From: Aurantiacibacter gangjinensis
GTDB taxonomy: Bacteria > Pseudomonadota > Alphaproteobacteria > Sphingomonadales > Sphingomonadaceae
Length of the DNA: 64,000 bases
Assembly (NCBI RefSeq): GCF_001886695.1
Contig: NZ_CP018097.1
Location: 2,251,001-2,315,000 of the forward strand
Direction: 5' to 3'
Positions 1 through 64,000 of this stretch are shown here, in pieces. Below the pieces are notes generated by a model. It saw only the letters and a list, made by a program, of their open reading frames with translations. It had not been told where the DNA came from and did no database searches. The first letter of the stretch is position 1; every line of letters begins with the position of its first letter. Position numbers and translations under genes: made by a program.

Positions 1-59
1 TGGCCGAAATGTGCGCCGGCCTCGATCAATTGCTGCATCGTGACGGTAGGAGCCGCCAT
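1..59 (-). CDS. rpsB: 30S ribosomal protein S2, N-terminal fragment
   Basis: Only the first 19 codons lie in the window; the gene runs off the left edge. The reverse strand from 59 reads MAAPTVTMQQLIEAGAHFGH (the last residue from an incomplete codon), the typical start of bacterial S2, including the AGAHFGH segment. S2 is a small-subunit ribosomal protein, usually followed by tsf, which would lie outside the window. An AAAGGAA-type ribosome site precedes the ATG. Identification rests on this short but highly conserved N-terminus. Confidence 0.9.
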   Translation of the reverse strand, partial: MAAPTVTMQQLIEAGAHFG

Positions 60-320
60 AGATAATTCCTTTCCGGTTTAACCTCTGGAAGGCAGGGAAC
101 CGACCCTTGGGAGAAGACCCGCGGGCAGCACCGGTATGTCAGCGCCTTCCATGTGAATTTGCCGAACGATGGCACGTGCGTTGATTCGCAAACGCCTGCT
201 CGACGGCGCGCCCTTTAGCTGTGCTTCAACATAAAAGCCACCCTCAAACGACACCGACCGGAAAAAATCGCGGTATTCTGCCGATTTTTGCTTCTACGCG
301 GTTTTACGGATGCAAGCCTG

Positions 321-335
321 GAACAGACGTGGAAC
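321..335 (+). promoter_or_regulatory. LexA (SOS) box 1
   Basis: The sequence is GAAC-agacgtg-GAAC, a perfect match to the alphaproteobacterial LexA site GAAC-N7-GAAC (equal to GTTC-N7-GTTC on the other strand). It lies 34 bp upstream of a second box with the same flanks (TGGAACA repeated). The motif match is seen directly. Binding by LexA is inferred from what is known of the alphaproteobacterial consensus. Confidence 0.7.
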
Positions 336-354
336 AAAATTGCTTGACCAGCTG

Positions 355-369
355 GAACATAGGTGGAAC
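355..369 (+). promoter_or_regulatory. LexA (SOS) box 2
   Basis: The sequence is GAAC-ataggtg-GAAC, a second perfect GAAC-N7-GAAC site. It starts just after a possible -35 element (TTGACC, 344-349), a position where bound LexA would block RNA polymerase. With box 1 it forms a tandem repeat in which TGGAACA occurs four times between 319 and 370. Confidence 0.72.
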
Positions 370-456
370 AAAGGGTGCATGAACGGGGCGCAGCGGAACC
401 GCGAAGTCACCCCGCAGGTTAATGCAGCGACCTCCGGGTCACGGAAAGGACATATA

Positions 457-657
457 ATGGCTCTGGCATTTGCGATCTCGGTGTTCGTCGGCTTCGTGGC
501 CGCGCTCGCCCTTGCTGTTTGCGCCGCGTCGCTGCGCTTCGCCCTTGCGCGTGGCCGTGAAGCTTATGCCGAATTGCAGGCGATCAATCGCGCTTCTTCG
601 CCAAAGCCTGTTCGACTTCGTCGACCGCAAGAGGCTTTTGCGATGGCGGCGGTGTAG
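457..657 (+). CDS. Small single-pass membrane protein, candidate SOS-induced gene
   Basis: This 66-residue protein has one hydrophobic segment (about residues 3-27, rich in Ala, Val and Phe) followed by a basic tail containing several Arg residues. The ATG at 457 has a good ribosome site (GGAAAGGA). Two perfect LexA boxes lie about 90-135 bp upstream with no other gene between. I do not recognise a family. The architecture recalls the small LexA-controlled membrane inhibitors of division such as SidA of Caulobacter, but no sequence similarity is claimed. Its last 74 bases overlap the 3' end of the convergent pssA gene. Confidence 0.6.
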   Translation: MALAFAISVFVGFVAALALAVCAASLRFALARGREAYAELQAINRASSPKPVRLRRPQEAFAMAAV

Positions 658-1543
658 CGCTCCCGTCGGCAGCAGCAGCCCGCGCGTTAGCCCGCCTTAT
701 GCGGCCATAACCGATCGCCGCCCACGCAATCAGCGCCATATAGACGACTCCGATCAGGATCAGCGTCCACCACGTCTCCAACAACAGGCCGCCGACCATC
801 AGGCCAGCCAAGGCAATCAGAGCCAGCTTCGCATCGCCCTTGGGCCGCAGCGATTTCCAACTTGGTGTGGCAATGCTCGATACCATCAGCAAGGCAATGA
901 AGATGACCCAGGGCCCCACCAGCAATGGATCACGGAAAATATCTTGGCCGGTCGCCAGCCAGAGATACATGGGCATGAAAGCAAAACCCGCTCCCATCGG
1001 TGCAGGCACTCCGGTGAGATATCCGGCTTTCTTGCGCGGCCCGTCGTCAGCATCGATCTGCGCGTTGAAGCGCGCGAGGCGCAGCGCGCAGCAAATAGCG
1101 TAAGCCAGCGCCGCCAACCAGCCGAAGCGCGGCGCCTCGACCAGCGCCCAGAGATAGAGCACCAGCGCAGGCGCGATGCCGAACCCGGCGGAATCGGCGA
1201 GGCTGTCCAGCTCCGCCCCGAAGCGCGACTGCGCCTTCAGCAGCCGCGCAACACGCCCATCCATCGTGTCGAGAATGCCGGCAATAATCATGGCGAACAC
1301 GGCCTGCGGCCATTGCTCCGCCACGGCAAAAAGGATGCTGGTCAGCCCCGATGCAAGCGCAGCGGTCGTAATGGCATTGGGCAGCACGGCCCGCATCGAA
1401 AGCCCACGACCTCCGCGCGAACGGGTCACAAACTCGCCCTCGCTTGCCCGCGGACCGAGCCATGCAGGCCCCGGCGGTGCTGTGTCGTCCTGGTCGAAAT
1501 CGTCGGAAGGGTCGCCCCGGCCATCGTTTATATCGCCGCTCAT
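584..1543 (-). CDS. pssA: CDP-diacylglycerol-serine O-phosphatidyltransferase
   Basis: This inner-membrane enzyme joins CDP-diacylglycerol and serine to make phosphatidylserine. The CDP-alcohol phosphotransferase signature DGxxAR...G...DxxxD is complete, with D92, D95, D113 and D117 visible. The protein has 319 residues with several hydrophobic segments and an unusually long, acidic N-terminal extension of about 50 residues before the first one. Its ATG overlaps the TGA of the upstream psd gene by four bases, so the two are probably translationally coupled. Confidence 0.95.
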
Positions 1544-2292
1544 TGATTGACCCCTTCCAGCAGGCCCGTCGTGCCGATCTCGGCAAGGATAGTCTCGCCT
1601 GCAATCACGCGCTGGCCCAGCAACACCTTGGCGTCCGTGCCAGCAGGCAGATATATATCAACCCTGCTGCCAAAACGGATCAGCCCGATGCGCTGGCCAG
1701 CCGCCACAATGTCGCCCGGCTTCACGAAAGGCACGATCCGCCGCGCCACGAGCCCCGCGATCTGGGTGAAGGCGATGCGCGTGCCATCGGCCCGCTCCAC
1801 CAGCATGTGCTGGCGCTCATTATCGTCACTCGCCTTGTCGAGATCGGCATTCATGAAGCGGCCCGGCACATAGATGATACGCCGGATCGTACCGGCAATC
1901 GGAGAGCGATTGATGTGCACATCGAAGACCGACATGAAAATGGAGATGCGCGTCACCGGGTCGCTGCCGAGGCCCGGACTGCCATCTTCTGCAGCATTCT
2001 GCATTTCCACCGGCGGCGGAACCTGTGCGATCAGTGAAACCTGCCCATCGGCTGGCGATACAATGGCATTGTCACCCTGCGGCACGACCCGCTCCGGGTC
2101 GCGGAAGAAGGCGAAGATGCCTGCAGAAAGCGCCGCCAGAAGCCAGCCTAGCGCTTCCCATCCCACGACCAGCCCGAAGAACAGCGCGACACCGATGGCG
2201 ATGACACCGAATTTGCGGCCTTCGGGATGGACCGCCGGCAAGCCCCATTCCGCCTCGCCGCGACCGCGATTGTCTCTGAGTTCACCTGACAT
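1540..2292 (-). CDS. psd: Phosphatidylserine decarboxylase proenzyme
   Basis: Converts phosphatidylserine to phosphatidylethanolamine at the inner membrane. The 250-residue protein has hydrophobic segments near residues 28-62. The autocatalytic cleavage site is the Gly208-Ser209 pair in RFGSRVD; the serine becomes the pyruvoyl group of the small alpha chain. It is the short form common in alphaproteobacteria. It is first in the psd-pssA operon, so the two consecutive steps of phosphatidylethanolamine synthesis are transcribed together. Confidence 0.95.
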
Positions 2293-2348
2293 GCGACTCG
2301 TTTAGGCAAAGCCGCCCTGCGCCACAAGCGCAGCCCCGCTCACTGCGG

Positions 2349-3749
2349 TTAATTCACTGAGAAATCGAAGGGGACGCCACTCTCGCGGAAGCGGGCGGGC
2401 ACGAGTTCGCGGCCCATGGGTGGGGCCGAACGCGCGATGCAGCGTGGGCGATGGCAAAGCCTGCACGATACACCGATCGGAACAGGCTCCACGTCCGCCA
2501 ACACGTCGCCATAGACCAGTCGGCCAGCATGTAGGGCAGAACAGGCGAGCGCCACCGAACGAAGCACGCGGCGTTCGCCGAAACCGCCGCCGCCCGCGCG
2601 CACGGTGCGGGCGATCGACACGTATCGCTCGCCATCGGGCATCTCGATCATCTGCGCATCGACCTGGAAGGGTTTCGCAAACACCTCATGGATGTTCCAC
2701 AACGGACATGCGCCCCCATGCCGTGCGAGCGGAAATCCCGCCCCGTCCAGCCGCTTGGACACATTACCCGCCCTGTCGACGCGCAGAAAGAAGAACGGCA
2801 CGCCCTCCTCGCCCGGACGCTGCAAAGTGGTGAGCCGGTGCGCGGCCTGCTCGAAGCTGACATCGAAGCGCGCGGCCAGCGCCTCGATATCGTAGCGGAG
2901 TGCCTCGGCGCCTTTCCGGAAGGCGTGGTAGGGCATCAGGAGCGCAGCCGCCCAGTAGGATTGCAAGGCGCGGTGGACGAGCGCGCGCCCGTCTTCACTG
3001 GCGAAGCGCCCTTGCTGGGCGATCGCCGCGATGGCATCGCCCTGCTCCAATATGGCGAGTTGCAACGCGGCCTGGAAACGCCTGCCCGATGCAGGCAGCC
3101 GCTCTGCAACATAGATCCGTCGCCGGTGATAATCGTGCCAGCGCGTGCCGCCGCGCATCAATCCGTCATCGGCGACCTGCACATCCAGCCCATGCGCCTC
3201 GGCGATATGTGCGCGCATCGCCTCGAAACTGTCGAGGCGGCGCGCCTGCTCTGCCGCGCTATCGTCGAGCGAAGGGAAGCAATTGCGGCGCGCCGCTAAG
3301 AAAGCGCGCGCTTCCGCGACCGCGTCCGCCGCGCTTTCTCCGTTGCCAGTACCACTCTGTTCGCGCCGCGCGGCCAGAGCCAGCTGCTCTTCTCCGAAAG
3401 CGGTATGCAATCGGAGGAGCGCCTCGGCCATGCCCGGATAGGATGTGGCGATGTCCTCCACATCGAGTGGCGCAATATCGATGTCGGCAAAAAGAGGGTC
3501 ACGCAGCGCAGATTGCAGGCGGGCCGATGTTTCGTCGGCATTCGCGTCTGCCAAATCGGCCACGTCGATGCGATAGGTCGTAGCGAGCTTCAACAGCATT
3601 TCCGCCGTCACCGGACGCTGGTTGCGCTCCATCAGCGCGATGTAACTGGCAGAGATGTCGAGGTCGCTCGCCATATTAGCTTGCGTAAGCCCCAGATCGC
3701 GTCGCAGCTTTTTCAGTCTCGGGCCAAGATACAGCGTTTTTCCGGCCAT
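2349..3749 (-). CDS. Short-chain fatty acyl transcriptional regulator (ScfR/RamB type)
   Basis: The 466-residue protein starts with an XRE helix-turn-helix (LTQANMASDLDISASYIALMER region, about residues 22-43). It continues through an ImmA/IrrE-like middle and ends in the cysteine-containing ScfR-type domain (GVSCRLCHRPRCIAR, near the C-terminus). Members such as RamB control acetate and glyoxylate-bypass genes in response to short acyl-CoAs. The gene is divergent from aceA with palindromic sites between them. I chose ATG 3749 because GGAG sits just upstream; an earlier in-frame start would run into the palindromic operator region. Confidence 0.88.
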   Translation of the reverse strand: MAGKTLYLGPRLKKLRRDLGLTQANMASDLDISASYIALMERNQRPVTAEMLLKLATTYRIDVADLADANADETSARLQSALRDPLFADIDIAPLDVEDIATSYPGMAEALLRLHTAFGEEQLALAARREQSGTGNGESAADAVAEARAFLAARRNCFPSLDDSAAEQARRLDSFEAMRAHIAEAHGLDVQVADDGLMRGGTRWHDYHRRRIYVAERLPASGRRFQAALQLAILEQGDAIAAIAQQGRFASEDGRALVHRALQSYWAAALLMPYHAFRKGAEALRYDIEALAARFDVSFEQAAHRLTTLQRPGEEGVPFFFLRVDRAGNVSKRLDGAGFPLARHGGACPLWNIHEVFAKPFQVDAQMIEMPDGERYVSIARTVRAGGGGFGERRVLRSVALACSALHAGRLVYGDVLADVEPVPIGVSCRLCHRPRCIARSAPPMGRELVPARFRESGVPFDFSVN

Positions 3750-3771
3750 TGGGCGGTTCTCCGTGTGACGC

Positions 3772-3817
3772 ACTTTACAGCTGTACACACAAATCTTGTA
3801 AAGTTCGACAACTTTAC
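3772..3817. promoter_or_regulatory. Palindromic operator region between scfR-type gene and aceA
   Basis: A perfect inverted repeat, GTAAAGTT-cgac-AACTTTAC, spans 3798-3817. A further half-site ACTTTAC lies at 3772-3778, inverted relative to GTAAAGT at 3798. The three half-sites sit between the divergent starts at 3749 and 3893. Regulators of the RamB/ScfR class usually bind near their own and the target promoter, so this is the likely binding site. The repeat is seen; the assignment is inferred. Confidence 0.65.
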
Positions 3818-3892
3818 CTCAGACGGCGCGACATCGTGCAAGAAGCTAGCGACAGATTGGTCATCGCAACAGTTCGCAAGGACACGCCAAAC

Positions 3893-5488
3893 ATGACCTA
3901 TTTCGCAGAAATCCATCGCCAGACCGGTATCAAGCAGCGCGATGGCGCAAACTGGCAGGCCATCGATCCGGAATTCGCTGCGCGGCTGCGCCAGCAGAAC
4001 AAGTTCCAGACCGGACTCGACATCGCCCGCTATACGGCGAATATCATGCGGGAAGACATGGCGGCCTACGATGCCGATCCGTCGGCCTATACGCAGTCGC
4101 TGGGTTGCTGGCACGGATTCATCGGCCAGCAGAAGATGATCTCCATCAAGAAGCATTTCGGCGAGACGAAAGGCCGCTACCTCTACCTTTCCGGCTGGAT
4201 GGTCGCTGCGTTGCGTAGCGAATTCGGCCCCCTGCCCGACCAATCCATGCACGAAAAGACAAGCGTTCCCGCACTGATCGAGGAACTGTACACCTTCCTG
4301 CGGCAAGCCGATGCGCGTGAGCTGGGCGGCCTGTTTCGGGAGCTCGATGCAGCGCGCGAGGCCGGTGACGAAACGGCAGCGGCAAACGCGCAAAAGGCCG
4401 TCGACACGCACCAGACACATGTCGTGCCGATCATCGCGGACATCGATGCAGGTTTCGGCAATGCCGAGGCGACCTACCTGCTCGCCAAGAAAATGATCGA
4501 GGCCGGCGCCTGCGCCTTGCAGATCGAAAACCAGGTGTCGGACGAAAAGCAATGCGGCCACCAGGATGGCAAGGTGACCGTGCCGCATGAGGATTTCCTG
4601 CAGAAGATCCGCGCCATCCGCTACGCTTTCCTCGAGCTGGGCGTGCCCGAAGGTATCATCGTTGCCCGCACGGACTCGCTCGGTGCGGGCCTCACCAAGC
4701 AAATCGCCTACTCGACCGAGGCAGGCGACCTTGGCGACCAGTACAACGCTTTCCTCGATTGCGAGGAGGTGGACACCGCCTCCATCGGCAATGGGGACGT
4801 GCTCATCACCCGCGAAGGCAAGCTGCTGAAGCCCAAGCGCCTGCCGTCCAATCTCTACCAGTTCCGCAGCGGAACGGGCGAGGATCGCGTGGTGCTGGAC
4901 TGTATCACCAGCCTCCAGAACGGTGCGGACCTGCTGTGGATCGAGACCGAGAAACCGCATGTGGAGCAGATCGCCGGCATGGTGGATCGCATCCGCGAGG
5001 TCGTGCCCAATGCCAAGCTGGTCTACAACAATTCGCCCAGCTTCAACTGGACGCTCAACTTCCGCCAGCAGGTGTTCGATGCCTGGGAGGCCGAGGGCCG
5101 CGACATGCAGATGTATGATCGTGACCGCCTGATGAGCCAGCATTACGACGATAGCGAGCTGGCGATCGAAGCGGACGAGAAGATCCGCACCTTCCAGCGC
5201 GATGCAGCGCAGCGTGCGGGAATCTTCCACCACCTCATCACCCTGCCGACCTATCACACGGCGGCGCTGAGCACGGACAATCTCGCCAAGCGCTATTTCG
5301 GCGAGGAAGGCATGCTCGGCTACGTCAAGCAAGTGCAGCGCGAGGAAATCCGCCAGGGTATCGCCTGTGTGAAGCACCAGAACATGGCCGGCTCCGACAT
5401 CGGGGACGACCACAAGGAAGCCTTCGCCGGCGAAGCAGCCCTGAAAGCGGGCGGCGCGCACAACACGATGAACCAGTTTGCTGCGTAA
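3893..5488 (+). CDS. aceA: Isocitrate lyase (long, Pseudomonas-type)
   Basis: Cleaves isocitrate to glyoxylate and succinate, the first step of the glyoxylate bypass. The 531-residue length and the KQCGH active-site version (Cys221 in residues 219-223, instead of KKCGH) place it with the Pseudomonas/Acinetobacter type rather than the shorter E. coli type. The following segment HQDGKVTVPHEDF and the VARTDSLGAG motif are intact. The chosen ATG gives an N-terminus MTYFAEIH of normal length. It heads an operon with a microprotein and glcB and faces the ScfR-type regulator. Confidence 0.95.
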   Translation: MTYFAEIHRQTGIKQRDGANWQAIDPEFAARLRQQNKFQTGLDIARYTANIMREDMAAYDADPSAYTQSLGCWHGFIGQQKMISIKKHFGETKGRYLYLSGWMVAALRSEFGPLPDQSMHEKTSVPALIEELYTFLRQADARELGGLFRELDAAREAGDETAAANAQKAVDTHQTHVVPIIADIDAGFGNAEATYLLAKKMIEAGACALQIENQVSDEKQCGHQDGKVTVPHEDFLQKIRAIRYAFLELGVPEGIIVARTDSLGAGLTKQIAYSTEAGDLGDQYNAFLDCEEVDTASIGNGDVLITREGKLLKPKRLPSNLYQFRSGTGEDRVVLDCITSLQNGADLLWIETEKPHVEQIAGMVDRIREVVPNAKLVYNNSPSFNWTLNFRQQVFDAWEAEGRDMQMYDRDRLMSQHYDDSELAIEADEKIRTFQRDAAQRAGIFHHLITLPTYHTAALSTDNLAKRYFGEEGMLGYVKQVQREEIRQGIACVKHQNMAGSDIGDDHKEAFAGEAALKAGGAHNTMNQFAA

Positions 5489-5520
5489 CGCGGCGCAACC
5501 CGAAGAGAAGGAGAAGTAAA

Positions 5521-5676
5521 ATGGCACATCCGACAATGGCCCGCCCGGTCTTCTCGACCGAAGATTTCGGCCTCATTCGCGAAGCGCTGGCCGTCGCGAT
5601 CCGCAATGGCGATGACAATGCCGACACGCGAAAGCTGGTGAACCTGCACCACCGGCTGGGGCGGTTCAGCCGATGA
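5521..5676 (+). CDS. 51-residue microprotein between aceA and glcB
   Basis: The reading frame starts with ATG after a strong ribosome site (AGAAGGAGAAG) and ends in a TGA overlapping the glcB ATG (ATGA), which suggests translational coupling. The product begins MAHPTMARPVFSTEDFGLIR and ends HHRLGRFSR. It is soluble, has no signal peptide and looks helical. I do not recognise a family. Placement inside the aceA-glcB operon suggests a role tied to the bypass, or simply a coupling element for glcB translation. Confidence 0.7.
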   Translation: MAHPTMARPVFSTEDFGLIREALAVAIRNGDDNADTRKLVNLHHRLGRFSR

Positions 5677-7820
5677 CCGACACGCTTCTTGCCCGAGAGG
5701 AGACGGGTGAGACAGCTGCCCCGCGCGATGGCTTCGTCCAGCGCGCGGGGCTTGCCGTCGATCCGGTGCTTGCGGCTTTCGTGGAGACGGAGGCGCTGCC
5801 CGGCACTGGTGTAAGCGCTGACGCGTTCTGGCAAGGGCTCGCAAATCTGGCAGGCGAGTTCACCCCGCGCAATCGCGCCCTGCTGGAAGCGCGCGCACGA
5901 TTGCAGGCGATGATCGATCAATGGCACCGCGATAATCCCGACGCCGGGACCGGCATGCCACCGCGTGATCTCAAAGCGCTCGGCTATCTCGTCGAGGAGC
6001 CCGCGCCCTTCACTATCGGCACCGAAAATACAGACGATGAAATTGCCTTGCTGGCGGGCCCGCAACTGGTGGTACCCGCGCGCAACGCGCGGTTCGTGCT
6101 CAATGCCGTCAATGCGCGCTGGGGCAGCCTTTACGATGCGCTCTATGGCACAGATGCTTTGGACGGATCGCTTCCTGAAAAAGGCGATTACAATCAGACG
6201 CGCGGCGCGAAGGTAGTCGCTTGGGCAAAGGCATTTCTCGATGATGCCGTCCCGCTGGCGAACGGCTCTTGGAGCGAATGGACGGGTGGCACGCCCGAAC
6301 TGTCCGATCCTGCGCAATTCATCGGGATGGCGGACGGCAATCCGGTGCTCGTGAATAACGGCCTCAAAATCGAACTCGTCATAAACGCCGATCACCCCAT
6401 CGGTCGCGACGATCCGGCGAGTATCGCCGATATCCGGCTTGAGTCCGCACTCTCGACGATTATCGACCTCGAAGACTCCGTCGCCGCCGTCGATGGCGAA
6501 GACAAAGCGGACGGATATCGCAATTGGCTCGGCGCGCTGCGTGGCGATCTGGAAGCGACCTTCATTAAGGGCGGGCGCACCATGAAACGCGTCGCCAATC
6601 CGGACCGGACCTACACCGCGGCCGACGGCGAGACGAAACCGCTTCGCACGCGCAGCTTGTTGCTGGTGCGTAATGTCGGTCATCTGATGACGACACCGGC
6701 AGTGAGCCTGCCCGATGGATCCGAGATGTTCGAAGGGCTGCTGGATGCGGCAACCACGTCGCTCATCGGCTTACACGATCTTAATCGCCTTGGGCCGCTG
6801 GCCAATAGCGCCGAGGGCCGCATCTATATCGTCAAACCCAAGATGCATGGGCCGGAAGAATGCGCATTCGCCGACGATCTGTTTGCTGCGGTCGAGGACA
6901 TGCTCGGCCTCGCACGCAACACAATCAAGATCGGCGTGATGGATGAGGAGCGTCGCACCAGCGCCAACCTCGCCGCTTGTATCCATGCGGTGAGAGACCG
7001 CATCTTCTTCATCAATACCGGCTTCCTCGATCGCACGGGTGACGAAATTCACACCTCGATGCTGGCCGGGCCGATGATGCGCAAAGGCGCGATCAAGCAG
7101 GCGGAATGGATCGCCGCCTACGAGGATCGCAATGTGCAGATCGGCCTTGCCTGTGGCTTTGCGGGCCGCGCGCAGATCGGCAAGGGCATGTGGGCCGCGC
7201 CCGATGCCATGCACGACATGCTGGAGCAGAAGATTGGCCACCCGATGAGCGGCGCGAGCACGGCATGGGTGCCCTCCCCCACCGCCGCCACGCTGCACGC
7301 GACGCATTACCATCGCTGCACTGTGTCCGAGCGCCAGTCCGAGCGCGCACAAGAGCGGATCGTGCCTGTCGACAAATTACTGACGGTGCCGCTCGCCGAA
7401 GATGCCGACTGGACGGAGGACGAGATCGCAGCCGAGCTGGACAACAATGTCCAGGGCATTCTCGGCTATATGGTCCGCTGGATCGATGCAGGGGTCGGCT
7501 GTTCCAAAGTGCCCGACATCCATGATGTAGGCCTGATGGAGGACCGCGCCACGCTTCGCATCTCCAGCCAGCACATCGCCAACTGGTTGCAGCATGGAAT
7601 TGTCGATCGCCTGATGATCGACGAGGCGCTGCACCGCATGGCGGCCAAGGTCGATGCGCAGAATGCAGGCGATCCGGACTACCGGCCAATGTCCGCCGAC
7701 GAACGCGGGTCTATCGCCATGGCCGCTGCCCGCAAGCTGATCGTGGCAGGCGCGAAGCAGCCGTCGGGCTATACCGAACCCGTCCTGCACCGCGCCCGAC
7801 TGCGCGCAAAGCACGGCTGA
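5673..7820 (+). CDS. glcB: Malate synthase G
   Basis: Condenses glyoxylate with acetyl-CoA to give malate, the second step of the glyoxylate bypass. The length of 715 residues fits the monomeric G isoform (about 720) rather than the A form (about 530). Recognisable G-form segments include DLEDSVAAVDGEDK near residue 267 and GKGMWAAPDAM near residue 504. The gene is third in the aceA-microprotein-glcB operon and starts inside the stop codon of the microprotein. Confidence 0.96.
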   Translation: MTDTLLAREETGETAAPRDGFVQRAGLAVDPVLAAFVETEALPGTGVSADAFWQGLANLAGEFTPRNRALLEARARLQAMIDQWHRDNPDAGTGMPPRDLKALGYLVEEPAPFTIGTENTDDEIALLAGPQLVVPARNARFVLNAVNARWGSLYDALYGTDALDGSLPEKGDYNQTRGAKVVAWAKAFLDDAVPLANGSWSEWTGGTPELSDPAQFIGMADGNPVLVNNGLKIELVINADHPIGRDDPASIADIRLESALSTIIDLEDSVAAVDGEDKADGYRNWLGALRGDLEATFIKGGRTMKRVANPDRTYTAADGETKPLRTRSLLLVRNVGHLMTTPAVSLPDGSEMFEGLLDAATTSLIGLHDLNRLGPLANSAEGRIYIVKPKMHGPEECAFADDLFAAVEDMLGLARNTIKIGVMDEERRTSANLAACIHAVRDRIFFINTGFLDRTGDEIHTSMLAGPMMRKGAIKQAEWIAAYEDRNVQIGLACGFAGRAQIGKGMWAAPDAMHDMLEQKIGHPMSGASTAWVPSPTAATLHATHYHRCTVSERQSERAQERIVPVDKLLTVPLAEDADWTEDEIAAELDNNVQGILGYMVRWIDAGVGCSKVPDIHDVGLMEDRATLRISSQHIANWLQHGIVDRLMIDEALHRMAAKVDAQNAGDPDYRPMSADERGSIAMAAARKLIVAGAKQPSGYTEPVLHRARLRAKHG

Positions 7821-7835
7821 TCCCGAATAAAAAAG

Positions 7836-7867
7836 GCAGCCGGGTCGCGCTGGTGCGATCCGGCTGC
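7836..7867. terminator. Hairpin terminator between glcB and the porin gene
   Basis: The arms GCAGCCGG and CCGGCTGC pair perfectly and extend inward with one mismatch. The plus strand carries AAAAAA just before the stem, so on the minus strand the hairpin is followed by a T-run and can terminate the porin transcript. It also lies just after glcB. It is probably bidirectional, and stronger for the minus strand. Confidence 0.7.
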
Positions 7868-7877
7868 ACTTGGTTGT

Positions 7878-7908
7878 GCCTCCCGGCGAGAGGATCGGAC
7901 CGGGAGGC
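7878..7908. terminator. Second hairpin at the porin 3' end
   Basis: GCCTCCCGG and CCGGGAGGC form a perfect nine-base-pair stem with a 13-base loop, right after the stop codon of the minus-strand porin gene. There is no adjacent T-run on either strand. It may protect the mRNA end or work together with the neighbouring hairpin. Confidence 0.5.
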
Positions 7909-7925
7909 TTCAGGGACCTTCGGGA

Positions 7926-9317
7926 TCAGAAGGCATAGCGGGTCGAAAGCTGGACCTTTTGCAAATTGCCGGACCGGCCATCCTCCAGCATGCGCTCGGC
8001 ATACATGTATTCGAGGCCGACATCGAAGCGCGTTGCAGGAGACCAGACGAGATTGACGAAGGCATTCCAGCTTTCATCCGTTACCTGGTCGCTCGTCAGC
8101 AGCACGGGATTGTCCGCGCGGAAATAGCTGGCTGCGATCGTCGAGCGCAGATCGTCCGACCACCAATGGCGGAAGGCGGCAAAGCCCGAATAGGTGAAGA
8201 TCGGGTCCAGATCGCCCGCGGCATCGATAGCGGTATCGTTCACGATATTGAGCCCGATATACCGACCAAGGCCATCGCCAGCCGTCGCCATGAAGCGCAG
8301 ATCATCGCGCTCGCCGACATTGATACGGCCGGACAGGCTGAGGCCATAGCCGAGCGCTGTATCGTCGGTGAGGCCGAAATCGTCCTCGTCCACATGCAGA
8401 GCGCGCACGATGCCGGCGAGGCTGACCGAGCCCCAATCGCCGCCCTGATTATAGCGCGCCACGATGTCCGGCATGGTGTCGTCGCCGGGCAGCACACGTC
8501 CACCTGTCGGCGTGGTAATAGTGGTCTCCGGTTGTTCGGCGGCGATCTGGAAATTGCCGCTGGTGTAGCGGATCATCGGCTGGCGATCAAAGACAGTGCC
8601 GGGGGTCGTGCCGATGAAGTCCATCGATTCCGGCAGCGCGCCGACATTCTGGAACGTCGACCAGGTCTGACCGAACAGCCAGTCGCCATAAACGAGGTAG
8701 GCCTGGCGCAGTCGCGGCTCGTAGCTGTTGGAAATGCGTTCGTCGCCGCCGGGCGTCACCATGAAGTCGATCTCGACATGCGAGCGCAGCGGCGTGCCAT
8801 TGCCGAGATCGGTGGAGGTATCGAGATAGACACGCGTCTGCCGCGCGGAGAAATCGGTATCCCAGCCCGACGCCTCCCCGCCGATAGGGATCGTGCTGGG
8901 GATCAGGAAATCGCGGGTAATCGCGCCATCCGGCAGTTGCCCGCCGCTTGTGCGCAGCGTCAGCGCGTCCAGCTTCACATATCCGCCTAGCGTAAAACGG
9001 GTATTCCCGACGGAGAAGCCATCCTGCTCCTGCGCCTCGGCGACATTGCCGACCTGGGCGGCAAGCTGCTCCTGCTCATCGCGCATCGCCGTGGTCTGCG
9101 CCATCACCATCTCGGTGGTCGCGGCGATCTCGGCCTGCTGTTCGGTGTTCATCGTGTCCTGCTGGTCGAGCCGCTCGATCAGCGCGCCGACCAACGCCTC
9201 CAGCCGGTCCAGCCTTTCATCGACGCTGGCGTCCTGGGCGTGCGCTGGCACAGCCACCAGGCACGTGGCGGCGAGTAGCGAGGCACGGACGGATTTGCGG
9301 ATGATATTGGATGTCAT
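7926..9317 (-). CDS. DcaP-like trimeric outer-membrane porin
   Basis: A signal peptide ends in PAHAQ (about residues 25-29). A coiled-coil-like stretch rich in Gln and Glu follows (about 32-90), then a beta-barrel with alternating hydrophobic residues and a terminal aromatic residue (RYAF). DcaP-family porins carry such an N-terminal coiled coil and take up small carboxylates. The start at 9317 is preceded by GGAGGGAGAG. Its place between the glyoxylate-bypass and acetyl-CoA synthetase genes suggests organic-acid uptake; the substrate is not proven. Confidence 0.82.
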   Translation of the reverse strand: MTSNIIRKSVRASLLAATCLVAVPAHAQDASVDERLDRLEALVGALIERLDQQDTMNTEQQAEIAATTEMVMAQTTAMRDEQEQLAAQVGNVAEAQEQDGFSVGNTRFTLGGYVKLDALTLRTSGGQLPDGAITRDFLIPSTIPIGGEASGWDTDFSARQTRVYLDTSTDLGNGTPLRSHVEIDFMVTPGGDERISNSYEPRLRQAYLVYGDWLFGQTWSTFQNVGALPESMDFIGTTPGTVFDRQPMIRYTSGNFQIAAEQPETTITTPTGGRVLPGDDTMPDIVARYNQGGDWGSVSLAGIVRALHVDEDDFGLTDDTALGYGLSLSGRINVGERDDLRFMATAGDGLGRYIGLNIVNDTAIDAAGDLDPIFTYSGFAAFRHWWSDDLRSTIAASYFRADNPVLLTSDQVTDESWNAFVNLVWSPATRFDVGLEYMYAERMLEDGRSGNLQKVQLSTRYAF

Positions 9318-9457
9318 GATCTCTCCCTCCAATTATTATCGAGGCAGAGTGCGCCGCATATCGCACGGGCGACAGTTAGCGCTTGGTATTACGACCTTTG
9401 TCTGAAAGCATGGCATGTGCGGATCGGCTACGTCGGCCACAAATGGGAGAACCAGCT

Positions 9458-11386
9458 ATGTCAGACACCGTCCAGCGGCCCGCTGCCCCCAGCACCGCCA
9501 ATTGCACACCCGAGCAGTATGACGCGCTTTACGAACGGTCCGTGCAGGATCCCGATGGCTTCTGGCTGGAGCAGGCGAAAGAGCGGCTGGACTGGTACAC
9601 CGCGCCGACCAAGGGCGCCGAATGGTCCTACGATCCGGTGGACATCAAGTGGTTCTCCGATGGCACGCTGAACATCTGCTACAATGCCGTAGATCGCCAT
9701 CTGGACACCCATGGCGATCAGATCGCGCTGATCTTCGAGCCCGACAGTCCGGATGCCCCCGGCCGCTCCCTCACTTATCGCCAGCTACATAAAGAGGTGA
9801 CGCGCGTTGCCAATGCCTTGAAAGCGATGGGCGTTCGCAAGGGCGATCGGGTCACCTTGTACATGCCGATGATCGTTGAAGGCGCGCTGACGATGCTCGC
9901 CTGTGCTCGCATCGGCGCCATCCATTCGGTCGTATTCGGCGGCTTTTCTCCTGAGGCGCTGGCGGGCCGCATCATGGCATGCGAGAGCCGCTTTGTCGTC
10001 TGTGCCGACCAGGGGCTGCGCGGCAGCAAGACAGTGCCGCTCAAGGCCAACGTCGATGCAGCACTGGCCATGCAAGGCGTCAGCGTGGACGGCGTCCTGG
10101 TCTTCGATCACACTGGCGGCGAAATCGAGATGGTCGATGGCCGCGATCACTGGTTCGCGGACTTTGCGAGCGACGATGAGTGCCCATGCGAAGAAATGAA
10201 TGCGGAAGACCCGCTTTTCATCCTTTACACGTCCGGCTCCACCGGAACGCCGAAGGGCGTGCTGCACACCACGGGCGGCTATGCGCTGTGGGCGGCGACG
10301 ACATTCCATTACACCTTTGATTACCAGCCGGGCGACATCTTCTGGTGCAGCGCGGATATCGGCTGGGTGACGGGGCACACCTATGTCACCTACGGCCCGC
10401 TTATCAATGCGGGCACCAGCCTCATCTTCGAAGGCGTGCCGAACTATCCCGACCACGGGCGTTTCTGGGACGTGATCGACAAGCACAAGGTCAATCTGTT
10501 CTACACCGCCCCCACCGCCATCCGCGCCCTGATGCGCGAGGGCGATAGCTTCGTGACGAGCCGCAACCTCTCGAGCCTGCGTGTGCTGGGCACCGTCGGC
10601 GAACCGATCAATCCCGAAGCATGGCGCTGGTATTACGAGGTGGTCGGCAAGAAGAATTGCCCCATTGTCGACACCTGGTGGCAGACCGAAACGGGCGGCC
10701 ACATGATTACCACCCTGCCCTACGCGCACGACATGAAGCCCGGCAGCGCGGGCAAACCCTTCTTCGGTATCCAGCCCCTGCTGGTCGACAATGATGGCAA
10801 CACGCTGGAGGGGGCGACCGAAGGCAATCTGTGCATCACGCATAGCTGGCCAGGCCAGGCCCGCACGGTCTACGGCGATCATGACCGCTTCGAGCAAGCC
10901 TATTTCAGCACCTATCCGGGCCGATACTTTACGGGTGACGGATGCCGCCGCGACGAGGATGGCTATTACTGGATTACCGGCCGGGTGGACGATGTGATCA
11001 ACGTGTCCGGGCACCGCATGGGCACCGCCGAGGTCGAGAGCGCGCTGGTACTGCACCCGAAAGTCGCAGAAGCAGCAGTGGTCGGCTATCCGCACGACAT
11101 CAAGGGACAGGGCATTTACTGCTACGTCACCCTGAATGCGGGCGAGGAAGGTTCGGACGAACTCTACTCCGAATTGCGCCAGCACGTGCGCAAAGAGATC
11201 GGGCCGATCGCGACTCCCGATCACCTGCAATTCACCGACGGCCTGCCCAAGACACGCTCCGGCAAGATCATGCGCCGCATCCTGCGCAAGATCGCGGAGA
11301 ACGATTACGGCTCGCTGGGCGATACGTCGACGCTGGCCGATCCATCGCTGGTGGACCGGCTAATCGAAGGCAGGCAGAACCGCTGA
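9458..11386 (+). CDS. acsA: Acetyl-CoA synthetase (AMP-forming)
   Basis: Activates acetate to acetyl-CoA through acetyl-adenylate. The 642-residue length is typical. The adenylation motif [12 protein letters not shown] is present, as are the TWWQTETG segment and the C-terminal [11 protein letters not shown] segment, whose lysine is the known acetylation switch in this family. The chosen ATG at 9458 follows GGGAG. The gene is followed after four bases by a response regulator that probably controls it. Confidence 0.97.
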
Positions 11387-11390
11387 CAGC

Positions 11391-12026
11391 ATGGCCGAAC
11401 GGATCATCATCGCCGATGACCACCCGCTCTTCCGCACGGCGCTGAGCCATGCGGTCGGCAAGGTCTGGCCCGATGCCGACATCGTCGAGACCGGCTCTGC
11501 CGCCGCCGCGCGGGAGCAGCTGGCCGACAACGCCGACGCCTTGCTCCTCGATCTGCACATGGAAGATTCAAACGGCCTGACCGTGCTGATGGACCTGCGG
11601 CAGGAGCACCCCGCCCTTCCCATCGTCATCGTATCGGCGAGCGAAGAGCCGCGTGTTTACGCCGCCGCCAGCCAGCTGGGTGCAGCAGCCTTCATCCCGA
11701 AATCGTCCTCGCTCGACGAGATGCGCAGCGCATTGTCCGCCGTTCGCGACGGTGAAAACTGGTTTCCCCAAATGGACGAGGCCGCCGATGGCGACTTGCA
11801 GCGCATTGCCAACCTCACGCCGGCACAGCGCCGCATCCTCGGCCAGATCCGCGAAGGCCTGCTCAACAAGCAGATCGCCTACGAACTGGATATCAGCGAG
11901 GCGACGGTGAAGGCGCACATTACGGCGATCTTCCGCAAGCTAGGTGTCGTCAGCCGCACGCAGGCAGCCATGTTGGCGACCAAGCTGGACGTCGATCAGC
12001 CTTCCGCCGACATCTCCCCGAACTGA
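11391..12026 (+). CDS. NarL/LuxR-family response regulator, CrbR-like
   Basis: A receiver domain with acidic pair D9-D10 and phospho-acceptor D54 is followed by a GerE/LuxR helix-turn-helix near the C-terminus (LTPAQRRIL...VKAHI). It lies four bases after acsA and is convergent with the CrbS-like kinase, their 3' ends overlapping by 31 bases. In Vibrio and Pseudomonas the CrbS/CrbR pair switches on acs, so this is the likely partner. The pairing is inferred from gene order and domain type. Confidence 0.88.
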   Translation: MAERIIIADDHPLFRTALSHAVGKVWPDADIVETGSAAAAREQLADNADALLLDLHMEDSNGLTVLMDLRQEHPALPIVIVSASEEPRVYAAASQLGAAAFIPKSSSLDEMRSALSAVRDGENWFPQMDEAADGDLQRIANLTPAQRRILGQIREGLLNKQIAYELDISEATVKAHITAIFRKLGVVSRTQAAMLATKLDVDQPSADISPN

Positions 12027-15000
12027 TCCGCCCTGCCCGCTGCGCTGCGGGCGATAGCGTCGGCCAGCAAGGCACGGAGCGCGGCCGGCGGCGTGGGCTT
12101 CAGCAGTCGGCGGGCATCGACACCCGCTGCAGCACGCGCTGTTTCGTCCCCCGCTTCCGCCGTGACCATGATGACGGGCGGCTCGTCGTCCCAGGCCGCG
12201 CATAGCGTGCGATAGGCTTCGTCGCCGCGCTCGTCGTCGTCGAGCCGGAAGTCGACGATAACAATGTCGGGCGGATTCGGCATTTTCGCCAGGGCATCTT
12301 CGGCACTGGTGGCGCGTGTGACCTTCAGCCCCCATTTGCCGAGCAGCGCCGACCCGGCAGCCAATGCCGCCTCGTCATTGTCGACAATGAGAACCCGCGC
12401 ATTACCGAGGCCGGATGGCGTCACTTTGGCCCCACTGGCGCTGCTCTCCGCCTCGCCCCAATGCGTGACGGGAAGCGTGAGCGCAAAGACGCTGCCGCGC
12501 CCCGGCTCCGATGAAAGACTTACAGGGGCATCGAGCAGGCGTGCAATGCGCTGCACGATGGCAAGCCCCAGCCCCAGCCCCTCACGATGTGTGGAGGCGC
12601 GCTGGAATTCGTCAAAAATTCGGGTTTGATCTGCATCGTCGATACCCGGCCCGGTATCGGCAACGCAGATCGCAATGTCGTCGCCGCGCCGCTTCACGCC
12701 AAGCAGCACCGCGCCTGTTTCTGTGTAGCGCAGCGCATTGCTGGTAAGATTGCGCAATATGCTCAGCAACAAGGCGCGGTCGGTTGTGACCCAGGCCGAG
12801 GTTTCGACGCAGCGCAGTTCCACACCCGTCGCTTCGGCTTGCACGGCAAATTCACGGCGGACTTCCTCGAGCATCTGCGACACGGTCACAGGCGCGAGCT
12901 TGGGCTGGATGCCCCCGCCATCGAGCTTTGAAATATCCAACAAGGTGCGAATCAGCTGGTCCGCCGACGCGATCGAGCCGTCCAGATCGCGCACCAGTTT
13001 CTCCAGCGGCGCTTCGCCCGCCACTTCCTCGCCCAGTGCCGAGGCGAACAGGCGCGCGGCGTTGAGCGGCTGGATGAGGTCATGGCTGGCAGCAGCGAGG
13101 AAGCGAGTCTTGGACTGGGTCGCCTTGCGCAAGGCTTCGTTCGCATCGCTCAGCTGCGCCGTGCGTTCGCGCACCTTATCTTCCAACGCCTGCTCGGCGC
13201 GCCTGTCCGCCGTTACATCGGTATAGGAGGTAACATAGCCGCCGCCCGGCGCGGCATTGCCGAGGATACGCATGATGCGCCCATCGGCCTGTGTGCGCTC
13301 CATCGAATGGCGGCGCCCTTCGCGCATATGCTCCAGCCGCCGTGCAACCTGTTGCTCTATCTCGGCCGTCGGAAGACCGCTTTCGGCGAGATTGTAACGG
13401 ATAAGCTGCGCAATCGGCGTGCCCACCACAACCATGTCATCGGGCAGGTTGAACATCTCCTGATAGCGGCTGTTCCACGCAACGAGATTCATGCCGGAAT
13501 CCACCAGCGCCACGCCTTGGTCGATGTTTTCGATGGCAATCTGGAGCAGGTCGGCACTGAAGGAGAGACGCCTGCTCGTCTCATCGAACATCGCCACGAC
13601 CTCGGCGAAGGGCACCTGATCGCCCTGCGCCCAACTCGTGACCAGCATGCGCGCGGAGGATGTGCCGACAACGCCGGCTACGATCCGCTCGGTCATGTCG
13701 ATCAATTGCAGATCGGCCGGATCGGTATCGCGATAAAGGTTCGGCGCAGCTGCGATGGCAGCATCGGCGCGCGCCTTGCCGACGAATTGCGACAGCAACA
13801 GTCGGATGTCGGCGACGCGCTTGCTGGTCGCTTGCACAGCCACGGCAGCTGCGCCGGGCACTCCGGCAAAGGCGGCTGCCTGCGCCGCGTCCACCAGCGA
13901 AGGCCGGGCCAGCAACGAACCCGCCCAATATACGGCGACATTGATGGCAAGGCTGAGGATAACGCCCGAGACAAACGCATCCGCATGCACTGCCAACAGC
14001 GGCTCCACAGCGAAGGCAGTCGGCACGATCAGCAGCAGGATCCAGCTGGCAAAGCCGGCCAGCAGTCCGGCGATCATGCCCTGCCTGTTGCCGCTGCGAC
14101 CGAGCACGCCAAACACCAGCCCGGGCGCGAACTGTGCAGAGGCAGCGAATGCCAGCGTGCCAAGGCGAGCCAAGCTCGCCGCAGATCCGAAGCCCAGATA
14201 GAACAGGTAAGCCAGCACGAGCAGCGAGGCGATGACGATGCGCCGGATGGCCAGCAATTGCCGCGCAAGCTGGCCCCGCTCTCCATCCCCGCGCAATACG
14301 GACCGGAATGCTACCGGCGCCACGAGGTCGTTCGTTATCATCGTCGACAAGGCGACACTGGCGACCACGATCATCCCGATCGACGCCGAGAGGCCACCGA
14401 TAAATGCGAGGATGGCCAGCCACGGATTTCCGGTCGCCAGCGGCAACTCCAGCACAATCGTATCCGGATTGGTGCCTGCAGGCAGCGCCGCCGGGCCGAC
14501 CATGGCAATCGGCACGATGATCGCCGCGATCAGCGCAAGATAGGCCGGGAAGACCCAGCGCCGCGCTCCGCCGAAACTGTCGCCGCGTGCCTCGACGAAT
14601 GTCATGTGGAACTGGCGCGGCAGACACAGGACCGCGCAGGCGGAAATCAGGGTCAGCACCCAGAATCGAGCATCGATCTGGCTGCGGTCGAAAGGATTTT
14701 GCACCGCGCCCACGTCGCTGTTCGACCAGACGATCAGGGCCAGCGCTGCAATCGCCGCAAGTGCGACCAGCTTGACGATGGATTCTAAGGCGATGGTGAA
14801 AACCAGTCCGGCGTTCTCGCCCGGATGATCCGCCCGGCGCGATCCGAAGAGGATGGCGAACAACGCCATCACAACTGTGACGATCAGCACCAGCTCATCC
14901 AGCGCCAGCGCCGTGGCCAGCCCGGTGTCGAGCGCCATCAGCGAATTGCCGACCGACTGCAATTGCAGCGCCATGTAAGGCAGCGCGCCGAGGGTGGCGA

Positions 15001-15367
15001 TCACGGTGACCAACGCCGCGACCGTGCCGCTTTTGCCATAGCGGGCCGAAAGAATGTCGGCGATGGATGTCGAATGCTGCGCCTTCGCGTGCGCCAGGAT
15101 GCGCCGGATCAGTCCATGCCCGAAGGTGAAGACGAGGATCGGCCCAAGGAAAATCGGCAGGAATTCCAGCCCCGCCGTCGCGGCGGTGCCGACACCGCCG
15201 AAAAAGGTCCAGCTGGTGCAGTAGACGGCGAGCGACAGGCCGTAGACCCAGCCGGAAGCCGAGTGCTTGTCTTTTCCGGCAAGGTGCGCGCGATCCTGCC
15301 GCGCCGCAATCCAGAACAGGAACCCCAGATAGGCACCTGCCAGCAAAACTGCCGACACGAACACCAT
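11996..15367 (-). CDS. Transporter-like hybrid histidine kinase (SSS-STAC-PAS-HisKA-REC), CrbS-like
   Basis: The 1123-residue protein starts with a sodium/solute-symporter-like membrane domain of about 12-13 segments (residues 1-500). A STAC-type linker follows (about 515-580), then a PAS domain (about 600-720), a HisKA domain with AASHDLIQP and an ATPase domain with GLGLGLAIV. It ends in a receiver domain with the IVDFRLDD phospho-site. This layout is that of CrbS, which senses acetate-related signals and controls acs through CrbR. ATG 15367 is preceded by GGGAGAG. It is downstream of actP in the same direction. Confidence 0.92.
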   Translation of the reverse strand: MVFVSAVLLAGAYLGFLFWIAARQDRAHLAGKDKHSASGWVYGLSLAVYCTSWTFFGGVGTAATAGLEFLPIFLGPILVFTFGHGLIRRILAHAKAQHSTSIADILSARYGKSGTVAALVTVIATLGALPYMALQLQSVGNSLMALDTGLATALALDELVLIVTVVMALFAILFGSRRADHPGENAGLVFTIALESIVKLVALAAIAALALIVWSNSDVGAVQNPFDRSQIDARFWVLTLISACAVLCLPRQFHMTFVEARGDSFGGARRWVFPAYLALIAAIIVPIAMVGPAALPAGTNPDTIVLELPLATGNPWLAILAFIGGLSASIGMIVVASVALSTMITNDLVAPVAFRSVLRGDGERGQLARQLLAIRRIVIASLLVLAYLFYLGFGSAASLARLGTLAFAASAQFAPGLVFGVLGRSGNRQGMIAGLLAGFASWILLLIVPTAFAVEPLLAVHADAFVSGVILSLAINVAVYWAGSLLARPSLVDAAQAAAFAGVPGAAAVAVQATSKRVADIRLLLSQFVGKARADAAIAAAPNLYRDTDPADLQLIDMTERIVAGVVGTSSARMLVTSWAQGDQVPFAEVVAMFDETSRRLSFSADLLQIAIENIDQGVALVDSGMNLVAWNSRYQEMFNLPDDMVVVGTPIAQLIRYNLAESGLPTAEIEQQVARRLEHMREGRRHSMERTQADGRIMRILGNAAPGGGYVTSYTDVTADRRAEQALEDKVRERTAQLSDANEALRKATQSKTRFLAAASHDLIQPLNAARLFASALGEEVAGEAPLEKLVRDLDGSIASADQLIRTLLDISKLDGGGIQPKLAPVTVSQMLEEVRREFAVQAEATGVELRCVETSAWVTTDRALLLSILRNLTSNALRYTETGAVLLGVKRRGDDIAICVADTGPGIDDADQTRIFDEFQRASTHREGLGLGLAIVQRIARLLDAPVSLSSEPGRGSVFALTLPVTHWGEAESSASGAKVTPSGLGNARVLIVDNDEAALAAGSALLGKWGLKVTRATSAEDALAKMPNPPDIVIVDFRLDDDERGDEAYRTLCAAWDDEPPVIMVTAEAGDETARAAAGVDARRLLKPTPPAALRALLADAIARSAAGRADQFGEMSAEG

Positions 15368-15420
15368 TGTCAAACTCTCCCTTCATCAGGCTAGCCGATG
15401 GCCCGAGAGATGCAAGCAGA

Positions 15421-15450
15421 GCGGGGGCGATGCTTGCGCACCGCCCCCGC
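15421..15450. terminator. GC-rich hairpin between actP and the CrbS-like gene
   Basis: GCGGGGGCG pairs perfectly with CGCCCCCGC over nine base pairs with a 12-base loop. It sits between the actP stop and the kinase start on the minus strand. No T-run follows on either strand, so it may be an attenuator or an mRNA-stabilising hairpin rather than a strong terminator. Confidence 0.45.
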
Positions 15451-15475
15451 CCTTCATTGCCGGTATTCGCCCAGC

Positions 15476-17251
15476 TTAGTGTGCGTGGGCATCCCCCGCA
15501 CCGCGCGGCACGCGGATTGAGTCCACCAGCTTGCGCACTTCCACCGGCGGGCTGGCCGTCACCTTCGATACCGCGATGGCGATAGCGAAGTTGATGAGCA
15601 TCCCGATCACACCGATACCTTCGGGCGAGATGCCCAGCAGCCAGTTCTCGGCCACATTGGCCTCCGGGTTCGCCAGCTTGAAGTAGAAGATATAGATGAA
15701 GGTGAATGCGAGGCCCGAAACCATGCCTGCGATGGCCCCTTCCTTGTTCATGGACTTCGAGAAAATGCCCATGAAGATGGCCGGGAACAGGCTGGCTGCG
15801 GCAAGCCCGAAGGCAAAGGCCACCACCTGCGCCACCCATCCTGGCGGATAGATGCCGAGATAGCCTGCCACGAAGATCGCCGCCGTGGCTGCAAGCCTTG
15901 CCGCCAATAGCTCTCCCTTCTCCGAAATATTCGGACGGAAGGTGGACTTCAGCAAGTCATGGCTGACCGAGCTGGATATCACCAGCAACAGGCCCGCCGC
16001 GGTCGACAGGGCCGCCGCAAGGCCGCCTGCCGCCACGAGCGCGATCACCCAGCCTGGCAGATTGGCAATCTCCGGATTGGCCAGCACCATGATGTCGCGG
16101 TCGACATAGACCTCGTTCTCGCTGGCCATGTCGGGCTCGTTATCGACCGCACGCTGACCCGCAGCGGCACTCGTTTCGGCATAGACCGGCGCACCGATGA
16201 TGGCATTGCCGTCGCGGTACTGCATCACGCCATCCTCGTTCTTGTCGTAGAAAGCGATCAGGTCGTTCGCCTCCCAGTTCTTGAACCAGTCGGGCGCATC
16301 GGCATAGGTCTGCTCGTTCACCGTATCGACGAAGTTGAGACGGGCGAACGCACCCACAGCCGGGGCCGTGGTGTACAGCAAGGCGATGAAGACCAGCGCC
16401 CAGCCTGCCGATTTGCGCGCGTCCGATGCCTTGGGCACCGTGAAGAAGCGCACGATCACGTGCGGCAAGCCTGCCGTACCGACCATCAGCGCCATGGTGA
16501 TGCAGAACACATCGATCATGGATTTGCTGCCATCGGTATATGGTCCGAATCCTAAGTCGACGAGCACCCTGTCCAGCGTCTCCAGCACATACATGCCGGA
16601 CCCGTCATTCACCGTCGAGCCAAGGCCCAACTGCGGAATGGGGTTGCCGGTCACCAGATAGCTGATGAAAAAAGCCGGAACCATGTAGGCGAAGATCAGC
16701 ACGCAGTATTGCGCCACCTGGGTGTAGGTGATGCCTTTCATGCCGCCCAGCACCGCATAAATGAACACGATGCCCATGCCGATGATGACGCCCCAGAAAA
16801 TGGGCACGTCGAGGAAGCGGCTGAACACGATGCCGACCCCGCGCATCTGGCCGGCGATATAGGTGAAGCTGATGAAGATCAGGCAGATCACCGCCACCAC
16901 GCGCGCGGCCTTGGAATAGTACCGCGTGCCGATGAAGTCGGGCACGGTGAACTGGCCGAACTTGCGCAGATATGGCGCAAGCAACAGCGCCAGCATCACA
17001 TAACCGCCCGTCCAGCCCATCAGGTAGACACTGCCATCATAACCGAGGAAGGCGATGAGGCCCGCCATGGAGATGAAGCTGGCCGCACTCATCCAGTCGG
17101 CCGCCGTGGCCATTCCGTTGACGACCGGGTTCACCCCGCCGCCTGCTACATAGAACTCTTTCGTGGACCCGGCACGGCTCCAGATAGCAATGCCGATATA
17201 CAGTGCAAAACTGACGCCGACGAAGAGATAGATCAGGGTTTGCGTTTCCAT
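15476..17251 (-). CDS. actP: Cation/acetate symporter (ActP, VC_2705-like subfamily)
   Basis: A sodium/solute symporter of 591 residues with about 13 membrane segments. It is expected to take up acetate or related monocarboxylates with a cation. An insertion at about residues 308-385 faces the outside or periplasm and contains an EF-hand-like loop DKNEDGVMQYRD (residues 336-347). The small DUF4212 gene ends 10 bases upstream, which is the arrangement of this subfamily. The CrbS-like kinase lies downstream, linking transport to acetate sensing. Confidence 0.92.
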   Translation of the reverse strand: METQTLIYLFVGVSFALYIGIAIWSRAGSTKEFYVAGGGVNPVVNGMATAADWMSAASFISMAGLIAFLGYDGSVYLMGWTGGYVMLALLLAPYLRKFGQFTVPDFIGTRYYSKAARVVAVICLIFISFTYIAGQMRGVGIVFSRFLDVPIFWGVIIGMGIVFIYAVLGGMKGITYTQVAQYCVLIFAYMVPAFFISYLVTGNPIPQLGLGSTVNDGSGMYVLETLDRVLVDLGFGPYTDGSKSMIDVFCITMALMVGTAGLPHVIVRFFTVPKASDARKSAGWALVFIALLYTTAPAVGAFARLNFVDTVNEQTYADAPDWFKNWEANDLIAFYDKNEDGVMQYRDGNAIIGAPVYAETSAAAGQRAVDNEPDMASENEVYVDRDIMVLANPEIANLPGWVIALVAAGGLAAALSTAAGLLLVISSSVSHDLLKSTFRPNISEKGELLAARLAATAAIFVAGYLGIYPPGWVAQVVAFAFGLAAASLFPAIFMGIFSKSMNKEGAIAGMVSGLAFTFIYIFYFKLANPEANVAENWLLGISPEGIGVIGMLINFAIAIAVSKVTASPPVEVRKLVDSIRVPRGAGDAHAH

Positions 17252-17261
17252 CGTCGCCTCC

Positions 17262-17549
17262 TCAATCGTCGAGATCGTATTTGCGCTCGATCTTCTTCAT
17301 CTTGACGACGTAGTAGAAGATCAGGGCCATGAAGATGTAGATCGAGCCTTGCTGGGCGAACCAGAAGCCGAGCGGGTATCCGCCGAGCATGAACTGGTCG
17401 AGCCAGTCGCGCAGCAGGATGCCGCAGCCGAAGGAACAGGCGAACCAGATCGCCATCAGGATCACCAGCAGGCGGATATTCTCGCGCCAATAGGCGTCCT
17501 CTGCCGCGCTCGTTTCAGCTTCCGGCGGTGGTGTGTTTTCGTTGTCCAT
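17262..17549 (-). CDS. DUF4212 protein, small partner of the ActP-type symporter
   Basis: The 95-residue protein has an acidic N-terminus and two membrane helices (LLVILMAIWFACSFGCGILL and a second around FAQQGSIYIFMALIFYYVV). Proteins of this family almost always precede an actP-type symporter, as here with 10 bases between them, and are taken to be a small subunit or assembly partner. ATG 17549 follows a strong GGGGGAGG site. Confidence 0.9.
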   Translation of the reverse strand: MDNENTPPPEAETSAAEDAYWRENIRLLVILMAIWFACSFGCGILLRDWLDQFMLGGYPLGFWFAQQGSIYIFMALIFYYVVKMKKIERKYDLDD

Positions 17550-17651
17550 GACCTCCCCCTTTTCGTCGGGTTTTATCGCGGGCACCCGCGGGCCGGGTAC
17601 CATCGTTCCGGAGGCTAGGTTGCGGGCGCATTCACCACGAGCGCGACATTA

Positions 17652-18328
17652 GTCTAATGACCCACGCGCGCGTCTTCCAAGCTGGCGAGGCGAACATCGG
17701 CGGGCAGGCGAGAGAGCTGCGCGAGGAACAGTTCCGCCGTCGCCATTGCATCGTTGAGCGCATCATGCGCATCGAATTCCGGCAGGTGGTAGCGGGAGCG
17801 ACATGCGCCCAGCCGCAGGGCATCGCCCGAAAGGTTCGGCTGCAGCCTCTGCTCCAGCGCCATCGTACAGATAGCGCGCACCGGAAGGTCGACATTCCAG
17901 ATGGCACTAGCGGCGCGTTTGAGCGCCGCCTTCTCGATCGCCGCGCCGTGCGCAACCACAATCTTGCCGCCGCAGTCTTTGAGCATTTGGGACATCACTT
18001 CCTTCAGGTCACCGCCCTGCCGCGCCCGCCCCTCTCCGATGCCGTGAACGGCGACCGCTTTATCGCTAAGCTGATGATCGCTGAAGACATCGCAGCGCCG
18101 GGCTGTGCCCAAGCGGATGGCATGGGGATCAAGTGAAATCCAGCCTGCCTGCAGGATGTGCGCATCGCTCTCCAGTCCATCCAATTCGAAATCGAGCGCG
18201 AGAAACTGCGCATTTTTCGCAGGGCTCGACCGCTCGGGCCAATCGGCCTGCGCGAATGCACGCAGTGCCGGATCATCGTGCTGCGCCAGCCTCGCCCGGC
18301 GGCGGCGATCCAGCCAGCCGCGCAGCAT
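17652..18328 (-). CDS. DEDDh-type 3'-5' exonuclease (DNA polymerase III epsilon-like)
   Basis: The protein has the exonuclease motifs DFE (Exo I, about residues 47-49), HGIGE (Exo II region) and HDALNDA (Exo III, with the DEDDh histidine). It probably degrades single-stranded nucleic acid 3'-5'. I chose ATG 18328, one base after the stop of the upstream DUF294 gene, which suggests coupling. Homologues of this pair commonly accompany actP genes, but the physiological link is unclear. The stop codon occupies the three bases ending near 17654. Confidence 0.82.
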
Positions 18329-18329
18329 A

Positions 18330-20189
18330 TCAGGCGATCCCGCCCGCGAGGTTGCGACGTAGCGAATCGAGGGCGCGGCGGATGACTGCAAAGCTGTCTT
18401 TCAGATGCTCGCGCTCCAGCGGAGAAAGAGTGTCAGGCGCGATCAGACTGTCGGGCGACCTCCCCTCGCGCACCTGCCGCGCCTGGTGCGCGATCCTCAA
18501 GTCGTTCACGAAATTCATCGCATCGCGCAAGCTGCGCGCATCGCCTCTGTCCATGTGCCCGCCATCGGCCAGCGCCGCGTACCGCGCAGCAGAACTTACA
18601 GCCTCCACGCCGCTCGCCAGCGACAGGGTGCGCGCGATGTCGACCAGCGGGATGATGGCCTGCCCTTTGGAATCGAACACCTTCTTGCCCTCGCTATCCG
18701 GCTCCAAGACCAGCCCTCCGAATACGCCGAGCGGTATGCGCGAGCGCAGCGCATCGCGCGCAAGGAAGGACAGGAACAGCCGGTTCTCCTGCGCCAGCTT
18801 CACCGTCTCGCCATGCAAGCGCGTGACCAACGAGGCGTCACCATGCACGCTGCGCATATCGAAGTAGATGGTGGAGCGAAGGATCGCATCCTCGTCGGGC
18901 TGGGTGATCCATCTGGCATAGCGGTCGCGCCATTCCGCCAGCGTCAAACGCTGGCCGGTATTCTTCGCCATGATGCCACCCTTGCAATAATCATAACCGG
19001 CGGCGTCGAGAATGTCGGAGATACGGCCGCCGAGCTGGGCGAAATAGTCGCGCGCGGCATCGTCCATCTCTCCGCCGATCACGAAGCCGTTATCCTGGTC
19101 GGACCCGATCAGTTGCTCCTGCCGGGCGAGCGATCCGAACACCACGAGCGCATAGGGGCAAGGCGGCTCGCCCAGTTCGCTTTCGGCAAGCTGCGCCGCG
19201 CGGCGATGGGCAGCCTCGCCCAAGGCAGAGGTGAAGCGCATGACCTGCCGCGCCTGCAATCCCGCCCGCTCCATTTCTGCAAAGGCGCGCGGCGTCTCGC
19301 GCGAAATCGCGATCAACGCCTTGGCGTCGCGCGCGCGCGAGAGGGCTGCGCCATGGTCTATCGCATTGCTGCCGAGATGGGCGAGAATGTCGCTGCCGCT
19401 CATCATCCCCGACAGCGCGCCGGTCTCGTCGAGCAGCGGGATGTGGCGGAAGCCGTGCGCTGCCATCAGGGCCATCGCCTCGGCCACGCTGGCTGTGCAA
19501 GGAAGCGTCTTCGGATCAGGCGTCATCACTGTCGACACAGCATCCGACAGAGGCGCTTCTGCGGCGACCACTCGATTGCGCAGATCCTTGTCGGTAAAAA
19601 TGCCGAGCAATTCATCGCCACTGCAAACCGCCAACGTGCTGACATTGCTGTCACGCATCAGCGTGGCGGCCTGATGAATGGAGGTGTCCGGCGTGCATGA
19701 GACCGGCCGACGCTTGGGCACGATGTCAGCAGCCAGCAGGGTCTCGAATTGCGTGTTCTGCGCGCTTTTCCGGTTTTTGAGCGCGTGCCGCAGACGCCGC
19801 GCTTCGTCTGCGGTGAAGAAGTTGCGGAACGCCTCATTGTCCTCGCGAAGCTTGTGGAAGACGGCGTCTGGAACGGCCAACAGCAGGCTGTCTTCCATCG
19901 CGATGGCGGTGTTCGCAACTTCGCCCCCGCGCAAAAGCGACGGGTACGCAAAGCTGGCCCCCACAGTCAGGCGCGCGGTCAGCTCCTCACCGGCCAGTCG
20001 CAACTCCACAGCTCCGGAGCGGATGACGAACAGCCTGTCATTGTATGCACCTGCTTCCAGCACCGTGTGCCCGCTGCGCGCATAGCGCATCTCGCTGGCC
20101 GCGGCGATTTGGCCGAGTTGGTGCTCCGGCATCGCGTCGAATGGCGGCGTGGTGCGCAAAAAGCGGACGATCTGGTCGAGTTCGTTCAT
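18330..20189 (-). CDS. cNMP-binding, CBS-pair and nucleotidyltransferase (DUF294) protein
   Basis: Domains in order over 619 residues are a cyclic-nucleotide-binding-like domain (about 10-125), two CBS domains (about 150-275) and a DUF294 nucleotidyltransferase (about 300-440) with the signature GSLARQEQLIGSDQDN. A helical DUF294 C-terminal domain completes it. The GS...D-x-D pattern resembles GlnE/GlnD-type transferases. It likely modifies a protein or small molecule in response to nucleotide levels. It is coupled to the downstream exonuclease and upstream of the DUF4212-actP genes. Confidence 0.85.
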   Translation of the reverse strand: MNELDQIVRFLRTTPPFDAMPEHQLGQIAAASEMRYARSGHTVLEAGAYNDRLFVIRSGAVELRLAGEELTARLTVGASFAYPSLLRGGEVANTAIAMEDSLLLAVPDAVFHKLREDNEAFRNFFTADEARRLRHALKNRKSAQNTQFETLLAADIVPKRRPVSCTPDTSIHQAATLMRDSNVSTLAVCSGDELLGIFTDKDLRNRVVAAEAPLSDAVSTVMTPDPKTLPCTASVAEAMALMAAHGFRHIPLLDETGALSGMMSGSDILAHLGSNAIDHGAALSRARDAKALIAISRETPRAFAEMERAGLQARQVMRFTSALGEAAHRRAAQLAESELGEPPCPYALVVFGSLARQEQLIGSDQDNGFVIGGEMDDAARDYFAQLGGRISDILDAAGYDYCKGGIMAKNTGQRLTLAEWRDRYARWITQPDEDAILRSTIYFDMRSVHGDASLVTRLHGETVKLAQENRLFLSFLARDALRSRIPLGVFGGLVLEPDSEGKKVFDSKGQAIIPLVDIARTLSLASGVEAVSSAARYAALADGGHMDRGDARSLRDAMNFVNDLRIAHQARQVREGRSPDSLIAPDTLSPLEREHLKDSFAVIRRALDSLRRNLAGGIA

Positions 20190-20247
20190 GGTGCCGGGGC
20201 ACCATAGGCCAAATCAGACCGGCCCGCTGCCGAACTTTAGTATGATG

Positions 20248-21528
20248 CTATTCGCGCACCCAATCCTTGCGCAGGAACGGCCCTGCCAATGCCATCAACA
20301 CCGCGGCGATGCCATACAGCACCAGCGCATACAGCATGGAATACCGCAGCGCCTCGTCACCATAGGTAGGCGCGAGGAAGTCGGACAGAGCGCCAAGCGC
20401 GTAAATGCCTCCGCCCAGCCCGATCAGATTATTGATAAGCAGGAACAGTGCCGAGGCTGTCGAACGCGCCGCAGGGTTGACAAGGTGCTGGATGGCCGAA
20501 AGCACGGGACCGAGCCAGATGTAGGCCAGCGCCTGCGGCAGGAGGAACACGACGAAAGCAATCTTCCAATCCGTGCTGAGAATGCCAATCGCGAAAAGCG
20601 GCGCGCCTAGGAAAAATGCGACGGCGGGCAGCCAGGCATAAAAGGCCTTGTCCCGCCCGCCCAGCCTGTCTGCCAACAGGCCGCCAGCAAGCACGCCTGC
20701 TACACCGCCCAAAAGCAAAATCGCTCCGAAAAAGCGCGATGCCTCCACCAAGTCAAAACCGAAGCTGCGGATCAGCAGGCTCGGGAGCCAGAAGGCAATG
20801 CCGTAGCCCATCATGGATGACATGGCCGCACCGAAGGAGAGGAACCAGAAACTGGGCTTCCGCGACAAAATCCGCGCCGTTTCGGCAAGGCGCGGCGCCT
20901 GCGGCAATGGCGACGGGTTGCCGGCGGCGACTTTCGATTTCGCCTTGTCGCGCACGAGGTATTTGAACAGCGGCACGATGAACACGCCTGCCAGCCCCAC
21001 GACGAAGAAGGCCGTGCGCCAGTTGATCGTTGCCGCAATGTATCCCCCCAGCAGCACGCCGAGGCCGGAGCCGATGGGAATGCCCAGCGAATAGATCGAC
21101 AGCGCGGTCGCCCGCTTCTCGCTGGGGAAATAGTCGCCGATCAAGGCGTAGGAGGGGGCAACGCCGCCCGACTCGCCAATGCCGACTCCCAGTCGCGCGA
21201 GGAAGATATGCCAGAAGTTCTGGGCGAGGCCGCAGAGCGCCGTGAAGCCGCTCCATGCAAACAGCGACACCGCAATCACCCAGCTGCGACTTGTCCGGTC
21301 CGCCAGCGCGGCGAGCGGCACCGCCATGGTGGAATACAGCAACGCGAATGCCAGCCCGCCCAGCAGCCCCATCTCCCCATCGCTCAACTCCAGTTCGGCC
21401 TGGATAGGCGCTGCGAGGATGGAGAGGATCTGCCGGTCGACGAAATTGAAAATGTAGACCACCAGCAGCATGCCGAGCACGGTGCCGCTTTTCGGGTCGG
21501 GACGACTGGCTACCGCTTCGCGGCTCAT
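20248..21528 (-). CDS. MFS transporter, Spinster-like
   Basis: A 12-segment major facilitator of 426 residues. The loop between helices 2 and 3 contains AALADRTSRSW (the DRxxR motif), and LGVGIGESGG is a Spinster-type signature in helix 4. Its ATG overlaps the stop codon of the hydrolase gene by four bases. With the hydrolase and the TonB receptor it forms a probable uptake and breakdown cluster for an unidentified ester or lactone. The substrate cannot be read from the sequence. Confidence 0.86.
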   Translation of the reverse strand: MSREAVASRPDPKSGTVLGMLLVVYIFNFVDRQILSILAAPIQAELELSDGEMGLLGGLAFALLYSTMAVPLAALADRTSRSWVIAVSLFAWSGFTALCGLAQNFWHIFLARLGVGIGESGGVAPSYALIGDYFPSEKRATALSIYSLGIPIGSGLGVLLGGYIAATINWRTAFFVVGLAGVFIVPLFKYLVRDKAKSKVAAGNPSPLPQAPRLAETARILSRKPSFWFLSFGAAMSSMMGYGIAFWLPSLLIRSFGFDLVEASRFFGAILLLGGVAGVLAGGLLADRLGGRDKAFYAWLPAVAFFLGAPLFAIGILSTDWKIAFVVFLLPQALAYIWLGPVLSAIQHLVNPAARSTASALFLLINNLIGLGGGIYALGALSDFLAPTYGDEALRYSMLYALVLYGIAAVLMALAGPFLRKDWVRE

Positions 21529-22385
21529 GCGACGGTCTCGGCAAGGAAATCGGTGATTGCCCCTAACGCGAGCGGTTCGTCCAACAGCGGTGCGTGGCCA
21601 CGCTGCGGCACTTCGACAAAAGTGATACTACCGGAATGGCGCGCTTTCATGGTCTCGACCGTACCGGCGGAAAGCAAGTCGGACAATGCCCCGCGCACGA
21701 CCAGCACCGGCGTATCACCCAGCGCCTCCCACAGCGGCCAGAGATCGGGCTGCGGCTCGCTGTCGCTTTCCGCGAAGGCCTGCGCGATGGCAGGATCATA
21801 GGCAAAGGCTATAAACCCGCCGGGCATTTCGCGGCAGGTCCGCCGCGCCCAAGCCTGCCAGTCAGCCTTTCCGAAATCGGGAAACGCATCTGTGTTGATT
21901 TTCGCACACGCAGCAGCAGCCGCATCCCAGTCGGCGAAGTCTGCTGGGCCGCCGACATAGCCGCCGATACGCGCAAGCCCCGCCGGATCGAGCTCCGGTC
22001 CGATATCGTTGAAGACCACGGCAGGAAACTCGCCGGGACGCATCGCGTTCATCACCATTGCAATCAGTCCGCCCATCGATGTGCCGATCACACCCGGCTT
22101 CGCAATACTGAGGCTATCCAGCAGCACGAACATATCGGCGGCATAAACGTCGGGCCGATAATTGGCCGGGTCGGGATCGTAATCCGACGATCCCCGTCCG
22201 CGCTGGTCTGGAACGATCAGACGATAGCGCGGCGACAAATGTGCAGCGAGCGGTTCGAAATCGCCGCTATTGCGCGTCAAACCGTGCATCAACAGCAGCG
22301 GGGGCCCACCGCCACCATAGTCGCGGGCGAACAGCCGAAGCTGCCCGCACCCGCTTGTGTAATAGTGCTCCCGATAATCGACCAT
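21525..22385 (-). CDS. Alpha/beta hydrolase
   Basis: A 286-residue alpha/beta hydrolase with LLMHGLTRNSGDF (oxyanion region), DQRGRGSSD and the nucleophile elbow GTSMGG. The catalytic histidine is probably in PQRGHAP near the C-terminus and the acid in GALSDLLS. It is soluble with no signal peptide. It lies between the TonB receptor and the MFS gene and shares a four-base overlap with the latter. Likely substrates are esters or lactones. Confidence 0.87.
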   Translation of the reverse strand: MVDYREHYYTSGCGQLRLFARDYGGGGPPLLLMHGLTRNSGDFEPLAAHLSPRYRLIVPDQRGRGSSDYDPDPANYRPDVYAADMFVLLDSLSIAKPGVIGTSMGGLIAMVMNAMRPGEFPAVVFNDIGPELDPAGLARIGGYVGGPADFADWDAAAAACAKINTDAFPDFGKADWQAWARRTCREMPGGFIAFAYDPAIAQAFAESDSEPQPDLWPLWEALGDTPVLVVRGALSDLLSAGTVETMKARHSGSITFVEVPQRGHAPLLDEPLALGAITDFLAETVA

Positions 22386-22414
22386 GGCGATCCCTCCCGC
22401 TGGCGAGAAGGCGA

Positions 22415-24772
22415 TCAGAACTCGATCGTCGCCGTCAGATAGACCTGCCTCGGATTGCCGTAGAAGGCCGTCAGCGTGCCCTCGGTGCCGAGGTTCGGCG
22501 TTGGCTGGCCATTGGTCAGCACAGGGTCGCCGGTGACCGGATCGATGGCAATAAAGGTGTAGCCAGAGGTGATATATTCATGGTCTGTCAGGTTCCGACC
22601 GTAGAGGCCAAGGCTCCAACCGGCATCGTCATTGTAGACGATGCTGGCATCGAGCAGCGCGTAGCTGCCTTGGTCGAGGAACGGGTTGGGAATTTCGAAC
22701 TGCGTCGTCGCACTGCGGAAGGAGAGCGTGCTGCCAAGATAAAGGTCACCGCCGCCCATCGGCGTCGTGTAACCCAGCGTTGCCGCCCCGCTCCATTCCG
22801 GCGTGTTCTGCACTTCGCGGAAGTCGGAAACATCGGTCGGCACACCGCCGATATTGGTGACGAATTCGGTGTAGTCGGCATCGATCCAGCCGAGCGCGCC
22901 GGTAAAGCGCAGCTCGTCGCCCATGCCGGACAGGTCCTCGGCAATGCGTGCGGAGGTTTCCAGCTCGACGCCCATGAACTCTGCCGCACCGGCGTTGGAC
23001 ACCACGCCGCAGAACGTGGCGATGCCGCCAACGTTACAGGCGACGGACCCCGGAATTTGCACATCGGTGTAGTCGGCGTAGAAACCCGCCAGCGCGATGT
23101 AGAGCGCGCCATCTAGGAGGTCGCCCTTATAGCCGATTTCATAGCTGTCGACCGTCTCCGGAGCGAAGCTGAGGAAGTCGGCAATTTCTTCGTTAGTCGG
23201 ATTACCCGGGGTCGTCGCGGGAGCATTCACGCCCACACCGCGCGGGTCGAAACCGCCGCCCTTGAAGCCCTGCGAATAGCTGACGTAGATCTGGTGATCG
23301 GGCGTCGGCATGAAGCTCAGTGAGGCGCGCGGGGTGAACTTGTTGAAATCCTCGCTGCCGCTGAAATCGGTGCTCGGACCGCCGAGAGGAAAGCCGTCCC
23401 CGCCAAAGATAGGCGAGCCACCGAAAAGAAAGTTTTGGCGCAAAATGTCTGCGGTGCGCTCGTCCCAGGTGTATCGACCGCCGACGGACAGGCTAAGCTG
23501 CTCGGTCAGTTCGTAGGTAAAGTCACCGAAGACGGCAAAAGTCTCAGTATCGACATTGGCCTGTGTAAAAGCGGTAAAGCCGGGAAGCAGCACGGGGTTC
23601 AGCGTGAACAGTCGCACATCGAACAGCGTGTCCGCCGATGCATCGAGGAAATAGCCGCCCAGAAGGCCGGTGAATGGCCCGCCAACATCCCAGATCAGCT
23701 GCACTTCCTGGCTGAATTGTTCGTTGGCATAGATTGCCGGAACATCAAGATCGACGGCAGGCAGCGCATCGAAATCGATCGGCGAGGCGCTTTCATCGGT
23801 GCGATAGGCGGAAATCGAGCGCAAAGTCAGCGCATCGGTCAGGTCCAGCCGCGCATTGAGCGCAAAGCCATAAGCTTCCACATCCTGCTCCGGATCGACG
23901 AGCCCGCCGCGCGTGTCGAACACATCGTCGAGGACCGGTGCGCCGGATGCGGCACCCGGGATGAGACGGGAGCCGCCGCGCGCATTGCTGCGGTCTGCCG
24001 TATAATCGCCGGAGAAGCGGATCAGGTAAGGTTCGCCATTGCCGCCCACTTCCAGCGTGCCGCGACCCGCCCAGATATCCTTGTTGTAATTGTCGAGACC
24101 GGTGGTCAGGTTCTCGCCGAACCCGCCGCGTGACAGCCGCGCAACCGAAGCGCCGATACGCACGATATCATTGATAGGCGTGGACGCGGTGACGACGCCT
24201 TCGGCGCGCTCATAGGTACCGACCGTGCCGCGGAGGCGAAGCGTAGGCTCATCCGGCAGCTCGCGTGTGACATATTTCACCGCGCCGCCAATCGTATTGC
24301 GACCATAAAGCGTGCCCTGCGGCCCACGCAGCACCTCGATCCGCTCGATATCGTAAATATCCAGCACGGCAGCCTGCGGACGGTTCAGGTAAACATCGTC
24401 GAGATAAATACCCACGCCCTGCTCGAAGCCGGAGACCGGATCTTGTTGGCCGATACCGCGGATAAAGGCCGACAGGGTGGAATTGGTGCCGCGCGATTCC
24501 TCGAGCGTCGTATTCGGCGTGATCTGCGCGACATCGGTGATGTCCACCGCCCCGCGGCGCTGCAGCTCTTCCTCGCCGAATGCGCTGACGGCCACCGGTA
24601 CATCGACCAGCCGCTCGTCACGGCGGCGCGCGGTCACGATAATGCTACCGGTATCTACATTCTCGTCCGCCTGCTCATCCTGCGACTGCGCATCCTGCGC
24701 AAGGGTGGGACTAGCAGCGGTGGCCAGTGCAAGAATGGATGCGGCGCAGCTCAGGCGAAGGACCTTGGACAT
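22415..24772 (-). CDS. TonB-dependent outer-membrane receptor
   Basis: A 785-residue receptor with a signal peptide (cleavage after TLAQ), a plug domain (about 40-160, starting with a TonB-box-like IIVTARRR) and a 22-strand barrel ending in IEF. The ATG at 24772 follows GGGAGAG. It is the first gene of the receptor-hydrolase-MFS set and divergent from a TetR regulator with a palindromic operator between them. The family imports siderophores or plant-type substrates; the hydrolase neighbour favours a carbon source. Confidence 0.9.
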   Translation of the reverse strand: MSKVLRLSCAASILALATAASPTLAQDAQSQDEQADENVDTGSIIVTARRRDERLVDVPVAVSAFGEEELQRRGAVDITDVAQITPNTTLEESRGTNSTLSAFIRGIGQQDPVSGFEQGVGIYLDDVYLNRPQAAVLDIYDIERIEVLRGPQGTLYGRNTIGGAVKYVTRELPDEPTLRLRGTVGTYERAEGVVTASTPINDIVRIGASVARLSRGGFGENLTTGLDNYNKDIWAGRGTLEVGGNGEPYLIRFSGDYTADRSNARGGSRLIPGAASGAPVLDDVFDTRGGLVDPEQDVEAYGFALNARLDLTDALTLRSISAYRTDESASPIDFDALPAVDLDVPAIYANEQFSQEVQLIWDVGGPFTGLLGGYFLDASADTLFDVRLFTLNPVLLPGFTAFTQANVDTETFAVFGDFTYELTEQLSLSVGGRYTWDERTADILRQNFLFGGSPIFGGDGFPLGGPSTDFSGSEDFNKFTPRASLSFMPTPDHQIYVSYSQGFKGGGFDPRGVGVNAPATTPGNPTNEEIADFLSFAPETVDSYEIGYKGDLLDGALYIALAGFYADYTDVQIPGSVACNVGGIATFCGVVSNAGAAEFMGVELETSARIAEDLSGMGDELRFTGALGWIDADYTEFVTNIGGVPTDVSDFREVQNTPEWSGAATLGYTTPMGGGDLYLGSTLSFRSATTQFEIPNPFLDQGSYALLDASIVYNDDAGWSLGLYGRNLTDHEYITSGYTFIAIDPVTGDPVLTNGQPTPNLGTEGTLTAFYGNPRQVYLTATIEF

Positions 24773-24817
24773 AAGTTCTCTCCCATCTCTCATATGTTCT
24801 TGGCTGCAGCTTTATTG

Positions 24818-24841
24818 AAAGTTGAACCATCTTTCAACTTT
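24818..24841. promoter_or_regulatory. Palindromic operator between TonB receptor and TetR genes
   Basis: AAAGTTGAA-ccatct-TTCAACTTT is a perfect nine-base inverted repeat with a six-base spacer. It lies between the divergent starts at 24772 and 24883. TetR-type regulators bind such palindromes, so it is the likely operator for both promoters. Confidence 0.7.
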
Positions 24842-24882
24842 TAACTTTGCGGTATGCGTGGAAAGCCGTTAGCGGTGACAGC

Positions 24883-25509
24883 ATGGCATCGTCGCAAGCC
24901 CCCTCATCCGCCCCCTCGGCAATAGACAAGATCCCGCGCACGGAGCGTGGCCGGCAGACGCTGCGCAAGCTGTTGGACGCAGCCGCCAAGGAGTTCGGGG
25001 AAAAAGGTTTTCACGACGCCTCGATCAGCGGGATCACCCGGCGAGCAGGCACTGCGCTGGGCAGTTTCTATACCTATTTCGACAGCAAGGATGCGGTCTT
25101 CCGCGCCCTTGTGCAGGATATGAGCGGACAGGTGGCATCACGCGCAGGCTCTGCCATTGCCAAAGCTGATACGGCTTTCGCCATCGAGCAGGCGGCGCTG
25201 CGGGCATTTCTCGAATTCGCCAGCGAGAACAAGGAAATCTACCGCATTATCGACGAGTCCGAATTCGTCGATCCGCAAAGTTTCCGTGCCCATTATGAAA
25301 GCACCGCCGCACGCATCATGGACCGGTTGCGCAGTGGCGCTGCGGACAGGGAGTTCCGCGAAGGGTTGGAAGAGGCGCACGCTTGGGCCTTGATGGGAAT
25401 GAACGTCTTTCTCGGCCTGCGCTATTCGGTGTGGTCCGACGAGGACAATGCCGAGCGCATTTCGGCAATTGCGAACGAGTTTCTGCGCGAGGGGATTGGG
25501 CGGCGGTAG
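24883..25509 (+). CDS. TetR/AcrR-family regulator
   Basis: A 208-residue regulator with an N-terminal TetR helix-turn-helix (TLRKLLDAAAKEFGEKGFHD...TALGSFYTYFDSKD, about residues 25-75) and a helical ligand-binding domain. It is divergent from the TonB receptor cluster with a perfect palindrome in between and probably represses it until a substrate binds. I chose ATG 24883. The upstream in-frame TTG would overlap the operator region, so it was rejected. Confidence 0.85.
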   Translation: MASSQAPSSAPSAIDKIPRTERGRQTLRKLLDAAAKEFGEKGFHDASISGITRRAGTALGSFYTYFDSKDAVFRALVQDMSGQVASRAGSAIAKADTAFAIEQAALRAFLEFASENKEIYRIIDESEFVDPQSFRAHYESTAARIMDRLRSGAADREFREGLEEAHAWALMGMNVFLGLRYSVWSDEDNAERISAIANEFLREGIGRR

Positions 25510-25583
25510 TATAATGCCGAGCGTGCGTGCAGGGCTGGATTGGCCTGCGCTTCGCTCCGGCCGTCTTCGCTTCGCTACGACTC

Positions 25584-25623
25584 CGAACCAGCTGTTCGCG
25601 CTGCGCGCGAAAACGCTGGTTCG
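25584..25623. other. Long hairpin downstream of tRNA-Tyr
   Basis: CGAACCAGC and GCTGGTTCG pair perfectly. Inside them TTCGCGC and GCGCGAA also pair, with a three-base loop. The 40-base structure starts about 50 bases beyond the 3' end of the minus-strand tRNA-Tyr and could end or process its transcript. It lacks a T-run and is probably not a standard terminator. Confidence 0.5.
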
Positions 25624-25675
25624 ATGCGAGCGTCGTTCCTGCCGGAAGTCGAAGCGCGAATAATTCAGTTCCGGG

Positions 25676-25761
25676 TGGTGGACAGGGCTGGATTCGAACC
25701 AGCGTACGCTTGCGCGGGCAGATTTACAGTCTGCTGCCTTTAACCACTCGGCCACCTGTCC
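25676..25761 (-). tRNA. tRNA-Tyr (GTA anticodon)
   Basis: On the minus strand it starts GGACAGGTGGCCGAG and ends GCCCTGTCCACCA, with the acceptor stem GGACAGG/CCTGTCC intact and CCA encoded. The anticodon loop is CTGTAAA (anticodon GTA). A long variable arm, as in class II tRNAs, precedes GGTTCGAATCC. All parts are seen directly. Confidence 0.95.
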
Positions 25762-25925
25762 ACACCGTTGCCGGAAAGGGCTTTCGCCTGCTTTTGGCGG
25801 AACCTTGACAGAGGCTCCATCCAGCCGAGAGGCGCCCCTTTGGCGAAGCACCGCTTGCCTGTCAATGGGGCCGGTGGCACAGCGCGCCAAATTGGACAGC
25901 AAAGTTTTGCAAAAAGGCACCAGGC

Positions 25926-26726
25926 ATGGCCAAGGGTAAGGACAAAAGAGCACTGCGCGGGCGCGCCGGCCGGATGCAGGGCGGGCGCGGATCGGGGCGC
26001 GGAACTAAGGGATATACGCGCCTGTGGGGGCGTCATGCCGTCGAAGCTGCGCTGAAAAACCCTCGCCGCCGACACCGCAAGCTGTGGGCGACGCTGGAAG
26101 GTCTGGCCTCGCTCGATGGAGACCTGCCGCCCGACTTTCCGCTGGAGCGCGCCGAAGTGGCGGATCTTGCGAGGCTCGTTGCCAAGGATGCGCCACATCA
26201 GGGTCTGGTGCTGGAATGCGAGCCATTGAATGACCTGCATCTGGACGAGGTGCTGACCGGCGACCGGACGCGGCCCATCGTCGTGCTGGATCAGGTGACC
26301 GATCCGCACAATGTCGGCGCGCTGCTGCGCTCTGCCGCAGCGTTCAACGCTGCCGCCATCGTGACGCAGGATCGCCATGCCCCGCCGGAAGGTGGGGTGA
26401 TCGGCAAATCCGCATCCGGTGCGCTCGAGGTGGTGCCATGGGTGCGCGTGGTAAACCTGTCGCGGGCGCTGGAGGATATGGCGGAGGCCGGTTACTGGCG
26501 CCTCGGTCTTACAGGAGAAGCCGACGGGACGCTGGCCGAGTGCCTGCCCTCCGGCCCGATTGCGCTGGTGCTGGGCGCAGAGGGCGAAGGCATGCGCCAC
26601 AATGTCGCGCAGCATTGCGATGCGCTGTGCCGCCTGCCAATCAGCAATGCGATGGAGAGCCTCAACGTCTCCAATGCAGGTGCCATCGCGCTATATGCGA
26701 TCGCCACCCGTCCCGCCGCGGACTGA
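25926..26726 (+). CDS. rlmB: 23S rRNA 2'-O-ribose methyltransferase (SpoU/TrmH family, RlmB-type)
   Basis: A 266-residue SPOUT methyltransferase. A basic N-terminal tail is followed by an L30e-like substrate-binding domain and the SpoU domain. Motifs include LDQVTDPHNVGALLRSA (about residues 122-138), LVLGAEGEGMR and ESLNVSNAGAIALY, which form the knotted SAM site. It probably methylates G2251 of 23S rRNA; a TrmH-like tRNA role cannot be excluded from the sequence alone. Confidence 0.9.
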   Translation: MAKGKDKRALRGRAGRMQGGRGSGRGTKGYTRLWGRHAVEAALKNPRRRHRKLWATLEGLASLDGDLPPDFPLERAEVADLARLVAKDAPHQGLVLECEPLNDLHLDEVLTGDRTRPIVVLDQVTDPHNVGALLRSAAAFNAAAIVTQDRHAPPEGGVIGKSASGALEVVPWVRVVNLSRALEDMAEAGYWRLGLTGEADGTLAECLPSGPIALVLGAEGEGMRHNVAQHCDALCRLPISNAMESLNVSNAGAIALYAIATRPAAD

Positions 26727-26737
26727 GCCGATACGAA

Positions 26738-26766
26738 AAAGGGCCGCTCCCACCGGGCGGCCCTTT
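26738..26766. terminator. Bidirectional terminator between rlmB and HU
   Basis: AAAGGGCCGC pairs perfectly with GCGGCCCTTT around a nine-base loop. The plus strand has a short T-run after the stem and A residues before it, so it can end both the plus-strand rlmB and the minus-strand HU transcripts. Confidence 0.8.
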
Positions 26767-26805
26767 GTCTCTCACCGGCCTAAACCGGCAGGATTCAATC
26801 GAAGC

Positions 26806-27078
26806 TTAGTTGACAGCGTCCTTCAGACCCTTGCCGGCCTTGAACTTCGGCTGGGTCGAGGCCTTGATCGTCATCGGCTCACCCGTGCGCGGGTTGCGGC
26901 CCGTGCTGGCCTTGCGCTTGGCAACGGAGAAGGTGCCGAAGCCGACCAGGCGTACTTCGTCGCCCTTGGAAAGCGTCTTCGTGATCGTGTCGAACACACC
27001 TTCGACAGCCTTCGTCGCATCGTTGCGCGACAGTCCGCTGGAATCCGCGACGGCACCGATCAGTTCGTTCTTGTTCAT
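26806..27078 (-). CDS. hupB: DNA-binding protein HU
   Basis: A 90-residue HU/IHF-family protein. It has the HU signature GFGTFSVAKRKASTGRNPRTG (about residues 46-66), which includes the arm tip RNPRTG. The N-terminus NKNELI and a lysine-rich tail also fit HU rather than IHF. It binds and bends DNA in the nucleoid. It is next to lon, a common arrangement, and probably has its own promoter in the 210-base gap upstream. Confidence 0.95.
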   Translation of the reverse strand: MNKNELIGAVADSSGLSRNDATKAVEGVFDTITKTLSKGDEVRLVGFGTFSVAKRKASTGRNPRTGEPMTIKASTQPKFKAGKGLKDAVN

Positions 27079-27221
27079 TTTTTGGAGAACCCCCTCACTA
27101 GAAATTGGCGACCGGGTATCCGTTGTGAATCACCCGGCGAAGGCGCGCAGGTTGAGCGCCTTTTCCCCGCCCTGTCAAAGGCAAAGCGGCGGACGCACGT
27201 GCTTTTTTATGGCAGGGCGAA

Positions 27222-27241
27222 TGTTTGGCGCGCCCAACATA
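27222..27241. promoter_or_regulatory. Imperfect palindrome upstream of HU
   Basis: ATGTTTGGCGCGCCCAACAT is a 20-base palindrome with one mismatched pair and the core GGCGCGCC. It lies between lon and HU, about 145 bases before the HU start, and could be an operator. No known regulator is assigned. Confidence 0.35.
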
Positions 27242-27289
27242 AAGAAAGTTATGCGCCCTCGCCGCCTGACTGTCACTTTATGACGCGCT

Positions 27290-29695
27290 TCAATGGGCAG
27301 TAGGCGATGGATCACCCGCGCCCTGCCCCTGTGGCTGGCTGGCAAGGTCGTCCGCTTCAGTCCACTCGATCGCTGCCGGCACGCTTGTGAGCGCGGTCTC
27401 CAGCACCTGATCGACATGGGCAACGGGGATGATTTCCAGCCCCTGTTTCACATTGTCCGGAATCTCGGCGAGGTCTTTCTCGTTCTCTTCCGGGATGAGC
27501 ACGGTAGTGATCCCACCGCGTAATGCCGCCAGCAGCTTTTCCTTCAAACCGCCGATCGGCAGCACGCGGCCGCGCAGCGTGACTTCGCCTGTCATTGCGA
27601 CGTCGGATCGCACGGCAATGCCGGTGAGCGTCGAGACGATGGAGGTCACCATGCCGATACCGGCGCTGGGCCCGTCCTTGGGCACCGCGCCTTCGGGCAA
27701 GTGAATATGCACATTCTTGCGGCCGAAGATGCTCGGCTTGATGCCATAGGCAGGCGCGCGCGCTTTGACGAAGCTGAAGGCGGCGGCGACGGACTCGTTC
27801 ATCACCTCGCCCAGCTTGCCGGTGGTTTTCACCTCGCCCTTGCCCGGCGTGGTGACGCTTTCGATAGTCAGCAATTCGCCGCCCACCTCGGTCCAGGCAA
27901 GGCCCGTGACCGCACCGATCTGCGCCTCGTCATCGCTCATGCCATGACGGAATTTGCGCACACCGGCAAACTCGCCGAGATTGTCCGGCGTGATGGTGAC
28001 GCTGTCGGTTTCCTTTTCGAGTATCTTGCGAAGGGACTTGCGCGCCAGCCGCGCAATCTCGCGCTCCAGCGTACGCACGCCCGCCTCGCGGGTGTAGTAA
28101 CGGATAAGGTCGCGCAAGGCTTCCTCGGTCAGCGTGAACTCGCCTTCCTTCAGGCCGTGGTCGCTCACCTGCTTGGCGATGAGATGGCGCTGGGCGATCT
28201 CGACCTTTTCGTCCTCCGTATAGCCCTCCAGCCGGATGATCTCCATCCGGTCCAGCAGCGGCTGCGGCAGGTTGAGGCTGTTCGCCGTGGTTACGAACAT
28301 GATGTCCGACAGGTCGATATCCAGCTCTAGGTAATGGTCCTGGAACTTGTTGTTCTGTTCGGGGTCCAGCACTTCCAGCAACGCCGATGCCGGATCGCCG
28401 CGGAAATCCTGACCGAGCTTGTCGATCTCGTCGAGCAGGAATAGCGGATTGCTGGTGCCGGCCTTTTTCAGGTTCGACACGATTTTGCCCGGCAGGCTGC
28501 CGATATAGGTGCGACGGTGGCCGCGAATCTCGGCTTCGTCGCGCACGCCGCCAAGGCTCTGGCGGATGAACTCGCGACCGGTCGCCTTGGCGATGCTCTT
28601 GCCAAGGCTGGTCTTGCCCACGCCGGGCGGGCCGACGAGGCATAGGATCGGACCTTTGAGCTTGTTAGTGCGCGCCTGCACGGCGAGGTATTCGATGATC
28701 CGGTCTTTTACTTTCTCCAGCGCGTAGTGATCCGCATCGAGGATCTCCTGCGCTTTCTTGATGTCCTTCTTGACCTTGCTCTTCTTCCCCCAAGGCAGGC
28801 CCAGCAGCACGTCGAGATAGTTGCGCACAACAGTCGCTTCGGCGCTCATAGGCTGCATGGAGCGCAGCTTTTTCAGCTCGCTTTCGGCCTTGGCCTTGGC
28901 TTCCTTGGAAAGCTTGGTTTCCTCGATCTGCTTGGCAAGCGCGGCCAGTTCGTCGCCATCCTCGCCCTCGCCGCCCAGCTCGGTCTGGATCGCCTTCAGC
29001 TGCTCGTTGAGGTAATATTCGCGCTGCGTCTTCTCCATCTGCCGCTTCACACGGCCACGGATCTTCTTCTCCACCTGCAGGACGGAAAGCTCGCCCTCCA
29101 TCACCGAATAGACCATCTCGAGCCGCTTCAGCGCATCGCTTTCTGCGAGCAGCTGCTGCTTGGCATCGACTGTGGCGGACAGGTTGGCCGCTATCGCGTC
29201 AGCCAGAGCGCCGGCATCGTCGATCGCGCCGAGCTCGGCTTCCAGCTCGTCGGACATTTTCTTGTTCGACTTCGCATATTCGGTGAATTGGCCAAGCGCG
29301 CTGCGCATCATCGCGGCGACTTCATTACCGCTTGCCGTCGTTTCGGAGACGTCTTCAGTTTGCGCCATCACATAGCCATCGGCAGTGCGCATCTCGGTCA
29401 TACGCACGCGCCGCTGCCCTTCTACGAGAACGCGAACCGTGCCATCGGGCAGCTTCAGCATCTGCAGCACTTGTGCCACCACGCCGAGATCGTAGAGATC
29501 GTCCGCCTCGGGATCGTCGCAGGCCGGATCGAGCTGAGCGAGCAGCACGATTTCCTTGTCGTTCTCCATTGCCGCTTCGAGCGCGGCGACCGACTTGTCG
29601 CGGCCCACGAAGAGCGGGACGGTCATGCCGGGAAACACGACGATGTCGCGCAGCGGGAGGAGGGGGTAAGCGGTGACTTTGGGTTCTTCGGTCAT
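27290..29695 (-). CDS. lon: ATP-dependent protease Lon
   Basis: The 801-residue protease has an N-terminal substrate domain ([12 protein letters not shown]), an AAA+ domain with Walker [10 protein letters not shown] and Walker [11 protein letters not shown], and the C-terminal protease domain with catalytic serine in GPSAGIG and the lysine in the GGLKEK region. It degrades misfolded and regulatory proteins, including cell-cycle factors in alphaproteobacteria. ATG 29695 gives a standard N-terminus. Confidence 0.97.
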
Positions 29696-29780
29696 ATGAC
29701 CGCCGATATGGGGGCGGCCGCCTTGCCCTGCAACGGGGGCGCAGGATTAGGTGGGGATTGTGCTGTCAGCAGGCACAGGC

Positions 29781-30575
29781 CTAGCTTTTGTAACTCTGAT
29801 CCAACCGATCGAGCTTGCGAAGCAAGGCGGGCCAGGCAAGCCGCTGCGCAAGAGTCGCAAAAGACCCCGGGGCAGCCTGTTCCTTCACCTTTTCCGGTGT
29901 GCCTTGTGGCGGCGTGTTCAGCCCGTCGCGGCCCGCGCTGAGCATCTTGACCTGCGCCTCGCAGGCACGTTCCAAGAAATAGAGTCGCAAGAAACATTCG
30001 GCGACGCTCTTGCCGATCGTCAACGTTCCGTGGTTGCGCAGGATCATGGCGTGCTTGTCGCCCATGTCCGCAACCAGCCTCTCGCGTTCTTCCGTGTCGG
30101 TCGCGATCCCTTCATAGTCGTGATAAGCGATGTCGCTGCGCGCGATCATGCCGGTTTGCGTATGTTCCATGAGACCATCGGCCATGGCACTTACTGCCTG
30201 GCCGTCCGGCGTGTGCAGGTGCATCACGGCGTGGGCATTCTCGCAATTCATGTGAAGCGCGGAATGAATGACGAAACCTGCGGGATTGACCGGGTGATCG
30301 GTAGGAATGACCGGCTGCCCTTCCCCGTCGATTTTCACCAGAGAGGATGCCGTGATCTCCTCGAACATCATATCGTAGGGGTTGATGAGAAAATGGTGGT
30401 CCGGCCCGGGCACGCGCGCCGAAAGATGTGTGAAGATCAGGTCGTCCCAACCGTAGAGCGCGACTAATCGATAGGCCGCCGCAAGATCGATGCGGACTGC
30501 CCATTCTTCCTCGGACACGCTGGCCCGAATATCGGCATCGATACCGCTCGGATCGGGGCTTGTCTGCGTTGCCAT
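29781..30575 (-). CDS. Class II aldolase/adducin family protein
   Basis: A 264-residue protein of the fuculose-aldolase/adducin fold. The metal-binding histidines are visible in MHLHTPDG (around residues 118-125), with a third in LRNHGTLT. The family includes sugar-phosphate aldolases and decarboxylases; the substrate cannot be told here. ATG 30575 follows GGAGACG. It is next to ybaB without clear functional linkage. Confidence 0.85.
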   Translation of the reverse strand: MATQTSPDPSGIDADIRASVSEEEWAVRIDLAAAYRLVALYGWDDLIFTHLSARVPGPDHHFLINPYDMMFEEITASSLVKIDGEGQPVIPTDHPVNPAGFVIHSALHMNCENAHAVMHLHTPDGQAVSAMADGLMEHTQTGMIARSDIAYHDYEGIATDTEERERLVADMGDKHAMILRNHGTLTIGKSVAECFLRLYFLERACEAQVKMLSAGRDGLNTPPQGTPEKVKEQAAPGSFATLAQRLAWPALLRKLDRLDQSYKS

Positions 30576-30607
30576 CTTCGCGTCTCCGTTTTTGCGCCGC
30601 GTCAACC

Positions 30608-30949
30608 TCACCCCATGCCGGGCAGGTTGAACCCCGGTGGCAGGCCGAGGCCGGACTGCATCTCCGCCATGTGTTCGCCCGCCTTGCGGTCGGCTTTGTC
30701 GCGCGCGTCGTTGAAGGCGGCAGTGACGAGGTCTTCGAGGATGGCTTTTTCTTCCAGCTTCATCAGGCTGTCGTCGATGGCGACGCCGATAATGCGGCCA
30801 CGGGCGCTGGCGCGCACTTTCACGAGGCCACCGCCCGCGCTGCCTTCGACCTCGATTTCGTCCAGCTTCACCTGCGCATCGTTCATCTGCTGCTGGATCT
30901 TAGCCGCCGCTTCCTGCGCGGCTTTCATCATTTCTTCCATGTTCTGCAT
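30608..30949 (-). CDS. ybaB: YbaB/EbfC nucleoid-associated protein
   Basis: A 113-residue protein beginning MQNMEEMMKAAQEAAAK with the YbaB fold signature GGLVKVRASARG and a methionine- and glycine-rich tail. It forms dimers that bind DNA. In alphaproteobacteria it commonly follows dnaX and precedes recR. Here dnaX is upstream as expected, but recR is absent from the window. Confidence 0.93.
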   Translation of the reverse strand: MQNMEEMMKAAQEAAAKIQQQMNDAQVKLDEIEVEGSAGGGLVKVRASARGRIIGVAIDDSLMKLEEKAILEDLVTAAFNDARDKADRKAGEHMAEMQSGLGLPPGFNLPGMG

Positions 30950-31003
30950 TGTGCTGTCTCCATTGGTTCGTCCCGCGTTGGCTATGGCACGAAATGGTGC
31001 GCA

Positions 31004-31034
31004 TTTTGTGGTTCGACAAGCTCACCACGAGCGG
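31004..31034. repeat. Partial REP-like element (copy 1)
   Basis: The gap between dnaX and ybaB contains GTTCGACAAGCTCACCACGAGCGG, sharing the TCGACAAGCTCA and ACGAGCGG parts with the larger elements at 48.4 and 57.3 kb. It is degenerate and identified by eye only. Confidence 0.4.
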
Positions 31035-31040
31035 CAATTC

Positions 31041-32894
31041 CTAGGCCCGCTTGCTCCAGTCCTCGCGGCCTCGCGGGGGTTCGGTCGGTTCGACCAGCTT
31101 GGCATCGGGAAATTGCGCGCGCACGGCCTGCATTAGCGGATGCGCTTCCATGCGGTCTTTCTCGGCCTGCCGCGCTGCCTCGTCCTGCTTGACCAAAGTG
31201 GGCTGCGCTTCGCCATCGCCCTTGGTGACTTCCCAGCGCTGGCCGGTGACTTCCAGCAAGGCCTGGCGGATTTCCGGTGCGATATCGTCATCGAACCCGT
31301 CCGGCTGCGCGAACACCAGTTTGCCCGGCGACAGTTCGATCACCCGCACCTGCATGCGCAGTCTGGTGGCGAGCGACATGGCGTTGGGCAGGTGCGAATT
31401 GTCGACCCGGTTCACCACGTCCGCCCAGTTCAATGCCTGCGGTGCCCCGCCCGCGCTGCCACCTGAAGTCGCCGCCGCCGCGGCGCCGGACATGGCGGCA
31501 TCCTTCACGATCTTCGCCAGCTTGCCCGGATCGGGCAGGTCGCTAGCATGCAGCACGCGCAGCAGCGCCATTTGCGCGGCAACCAGCGGATCGGGCGCAG
31601 TGCGGACTTCGTCATAACCTTTGAGCAGCAATTGCCACAGGCGATGGACTTGTCCCGGCGAAAGCTTCTGCGCCCATTCGCCCAGCGCCTCGCGCTCCTC
31701 CTGCGTGGGGGCATCGGCCTCGCCGCCGCCCACTTGCGTCACGGCGATGCGGTGCGCGAATTCCATGAGGGAGCGCAGCAAAGCGAGCGGCTCCACCCCC
31801 AGCGCATATTGCTCGTCGACGGCGGCCAGCAGGGCCTGCGGATCACCTTCAAGGATATGCTGGAACAGCCGCCTTTGCGCACCCTTGTCGGCAAGGCCCA
31901 GCATGTCGCGCACCTTGGCAGCGCGCACCATCGTGCCAGACTCACTGGAATCCATGTCCGCATGGGCGATCGCCTGGTCGAGAATGGAGAGGCCATCGCG
32001 CACAGAGCCTTCTGCCGCCGCCGCGATCATGGAGAGCGCCTCGTCCTCAGCCTCGACACCTTCTTTCGCGCAGATATTGGCGAAGTGCTCCTGCAACAAT
32101 TCGCGCGGGATGCGCCGCAGGTCGAAACGCTGCGTGCGGCTGAGGACGGTGACCGGCAGCTTGTCGACTTCGGTGGTAGCGAAGAGGAACTTCACATGCG
32201 CGGGCGGTTCCTCAAGTGTCTTGAGCAAGGCATTGAAAGCATTGCGCGATAGCATGTGGACTTCGTCGATGATGTAAATCTTGTAGCGCGCCGACACAGC
32301 GGCATAGCGCACCGCTTCGATGATTTCGCGCACATCGTCTACGCCGGTATGGCTGGCCGCGTCCATCTCGATCACATCGATATGGCGGCCTTCCGCGATG
32401 GCGACGCAGGGTTCGCACACGCCGCATGGGTCGATGGTCGGCCCGCCATTGCCATCGGGTCCGATGCAGTTGAGCGCCTTGGCGATCAGGCGCGCGGTGG
32501 AGGTCTTGCCGACCCCGCGAACGCCGGTCATCAGAAAGGCATGGGCCAGCCGGTCACGCTCGATCGCATTGCCCAGCGTGCGAACCATCGGCTCCTGCCC
32601 GATCAGTTCGCTGAAGGTCTGCGGACGGTATTTGCGCGCCAGCACGCGATAGGGCTGAGAGGCATCGGGCAAAGGCGCGACGGGCGCGCTTTCGATTGCA
32701 GATGGTTTTTCCGGTGCGGGCGTGGCTGGCACCGGCGGCTCTGCCTCGTCGCCAACAGGCTCACCGAACATCGAATCCTGCCCGGCAGCTTCAAGCTCAG
32801 CGGCGCTGGGCTGCGTTTCGGCGGCCTCGTCACCCTCGCCTGCGCCTTCGCTTGTCCAGGGCGGCGTATCTGTATCGTCCGGGGAATCGCTCAT
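31041..32894 (-). CDS. dnaX: DNA polymerase III gamma/tau subunit
   Basis: A 617-residue clamp-loader ATPase. A charged N-terminal extension of about 80 residues precedes the AAA+ module, which has Walker A GVRGVGKTS and Walker B IIDEVHML. The zinc-binding Cys cluster (CGVCEPC) is intact. Domain III and a tau-like C-terminal region follow. I chose ATG 32894. I saw no A-rich slippery site in the coding strand, so a programmed frameshift is not evident and the product is probably tau only. Confidence 0.92.
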   Translation of the reverse strand: MSDSPDDTDTPPWTSEGAGEGDEAAETQPSAAELEAAGQDSMFGEPVGDEAEPPVPATPAPEKPSAIESAPVAPLPDASQPYRVLARKYRPQTFSELIGQEPMVRTLGNAIERDRLAHAFLMTGVRGVGKTSTARLIAKALNCIGPDGNGGPTIDPCGVCEPCVAIAEGRHIDVIEMDAASHTGVDDVREIIEAVRYAAVSARYKIYIIDEVHMLSRNAFNALLKTLEEPPAHVKFLFATTEVDKLPVTVLSRTQRFDLRRIPRELLQEHFANICAKEGVEAEDEALSMIAAAAEGSVRDGLSILDQAIAHADMDSSESGTMVRAAKVRDMLGLADKGAQRRLFQHILEGDPQALLAAVDEQYALGVEPLALLRSLMEFAHRIAVTQVGGGEADAPTQEEREALGEWAQKLSPGQVHRLWQLLLKGYDEVRTAPDPLVAAQMALLRVLHASDLPDPGKLAKIVKDAAMSGAAAAATSGGSAGGAPQALNWADVVNRVDNSHLPNAMSLATRLRMQVRVIELSPGKLVFAQPDGFDDDIAPEIRQALLEVTGQRWEVTKGDGEAQPTLVKQDEAARQAEKDRMEAHPLMQAVRAQFPDAKLVEPTEPPRGREDWSKRA

Positions 32895-33011
32895 TGCCCG
32901 CAAGCTAGGCGTTCGCCGCGCGCTTGTCAGCCAGCCATTGGCCGCTTTGCCCATTTGCGCTGCCATTGTTGTGGGAGTTTCGCCCAAGCGATTCTGCGAT
33001 AGGGTCCGCAA

Positions 33012-33677
33012 ATGGCGATACCCAAATGGCTCTATGACCACGACGATGTCAAAAACGGCCCCGCATGGCGGCGATGGACGATCTATGCAGGCTTTGCCAT
33101 CCTGCCGCTCGCTCTTCTGTTCCTGATCCTGGTCCCGCGCGACGGCCCTGAGGGCGGCATCGTCTTCGGCGACGACAGTTCCAGCCGCGCTTTCAACGAT
33201 ACCTGCGACGATCCGCGCTTTACCGGGCCGGCTGCTGGGCGGATGCTGTCCGCCAGCGACATGGGCCGCGATGCGAGTGACTGCCAGCGTCTCTACCGCG
33301 TGGCCGAAGGCTTGCGCGGGCGCTTCCGGGGGCCGTCGGTGCGGTATAATGCGCTGTTCAACGAACCCGCGACGCAAGCCGATCTCGATTACGGCGACGA
33401 TTCCGGCCCCAATGCGGGCGACGGGCAATGCGATGACATGCGCTTTGCCACGTCCGACATGATCGTCATGCGCATGGACAGCGCCATCGGCGGCGATGCC
33501 AGCGATTGCCGCACCGCCGTTGCGGAGGGTCGCGCACAATGGGTCGGCGACCCTGTCGGGCGCAGCGATTTGGTGGGACAGCCCGCGCAACCCGGCCCGA
33601 TCCAGTTCGACCTGCAGCAGGAACTGGCCGACCGCCAAGCTGCGGAGACGGGTAAGCCGAACGGCAAACCAAAATGA
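33012..33677 (+). CDS. Membrane-anchored protein with two Cys-x25-Cys acidic repeats
   Basis: A 221-residue protein with one hydrophobic segment (about residues 23-41) and two copies of a repeat of about 52 residues (51-102 and 126-177). Each contains GDDS, CDD.RF and DASDC. The paired cysteines are 65/91 and 140/166, in each case 26 apart, so a disulphide is plausible in the periplasm. The same repeat occurs twice in the next gene. I do not recognise a named family; calcium binding is a possibility from the acidic GDDS...D pattern, not shown. Confidence 0.7.
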   Translation: MAIPKWLYDHDDVKNGPAWRRWTIYAGFAILPLALLFLILVPRDGPEGGIVFGDDSSSRAFNDTCDDPRFTGPAAGRMLSASDMGRDASDCQRLYRVAEGLRGRFRGPSVRYNALFNEPATQADLDYGDDSGPNAGDGQCDDMRFATSDMIVMRMDSAIGGDASDCRTAVAEGRAQWVGDPVGRSDLVGQPAQPGPIQFDLQQELADRQAAETGKPNGKPK

Positions 33678-33689
33678 TCGGTTGAAATA

Positions 33690-33777
33690 GGAGCCGAGCG
33701 ACCCGCTGCCATTTACCTGGGCTGCTTCCTTCCGGACCTGACCCGGTGAGCAAACGCGAACGTCCACCCGACTCCCA
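33690..33777 (-). ncRNA. ffs: Signal recognition particle RNA (4.5S-like, bacterial small type)
   Basis: The minus strand contains GGTCAGGTCCGGAAGGAAGC, the conserved SRP RNA domain IV that binds Ffh, with a pairing outer stem (GGGAGTCG...CGCTCGGCTCC). The plus strand shows GCTTCCTTCCGGACCTGACC. It is oriented toward dnaX, its usual neighbour in alphaproteobacteria, but a plus-strand gene separates them. Ends are estimated from the outer stem. Confidence 0.85.
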
Positions 33778-33864
33778 CGCCGCATATGATGCCACATCCG
33801 TGGTTTTGCAAGGCCCAAGCAGGCTGCGCATTTTCGCCTCTCCAATCAACGGAGGGATCATACA

Positions 33865-34386
33865 ATGCCAACCAGAACCATCATCGCCGCCTGCGTTTCT
33901 GCCGCCATGCTGACCGCATGCGGTGGACCGAACGAAGAGCTGCTTGCCGCGGCCGAAGAGATCGATTTCGGCGACGATAGCTCGCAATGGGCGAATGACG
34001 ACGAATGCGACGATCCGCGCTTCCAGGGGCCGGGCACCAACCCGATCGTCAACGATGTCGACCTGATGAAAGACGCCACGGATTGCAGGGCGGCATTCCT
34101 CGACGGCACAGCAACGCTTCGTCCAGAAGCCGCACCCGCTGCCCCGGCCGAGGATGACACTTCCGCCGATACCGGCGAGCCTGGCGAGGTGGCCATGTCC
34201 GATACCGCCGTGGATTTCGGCGACGACAGCTCAACGTGGGCCAATGATGGCGAATGCGACGATCCGCGCTTCGAGGGCTCCGCCATGGCCAGCAAGACGC
34301 TGGAGGAGGACCGGATGAAAGACGCCAGCGATTGCCGCGCTGCCTACGAAGCGGGTACTATCACCTTGCGAGACAGCGAGGACTAG
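33865..34386 (+). CDS. Lipoprotein with two Cys-x25-Cys acidic repeats
   Basis: A 173-residue protein with a lipobox LTAC (Cys19), so probably an outer- or inner-membrane lipoprotein. Two repeats (about residues 33-86 and 116-169) match those of the preceding gene. They contain DFGDDSS.WAND.ECDDPRF, and the cysteines at 48/74 and 131/157 are again 26 apart. ATG 33865 follows CGGAGGG. The two genes flank the SRP RNA gene. Function unknown. Confidence 0.75.
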   Translation: MPTRTIIAACVSAAMLTACGGPNEELLAAAEEIDFGDDSSQWANDDECDDPRFQGPGTNPIVNDVDLMKDATDCRAAFLDGTATLRPEAAPAAPAEDDTSADTGEPGEVAMSDTAVDFGDDSSTWANDGECDDPRFEGSAMASKTLEEDRMKDASDCRAAYEAGTITLRDSED

Positions 34387-34402
34387 TCCCTCTTCTCGAA
34401 GA

Positions 34403-34684
34403 TCAGCGGAAATTGTCGGCGTAAGCCTGAATTTTCAATTTCTTGACCGGCGGCTGGTGAATGCGCGCGGCGATGCCGTGCTTCTTCGCATAGTCTTGGG
34501 CAGCATCGCAGCTTTCGAAAGTCAGCTGCACCTGCTGGCGCGTATCGCCGCTGCCGGTCCACCCCATCAGCGGATCGTGCTGCTCGCGCTCTGCCGGAAC
34601 GAATTGCAGCACCCACTCATCGGTGCGCGCCTTGCCAGATTGCATGGCGGATTGTGGGCGTTTGAAAATGCGAGCTTCGGTCAT
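34403..34684 (-). CDS. NADH dehydrogenase accessory subunit, NDUFS4 family
   Basis: A 93-residue protein with the ETC complex I subunit signature (MTEARIFKRP...WVLQF...PLMGWTGSGDTRQQVQLTF...DYAKKHG). It matches the NDUFS4 family that stabilises complex I in alphaproteobacteria and mitochondria. It is encoded apart from the nuo operon, as is usual. It ends convergently with the lipoprotein gene. Confidence 0.9.
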   Translation of the reverse strand: MTEARIFKRPQSAMQSGKARTDEWVLQFVPAEREQHDPLMGWTGSGDTRQQVQLTFESCDAAQDYAKKHGIAARIHQPPVKKLKIQAYADNFR

Positions 34685-34700
34685 GGGGCAGCCGGATAAT

Positions 34701-37148
34701 TCAACCGCCGCCTTTTGAAAAGGCGTTCTTCGTCTTCAGGCTCGGCTTTTCTGCCCACGGCTCCTCCGGCCAGCGATGCTTCGGGTAGCGACCTTTCATG
34801 TCCTTGCGAACATCGGCCCAGCTGCCGCGCCAGAAACCGGGCAGGTCGCGCGTTGCCTGTATGGGGCGTCCGGCAGGACTGGTCAGCTTGAGCAGGAGTG
34901 GCGTGCTGCCGATCATCGGATGCCGCTCCAGCCCGAACAGAGCCTGCACGCGCACTTCTACGCTTGGCGCATCATCGCCGGTGTAGTCGATGGAGTGCGT
35001 GGTGCCGGCTGGGCTAGTGAAATTGCGCGGTGCGGACGTGTCCAGCCGCTGCCTTTCCTCCCAGTCCAGCAAGCCGAGCGCTGCATCGGCGAACCGGTCC
35101 GGCGCGATGTCGAGATTACGCCTGCCGTTCAGCAGTGGTGCAAGCCACTCCTCGGCCCGCGCTGCCAACGCTTCTTGGGAAAGCGCTTCGATCCCGACGA
35201 AGCGGGCACGCGCCAGCAGGCCGTCGGGCAGCAATGTCCCCAATCGGTCCACCGCCTTTTCCACAAGGATATCCACAAACGCCTGCGGGTCGGGATCGGG
35301 GGCGGGCCCGCTTGCCAACGTGATTGCGCCCAGCCGCCGCTCCCGACGAGCCTCCACTCGATTTTCGGCGTTATTCCATCGCGCTATCGTCCGCTCTTCG
35401 ATTTGATCGTGAAGATATTGCTCCACCTCTTCGCGCGACAGTTCCGCTGCTGCGGTAATCCGCGCACCCTTTGCTTGCCCCTGTGCATCGGCGATGACCA
35501 GCCATTCGGCGCGCGCCAGCGAGGATGCGGGGTCGAGCTGAAGACCGCGACCGCCTGCCGATTGCCAGCTTTCACCCGAAGGATCACGCCGGCGAGCGAT
35601 GAAGTCGGGACGCGCGAGGGCGAGGCAAACAGCCGGTGAAGCCGCGTGCGCTAGGCTTTGTCCCTTCGGTGCAGGCCAGTCTGACACGATGGATTGCGCC
35701 TTCTTCGCCCAGCCTTCCGACAGTCGCTCCGCTGCCCTCGCGCGCGGTGAGCGATCGCTTGCCCATTTCTGCAACCGAGCCATCAAATCCTCGCCGCGTC
35801 CGCCTAAACCCCGCTCCTGCATCAAGGCGACAAGCCGCGCCGAGCTCAGGCCATCGCCCGCCAGCGCTCCGAACAGCACGGTGGCAGCAGATGCCGGGTC
35901 CATCGGCAGCTGCGCGATGGCCTCGCCCCATGGCGTAACGGCACCGCTCTCATCCAGCGCACCCATACTACGCAGCGAATGGCGCGCGGCAGCCACGCTT
36001 GCTTCGGGCGGGGTATCGAGCCAGCGCAGGCTGGCAGGGTCAGTCAAACCCCACTTCGCCAGGCTGAGCACGAGGGGCGCGAGGTCTGCCGTGAGCATTT
36101 CAGGCGCGTCATAGGCAGGCCTGCCCGCATGGCCGCCCTCTTCCCACAATCGGTAAGCGACGCCCGGCCCTTGGCGCGCTGCACGCCCAGCGCGCTGTGC
36201 GGACGCCGCTTGGCTGGCGCGCTGCGTAACAAGGTGCGTGGTGCCCGCCGCGCGGTCGAACTCGGCGCGCCGCGCAAGTCCGCTATCGACAACGACGGAC
36301 ACGCCTTCCAGCGTCAGCGAGGTTTCGGCGATGCTCGTCGCCAGCACGATGCGTCTGCGGCCTTCCGCATCGCGACGGATGGCGGCGCGCTGGTCTGCAG
36401 GCTGCACTTGCCCGTGGAGCGGCAGGACAGGCGTTTGCGGCAGGCGCTCTTGCAAACGCTCGCGGGTCCGTTCGATCTCGCCGACGCCGGGCAGGAAGGC
36501 GAGAATGTCCCCCTCTTCTTCCCGCCAGGCAGTAAGGATCGCGGACGTCATCGCATTCTCGATGCGCTTTTCCGGCGAAGCGCCGAGCCATTCCAGCCGC
36601 AGCGGCCATGCCTTCCCCTCGCTCTCGATAACGGGCACTTGCGCGCCCATGACGTCGGCAAAGCGCGCGCCATCGATGGTGGCGGACATGACGCAGATGC
36701 GCAGGTCTTCGCGCAGCACGCTTTGCGTCTCGAGCGCCAGCGCGAGGCCGAGATCGCTGTCGAGATGCCGCTCATGCGCTTCATCGAACAGGATGGCGGA
36801 CACGCCAGCCAATTCCTGGTCTTCCAGCAGCCGGTTCACCAGAATGGCCTCGGTCACGACATTGATGCGGCTGCCTTTGCGGCTGTCGAGGCGGGTAAGA
36901 TAGCCGACCCGCTCTCCGACCTTCTCGCCCAGCATCTGCGCCATCCGTTCCGCTGCTGCGCCTGCGGCGACACGGCGCGGGCTGGTGATGATGATTTGTC
37001 CGCTGCACCATTCCTCCCCAAGCAAGGCGGGCGCGACAGCAGTGGTCTTGCCCGCACCCGGCGGCGCGACAAGCACGGCGCTGCTGCCATCGCGCAATGC
37101 GGCGAGCAGGTGCGGCAGGACGGCATGGATGGGAAGGTCAGCGCTCAC
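34701..37148 (-). CDS. hrpB: ATP-dependent helicase HrpB
   Basis: An 815-residue DEAH-box helicase. Walker A is APPGAGKTT, the DEAH box reads FDEAHERH, and motif VI is QRAGRAAR. The HrpB C-terminal domain is present (FTSPAGTTHSIDYTGD). The start codon is GTG (37148). HrpB is related to RNA helicases and its role is not well defined. An inverted repeat lies just upstream of the start. Confidence 0.93.
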   Translation of the reverse strand: MSADLPIHAVLPHLLAALRDGSSAVLVAPPGAGKTTAVAPALLGEEWCSGQIIITSPRRVAAGAAAERMAQMLGEKVGERVGYLTRLDSRKGSRINVVTEAILVNRLLEDQELAGVSAILFDEAHERHLDSDLGLALALETQSVLREDLRICVMSATIDGARFADVMGAQVPVIESEGKAWPLRLEWLGASPEKRIENAMTSAILTAWREEEGDILAFLPGVGEIERTRERLQERLPQTPVLPLHGQVQPADQRAAIRRDAEGRRRIVLATSIAETSLTLEGVSVVVDSGLARRAEFDRAAGTTHLVTQRASQAASAQRAGRAARQGPGVAYRLWEEGGHAGRPAYDAPEMLTADLAPLVLSLAKWGLTDPASLRWLDTPPEASVAAARHSLRSMGALDESGAVTPWGEAIAQLPMDPASAATVLFGALAGDGLSSARLVALMQERGLGGRGEDLMARLQKWASDRSPRARAAERLSEGWAKKAQSIVSDWPAPKGQSLAHAASPAVCLALARPDFIARRRDPSGESWQSAGGRGLQLDPASSLARAEWLVIADAQGQAKGARITAAAELSREEVEQYLHDQIEERTIARWNNAENRVEARRERRLGAITLASGPAPDPDPQAFVDILVEKAVDRLGTLLPDGLLARARFVGIEALSQEALAARAEEWLAPLLNGRRNLDIAPDRFADAALGLLDWEERQRLDTSAPRNFTSPAGTTHSIDYTGDDAPSVEVRVQALFGLERHPMIGSTPLLLKLTSPAGRPIQATRDLPGFWRGSWADVRKDMKGRYPKHRWPEEPWAEKPSLKTKNAFSKGGG

Positions 37149-37160
37149 GACGGCCAGTAA

Positions 37161-37178
37161 TCAACTTGACAAAGTTGA
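37161..37178. promoter_or_regulatory. Inverted repeat upstream of hrpB
   Basis: TCAACTT-gaca-AAGTTGA is a perfect seven-base inverted repeat with a four-base spacer. It starts 12 bases upstream of the GTG of hrpB, and AAGTTGACA recurs at 37244. It could be an operator overlapping the hrpB leader or promoter. No regulator is assigned. Confidence 0.4.
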
Positions 37179-37335
37179 CATCGTGACAATGCCGTTGGAG
37201 GTTGATTTTTTGTTTCTGTTCAGCTGGTTACGCCAATCTTGCGAAGTTGACACTCTGCCAGAGATTTTTGGAAGGTTTTGCGCGATCATAATCTCGCTGT
37301 GTGACATCCCGACAACGTGTAGGAAACCGCTGCCG

Positions 37336-38358
37336 TCAATACCCCCGCGCCACGGCGAACTGCGCGGCCTCGACCATCGCCCGGCGCGCCGCGGAATCGG
37401 GGAAGATCGACAACGCATCGCACGCCCGCTGAGCGTAATGCCGCGCCCGATCGCGCGTGGCGGTGACGCAATCATGCTTGCGGATAAGCTCCACCGCGTG
37501 TGCCAGATCGGCGTCCTCATTCGCGAAACCGGCAATGGCGTCTTGCCAGAAACGGCGTTCTTCCTCGTTTCCGCGCGCATAGGCGAGGATGACGGGCAAC
37601 GTCATCTTCCCTTCGCGGAAATCGTCACCGCGATCCTTGCCCATTTCGGCAGCGTCGGAATCGTAATCGATCGCATCGTCCACCAGCTGGAAGGCAATGC
37701 CGAGATTGCGGCCATAGGCATCAAGCGCCAGCTCTTCGGCTTCGTCCTTCTCGGCCACCACGGCGGAAATGCGGCTCGCGGCGGCAAAGAGGGCGGCGGT
37801 TTTCGCTCCGATTATGTCGAGATAGCGTTCCTCGCTCGTTTCGATCTTGCGCTGCGCTGTCAGCTGGTCGACCTCGCCCTGCGCGATGATCGCGCTGGCG
37901 CCGGAGAGGATTTTCAGCACTTTCAAGCTGCCATCCTCCACCATCAGCTCGAACGCACGGCTGAAGAGGAAATCGCCCACCAGCACGGTGGCGGGGTTGC
38001 CGTATACGATATTGGCGGCGGACTTGCCGCGCCGCATCTCGCTGCCATCCACCACATCGTCATGCAGCAGGGTGGCGGTGTGGATGAACTCGACCGCAGC
38101 TGCCAGCTTGTGGTGGCGCGTGCCTTGGTATCCGACCACCTCGGCCCCGGCGAGCGTCAGCATCGGGCGCATACGCTTGCCACCACCTGCGATCAGGTGA
38201 CCCGCCAGCGCCGGAATCAGCGGAATTTCACTCTGCATCCGGTCGAGGATGATGGCGTTTACCGCATTCATCGGCGTTGCCGTCAGCGACAGGATCGGCG
38301 TCAGCGTGGGCGGCGCATCGTTGCTGGCGCGTTTGATGGGGACGACATTGTCGCTCAT
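37336..38358 (-). CDS. Polyprenyl diphosphate synthase (probable octa/decaprenyl, for ubiquinone)
   Basis: A 340-residue trans-prenyltransferase with both aspartate-rich motifs: LLHDDVVDGSEMRRG (about residues 100-114) and DDAIDYDSD. It builds the isoprenoid tail of ubiquinone. The alphaproteobacterial context suggests a ten-unit tail, but chain length cannot be read reliably. The ATG at 38358 starts MSDNVVPIKR. It is divergent from chorismate mutase. Confidence 0.9.
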   Translation of the reverse strand: MSDNVVPIKRASNDAPPTLTPILSLTATPMNAVNAIILDRMQSEIPLIPALAGHLIAGGGKRMRPMLTLAGAEVVGYQGTRHHKLAAAVEFIHTATLLHDDVVDGSEMRRGKSAANIVYGNPATVLVGDFLFSRAFELMVEDGSLKVLKILSGASAIIAQGEVDQLTAQRKIETSEERYLDIIGAKTAALFAAASRISAVVAEKDEAEELALDAYGRNLGIAFQLVDDAIDYDSDAAEMGKDRGDDFREGKMTLPVILAYARGNEEERRFWQDAIAGFANEDADLAHAVELIRKHDCVTATRDRARHYAQRACDALSIFPDSAARRAMVEAAQFAVARGY

Positions 38359-38457
38359 GCCAATGTCTTTGGGGATGCACTCACCGCTTGGCAAGCGCGC
38401 ATTTGGTCCGCATTGTGCGCTTGCAGCATAACGCAACCGCAAGAGACCGCGCCCATC

Positions 38458-38751
38458 ATGGAACACCACCAGTCAGACCCCGTGCTCGATGGCTTTCGCC
38501 GCAGCATCGACAATATCGACGCGGCGTTGGTGCACATTCTGGCAGAGCGGTTTCGCATCACGCAGGCGGTGGGCGAATACAAGGCAAGCAGCCACTTGCC
38601 GCCCGCCGATCCGGGGCGTGAAGAACAGCAGATCGCGCGATTGCGCCGTCTGGCGGAAGAAGCCAATCTCGATCCGGAATTCAGCGAGAAATTCCTGCGC
38701 TTCATTATCGACGAGGTGATCCGTCACCATCGCCGCGCGGCGGGCGACTAA
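38458..38751 (+). CDS. Chorismate mutase (AroQ class)
   Basis: A 97-residue AroQ-type mutase that converts chorismate to prephenate. It has the short helical fold with SIDNIDAALVHILAERFRIT, GEYKA and an RLAEEANLDPEFSEKFLRF segment, giving the Arg, Lys and Glu residues of the active site. It stands alone with no pheA fusion. Its stop codon overlaps that of the convergent histidine kinase. Confidence 0.92.
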   Translation: MEHHQSDPVLDGFRRSIDNIDAALVHILAERFRITQAVGEYKASSHLPPADPGREEQQIARLRRLAEEANLDPEFSEKFLRFIIDEVIRHHRRAAGD

Positions 38752-40133
38752 GTGGCCTCGGCGCCGGCGCGTGGCAGTTCCAGCGTCACCATCAGCCCGC
38801 CAAGGTCTTCGCTTTCGGACAGGCTGACGCTGCCGCCGTAAATCTCCGCCACGTCGCGCACGATGGAGAGGCCAAGGCCGGTGCCCGGCTTGCCGGTATC
38901 CAGCCGTGCGCCGCGCCCGAATATGGCCGTGCGCTGCGTTTCGGGGATGCCCATGCCGTCATCCTCGACAAGGATGGCGCAGAGCTCCGCCTCCGGATCG
39001 GGATCGATCGTCACGAACACGCTGCCGCCGCCATATTTCGCGGCGTTCTCGATGAGGTTGCCGAGCAATTCGTCGAGATCCTGCCGCTCGATGGCGACTT
39101 CCGCCTCGCGGTTGCCGTCCATGTCGAAGCGGACGTGGAGATAGAGACGCGACACGGCGCGTTCCACCGCCTCGGCCGCTTCCATCACATTGGTGCGCGA
39201 CAGACCCACCGCGCGGCGGCCCACGGCGCGCGCCCTAGCAAGGTGGTGATCGACCTGCCGCCGCATCACTGCCGCTTCGCGCAACACGGTCTCGTCGAGG
39301 TCGGGGCTGGAGGCGCTGGCGGCGTTCGTCACCACGGTCAGCGGAGTCTTGAGCGCATGGGCGAGATTGCCTGCATGGGTACGCGCTTCCTCGGCCTGCC
39401 TCTCGGAATGTTCCAGCAGCATGTTGAGCTCGTCCACCATCGGCTGCACTTCCAGCGGCAGCGGATCGGTGACGCGGTTGGTGCCGGTGGTGCGGATGCG
39501 GGCAATGGCGCGGCGTACGCGGCGCAGCGGGCCGAGCCCGTACCATGTCTGCGCAGCCGCCATCAGCAACAGGCCGATGCCCAGAATGGCGAAAGACCAT
39601 GCAAGGATGGCGCGGATGTCGGCGATCTGCTGGTCCAGCTCCACCCGGCTCGCCGCGACGACAAATTGCCACTCATCGTCACTTCCGGGAATGCCGACCG
39701 TGCGCTGCGCCATGCGCAGGGTTTCCGGCGTTTCGAATTGGACGGCATCGTAAAAGACCGGTCCGTCGCGATATTCGCCCTCGCGAATATCCAGGCGCTC
39801 GTCCCATAGCGAGCGGGAGGGATAGGGAACCGTCTCCTCGCCATTGATCTGCCAATACCAGCCGCTGTTCGGCTCCAGGAAACGCTGGTCGCCAAGGATA
39901 CGGTTGAAACGCACATCGCCGAACGGATCGAGCTCGGACGACAGCACCATGGCGTTGAGCGTGATGGCCAGCTGGTCGTCGAACTGGCGCGAGACGAGGC
40001 CCGTCAAGGCGCGGTCCAGCGCGAAGCCGCCCAGCAGCAGCAGGGCCATGATCCAGCCCGCCGCGATCATCATCATGCGCCGCGACAGGCTGCCCGTATG
40101 GCGCAACGCTATGGCCGCGACCTCCTCCTGCAC
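38748..40133 (-). CDS. Sensor histidine kinase (FeuQ/PhoQ-like)
   Basis: A kinase of about 460 residues. Two membrane segments (about residues 20-40 and 175-195) bracket a periplasmic domain. A HAMP-like linker follows, then HisKA with H in NLAHALKTPLT, and an ATPase domain with N (ENAAK) and G (GTGLGL) boxes. The real start is uncertain: no ATG precedes the first helix, so I used GTG 40133, 50 bases after the regulator's stop; a TTG start would overlap the regulator. It is paired with the OmpR-type regulator upstream. Confidence 0.85.
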   Translation of the reverse strand: MQEEVAAIALRHTGSLSRRMMMIAAGWIMALLLLGGFALDRALTGLVSRQFDDQLAITLNAMVLSSELDPFGDVRFNRILGDQRFLEPNSGWYWQINGEETVPYPSRSLWDERLDIREGEYRDGPVFYDAVQFETPETLRMAQRTVGIPGSDDEWQFVVAASRVELDQQIADIRAILAWSFAILGIGLLLMAAAQTWYGLGPLRRVRRAIARIRTTGTNRVTDPLPLEVQPMVDELNMLLEHSERQAEEARTHAGNLAHALKTPLTVVTNAASASSPDLDETVLREAAVMRRQVDHHLARARAVGRRAVGLSRTNVMEAAEAVERAVSRLYLHVRFDMDGNREAEVAIERQDLDELLGNLIENAAKYGGGSVFVTIDPDPEAELCAILVEDDGMGIPETQRTAIFGRGARLDTGKPGTGLGLSIVRDVAEIYGGSVSLSESEDLGGLMVTLELPRAGAEAT

Positions 40134-40182
40134 GGAAGATGTCGACGTTGCCGCTATGGCAGCGGGCGCGCCGGTGACGTCC

Positions 40183-40860
40183 TCACTCTCTGGGGGCGTC
40201 GTCGGGGTCGTCGAGGCTGTAACCGAGGCCACGGATAGTTGTGATGACGTCTGCGCCAAGTTTCTTGCGGATGCGGGTCACGAACACTTCGATCGTGTTC
40301 GAATCGCGGTCGAAGTCCTGATCGTAGATATGCTCGATCAATTCCGTCCGGCTCACCACCTTGCCCTTGTGATGCATCAGGTAGCTTAGCAGCTTGTATT
40401 CCTGCGCGGTCAGCTTCACCGGCTCTCCCGCCAGCGTGACGCGGCCCGAACGGGTGTCGAGGCGCACATCGCCAGCCGTCAATTCGCTGCTGGCATTGCC
40501 GGAGGCACGGCGGATCAGCGCGCGCAGGCGGGCGATCAGTTCTTCGGTCTGGAAAGGCTTGGCGAGGTAGTCGTCGGCACCGGCATCGAGCCCGGCAACC
40601 TTGTCGGACCAAGAGTCACGCGCGGTCAGCACCAGTACGGGGAACTTGCGGCCTTCCTTGCGCCACATGCCAAGCACCGTCAGCCCGTCGATCTCCGGCA
40701 GGCCGAGATCGAGCACGACGGCGTCGTATTCCTCTGTAGTTCCGAGAAAATGGCCGTCCTCGCCATCGGTAGACAGGTCCACCGCATAGCCATTGCTTTC
40801 CAGCGTGGATTTCAATTGCTGGCCGAGGGTGGGTTCATCCTCGACGATCAGGATACGCAT
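40183..40860 (-). CDS. OmpR-family response regulator (FeuP/PhoP-like)
   Basis: A 225-residue OmpR-type regulator. The receiver domain has acidic E7-D8, phospho-acceptor D51 in VVLDLGLPEIDG and K101 in AKPF. A winged-helix domain follows with LTAQEYKLLSYLMHH and RTEL. It is upstream of its likely kinase partner and just downstream of a small PepSY protein, a grouping seen in other alphaproteobacterial FeuPQ-type systems. Confidence 0.92.
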   Translation of the reverse strand: MRILIVEDEPTLGQQLKSTLESNGYAVDLSTDGEDGHFLGTTEEYDAVVLDLGLPEIDGLTVLGMWRKEGRKFPVLVLTARDSWSDKVAGLDAGADDYLAKPFQTEELIARLRALIRRASGNASSELTAGDVRLDTRSGRVTLAGEPVKLTAQEYKLLSYLMHHKGKVVSRTELIEHIYDQDFDRDSNTIEVFVTRIRKKLGADVITTIRGLGYSLDDPDDAPRE

Positions 40861-40976
40861 ATTGGTCTCTCATCCCTGCCTTGGTCATGCGCAAACCTGT
40901 TGCGCTCGCAACATGAACGCGTCAACCGATGCTGCGGTTTCCGATGGGGAGAGGATAGAGGCGAGCGTGCGCCAGA

Positions 40977-41303
40977 TCAGCGCGAAACGCGGATGATGCG
41001 GGCAGTCTGCGCGTCCACATCGACCCAGATCATGCGTCCGTCGCGGATGAACTTCAGGCGATAGGCCTGCGCGCGAGCGTCGTATTCGAAGCCGATATAT
41101 TCATCGCTCTCGCGCATACGCGGGATGACGCGCCGCTCAATATCGCGGATCGGCAGGGCACGGCCCGCCTGCATTTCCTCGCGCGCGGCACGCTGGTCGC
41201 CGCGGCCCGGATCCTGCTGCGCGAGCGCAGGCACATCCGCCAGCGCCATCGAGGCAGCGGCGGACAGGGCCAGAGCGGCAAGGAGAGAACGGACGCGGTG
41301 CAT
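40977..41303 (-). CDS. Periplasmic PepSY-domain protein
   Basis: A 108-residue protein with a signal peptide ending near ALAQ (residue 29) and a single PepSY-like domain (IERRVIPRMRESDEYIGFEYD...YRLKFIRDGRMIWVDVDAQT). PepSY modules near two-component systems often modulate envelope proteases or the sensor. It precedes the FeuPQ-like pair on the same strand, so it is probably part of that regulon. Confidence 0.8.
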   Translation of the reverse strand: MHRVRSLLAALALSAAASMALADVPALAQQDPGRGDQRAAREEMQAGRALPIRDIERRVIPRMRESDEYIGFEYDARAQAYRLKFIRDGRMIWVDVDAQTARIIRVSR

Positions 41304-41389
41304 GATGGCTGTGTGCCTAAACCCACAGCATTGAACAAGGAGTGAATGTTCTCAACCCCGTAGGTTCAGCCAGATCCACATGAGGAGGG

Positions 41390-42106
41390 TCATCGGGTCA
41401 TCTCGTAGGTGAAGGTTACGGTCACGCCGGATTGCACCTGACCGGGCCGCACGGGCGTTTGAACATCGGCGCGCGCCGCGGCGGTGACGACGATTTGCTC
41501 GGTCATTACCATCGGCCTGCCCGGCCCAACGACTTCGGACACTTCCAGCAACCGTACATTGCCATAGCCTGCCATCTGCGCGTAGGCGCGGGCCCGCTCC
41601 ATGCCGGTTGCGAACGCTGCACTGCGCGCCTGTTCGCGCGCGGCACTGTCGTCTTCCACAGCCCAGCCGATCCCGCCAATGTCGGTCGCGCCGGCTGCGA
41701 CGAGCGCATCGAGCACTTCGCCCGCACGGTCGATTTCACGCAAGGTCACGCTCACACGGTTCATTACGCGGTAGCCATTGAATATCTGCCGGTTTTCCGG
41801 CCCTTCCCAACGATATTCGGCATTGAGATTGATGCCGCTGGTCTGGATGTCGTCACGGTCGATGCCCAGCCGCTCCAGCCGCTCGATTACCCGCTCCATC
41901 TGGCGCGCATTGGCCTGCATCGCTCCGACAGCCGTCGGCTCGAGCGTCGTCACACCAGCGGAAAGATTGGCGATATCGGGCGCCTGATTGACGGTTTCGG
42001 TGATCGAAAGGGCAATAACCGGCCCTTCGGAAATGATTTCCACATCGGCCAGGGCGGGCTGGGAGAATGCGGCAGCAGCAATCGCAGGCAAGGCATAGCG
42101 CAACAT
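41390..42106 (-). CDS. SIMPL-domain (DUF541) periplasmic protein
   Basis: A 238-residue protein with a signal peptide (MLRYALPAIAAAAFSQPALA) and a SIMPL/DUF541 domain (SGVTTLE, YRVMNRVSVTLR, VEDDSAAREQARSAAF). Such proteins (BP26/OMP28-like) are periplasmic and form ring-like oligomers; their role is unclear. ATG 42106 gives the proper signal peptide. It is divergent from the ABC-F gene, about 108 bases apart. Confidence 0.88.
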   Translation of the reverse strand: MLRYALPAIAAAAFSQPALADVEIISEGPVIALSITETVNQAPDIANLSAGVTTLEPTAVGAMQANARQMERVIERLERLGIDRDDIQTSGINLNAEYRWEGPENRQIFNGYRVMNRVSVTLREIDRAGEVLDALVAAGATDIGGIGWAVEDDSAAREQARSAAFATGMERARAYAQMAGYGNVRLLEVSEVVGPGRPMVMTEQIVVTAAARADVQTPVRPGQVQSGVTVTFTYEMTR

Positions 42107-42214
42107 CGGTTCGGTCCTTCTCGCGCCGGGAGCGGCGGTTTGAAGGGTAAACGCACTGGCTGCGAAAGCCGTTCCTTGCCAGCTGCGCCGTGCGCGCCTA
42201 CCTGCCCGCTCACC

Positions 42215-44029
42215 ATGGCGGAACCACCGATACTCAGCTGGGAAGGGCTTGGCCTGCAACAGGGCGGTCGCTGGCTCTTCGGCGACCCCGCCAACGGCGA
42301 TGGACTGGACCTGCATATCGGCCCGCGCGACAGGCTCGCGCTCATCGGTCGCAACGGTGCGGGCAAGACCACGCTGCTGAAGCTGATCACAGGCGAGATC
42401 GAGGCGGATCGCGGGCTGCGCAAGCAGAAGCCGCACACCAATATCGTGTGGCTGGAGCAGGAGCCTGTCTTCGACGGCTTCGCCACGTTGATGGATTACG
42501 CGCTATCGGGCGAGAACCCGCCGCCCGAATATTCGGTCGAGAGCATTGCCGGCCAGCTGGGCATCGACATGACCACGCCTGCCGCCGGCGCTAGCGGCGG
42601 CGAGCGTCGCCGCGCTGCCATCGCCCGCGCATTGGCGCTCGACCCGGATCTGCTGCTGCTGGACGAACCGACCAACCACCTCGACCTTTCCGCGATCGAC
42701 TGGCTGGAAGACTGGCTGACCCGCTACAAGGGCGCGTTCATAGTCATCAGCCACGACCGCACCTTCCTGAAACGCCTGACCCGCTCGACCCTGTGGCTGG
42801 ATCGCGGCGCGCTGCGGCGCAAGGATGTGGGGTTCGGCGGGTACGAGGCATGGGAAGAGCAGGTGTATGCCGAGGAAGCGCGCGCGGCGGAAAAGCTTGA
42901 TGCCAAGCTGAAGATCGAGGCGCATTGGCTGGAACGCGGCGTCACCGCGCGGCGCAAGCGGAACATGGGCCGCCTAGAGAAACTCTGGGAAATGCGCGCG
43001 GCGCGTGCGGCGATGATTTCGCCCGGCGGCACCGCCAAGCTCAAGCTGGCGAGCGACGAGGACTTCAAGAGCAAGTCCGTCATCGTGGCGGAGGATATCG
43101 CCAAGTCCTACGATGGCCGCACCATCATTAAGCCCTTCTCGCTGCGCATCCAGCGCGGGGACCGGATCGGCATCGTGGGCGCCAATGGCGCGGGCAAGAC
43201 CACGCTGTTGAAGATGCTCACCAAGGAAATCGAACCCGATAGCGGCACCGTGACCCATGCGCGCACGCTATCGGGCGTGATGATCGACCAGCAGCGCGCG
43301 CTGTTGCAGCCCGAAATGACCGTGCGGCAAGTGCTGGCGGAAGGCGGCGATTGGGTCGATGTGCGAGGGCACAGGAAGCATGTGCAGGCTTACCTCAAGG
43401 ATTTCCTGTTCGATCCGTCGCTGATCGACGCGAAGATTGGCACCTTCTCCGGCGGGGAGCGCAGCCGTCTGCTGCTGGCGCGCGAGTTTGCCCGCACATC
43501 CAACCTGCTGGTGCTGGACGAGCCGACCAACGATCTCGACCTCGAAACGCTCGACCTCCTGCAGGAAGTGATTGCCGACTATGAAGGCACCGTCCTCATC
43601 GTCAGCCACGACCGCGATTTCCTCGACCGGACTGTCACCGTCACGCTCGGCCTCGATGGCAGCGGCAGCGTGGATATCGTGGCGGGCGGCTATGAGGATT
43701 GGGAAGCCAAGCGCAAGAAGCGGCCTGCGAGGAAAGCGGAAAAGGATGCCAGCGCCGGCGCCGAACCCGCACTGCCCCCTCCCCCGCCACCGAAAGATCC
43801 GACCAAGCTGAGCTACAAGGACCAGCGCGATTACGAGCAGCTTCCTGCGCGGATCGAGGAGCTGGAAGGTTTGATCGCGAAAGGCGAAACCGCGCTGGCC
43901 GATCCCGATCTCTATGCCAGAGACCCCGATCGCTTTGCCCGCATCAGCAAGAGCCTGGAACTCGCGCGCGCCGAGAAGGACGAAGCCGAAGAACGCTGGC
44001 TCGATCTCGCGACACTGGTGGAAGGCTGA
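42215..44029 (+). CDS. uup: ABC-F ATPase, Uup family
   Basis: A 604-residue protein with two ABC domains. The first has Walker A GRNGAGKTT and signature SGGERRR, the second GANGAGKTT and SGGERSR. A linker lies between them, and a Lys-rich, coiled-coil C-terminal domain typical of Uup follows (KLSYKDQRDYEQLP...). It is soluble. Uup is linked to ribosome function and to genome stability through precise excision of transposons. Read from ATG 42215. Confidence 0.92.
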   Translation: MAEPPILSWEGLGLQQGGRWLFGDPANGDGLDLHIGPRDRLALIGRNGAGKTTLLKLITGEIEADRGLRKQKPHTNIVWLEQEPVFDGFATLMDYALSGENPPPEYSVESIAGQLGIDMTTPAAGASGGERRRAAIARALALDPDLLLLDEPTNHLDLSAIDWLEDWLTRYKGAFIVISHDRTFLKRLTRSTLWLDRGALRRKDVGFGGYEAWEEQVYAEEARAAEKLDAKLKIEAHWLERGVTARRKRNMGRLEKLWEMRAARAAMISPGGTAKLKLASDEDFKSKSVIVAEDIAKSYDGRTIIKPFSLRIQRGDRIGIVGANGAGKTTLLKMLTKEIEPDSGTVTHARTLSGVMIDQQRALLQPEMTVRQVLAEGGDWVDVRGHRKHVQAYLKDFLFDPSLIDAKIGTFSGGERSRLLLAREFARTSNLLVLDEPTNDLDLETLDLLQEVIADYEGTVLIVSHDRDFLDRTVTVTLGLDGSGSVDIVAGGYEDWEAKRKKRPARKAEKDASAGAEPALPPPPPPKDPTKLSYKDQRDYEQLPARIEELEGLIAKGETALADPDLYARDPDRFARISKSLELARAEKDEAEERWLDLATLVEG

Positions 44030-44108
44030 ACCCCGACCCAAAAACTAACGCACCTTTAACCATCCCTCTTTATATCGATTGCACCAAACCGGGCCACAAG
44101 AGGGTCAC

Positions 44109-45587
44109 ATGGGCCACGCAACCTCTTCCGCCCTTCGCACCGATGGTGCCGCGTCGACCGCTTCCCTGCAGGGCGCGGCGAACGATGCGTATGGCAGCCT
44201 CGCCGGTCTCGGCGCTCCCAAAAAGTTCAAGAAAAAGCCCGTGCTGGTGCTCGATCCTGAAGAGCTGGCAAAGGCCCACGCCATGTTCCAAGATGCGCAG
44301 GCGGACATACTCGGCGCCGAGCGGCCCGCACAGGAAGCGCGCCCCAGCAGCCTTCTCGGTCTGGCCCCTATAAGCGAGGAAGACGACGCGGAAGACATGG
44401 GCGTCGAAGACGAAAGCACCCTGTCGGACGAGGATTACGACATCCCCAGCGCCGAAGAGGTGCTGAAGATGACCGAGGGCCGTTCAGGTCTCCCCCCCGA
44501 AGACGAGGCCATGCAGGCGCAGGCGCTCGAAGACGGCTTCCACGAAGAGACGCGGATTTTCCCGACGCTGCCCGTTCTATCGGACGACGAGATGGCCTCG
44601 AACGAGCCGGCCGAGCTTCACGAGCCGGTCGCCGAAGACGCCGAGGCTGCGGCCGAACCGGTCGAGACCTTTGACGAAGAGCCGGTCGCGGAGACCCCCG
44701 AGGCCGAATTTACCGAGATTCCCGTGCCTGCCATCGACGAGCACTCGACCGACGAAGAGCCGCCGGTGGAAGCGTCCGCAATGCAGGATGCTCCTATCCC
44801 CGAAGAGCCCGTCGAGGAGATGCGCGAGGCTTCAGCGGATGATGCTTGGGCGGAAGACGACATGGCTCCTGCCACTCCACCACGCCCGTCCCTGTTCGAG
44901 CGCATGTCCGCCATGGGCGAGATGCCGCTCGAGGTGCCGGAAGAGCGAATGCAGGAGCCCGCACCGGTCGAGCCTACCGAACCGATGGAAGAGACGGCCG
45001 AGGAAGAGCCGACGCCCGTCGCCGATCTGCCGGCAGAGCAGGCCGAGCACGACGCGCCACAGTCGATTGGGGCCGATGATTACGGTCCGGAGCCGGAAGA
45101 AGCGGTCTTTGAGGAGCCCGCCGCGTTCGACGAGACCGAAACCGAGCCCGTGGAGCTGGCGGCCGAAGATGAATGGCAGACCGACGAACAAGCCGATTCC
45201 ACAGCGCCGGAAACCGACACCGTCGATTGGTCGACAGTCGCCGACGAGGCCGAGGCCGTTCCGGAACCGGTCGCTGCAGAAGCGCATCCCGATGAATTCG
45301 CCGCGCCAGCGGAGGAAGAATATGCGCCCTCGGAAGAATATGGCGTTGAAGAACCGTCCAATGTCGAAACCTATGATGAGGACGAAGACAGCATGGACGG
45401 CTACGCCTTCATGTACGCCAATAATCCACGCGGCCGGGTGACACGCCTTGCGCCGCAAGGCAGCCAGAACAGCCTGCGCGCGAAGCTGGTAAAGGATCGC
45501 GATGTAGTGGAAACGGGCGGCGGTTACGACAGCCCCTCCCTACTCGCTCGCTTCACCGACTGGGTGCGCGGCCTTTTCAACCGCTGA
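44109..45587 (+). CDS. Large acidic, probably disordered protein of unknown function
   Basis: A 492-residue protein whose middle (about residues 75-430) is dominated by Glu, Asp, Pro, Ala and Thr, with many short EEP/AEP-like repeats and no predicted fold. The N-terminus has a basic patch (PKKFKKKPVLVLD) and a short helix (AKAHAMFQDAQ). The C-terminus is different: RGRVTRLAPQGSQNSLRA and an amphipathic end LLARFTDWVRGLFNR that could touch the membrane. It has no signal peptide. ATG 44109 was preferred to an upstream TTG. I do not recognise a family. Confidence 0.65.
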   Translation: MGHATSSALRTDGAASTASLQGAANDAYGSLAGLGAPKKFKKKPVLVLDPEELAKAHAMFQDAQADILGAERPAQEARPSSLLGLAPISEEDDAEDMGVEDESTLSDEDYDIPSAEEVLKMTEGRSGLPPEDEAMQAQALEDGFHEETRIFPTLPVLSDDEMASNEPAELHEPVAEDAEAAAEPVETFDEEPVAETPEAEFTEIPVPAIDEHSTDEEPPVEASAMQDAPIPEEPVEEMREASADDAWAEDDMAPATPPRPSLFERMSAMGEMPLEVPEERMQEPAPVEPTEPMEETAEEEPTPVADLPAEQAEHDAPQSIGADDYGPEPEEAVFEEPAAFDETETEPVELAAEDEWQTDEQADSTAPETDTVDWSTVADEAEAVPEPVAAEAHPDEFAAPAEEEYAPSEEYGVEEPSNVETYDEDEDSMDGYAFMYANNPRGRVTRLAPQGSQNSLRAKLVKDRDVVETGGGYDSPSLLARFTDWVRGLFNR

Positions 45588-45620
45588 GGCGCGTACTTCC
45601 TGCCGACATAATTATGCTTT

Positions 45621-45649
45621 AAACATGGGGCCAGCCGGGTCGCATGTTT
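45621..45649. repeat. Inverted repeat in the leader of the broken NTF2-like gene
   Basis: AAACATG and CATGTTT form a perfect seven-base inverted repeat 15 bases apart, ending 12 bases before the ATG at 45662. It could be an operator or a leader hairpin. Confidence 0.4.
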
Positions 45650-45661
45650 GAGGAGAGCGTT

Positions 45662-46012
45662 ATGTCGATCGAGAGCTTTGCCCAGGATTTCTACAACGCC
45701 GTGCGCGATGACCGCCGCGAGGATTACCAGGCCATGTGAGCAGACGACATCGTCAGCCGCGAGCCTGGCGATGGGCCCATGTCACATCTGCAGGGTCGCC
45801 AAGCCCTGCTGGAAAAGCACGCATGGTGGGAAGCGAACACCGAGGTCCATGACGAGAAGATGGAAGGCCCCTTCGTCAATGGTGACGAGTTCGCCATCAA
45901 CTACCACATGGATGTGACCATGGAAGGCGAGCGCCACAAGATGTCAGAGACAGGCGTTTATACCGTGCGTGATGGGAAGGTCGCGGAAGAGCGCTTCTTT
46001 TACGCGCAGTAA
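45662..46012 (+). pseudogene. NTF2/SnoaL-like protein gene interrupted by an in-frame TGA
   Basis: The frame starts MSIESFAQDFYNAVRDDRRE and continues to VYTVRDGKVAEERFFYAQ over 117 codons. A TGA at 45737-45739, between YQAM and ADDIVS, breaks it. Members of this SnoaL-like family have Trp at this place (WADDIVS), so the stop is most simply a TGG-to-TGA change. Ribosome site GAGGAGAG precedes the ATG. Translation could restart at Met 45779. A sequencing error or readthrough cannot be excluded. Confidence 0.75.
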
Positions 46013-46024
46013 ACGCTGGCTGTA

Positions 46025-46501
46025 TCAGGTGATGCGGTAGAAATCCGCCACCCGGTCCAGCGCCAGTTTCAGCACCAGCTTGCCGCTGCGCGCAGGCCAG
46101 CCGAGCGCCTTTTCGGCGACCGGCGGCGTTTCTCCGGCGCAGACCACGCGCCACAGAATGTCTTCGAGGCCCCTGCCCGCCTGCTTGAGCGCCCCGTCGA
46201 AACGATGACGCGCGGCGATCTGGCGCTCGCTGGGTTCTAGCCCCCGCTCGCCCGTGCTTTTCACGCGGACCGGATCCCAGCGCATGGTGACGTTTGCGCC
46301 CAGCTGCGCGCGTTCGTAATCGGCGCGCAGGCGCTCGCCAGCATCGAACAGGCGGGTATCGAGATGGCCATGCGCATGCAGCCAGCCGAGCGGGCTCTCG
46401 GCCACATTCACAGTCACACTGCGCCGCCCGCGCCGCATGCCGCCGTCCCGGCGCGGCCCTTCACTGGTAAGTTCGCGTTCGACAAGTTCGCGCTGCGCCA
46501 T
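46025..46501 (-). CDS. DUF6456 domain protein
   Basis: A 158-residue protein with a basic N-terminus and the DUF6456 signature (ESPLGWLHA, GERLRADYERAQLG, VTMRWDP, ARHRFDGAL, ILWRVVCAGE, EKALGWPARSGKLVL). The family is common in alphaproteobacteria and has no firm function. It is soluble. It is divergent from an XRE regulator with an inverted repeat between them, which suggests common control. Confidence 0.82.
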   Translation of the reverse strand: MAQRELVERELTSEGPRRDGGMRRGRRSVTVNVAESPLGWLHAHGHLDTRLFDAGERLRADYERAQLGANVTMRWDPVRVKSTGERGLEPSERQIAARHRFDGALKQAGRGLEDILWRVVCAGETPPVAEKALGWPARSGKLVLKLALDRVADFYRIT

Positions 46502-46544
46502 CGGCCATTCCCTTCTTTGTGATGGCGCGCCCCTTGCAAAAGCG

Positions 46545-46579
46545 AATCGGTTGTAGGAAAGATATTTTTGGAACCGATT
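46545..46579. promoter_or_regulatory. Inverted repeat between the DUF6456 and XRE genes
   Basis: AATCGGTT and AACCGATT form a perfect eight-base inverted repeat with a 19-base spacer; the right arm also starts a smaller AACC-gattt-GGTT palindrome. It lies directly upstream of the XRE-type regulator start (46600) and could be its autoregulatory operator. Confidence 0.5.
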
Positions 46580-46599
46580 TGGTTATTGGAGGTGGCAGG

Positions 46600-47172
46600 A
46601 TGATCAATCGCATCCGCGATATTCGCAAGCAGAAGGGCATGACGCTGGCGGAGGTCGCCGCTGCCTGCGACCCCGTGACCACCGCACAGACGATCGGCCG
46701 CCTTGAAACGGGCATGCGCAATCTCTCGCTGACCTGGATGAACCGCATCGGCGCCGCGCTGGGCGTCGATCCGGAAACGCTGGTGAAAGGCGAGGAGCAG
46801 GCGCAGCCGCAGATCATCGCGCGGCTGACCGAAGCGGGTGCGGAAAGCCTTTCGACCCCGCGCGATGCCATCCTGCCCACTGAACTGGTGGATGGCGGCG
46901 CGCTCGTCTGCCTCTCCATCGAGACCAGCCAAGGCGAATATCGCACAGGCGACCAGCTCTGGATGCGGCAGGTTCGGATCGAGGATGCAGGCAGCCTGAT
47001 AAATCGCGATGTCTTGGCACCGCGCTCCGGCGGTCGCTTTGCGTTCGGGCGACTGATCGACCGGCAATCGAACCTAGTCGGCCTGCTGCCGCCGGGCATC
47101 GGACAGCGCCAGATCGTGATCGACAATCCCGCCTGGCTGGCGGTCGCGGAAATGCTGGTGCGCAAGCTCTAG
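46600..47172 (+). CDS. XRE-type helix-turn-helix regulator
   Basis: A 190-residue regulator. The N-terminal HTH (IRKQKGMTLAEVAAACD...TIGRLETGMRNLS, about residues 8-45) is of the XRE class. The C-terminal part resembles a degenerate S24-like fold (YRTGDQLWMRQVR), without an obvious Ser-Lys pair. ATG 46600 has a strong GGAGGTGG site. It is divergent from DUF6456 and followed after 12 bases by a glycosyltransferase. Confidence 0.78.
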   Translation: MINRIRDIRKQKGMTLAEVAAACDPVTTAQTIGRLETGMRNLSLTWMNRIGAALGVDPETLVKGEEQAQPQIIARLTEAGAESLSTPRDAILPTELVDGGALVCLSIETSQGEYRTGDQLWMRQVRIEDAGSLINRDVLAPRSGGRFAFGRLIDRQSNLVGLLPPGIGQRQIVIDNPAWLAVAEMLVRKL

Positions 47173-47184
47173 GTCGCCCGCACC

Positions 47185-48375
47185 GTGCCGCGCATCCTGT
47201 CCATCGCGACGCTTTACCCGAACGCGCACCTACCGCGCTTCGGCACATTTGTGGCGCGCCAGATGGAAGCGCTGGCCGGTCGCGACGGCTGGGATGTGAC
47301 GGTCATCAATCCCATCGGCGTACCGCCCGTGCCGATGGGCCGCTACAAGGCTCTCGCCAAAGCAGCTGTGGACGGTGAGGAAGGCGGCGTGGCCGTGCAC
47401 CGCCCGCGCTTCACACTCATCCCGGCAGTCGGGGGCCCGCTCAATCCGGCGATGATTGTGCGCGCCGCCCTGCCGATCGCGCAACGCCTGCATGCTGCCG
47501 AACCCTTCGACCTTGTCGATGCGCAATTCTTCTATCCGGACGGACCCGCCGCCGCGCAGATCGCCGAGGCTCTCGGCCTGCCGCTAAGTATCAAGGCGCG
47601 CGGCGCGGACATCTCGCTTTGGGGACACCGCGCCTATGCACAGCGCAAGATGGTCGCGGCGGCAGCGCAGGCGGCTGGATTGCTGTCGGTGAGCGAGGCG
47701 CTGAAAGCCGATATGGCCGCAATCCGCCTGCCTGCCGACAAGGTGACGGTCCATTATACCGGGCTCGACCGGCAGCTGTTCAGGCCGCTGGACCGCGCTA
47801 AATCCCGCCGGCAACTGGCAGATGACCATGGTATCAACCTCGGCAAGGGTGAAAGCCTGCTGGCCACGGTCGGCGCTTTCATCCCGCGCAAGGGGCAGCA
47901 CTTCGTCATCCGCGCTTTGGCCGACCTTCCAGACGCGCATCTGGCGCTGGTCGGCGCAGGGCCCGATCGCGACGCTTTGCAGACTCTCGCCTATGAATGC
48001 GACGTATCGCACCGGGTGCATTTTCTCGGCAGCCTCGATCACGGCGCTTTGCCGGTCGTGCTGAGCGCAGCAGATGCCATGGTGTTGCCGTCCGCCAGCG
48101 AAGGGCTCGCCAATGCCTGGGTGGAAGCGCTGGCGTGCGGCGCGCCGCTGGTCATTACCGATGCAGGCGGGGCAAAGGAACTGGTGAGAGCGCCGAGCGC
48201 GGGGCGGATCGTTGCACGCGATGTCGCAGCGATTGCCAGCGGTGTGCGCGAGGTGCTGGCAGCGGACTATCCGGCGGACAAGGTAGCGGCCAATGCCTCG
48301 CAATTCAGCTGGGAAGCGAATGCTGCGGCGTTGGCAGCATTTTACGAAAACATAATGGAAACCCACTCACCCTGA
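47185..48375 (+). CDS. Glycosyltransferase family 4 protein
   Basis: A 396-residue GT4-type transferase starting with GTG (47185). The N-terminal domain begins ILSIATLYPNAHLPRFGTF. The C-terminal domain has the GT-B signature PSASEGLANAWVEALACGAPLV and a EALACG sugar-nucleotide E-x7-E region. It probably builds a polysaccharide or glycolipid; donor and acceptor are unknown. The stop codon lies inside a REP-like repeat. Confidence 0.87.
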   Translation: MPRILSIATLYPNAHLPRFGTFVARQMEALAGRDGWDVTVINPIGVPPVPMGRYKALAKAAVDGEEGGVAVHRPRFTLIPAVGGPLNPAMIVRAALPIAQRLHAAEPFDLVDAQFFYPDGPAAAQIAEALGLPLSIKARGADISLWGHRAYAQRKMVAAAAQAAGLLSVSEALKADMAAIRLPADKVTVHYTGLDRQLFRPLDRAKSRRQLADDHGINLGKGESLLATVGAFIPRKGQHFVIRALADLPDAHLALVGAGPDRDALQTLAYECDVSHRVHFLGSLDHGALPVVLSAADAMVLPSASEGLANAWVEALACGAPLVITDAGGAKELVRAPSAGRIVARDVAAIASGVREVLAADYPADKVAANASQFSWEANAAALAAFYENIMETHSP

Positions 48376-48504
48376 GCTTGTCGGACTCGGAGAGGGGGAT
48401 GCTGCCCCCTACGGTTGCCTTGCCTATTCCGGCGTTACACCGAAGAAGAAGCAGTCCTTCGGAGTTGAAGACGGCGCGCCGCGTTACCAACTGATGACGA
48501 GCGG
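48363..48504. repeat. REP-like element (copy 2)
   Basis: The gap after the glycosyltransferase contains CTCACCCTGAGCTTGTCG, CGAAGAAGAAGCAGTCCTTCG and GACGAGCGG, the same blocks as the 57.3 kb copy, with a different middle. It begins inside the glycosyltransferase stop, giving its last codons. Confidence 0.6.
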
Positions 48505-48527
48505 CTAGACACCCTCTTCTTTATGCC

Positions 48528-49505
48528 TCAAATCTGCCCGCGCGCCTTCCGCTCCTGCCGGTCTGCCACGCTCTCTTCCGGCACGAAGCTTTGGCTGGTG
48601 ACACCCAGCCAGATCAGGATCGGCGCCGCCATATAGACCGAGGAATAGGTGCCGACGAAAATGCCCAGCACGATGGCGGCGACCATGCCGAAGAGGCTGG
48701 CGGGGCCGAACAGCAAGAGCGGCAAAAGTGCCACGAGCAGCGTCAGGCTGGTCATCACCGTACGCGCCAGCGTTTCGTTGACGGAGAGGTCCAGCAGCTG
48801 CGGCAGCTCCATCTTGCGATACTTCTTCAGGTTCTCGCGGATGCGGTCGTAGACCACGATGGTATCGTTGAGCGAATAACCGATGATCGCGAGGATGGCG
48901 GCGATGATCTGAAGGCTGAATTCCAGCTGGAACAGCGCGAACATGCCCAAGGTCAGCGACACGTCATGGAACAGCGCGAACAGCGCGCCCACGCCGAACT
49001 GCCATTCGAAGCGGATCCAGATATAGGCCGCAATCGCCAGCATCGCCGCTAACAGCGCGAACACCGCCCGGTCGCGGAATTCACCCGACACCTTGCCCGA
49101 CACATTGTTGTTCGAATCGACGCGGAAGTCGTCATGTTCCGCCGTCACGGTGGAGATGATCTGCTCGGCAATACGCTCTGCCGCGGCAGGATCGCCCTCG
49201 GCGCTTTCGGGCAGGCGCACGCGGATGGAAACCTGGTTCGGATCGCCGAAACGCTGGATGACAGGCTCACCCAGGCCCAGCGTACTGAGCGTGTCGCGCA
49301 GCTCGCCGATCGGTGCTTCCTGTTCCTGCGTAAAGGTGCCGGTGATTTCCTGCCCGCCGGCGAAATCCACGCCGTAATTGAGGCCCTTGGTCATCACCAA
49401 GCCCCAGCTGGCCGCAATCAGCAGCAGGCTGACGATGTAAAACGGCCACCGCAGCTTGAGGAACTGGATGTTGGTGTTCTCGGGAACGAGTTTGAGCAGT
49501 CGCAT
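48528..49505 (-). CDS. secF: Protein translocase subunit SecF
   Basis: A 325-residue membrane protein. It has six hydrophobic segments, a first periplasmic domain starting with FAGGQEITG, and the RND-type segment (IGYSLNDTIVVYDRIREN). With SecD it uses the proton gradient to drive the late step of Sec-dependent export. It follows secD closely on the minus strand. Confidence 0.96.
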   Translation of the reverse strand: MRLLKLVPENTNIQFLKLRWPFYIVSLLLIAASWGLVMTKGLNYGVDFAGGQEITGTFTQEQEAPIGELRDTLSTLGLGEPVIQRFGDPNQVSIRVRLPESAEGDPAAAERIAEQIISTVTAEHDDFRVDSNNNVSGKVSGEFRDRAVFALLAAMLAIAAYIWIRFEWQFGVGALFALFHDVSLTLGMFALFQLEFSLQIIAAILAIIGYSLNDTIVVYDRIRENLKKYRKMELPQLLDLSVNETLARTVMTSLTLLVALLPLLLFGPASLFGMVAAIVLGIFVGTYSSVYMAAPILIWLGVTSQSFVPEESVADRQERKARGQI

Positions 49506-49521
49506 GTCTTGATCCTTCCGC

Positions 49522-51129
49522 TCAGATATTGATGTCTTGCGGGCGCTTGTCGCGCAGCCAGCCGGCCACCCACATGCGCGTCAGCACCACGGCAGTGAAG
49601 ACCGATGTGAACAGGCCGATGATGAGCACCACGGCAAAACCGCGCACCGGACCGGAGCCGAAGAGGAACAGCAACACACCGGCGATGAAGTTGGTGACGT
49701 TCGCGTCATAGATAGCGCGGCTGGCTTCCTTGTAGCCATTCTCTACCGCGGCGACCACGCGCCGCCCTCGCCTTCGTTCTTCGCGTATGCGCTCGTTGAT
49801 AAGCACGTTGGCGTCCACCGCCGCACCGACCGTCAGCACAAAGCCGGCGATACCCGGCAGGGTGAGCGTGGTGTTCATGATCGCCATGATGCCCAGCACC
49901 ATCAGGATGTTGAACACCAGCGCAAACGTGGAATAGATGCCGAAACGGCCATAGGTCGCCACCATCAGCAGCACCACCAGAACGGAGCCGATGCCCATGG
50001 CAACGGCACCTGCCACGATGGAATCGCGGCCAAGGTCCGGCCCCACGGTGCGTTCTTCGATGATGGTCAGGTCCACCGGCAGCGCGCCGGATCGCAGCGT
50101 GATGGCGAGCTGATTGGCGGTTTCGACAGTGAAGCTGCCGGAAATCTGCGCCGCACCGCTCAGGATCGGTTCGTTGAAGCTCGGCGCGCTGATGACTTCA
50201 TCGTCGAGAATGATAGCGAAGCGGCGGCCCGTATTCTCGGTGGAGAGGCGGGCGAAGATTGCCCCGCCCTGCGCATCGAACTGAATATTGACGACGGGCA
50301 GGTTGTCTTCCTGTCGGAACCCCTGCTGTGCGCCGGTGAGGCTATCGCCGCGAATACCGCCAAGGCGGTTTACCACCATGCCGAGACCGGGCAGGCCCTC
50401 TTCCTCGGCGAAGGGGACCCATTCGGTGCCGGGCAGCGGATTGGCGCGCGCTTCGGCTTCGGTGATTTCGGCCTGGCGGTTGGCGGCGACCAGCTTGAAT
50501 TCGAGGCGAGCAGTCTGACCAAGCAGGTCTTTCAGCGCCTGCGGATCTTCCAGACCGGGCACCTGCACCACGATGCGGTCGTCGCCCTGGCGGATGATGG
50601 TCGGCTCTCGCGTGCCGAGATCGTCGATACGGCGGCGCACCACATCGGTGGCCGATTCCATCGCATCGTCCACCGCCTGGTCCAGCCCCTGCTCGGTGGG
50701 GGTGAGGATCATGCGATTGCCATCGACCAACTGCATATCCCATTCGCGGACGAGACCATTGCCATTGATCAGCGGGGTGAGAATTTCACGCGCGCGGTCG
50801 ATCTCGGCAGGATTGTCCAGCATGAAGGACAGGCGACCGCCCGATGTCGACACATCGCCGATGCGGATGGCGGGCTCGGCATCGCGCAGCGAAGTGCGGA
50901 CGCTGTCTTCCAGCGATTCCAGCCGCTGCGAGGCGACCTGCGACGGGTCGGCTTCCAGCAGAATGTGGCTGCCACCGGCAAGGTCGAGCCCCAGATTAAT
51001 TTCCGGCCCCTCGGCCCAATCGGGCAGGCTGACGCCCGACAAGGATGTGATGGATGGCACCGACACCAGCGCCACCGCCAGCGTGATGCCCCAGAGCCAG
51101 ATGCGCTTCCAGAGTGGAAAATCGAGCAT
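49522..51129 (-). CDS. secD: Protein translocase subunit SecD
   Basis: A 535-residue membrane protein with the N-terminal segment LGLDLAGGSHILLEAD, the large periplasmic P1 domain (about residues 50-360) and the six-segment C-terminal part (GFVLTVGAAVDANVLINERIREE). It works with SecF. It follows yajC and precedes secF, the usual yajC-secD-secF operon. Confidence 0.97.
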   Translation of the reverse strand: MLDFPLWKRIWLWGITLAVALVSVPSITSLSGVSLPDWAEGPEINLGLDLAGGSHILLEADPSQVASQRLESLEDSVRTSLRDAEPAIRIGDVSTSGGRLSFMLDNPAEIDRAREILTPLINGNGLVREWDMQLVDGNRMILTPTEQGLDQAVDDAMESATDVVRRRIDDLGTREPTIIRQGDDRIVVQVPGLEDPQALKDLLGQTARLEFKLVAANRQAEITEAEARANPLPGTEWVPFAEEEGLPGLGMVVNRLGGIRGDSLTGAQQGFRQEDNLPVVNIQFDAQGGAIFARLSTENTGRRFAIILDDEVISAPSFNEPILSGAAQISGSFTVETANQLAITLRSGALPVDLTIIEERTVGPDLGRDSIVAGAVAMGIGSVLVVLLMVATYGRFGIYSTFALVFNILMVLGIMAIMNTTLTLPGIAGFVLTVGAAVDANVLINERIREERRRGRRVVAAVENGYKEASRAIYDANVTNFIAGVLLFLFGSGPVRGFAVVLIIGLFTSVFTAVVLTRMWVAGWLRDKRPQDINI

Positions 51130-51156
51130 GGAAAACCCCGTCCCGTCCTTGCCGCG

Positions 51157-51474
51157 TCAGTCGTTCGCGGCTTTGCCGCCGGGTGCGATGATGTCGCCGA
51201 TCGTGCTCTTCACGACCTTGATGCGCGTGCCTTGCGCGATCTCGACTTCGGCATAGTCGTCATCGACCTTCGTCACCTTGCCCACGATACCGCCCGCGGT
51301 CACGACCTTGTCGTTCTTCTTCAGGCTGGCGACCTTTTCCTGATGCTCCTTCGCGCGCTTCATCTGCGGGCGGAACAGCAGGAACCAGAAGATCAGGATC
51401 ATGCCGATGATGGGTACGAAACCGAGCAGTCCACCCCCGCTCTGGGATGTGCTGGCGGCGAAAAAATCAAGCAT
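51157..51474 (-). CDS. yajC: Preprotein translocase subunit YajC
   Basis: A 105-residue protein with one N-terminal membrane helix (LLGFVPIIGMILIFWFLLFRP) and a soluble domain (KKNDKVVTAGGIVGKVTKVDD). It associates with SecDF. It leads the yajC-secD-secF operon, with its ATG at 51474. Confidence 0.96.
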   Translation of the reverse strand: MLDFFAASTSQSGGGLLGFVPIIGMILIFWFLLFRPQMKRAKEHQEKVASLKKNDKVVTAGGIVGKVTKVDDDYAEVEIAQGTRIKVVKSTIGDIIAPGGKAAND

Positions 51475-51670
51475 GGGAAACGTCCATCGCGTTCAAGTGA
51501 AAACTAACAGTGGGAAGAGCCGGCAACAGGTTCAAGTCGCACCCGTCCCGGCACATGGCCCGCGCGCCTAGCAGCATTGCGCAGGCGAGGCAATCGAGGC
51601 CACACGCAATGCCAAAGCCGGTGCTTGTCAGATGCCATATCCCTGCCTATAGGCGCGCTTCCACTGGTAT

Positions 51671-51747
51671 CGGGATGTGGCGCAGTCTGGTAGCGCACTA
51701 TACTGGGGGTGTAGGGGTCGCTGGTTCGAATCCAGTCATCCCGACCA
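51671..51747 (+). tRNA. tRNA-Pro (GGG anticodon)
   Basis: The plus strand reads CGGGATGTGGCGCAG and ends CATCCCGACCA. The acceptor stem CGGGATG/CATCCCG is perfect and CCA is encoded. The anticodon loop is CTGGGGG, giving anticodon GGG. The T loop TTCGAAT is standard. Confidence 0.95.
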
Positions 51748-51756
51748 GTGGCAACG

Positions 51757-51795
51757 AAAAGGCCCGCCATCTTGCGCAGAGATGGCGGGCCTTTT
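51757..51795. terminator. Strong bidirectional terminator
   Basis: AAAAGGCCCGCCATCT and AGATGGCGGGCCTTTT form a perfect 16-base-pair stem with a seven-base loop. It ends the tRNA-Pro transcript on the plus strand and probably also the minus-strand pccA transcript, since the flanks are A-rich and T-rich in the right places for both. Confidence 0.9.
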
Positions 51796-51815
51796 GTCGT
51801 TCTGAGCGCTTGGCG

Positions 51816-53849
51816 CTATTCGAGTTCCAGAATGACCGCGTCCACCACTAGCGTTTCGCCTTCCTCGGCGTTGACGGTGGCGACGGTGCCGGCCTTCTCG
51901 GCGCGCAGGATGTTTTCCATCTTCATCGCTTCGACCGTGGCGAGCGGCTGGCCTGCTTCCACCGCGTCCCCCTCGCCTACATGCAGCTTCACCAGCAGGC
52001 CGGGCATCGGGCAGAGCAGCATCTTGGATGTGTCGGGCGGCACCTTCTCGATCATGTGGTTGGCCAGCGCCGCATGGCGGGCCTGCAGCACGCGCAGATC
52101 GTGGCGGCGGCCATGCGTGGTCATCGCATAGCCCAGCCGGGTGCGCTCGATCGCGATGCCGTAGCTGGCGATGGCTTCGGCGTCTTCATCCGCACTGTCG
52201 AACAGGTCGACATCGACTATGCGGTCACCCGGGGTGTAGTTGAAGGCCAGCACGACCTGTTCGCCATCGACAAGCACGCCCTCTTCGCAGAGCGATACTT
52301 CACTGTCGGTGTCACAAGAGCGGACGACCCAATCGCCGGGTGGAAGAAGCGGACCGTTCAGCTGGCCGGAAATGCGCCGGGCGCGGTCAGCATCGGCAGT
52401 TGCCATGACGCCTGCGACAGCTGCCAGAACGCGGGCCGTCTGCTCGCTCATGGCCGCGCCTTCGAAGCCGTCGGGATATTCTTCGGCGATGAAGCCCGTC
52501 GTCATCTCGCCGCTGCGGAAGCGCGGATGCTGCATCAGGGCCGAGAGAAAATCGACATTGTGCCCGAGGCCCGCCAGTTCCGTGCGGTCGAGTGCAGCCA
52601 CTTGCAAGTCTGCCGCCTCGTCGCGCGTCTCGCCCCAGGTGATGAGCTTGGCAATCATCGGGTCGTAGAAGATCGACACTTCGCCGCCCTCTGTAACGCC
52701 ACTATCGAAGCGGACGCCGTCGACGCCGCGCAAATCGCCTGCCCAAGTTTCCATCGGCGTGCGGTAGCGCACCAGCCGGCCGGTGCTGGGGAGGAAGCCG
52801 CGATAAGGATCTTCGGCATAGATGCGCGTTTCGATGGACCAGCCGTCGATACCGACATCGTCCTGCGACATCGGCAGTTCTTCGCCTGCAGCCACGCGGA
52901 TCATCTGCTCTACCAGGTCGATGCCGGTGATGGCTTCGGTGACGGGATGCTCGACCTGCAGGCGGGTGTTCATTTCGAGGAAGTAGAAGCTCTCGCCCGT
53001 CGGGTCCGCACCGCTGACGATCAGTTCCACAGTACCTGCCGAATGATAACCCACGGCCTGCGACAGCGCGACAGCCTGCTCACCCATCTTGCGGCGCATT
53101 TCCGGCGTTACGAAAGGCGATGGCGCTTCCTCGACCACCTTCTGGTGGCGGCGCTGGATGCTACATTCGCGCTCGTTGAGGTAGAGCACATTGCCGTGCT
53201 TGTCGCCCAGCACCTGGATCTCGATATGGCGCGGGTCGAGGATGAACTTCTCGATGAAAACGCGGTCGTCGCCGAAGCTGTTGAGCCCCTCGCGCTTGGT
53301 CGCTTCGAAGCCTTCGCGCACATCCTGCTCCGACCATGCGAGGCGCATGCCCTTGCCGCCGCCGCCTGCGCTGGCCTTCATCATCACCGGATAGCCGATG
53401 TCGTTGGATATCTCGACCGCATGCTCGGTGTCGCGGATTTCGCCGACGAAGCCGGGGACGACATTCACCCCGGCTTCGCGCGCGAGTTTCTTGGACTCGA
53501 TCTTGTCGCCCATCGCCGCGATGGCATTGGCGGGCGGGCCGATGAAGGCGATGCCTTCCGCCTCCAGCGCTTCGACGAAGGAGGCACGCTCGGAGAGGAA
53601 GCCGTAGCCCGGATGCACTGCCTCGGCGCCGGTCTGCTTGCAGGCTGCGATGATCTTGTCGGCAAGCAAATAGCTCTCGGCAGCAGGTGCCGGGCCGATA
53701 TGCACCGCCTCGTCAGCCATCTGCACGAAAGGCGCGCGCGCATCGGCATCGGAATAGACCGCGACAGTCGCGATACCCATGCGCCGCGCGGTCTTGATGA
53801 CCCGGCACGCGATCTCGCCGCGATTGGCTATGAGGATTTTTTTGAACAT
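51816..53849 (-). CDS. pccA: Propionyl/acetyl-CoA carboxylase alpha subunit with biotin carboxyl carrier
   Basis: A 677-residue protein. The biotin carboxylase part has the ATP-grasp motif KASAGGGGKGMR (about residues 158-170), [14 protein letters not shown] and the end FYDPMIAKL. A BT-type linker domain follows. The C-terminal biotinyl domain has EAMKMEN, in which the lysine carries biotin. With PccB it makes methylmalonyl-CoA from propionyl-CoA. The gene is coupled to an upstream unknown gene (TGA-ATG). Confidence 0.94.
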   Translation of the reverse strand: MFKKILIANRGEIACRVIKTARRMGIATVAVYSDADARAPFVQMADEAVHIGPAPAAESYLLADKIIAACKQTGAEAVHPGYGFLSERASFVEALEAEGIAFIGPPANAIAAMGDKIESKKLAREAGVNVVPGFVGEIRDTEHAVEISNDIGYPVMMKASAGGGGKGMRLAWSEQDVREGFEATKREGLNSFGDDRVFIEKFILDPRHIEIQVLGDKHGNVLYLNERECSIQRRHQKVVEEAPSPFVTPEMRRKMGEQAVALSQAVGYHSAGTVELIVSGADPTGESFYFLEMNTRLQVEHPVTEAITGIDLVEQMIRVAAGEELPMSQDDVGIDGWSIETRIYAEDPYRGFLPSTGRLVRYRTPMETWAGDLRGVDGVRFDSGVTEGGEVSIFYDPMIAKLITWGETRDEAADLQVAALDRTELAGLGHNVDFLSALMQHPRFRSGEMTTGFIAEEYPDGFEGAAMSEQTARVLAAVAGVMATADADRARRISGQLNGPLLPPGDWVVRSCDTDSEVSLCEEGVLVDGEQVVLAFNYTPGDRIVDVDLFDSADEDAEAIASYGIAIERTRLGYAMTTHGRRHDLRVLQARHAALANHMIEKVPPDTSKMLLCPMPGLLVKLHVGEGDAVEAGQPLATVEAMKMENILRAEKAGTVATVNAEEGETLVVDAVILELE

Positions 53850-54383
53850 TCAGCTATCTGCCTTTTTTGTCTGCCGACGCAGCCTCAGCTGTCGGCTCGT
53901 ACGTTCCAGCAGCGCGCGTATTTCATCCCGCTCGAAGCCGGTGCGTGCGAGTAATTCGCCGTCGTCCAGATGCGTGCCGTTCGCCACCTCGTTCAGGCAG
54001 GCCTGAATAGCGGCGAGGTCGTCTTGATCGAGGTTACCCAATGGGTCGTCGGCCACGGGACGGGTCAGGTCGGGCTTTTCATCTTCGTGGCGATCGCCTC
54101 CCGCAATCGATGGTTCGAAGGCGGCCATTTCACTCATCTGCGGCGCCGAGGCGTCGCCAGCGCTGGACGATCGTTTGCCAATCCGGTTCACTGCCCATGC
54201 CCAAACGAGGATCAGTAGGAGCGAAACCACCCACAATATATTCTCCAGCCAGCCTGCACTCGCCAAGGGAATGTTGCCCAGCTGGCGATCGTCCATCAGG
54301 CCTGATGCTGTCGCTCCTGCTAGGCATGATGCCGGCAGGACGGTTAGGGTGACGATGGCAATGCTGCGAACGGCGGATTTCAT
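53850..54383 (-). CDS. Small membrane protein of unknown function upstream of pccA
   Basis: A 177-residue protein with a signal-like N-terminus (AIVTLTVLPASCLAG), one membrane segment (about residues 43-65) and a soluble acidic C-terminus (DDPLGNLDQDDLAAIQACL...LRLRRQTKKADS). It may be a lipoprotein because SCLAG resembles a weak lipobox. Its stop directly precedes pccA, and its ATG overlaps the stop of the gene before it. I do not recognise a family. Confidence 0.6.
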   Translation of the reverse strand: MKSAVRSIAIVTLTVLPASCLAGATASGLMDDRQLGNIPLASAGWLENILWVVSLLLILVWAWAVNRIGKRSSSAGDASAPQMSEMAAFEPSIAGGDRHEDEKPDLTRPVADDPLGNLDQDDLAAIQACLNEVANGTHLDDGELLARTGFERDEIRALLERTSRQLRLRRQTKKADS

Positions 54384-54592
54384 CGGACAGCGTTGCCCAA
54401 TTGTAGCACCATCGGCACGCGCGCTTCCGTCAATTGCGCCAGACAATCGTGAAATAAGCCGGTGGCCACTGAGCCCTCTTCGCCATAGTTTTCCCAAGCA
54501 CGGCATTCCGCTATGGCAATAGGCCCACCTGCATCGGCGCAGGGGTTGGCAGATCGCGCCTGTTTGGCCAGCAGCAGAGCTTCAATTGTCAT
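54380..54592 (-). CDS. Small protein of unknown function
   Basis: A 70-residue protein starting MTIEALLLAKQARSANPC, with a GAGGGGGA ribosome site before ATG 54592. Its TGA overlaps the next gene's ATG (ATGA), indicating coupling to the membrane protein before pccA. No domain was recognised. It could be spurious, but the ribosome site and coupling favour a real gene. Confidence 0.5.
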   Translation of the reverse strand: MTIEALLLAKQARSANPCADAGGPIAIAECRAWENYGEEGSVATGLFHDCLAQLTEARVPMVLQLGNAVR

Positions 54593-54748
54593 GCGCTGGG
54601 TCCCCCTCTTCAAACCCGCAAAGAATTATCGCCCGAAGCCCAACCCGACAACCGAGCGACGGCTCGTCAATCGCTATTGCCTGCGCTCCTATCCGCCGCA
54701 AGGCCGAGACAACCCGGCCATTGCGCGCGGGAAAAGGTGCGAAGGCCT

Positions 54749-55150
54749 TCAAGCGATCCAACCCAGATCGCGAAAATGCAACAGGACCGCCGGTTGCCCG
54801 GAACCCGGTCTGAAATAGAAATCGCCGTAATCGAGATGCCTCGGGATGCGTGCGCGAGAGCAACTGTCACCGAACACCTTTGCCGGGACGATGATATCGA
54901 CCCGCCCCTCACCGGCGCTCGGCCCGATATAACCGTAGATATCGTCGCCTGCCCCCGGCGGCGTCTCGACCCGGCGAAATCTACCGCGGATGACGCGCGC
55001 CCCTTCGAGGGTTTCGGCCCATGCCTCCGCATCGGCGCGCTCGGCCGCTTCGCTTGGATAAAGGCAGGCATGTACGGGCACCGCAAAGGTCATCGCAATG
55101 GCACAGACCGAGACAGCGGCGCAGCCCGAGAAGGTAGCGCGCAATGTCAT
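54749..55150 (-). CDS. Exported protein of unknown function
   Basis: A 133-residue protein with a signal peptide ([12 protein letters not shown], about residues 17-28) followed directly by Cys29, a two-Cys soluble domain ([19 protein letters not shown]...GDSCSRARI) and no membrane helix. Its ATG overlaps the stop of the mutase gene, suggesting that it is co-transcribed. No family recognised. Confidence 0.6.
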
Positions 55151-57297
55151 GTCTCGCCCTCGATCTCTTCGCCCGCAGGGGGCATGTTATGCCCAAGCAG
55201 GCGCAGCAGGTCTGCCGCCGCTTCCACCACATTGGTACCGGGGCCGTAGATCCCCTGCACACCGGCGCTCTTAAGAAACTCGTAGTCCTGCGGCGGGATG
55301 ACGCCGCCTGCCACCACCTTGATGTCCGCGCGACCAGCATCGCGCAGATGCTGTATCAGCTCGGGGATCAGCGTCTTGTGGCCTGCCGCCAGAGAGCTGG
55401 CGCCGACCGCATCGACATCATGCTCCAGCGCCATCTTCGCGGTTTCTTCGGGCGTCTGAAAAAGCGGACCCGAAATGACCTCGAAGCCTATATCGGCAAA
55501 AGCGGAGGCGATGACATTAGCGCCGCGATCATGCCCGTCCTGTCCCATCTTGGCGACGAGGATGCGCGGAGCATGCTCCAGTCGCCGGGCCACAGCCTGC
55601 ACACCGTCGACAACCTGCTGGTAGCGATCATCGCCCTCGTAGGCTGCCGAATAGACGCCCTTTACCGGCTGCGGCACCGTGTCGTAGCGACCGAATGCCT
55701 CTTCCATCGCGGCGGAGATTTCGCCCAGTGTCGCATCGGCGCGGGCCGCCTCCACAGCAAGAGCTAGCAGGTTGTCCGTTGCACGCGCGCCTGCCGTCAC
55801 GGCAGCAAGAGCCGCTTGGCACGCCTCCTCATCACGCCCCGCACGCACATCGCGCAGACGCGCTATCTGGCTTTCCCGCACGGCATGGTTGTCGATGTCG
55901 AGAGTGTCGATGTCATCCTCGGCATCGCGGCGGTATTTGTTAACACCGACGATCACAGTCTCGCCCTTGTCGACGCTGGCTTGCTTCGCGGCGGCGGCTT
56001 CCTCGATGGCGGCTTTTGGCGCGCCGGATGCGACATAGGCGGTCATCCCGCCAGCCGCTTCCACCTCGTCCAGCAGCTTTCGCGCTTCCTCGACCAGCGC
56101 ACTGGTGAGGCTTTCGACATAATAGCTGCCGCCCAGCGGATCGGCGACATTGGTAATGCCCGTCTCCTCCTGCAGCACCAGCTGAGTGTTGCGGGCAATG
56201 CGGGCGGAGAAATCGGTGGGCAGCGCGATGGCCTCGTCCAGCGCATTGGTATGGAGCGACTGCGTGCCGCCCAGCACGGCGGCCAGCGCCTCGACCGTTG
56301 TCCGGATGACGTTGTTGTAGGGGTCCTGCTCTTGCAGGCTGACGCCTGAGGTCTGGCAGTGGGTGCGGAGCATCTTCGACTTGGGGTTCTGCGCGCCCAG
56401 CCCGTCCATCACATCGTGCCACAGCGCGCGGGCGGCGCGCATCTTGGCGATCTCCATGAAGAAGTTCATGCCGATGCCCCAGAAGAACGAAAGGCGCGGC
56501 GCGAAGGCGTCGATATCGAGCCCCGCTTCCATGGCGCGCTTGGCGTATTCCTTGCCGTCGGCGATGGTGAAGGCGAGCTCCTGCACGGCGGTCGCCCCGG
56601 CCTCGTGCATGTGATAGCCGCTGATCGAAATGCTGTTGAAGCGCGGCATGTGCTGCGAAGTGTAGGCGATAATGTCCGACACGATCCGCATCGATGGCTC
56701 GGGCGGATAGATGTAGGTGTTGCGGACCATGAACTCCTTGAGAATGTCGTTCTGGATGGTGCCGGAAAGCTTTTCCCGCGGCACGCCCGCGCGCTCTGCG
56801 GCGACGATATAGAACGCCATCACCGGGATCACCGCGCCGTTCATCGTCATGGAGACGGACATGGCATCGAGCGGGATCTGGTCAAACAGGATCTCCATGT
56901 CGCGCACTGTGTCGATTGCGACGCCTGCTTTGCCGACATCGCCGACAACGCGCGGATGATCGCTGTCATAGCCGCGATGCGTAGCGAGATCGAACGCAAC
57001 GCTCAGCCCCTTCTGCCCGGCGGCAAGGTTGCGGCGGTAGAAGGCGTTCGACTCCTCGGCAGTGGAGAAGCCCGCATATTGCCGGATCGTCCACGGGCGG
57101 CCGGTATACATGCTGGCATAGGGGCCGCGGGTGAACGGTGCGAAACCGGGCAGGCCGGGGTCGAGACCGTCTGTATCCTCCGCCGTATAAAGCGGCTGCA
57201 CGGCAATCCCCTCTGGCGTGTGCCATGTCAGGTCGCGGCCCTTGACTTCCTTGGCGGCCTTTTCGTGCCAGTCTGATTTGGTCGGTTTGTCTGTCAT
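55147..57297 (-). CDS. scpA: Methylmalonyl-CoA mutase
   Basis: A 716-residue B12-dependent mutase that converts methylmalonyl-CoA to succinyl-CoA. The N-terminal catalytic domain ([31 protein letters not shown]) is followed by the B12-binding domain with [11 protein letters not shown] (DxHxxG) and GGVIPPQDY. It is the single-chain type. Read from ATG 57297. It is part of the propionate pathway with pccA, pccB and the epimerase. Confidence 0.96.
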
Positions 57298-57323
57298 CTC
57301 AAATCTCGAAAACATCCCCCAAC

Positions 57324-57416
57324 CCGCTCACCCTGAGCTTGTCGAAGGGTTGTCCTTCACTTTCTGCGCCGCGCCCGAAGAAAAAGCAGTCCTTCGACAG
57401 GCTCAGGACGAGCGGG
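57324..57416. repeat. REP-like element (copy 3)
   Basis: Ends are complementary: CCGCTCaCCCTGAGCTTGTC and its near-complement ending in GGCTCAGGACGAGCGG. CGAAGG and CCTTCG lie further in. The same blocks occur at 48.4 kb. It separates the mutase gene from the epimerase gene and probably folds into a long hairpin in the mRNA. Confidence 0.65.
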
Positions 57417-57431
57417 AAGAGGGGGCAGTTT

Positions 57432-57878
57432 TTAGTGACCATCACCACGCGGAGTCTCCATGATCTCGGTCAGCTGGCCCATCATGTCCTTGGGGTGGAG
57501 GAAGAAAATCGGCGTGCCGTGCGCGCCTGTGCGGGTGGGCCCGAGGATGCGCTTGCCCTGCCCCTCGAACCAGCTGCGCGCCTCGGCAATGTCCTCGACC
57601 TCGAAACAGACATGATGCTGCCCGCCCAGCGGGTTCTTTTCGAGAAACTTGTGAATGGGCGAATCCTCACCCAGCGGTTCGATCAGCTCGATCTGCGTGC
57701 CCTTGCCGACCTCGCCATGCGCGTCGGGCGTATCGACGAAGCAGACCTTCACCCCCTGCGCGGGCAAGTCGAACGGTTCGGTGGTGGCGGTCGCACCCAT
57801 CGTCTCGCGGTAATGCGCTACCGACTCTACGATCGAAGGTGTTACGACACCGATGTGGTTGAGGCGACCGAGTTTCAT
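57432..57878 (-). CDS. mce: Methylmalonyl-CoA epimerase
   Basis: A 148-residue vicinal-oxygen-chelate protein. Metal ligands fit His8 (LNHIGVV), His88/89 (GGQHHVCFE) and a Glu near residue 138 (QLTEIME). It interconverts the two methylmalonyl-CoA isomers between PccAB and the mutase. Its ATG overlaps the stop of the preceding small gene. Confidence 0.95.
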   Translation of the reverse strand: MKLGRLNHIGVVTPSIVESVAHYRETMGATATTEPFDLPAQGVKVCFVDTPDAHGEVGKGTQIELIEPLGEDSPIHKFLEKNPLGGQHHVCFEVEDIAEARSWFEGQGKRILGPTRTGAHGTPIFFLHPKDMMGQLTEIMETPRGDGH

Positions 57879-58270
57879 GAGAAAAGCACCGGAAACATGT
57901 TCCCTTGCACGCCCCGACCGCTAGCGCTGCCTACATCCTTTCGCATGTCGCCAAGAACTTCCGTCAGTCGAAACTGCGCGATGATGCCTTTCAAGCTATC
58001 GCTCTGCTCGAAGAGTGTAGCAAGCTTCTCAAGAACAATCGGAGAGCCATACAACGCAATCAGACTCTTTGCGTGGGCTAGAGCTCTTTTCGCTTCAATC
58101 TCATCTTCAGCCTTTGCGTGTGCCGATAATGAAAGCGCGGCTAGAAAGGCGTTGTATGCATCGCGCTGATTGGCCTTTCTCAAACGATGATTTTCAAGAG
58201 CCTTAGCGCTGAAAAACTGGCCTACTGCCCCCACAAGGACGCCAAAAAGACCTACTAAAGCTATCTCCAC
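57875..58270 (-). CDS. Small membrane protein of unknown function, low GC
   Basis: A 131-residue protein starting with GTG (58270) after GAGGTG. It has one N-terminal membrane helix (LVGLFGVLVGAVGQFFSAKAL) and a helical cytoplasmic part. A hand count of 58021-58260 gives 117 of 240 G+C (49%), against 67% in the neighbouring line 58321-58380. Insertion into a metabolic operon at different base composition suggests acquisition. No family recognised. Confidence 0.6.
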   Translation of the reverse strand: MEIALVGLFGVLVGAVGQFFSAKALENHRLRKANQRDAYNAFLAALSLSAHAKAEDEIEAKRALAHAKSLIALYGSPIVLEKLATLFEQSDSLKGIIAQFRLTEVLGDMRKDVGSASGRGVQGNMFPVLFS

Positions 58271-58279
58271 GTCAGCACC

Positions 58280-59812
58280 TCACAACGGCAGATTATCATG
58301 CTTCTTCCAAGGGTTCTCTAGGCTCTTGTTCGCCAGCTTCCGCAGCCCCAACGCGATCCGCCGCCGAGTCGAATGCGGATAGATCACCTCGTCGATATAG
58401 CCGCGTGACGCCGCCACGAATGGGTTGGCGAAGCGGTCTTCGTATTCCTTCGTTTTCTCGGCGATCTTGTCGGGATCGTCGCGGTCTTGGCGGAAGATGA
58501 TCTCCACCGCACCCTTTGCGCCCATCACGGCGATTTCGGCGGTCGGCCAAGCGTAGTTCAAATCGCCGCGCAGGTGCTTGCTCGCCATCACGTCGTACGC
58601 GCCGCCATAGGCCTTGCGGGTGATGACGGTAATCTTGGGCACGGTCGCCTCGGCATAGGCGAAGAGCAGCTTCGCGCCGTGCTTGATTATGCCGTTATGC
58701 TCCTGCGCCGTGCCGGGGAGGAAGCCGGGCACATCCACGAACGTCACGATCGGGATGCCGAACGCATCGCAGAAGCGCACGAAGCGCGCGGCCTTGCGGC
58801 TGGCATTGATGTCGAGCACGCCCGCCAGCACCATAGGCTGGTTGGCAACGAAGCCCACAGGCCTCCCCTCGATCCGGCCGAAGCCGGTGATGATGTTCGC
58901 GCCGAAACTGGGCTGGATTTCGAAGAACGTGCCCTCGTCCACCACCTTGGCGATGACTTCGTGCATGTCGTAGGGCTGGTTGGCATTGGCCGGGATCAAC
59001 GTGTCGAGGCTGTCCTCCATGCGGTCCCAGGGATCGTCGGTCGGCAGTTCGGGCAGGTCGGAGCGATTGCTGAGCGGCAGGAAGCCCATCAGCTCGCGCG
59101 CAGCGACCAGTGCTTCCAGATCGTTTTCCAGCGCGAGGTCGGCAACGCTCGTTTTGCTGGTGTGGACCACCGCCCCGCCCAGTTCTTCCTGCGTCACTTC
59201 CTCGTTGGTAACGGTTTTCACCACCTCAGGTCCGGTCACGAACATGTAGCTGCTATCCTTCACCATGAAGATGAAGTCCGTCATGGCGGGCGAATACACG
59301 GCGCCGCCCGCGCATGGCCCCATGATGAGCGAAAGCTGCGGCACCACGCCGCTCGCCAGCACGTTGCGCTGGAACACTTCGGCATAGCCGCCCAGCGAAG
59401 CTACGCCTTCCTGAATGCGCGCGCCGCCTGAATCGTTGAGGCCGATCACCGGCGCGCCCACCTTCATCGCGGTGTCCATCACCTTGCAGATTTTCTCCGC
59501 ATGGCGTTTGGACAGGCTGCCGCCGAAGACGGTAAAATCCTGAGAGAATACATAGACCAGCCGCCCGTCGATCGTGCCGCTGCCAGTGACGACGCCGTCG
59601 CCGGTGATCTTTTGCTCTTCCATGCCGAAATCGGTGCAGTCGTGCTCGACATAGGTGTCGAGCTCCTCGAAGCTGCCTTCGTCCAGCAGCACGTCGAGCC
59701 GTTCGCGCGCGGTCAGCTTTCCCTTAGCGTGCTGCGCGTCGATGCGCTTTTGGCCGCCGCCCATGCGGGCTGCCTCCCGGCGACGTTCCATCTCGGCGAT
59801 ATTGGCGCTCAT
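58280..59812 (-). CDS. pccB: Propionyl-CoA carboxylase beta subunit
   Basis: A 510-residue carboxyltransferase with the two crotonase-like halves: [27 protein letters not shown] and, in the second half, [17 protein letters not shown] and [15 protein letters not shown]. It transfers the carboxyl from biotin to propionyl-CoA. ATG 59812 gives [17 protein letters not shown]. It is first in the pccB-small gene-mce-mutase transcript and divergent from a holin gene. Confidence 0.95.
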
Positions 59813-59972
59813 GCCCTCGTCTCTCCTCTCGAAATGCCCGTTGCATGGCGAGCGGATGCAGTCAAATCGGTTTCCGCGGCCATCGGTGGGCGGAAAAAGC
59901 GCTGTCCTACAGATGGCTGGGCGGCGCAGGCGGGTGGGCGAATCCAACGCAGACACAAAGGAACCGCCCGTC

Positions 59973-60386
59973 ATGGCCTTACTGGAATCGCTGATCGGCC
60001 CCATCGCATCGCTGATCGACAAGATCATCCCCGACAAGGAAGCCCGCGAGCGCGCCAAGCTGGAACTCATCCGCATGCAGGGCAGCCAGGAGATGGATAT
60101 GATCCAGGCGCGCCTTTCCGCCATCGTCGCCGAGGCGAACAGCCGCGATCCGTGGACCAGCCGCGCGCGGCCCAGCTTTCTCTATGTGATGTACACCATC
60201 ATGCTGTTCAGCATCCCGATGGGCGTGCTGAGCGCGTTCAACCCGTCCGCCGCCGCCAGCATCGGTGAAGGCATCACCGGCTATCTGCGCGGCCTGCCGG
60301 AGGAGCTCTACGCCCTCTTCGGCACCGGCTATCTCGGTTACACCGCCGCGCGCCAGTGGGGCAAGGTGAAGGGCGTGGAGCAGTAG
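59973..60386 (+). CDS. Three-segment holin, gene-transfer-agent type
   Basis: A 137-residue protein starting with an amphipathic helix ([18 protein letters not shown]), a charged helical stretch, then membrane segments ([19 protein letters not shown] and another near the C-terminus). This resembles the GTA holin of three membrane segments. The ATG is at 59973. No endolysin or capsid genes are near, so it is a stand-alone holin candidate for GTA release or a remnant. Confidence 0.7.
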
Positions 60387-60509
60387 GCCAATCCGGCGCA
60401 GGCGGGCAAACGCGCCCCCCTGCGCCGAGCCGTAGCTTGGTGCGCTTTTACCCGATTTTCAGCTTGTGACGGCAAAGCCGCCCTCACGCGGCGAGAGGAG
60501 CGCGTCATC

Positions 60510-61088
60510 GTGCTGGATATACTGTCCCAGATTTACGATATCTTCATGCGCGGCGTCGGCATGGTCATCGGGCTGAGCGTTTTCCTGCTCGTGATGAAGC
60601 TGATGATCGACACCAAGATGGTGCCCTACAAATGGTTCGGCCGGTTCGTGCCGCGCCGGCTGGAACTCCCGCCGGAAATCGCATCGGACCCTGTAGGCGT
60701 CATCTACGTGTCGAATTGGTCGAACCTTTCGATCCCGCACCTGAAGCAAGGCCGCTATTTCGCGCAGCGGATAAGCATCCATAAAGAAGGCCTTTCGATC
60801 CGATCGCGCAGACCGAATTACTACTTTCAGAAGCCGATATTGCTGCCGTGGGACGGGTTGCGCGTCCACGCCTCCGACACACTGCTGGGCGGCAGATGGG
60901 TGGCGCTCAGCCATGATGATTTGCGCGAAGCCTATATCGTCATGCCCGAACAGCACATCGCATTTGCCATTCGCCATGGTGCTCCGTTGACGCTGCCGAG
61001 CGCGCAGGAGATGGCGAACCCGCCGCACCGCCGCCCCTCCACGCACGGCCCGACGGCACAGGGCGAACGCGAAATGGGCGTGCTGTAA
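60510..61088 (+). CDS. Membrane-anchored protein of unknown function
   Basis: A 192-residue protein starting with GTG (60510) after GAGAGGAG. It has one N-terminal membrane helix (about residues 13-31) and a soluble domain with a PH-like feel (YYFQKPILLPWDGLRV). The tail is Pro- and Arg-rich. No family recognised. It is between a holin and aroQ. Confidence 0.6.
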   Translation: MLDILSQIYDIFMRGVGMVIGLSVFLLVMKLMIDTKMVPYKWFGRFVPRRLELPPEIASDPVGVIYVSNWSNLSIPHLKQGRYFAQRISIHKEGLSIRSRRPNYYFQKPILLPWDGLRVHASDTLLGGRWVALSHDDLREAYIVMPEQHIAFAIRHGAPLTLPSAQEMANPPHRRPSTHGPTAQGEREMGVL

Positions 61089-61130
61089 ACGCGCTGTCCA
61101 TGCTGCCTGCGCTGCGCTAGGGCGACCAAC

Positions 61131-61565
61131 ATGGCCCACCTCATCTACGTCCTCAATGGTCCCAACCTCAACCTGCTCGGCTTGCGCGAGCCGGAGATTT
61201 ACGGGTCCGACACGCTGGACGATATTGCCGGCATGCTGGAAGACCGCGCACGCGAGCTCGATTGCGAAATCGACATGCGCCAGACCAATCACGAAGGCGT
61301 GCTGGTGGACTGGCTGCATGAAGCGCAGGCGGAGGGGGCGAAGGCGGTGCTGCTGAATGCCGCTGCGTTTACCCACACTTCCATCGCCCTGCTCGATGCC
61401 ATTCGCGCGATTGCTGTGCCCGTGATCGAGGTGCACCTGTCCGACCCACAGGCGCGTGAGGAGTTTCGCCATCGCTCCTATGTCGGCATGGCCGCCGTGG
61501 ACGAGGTCAAAGGCATGGGCGCGCGCGGATATGTCGTTGCGCTGGAGAAAGCGGCGGCGCTTTAA
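61131..61565 (+). CDS. aroQ: 3-Dehydroquinate dehydratase, type II
   Basis: A 144-residue type II dehydratase of the shikimate pathway. The signature NGPNLNLLGLREPEIYG (about residues 9-25) contains the catalytic Arg and Tyr region, and NAAAFTHTSIAL plus EVHLSDPQAREEFRH (His101) are in place. It commonly precedes accB-accC, as here. Confidence 0.96.
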   Translation: MAHLIYVLNGPNLNLLGLREPEIYGSDTLDDIAGMLEDRARELDCEIDMRQTNHEGVLVDWLHEAQAEGAKAVLLNAAAFTHTSIALLDAIRAIAVPVIEVHLSDPQAREEFRHRSYVGMAAVDEVKGMGARGYVVALEKAAAL

Positions 61566-61647
61566 AACGGCGCGTGCCCCTTGCCAGCCGCTGCCGCAGT
61601 CTCTAGCCCGCGAGGCTTGAGTTACAGTGATCGCGAATGGGGATTGC

Positions 61648-62144
61648 ATGCCTGACAAGAAGGGCGAAACCGCCCACAAGGGTGGACTGACCGTCGATAC
61701 TGCGCTGGTGCGCGAACTGGCGGATATCCTGGCCGAGACCGGCCTTACCGAAATCGAAGTGGAAGATGGCGATCGCATGATCCGCGTCGCGCGCGGCGGC
61801 GTGGCGGCAGCGCCAGCAGCCTATGCTGCGCCTGCTCCGGTGGCAGCGCCTGCTCCTGCTGCGGCAGCCCCGCAGGCAGACGGCGGCGAAGCGGCTATCA
61901 GCGCGGCTCCTGTCGACGCCATCAAATCGCCGATGGTTGGCACCGCCTACCTCGCGCCCGATCCCTCGTCCGCCAATTTCGTCAGCGTCGGCGACGCGGT
62001 GAAGAAGGACGACACGCTGCTGATCGTCGAGGCCATGAAGGTCATGAATCCGATCACGGCGGACAAGGATGGTACAGTGAAGGACATCCTTGTCGGCAAT
62101 GGCGACCCGGTCGAGTTCGACCAGCCGCTGGTCGTCATCGGCTA

Positions 62145-62145
<1 letters not shown>
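61648..62145 (+). CDS. accB: Biotin carboxyl carrier protein of acetyl-CoA carboxylase
   Basis: A 165-residue carrier with an N-terminal domain, an Ala-Pro-rich linker (about residues 53-80) and the C-terminal biotinyl domain with VEAMKVMN, whose lysine is biotinylated. It starts at ATG 61648. Its stop codon overlaps the accC ATG by one base. Confidence 0.96.
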
Positions 62146-63500
<1,355 letters not shown>

Positions 63501-63513
63501 GAAGCGCGACATC

Positions 63514-64000
63514 ATGCCCGAACTGATCGACATCGGCCTCCTGCTGGCGGGCTTCGTGCTGCTGGTGGTCGGCGGAGACTTGCTGGTGCGCGGCGCCGTG
63601 CGGCTGGCGGAGCGCTTGGGCCTCTCACCGATGTTGATCGGCCTCGTTATCGTCGGCCTCGGCACATCCGCGCCGGAACTGGCCGCGAGCGTGCAGGCGG
63701 CGCTGGCCGGATCTCCCGGGCTGGCGATCGGCAATATCGTCGGCTCCAACCAGGCAAACCTGTTGCTGGTGCTGGGCGTAACCGCGTTGATCGCGCCGCT
63801 CGTCGTGGAAAAGCAGGTGCTGTGGCGCGATGGCGGCGTCGGCCTGATAGCCTCGCTCGCCTTTGTACTCGCCAGCTTCACGCTGGGGCTGGACCGCATC
63901 ACGGCAACCGTCTTCCTTGTCGGTCTGGTCATCTATATCTACAGCGCCTACCGGCAGGAAGTCGCTGCAAAGGGCGCGCATGGTGCTGCCTATGACCGCG
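63514..64000 (+). CDS. Sodium/calcium exchanger family protein, N-terminal part
   Basis: The reading frame starts at ATG 63514 and runs off the window. Visible motifs are those of the CaCA family: GLGTSAPELAAS and GNIVGSNQANLLL, with hydrophobic segments starting at residue 5. It exchanges Ca2+ for Na+ or H+ across the inner membrane. Only the first 162 residues are seen. Confidence 0.88.
   Translation, partial: MPELIDIGLLLAGFVLLVVGGDLLVRGAVRLAERLGLSPMLIGLVIVGLGTSAPELAASVQAALAGSPGLAIGNIVGSNQANLLLVLGVTALIAPLVVEKQVLWRDGGVGLIASLAFVLASFTLGLDRITATVFLVGLVIYIYSAYRQEVAAKGAHGAAYDR

Follow-up and report, generated by a model that had tools for sequence, protein, structure and literature searches.

A LexA-boxed gene for a small membrane protein, antisense to the end of pssA, in Aurantiacibacter gangjinensis and its family: a candidate SOS-induced division inhibitor

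Locus

A small gene in a 64-kb stretch of the Aurantiacibacter gangjinensis genome (64,000 nt; the window) lies between rpsB, which diverges from it, and pssA, which converges on it and overlaps its 3' end. The features of the locus are as follows (window coordinates).

1 to 59, minus strand: 5' end of rpsB (ribosomal protein S2), start at 59; divergent neighbor, identified with the Ribosomal_S2 profile
321 to 335, plus strand: LexA box 1 (upstream box), GAACAGACGTGGAAC; exact GAAC-N7-GAAC match
344 to 349, plus strand: -35-like hexamer TTGACC, 11 nt ahead of box 2; read from the sequence
355 to 369, plus strand: LexA box 2, GAACATAGGTGGAAC; exact GAAC-N7-GAAC match
457 to 657, plus strand: gene for a small membrane protein of 66 amino acids (aa); ATG start, ends in -MAAV
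584 to 657: antisense overlap of 74 nt between the 3' ends of the small gene and pssA; from the coordinates of both open reading frames (ORFs)
584 to 1543, minus strand: pssA (CDP-diacylglycerol-serine O-phosphatidyltransferase), convergent neighbor; CDP-OH_P_transf, E = 9.4e-23

A preliminary description of this DNA had claimed two perfect LexA boxes, a possible promoter near the second, and a 66-residue ORF with one membrane helix and a basic tail. Both boxes are exact, are the sole two GAAC-N7-GAAC sites in the 64 kb, and start 34 bp apart; TTGACC stands near the second box, and in 39 of 79 relatives TTGA[C/A] lies 11 nt ahead of the first; and the ORF is as described, with its helix at the N-terminus. 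The 74-nt overlap with pssA and the divergent rpsB across from the boxes had been missed. Box 2 is presumed to cover the spacer and the -10 region, and, as read from the sequence, AAAGGA (445 to 450) lies ahead of the ATG of the small gene. The Ribosomal_S2 match for rpsB (G000:C1:2250385-2251029) had an E value of 8.3e-92, and the RpsB N-terminus was also read; PssA scored 103.1 bits against TIGR00473 (E = 1.5e-29), slightly below the 107-bit cut-off.

The LexA operator in this genome

Dinucleotide shuffles of the 64-kb window held a mean of 1.29 boxes, with at least two in 34 of 100 shuffles, and the genome as a whole contains 51 GAAC-N7-GAAC sites, against 51 for a backwards control pattern. 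Such counts, for window and genome alike, are no better than chance; the motif has to be assessed on where it stands and on whether it is conserved. All 51 genome sites (49 elsewhere plus the two in the window) were inspected. Many, within long reading frames, are probably chance matches; others lie shortly upstream of lexA, recA, uvrA, radA, an mmcB-like gene, and two radical-SAM genes. LexA was identified with TIGR00498 (174.2 bits; cut-off, 110.95) and the MmcB-like protein with PF06319 (E = 1.3e-37), while UvrA, RadA, and the PA0069-like protein were read in part and score below their whole-protein cut-offs. Judged by this context, GAAC-N7-GAAC is the LexA operator of A. gangjinensis. A passage of PMC4211646 gives the Caulobacter LexA site as GTTC-N7-GTTC, which is the same motif on the opposite strand.

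The inspection turned up further boxed genes. The two radical-SAM genes (L171, 807 to 1601; L175, 870 to 1700) encode one protein matched by TIGR03916 ("putative DNA modification/repair") and one that is PA0069-like, and their boxes suggest that both belong to the SOS regulon. A 176-codon ORF (L179:825-1352) stands directly behind a GAAC-N7-GAAC box, an inner ATG giving a shorter protein; at the thresholds applied, neither NCBIfam nor Pfam assigned it to a family, and it is a possible further SOS gene. A second gene for an S24 peptidase (LexA-like fold) is found at L138:1259, with a GAAC-N7-GAAC box ~550 bp off.

Conservation of boxes and gene

A total of 149 genomes of the window's family (Sphingomonadaceae-like) were searched by tblastn, and rpsB was located in all 149; relatives of the small gene were found by tblastn beside rpsB, with boxes, in L012, L013, L014, and L016. 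The stretches upstream of rpsB from 98 genomes (two more, taken from the window's own genome, are not among these) were combined with five earlier loci, so that 103 genomes from about 93 genera were compared. In 80 of them the rpsB gap is bounded directly by pssA in antisense orientation, and 76 of these 80 gaps contain a perfect box. Over the same gaps, other half-site spacings gave 1 to 8 matches, the backwards pattern gave 3, and 20 dinucleotide shuffles gave 0 to 3; an equal stretch of the pssA body contained no perfect box. The other four gaps (L041, L060, L106, and L134) each have a 7-of-8 box behind TTGAC. Among the window's closer relatives, multiple boxes are present, the first two mostly 33 to 34 bp apart (L012 and L141 to L145), with a distance of 21 bp in the congener L014. 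In a named collection, whose loci were found via a PssA search, box and gene were present in 9 of 9 loci; carriers include Aurantiacibacter rhizosphaerae, Altererythrobacter xiamenensis, and Sphingobium wenxiniae.

In the remaining 23 genomes, rpsB and pssA are separated. Of these, 22 were profile searched and the loci fetched from them were read; the gene was recovered in 11 of the 23. Box and gene stand beside pssA alone, away from any rpsB-pssA gap, in L198, L199, L200, L211, and L224, and in a locus where neither pssA nor rpsB was found in L205 and L218, whose copies adjoin what we take to be lon plus hupB and adk plus secY, respectively. The gene is still on the rpsB side in L046, L061, L104, and L114; in the first three, the roughly 1.7 kb next to rpsB contained no recognized pssA, and the boxed gene copy is kept there. 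Joint retention of boxes and gene in relatives had been set beforehand as a test of the preliminary description, and the prediction held both in the 80 gaps (76 with a perfect box and 4 with a 7-of-8 box) and for moved copies. We considered that the boxes might serve rpsB and rejected this, because among the 23 rpsB loci without an adjacent pssA a box occurs within 600 nt only in L046 and L061, both of which keep the small ORF, and because boxes accompany relocated gene copies.

Altogether, the small gene with a perfect or near-perfect operator is present in 91 of the 103 genomes (about 93 genera), usually at a fixed place. No copy was found in 12 of the 103 with an insensitive profile, which in an order-wide search matched 7 of 14 family genomes. 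That search (60 genomes of the order; E ≤ 0.01) also gave matches in 4 of the 46 other genomes; since the profile missed family members that carry the gene, its silence in other families is weak evidence. The four outside matches (E of about 0.001 to 0.01) were not accepted: L193 to L195 have no box, and G160 gave no locus. Among the order's other families, the corresponding position had a box in 0 of 20 rpsB loci examined (42 genomes matched rpsB) and 0 of 16 pssA loci examined (45 genomes matched); inside the family, 12 of 14 pssA loci have one. Because no boxes stand at the outside-family loci examined, the rpsB-gene-pssA arrangement is placed as confined to the family, on a comparison made at rpsB and pssA only.

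One genome (G068; L104 and L220) has two small one-helix ORFs ending in -EAA in tandem upstream of rpsB. The farther ORF has a box; before the ORF nearer rpsB there is none, not even a 7-of-8 match. The nearer ORF is similar to the copy that has moved in L205, a locus of the same genus, and the pair is a possible duplication.

The protein

An ORF picker gave a result for 79 of the 80 gaps and for four further loci (83 ORFs). The ORF of L126 was missed by the picker and is present in its locus listing; that of L091 is a poor 52-aa pick, which was kept in the counts of ORF ends and dropped from the topology set (82 ORFs). Apart from L091, ORF lengths among the relatives are 66 to 111 aa. Over the first 42 codons, which lie outside the window's pssA overlap, dN/dS is 0.08 to 0.53 in 15 of 15 pairs of six close relatives, with synonymous sites near saturation for some pairs. 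Purifying selection on N-terminal codons outside the overlap indicates that the protein itself matters, and the coding status of the small ORF is well supported by these comparisons.

The hydrophobic segment begins near residue 4, the preceding residues have a charge of 0 or -1 in 82 of 82 ORFs, and no second transmembrane-like segment is present in any of the 82. The tail as a whole is positive in 80 of 82 (median net charge, +7), and in its first 15 residues the net charge is above zero in 55, zero in 20, and below zero in 7; since the helix is not always followed at once by positive charge, the topology stands as a prediction only. It is that of a single-pass inner-membrane protein with its N-terminus outside (positive-inside rule) and an Arg/Pro-rich cytoplasmic tail. 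The window protein has a long hydrophobic helix and a basic tail (45 residues). AlphaFold2, run on this protein with nine relatives, gave one helix (residues 2 to 47), a tail of low confidence, and a short helix at 57 to 64 (mean pLDDT, 82.5; pTM, 0.43).

Mean column identity in alignment A1 is 27%, a variability so high that no specific partner is obvious. As the preliminary description had foreseen, family searches would miss the gene: Pfam and NCBIfam scans of the window protein and 38 relatives gave no consistent family, with single weak matches in one member each. The same proteins had no Pfam match to a LysM domain, and the SulA profile (PF03846) matched neither the protein nor anything in the whole genome. 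Among the matches listed in the open-licence literature (e.g., the best 15 of 303), none reported the small gene. We regard it as a new family, so far unannotated, whose functional kind is known and whose overlapping C-terminal signal is unusual.

The 3' end

The pssA stop was located in 80 cases; in 79 of these the stop of the small gene lies at least 17 nt inside pssA, and in 78 the overlap is in the same relative frame. The ORFs end in AA in 75 of 83 cases and in AAA in 52 of 83, and the codons of these ends often face PssA arginines on the opposite strand. CGG and AGG make up 67% of 193 arginine codons in the PssA overlap region versus 36% of 1,343 upstream. Synonymous resampling of PssA codons gave an expectation of 26.4 AA ends and 15.5 AAA ends in the 77 overlapping cases, against 71 and 51 observed; with codon usage pooled across genomes that are themselves related, these expectations do not amount to a strict probability. 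Copies with no pssA found opposite (L046, L061, L104, L205, and L218) end in AA in 4 of 5 cases, as do 9 of 9 in the named collection, which includes close relatives of the window. Given the AA excess over the PssA resampling and the AA ends of these two groups, the C-terminal Ala-Ala seems to be selected for the small protein. The alternative that -AAA is a mere by-product of PssA arginines was rejected as sufficient on the resampling and on the 4 of 5 copies without pssA opposite.

A passage of PMC7652416 names Ala-Ala-COO- as the key ClpXP recognition element, and, according to an excerpt of PMC11034885, changing the two C-terminal alanines of Caulobacter CdnL to aspartates stops its clearance. 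The Ala-Ala tail of the relatives is probably an SsrA-type ClpXP degron. The window's copy ends in -AAV, and those of the congeners L012 and L014 end in -LTA and AAA; the first two of these endings indicate that the degron is not strict in this genus.

A 5' untranslated region (UTR) element in relatives

In 35 of 79 relatives (e.g., L013, L052, L054, L085, and L101), the stretch from box to start codon contains the motif T[TA]TCCACA, which we take to be close to the DnaA-box consensus. As controls, single-base shuffles averaged 0.14, the rpsB side had the motif in 2 of 79, and the reverse orientation was present in 3 of 79; the motif is absent from the window's own 5' UTR. In some relatives it stands inside a possible hairpin, CCACAGCC-TGTCAACA-GGGCTGTGG. 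An alignment of 16 rows, chosen for having the motif, has 77.3% of cells paired versus 72.7% in shuffles; its covariation score was reached by 0 of 500 shuffles and its count of both-side pair changes by 241 of 500. We regard the putative hairpin, with modest covariation in a subset of relatives, as a lead. The T[TA]TCCACA sites may be DnaA boxes or one arm of that hairpin. In Escherichia coli, uvrB is under both LexA and DnaA in the account given in part of PMC6015884, which makes joint control of the small gene conceivable.

Comparison with known systems and proposed function

Passages of PMC4211646 describe two proteins of Caulobacter crescentus: SidA, an SOS-induced small inner-membrane protein of 29 aa, and DidA, a damage-induced division inhibitor of 71 aa with one membrane helix, which is DriD-controlled and SOS-independent and whose ORF likewise runs into the end of a second annotated one. 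The present protein is like SidA in being, by prediction, an alphaproteobacterial, LexA-controlled, small single-pass inner-membrane protein, and like DidA in being small with one helix. Compared by description only, it differs from SidA in length (66 to 111 aa with a tail versus 29 aa) and from DidA in its conserved LexA boxes versus SOS-independent control by DriD. Parts of PMC13396833 state that FtsW is bound by YneA, which membrane proteases rapidly degrade, and that ChiZ and SosA are modelled on FtsW TM7; SosA is a damage-induced single-pass membrane division inhibitor in an excerpt of PMC6851548. The likeness to YneA, ChiZ, and SosA, all damage-induced single-pass membrane division inhibitors, extends to an induction and function that we infer for the present protein. 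YneA and ChiZ have a LysM domain outside the membrane, whereas here the tail is predicted to be cytoplasmic and no domain was detected. With SidA at 29 aa, DidA SOS-independent, and YneA and ChiZ carrying LysM, none of these can be claimed as the gene's family.

That the gene encodes an SOS-regulated membrane protein is, on its operators and predicted topology, close to certain. Division inhibition is proposed because of the analogy with SidA, DidA, YneA, SosA, and ChiZ and the lack of a SulA match, and we favor it by a small degree. LexA would occupy the boxes over the promoter, as their conservation suggests, and repress the small gene. DNA damage would activate RecA, LexA would cleave itself, and the promoter would be derepressed, whereupon a short single-pass inner-membrane protein with a predicted cytoplasmic tail would accumulate and would hold the divisome, probably via helix contacts with FtsW/FtsI/FtsN as SidA does. 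After repair, LexA would return; given the Ala-Ala tail in most relatives, which appears to be selected, ClpXP should then clear the protein. Taken as a whole, the reading of a LexA-repressed, damage-induced, quickly degraded inner-membrane protein, most likely a SidA-like division inhibitor, has in our judgment slightly better than an even chance. For the wider claim, of a family-wide sphingomonad SOS checkpoint protein with a fast ClpXP tag (-Arg-Ala-Ala-Ala) written antisense across the PssA C-terminal arginine cluster, we consider the chances evenly balanced.

If true, a single stretch of DNA would encode, on its two strands, a portion of a membrane enzyme and the off-switch of a division checkpoint. 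The locus also offers a quantified case of two overlapping antisense frames with a short degradation-type signal apparently selected on one strand. SulA-less division arrest after DNA damage is known in few species, its inhibitors being too variable for family searches. The candidate is present, usually at a fixed place, in most genomes examined of the family, so the question is testable in any tractable sphingomonad.

The alternative that survives best, although we think it unlikely, is a TisB-like SOS membrane toxin, which would depolarize the membrane or slow growth at high damage and aid persistence, acting elsewhere than on the divisome. TisB itself is a 29-aa amphipathic protein with the antisense RNA IstR-1, and tisB translation is controlled by 5'-UTR structure, a feature that the hairpin-like 5'-UTR element in a subset of relatives brings to mind. 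The present protein, however, is longer, with a long hydrophobic helix and a basic tail in place of a short amphipathic peptide, and a degradation-tag C-terminus suits a regulator that needs clearance. What the two share is the logic of LexA control over a very small membrane protein, the SOS role of TisB being stated in a passage of PMC9040746.

A role in phospholipid regulation, in which an SOS transcript antisense into pssA, or binding of the protein to PssA, would lower phosphatidylserine synthesis during damage, is less probable again. The fixed-frame convergent overlap and the relocated genes that stay with pssA (L198, L199, L200, L211, and L224) would fit it, but a boxed copy is kept where no pssA was found (L205, L218, L046, L061, and L104), and purifying selection acts on N-terminal codons outside the window's overlap. 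Another damage role, as a basic-tailed membrane protein that anchors nucleoid DNA or RNA at the membrane or as an envelope-repair regulator, is about as improbable, if anything a shade more so: the median tail charge of +7 and the low-confidence, largely non-helical modelled tail agree with it, but the argument is compositional only, no DNA-binding or other domain being consistently matched. Chance boxes or a non-coding ORF have a negligible probability, since the box counts that would allow them (at least two in 34 of 100 shuffles of the 64 kb, and a genome count equal to the backwards control) are contradicted by family-wide conservation at exact spacing, purifying selection, and a selected C-terminus.

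Other features of the window

Beyond pssA, the minus strand of the window encodes at 2349 to 3788 a regulator with HTH, IrrE-like M78, and ScfR C-terminal regions (PF09856; E = 3.2e-56). It resembles the RamB acetate regulators, yet scores below the cut-off of the RamB model.
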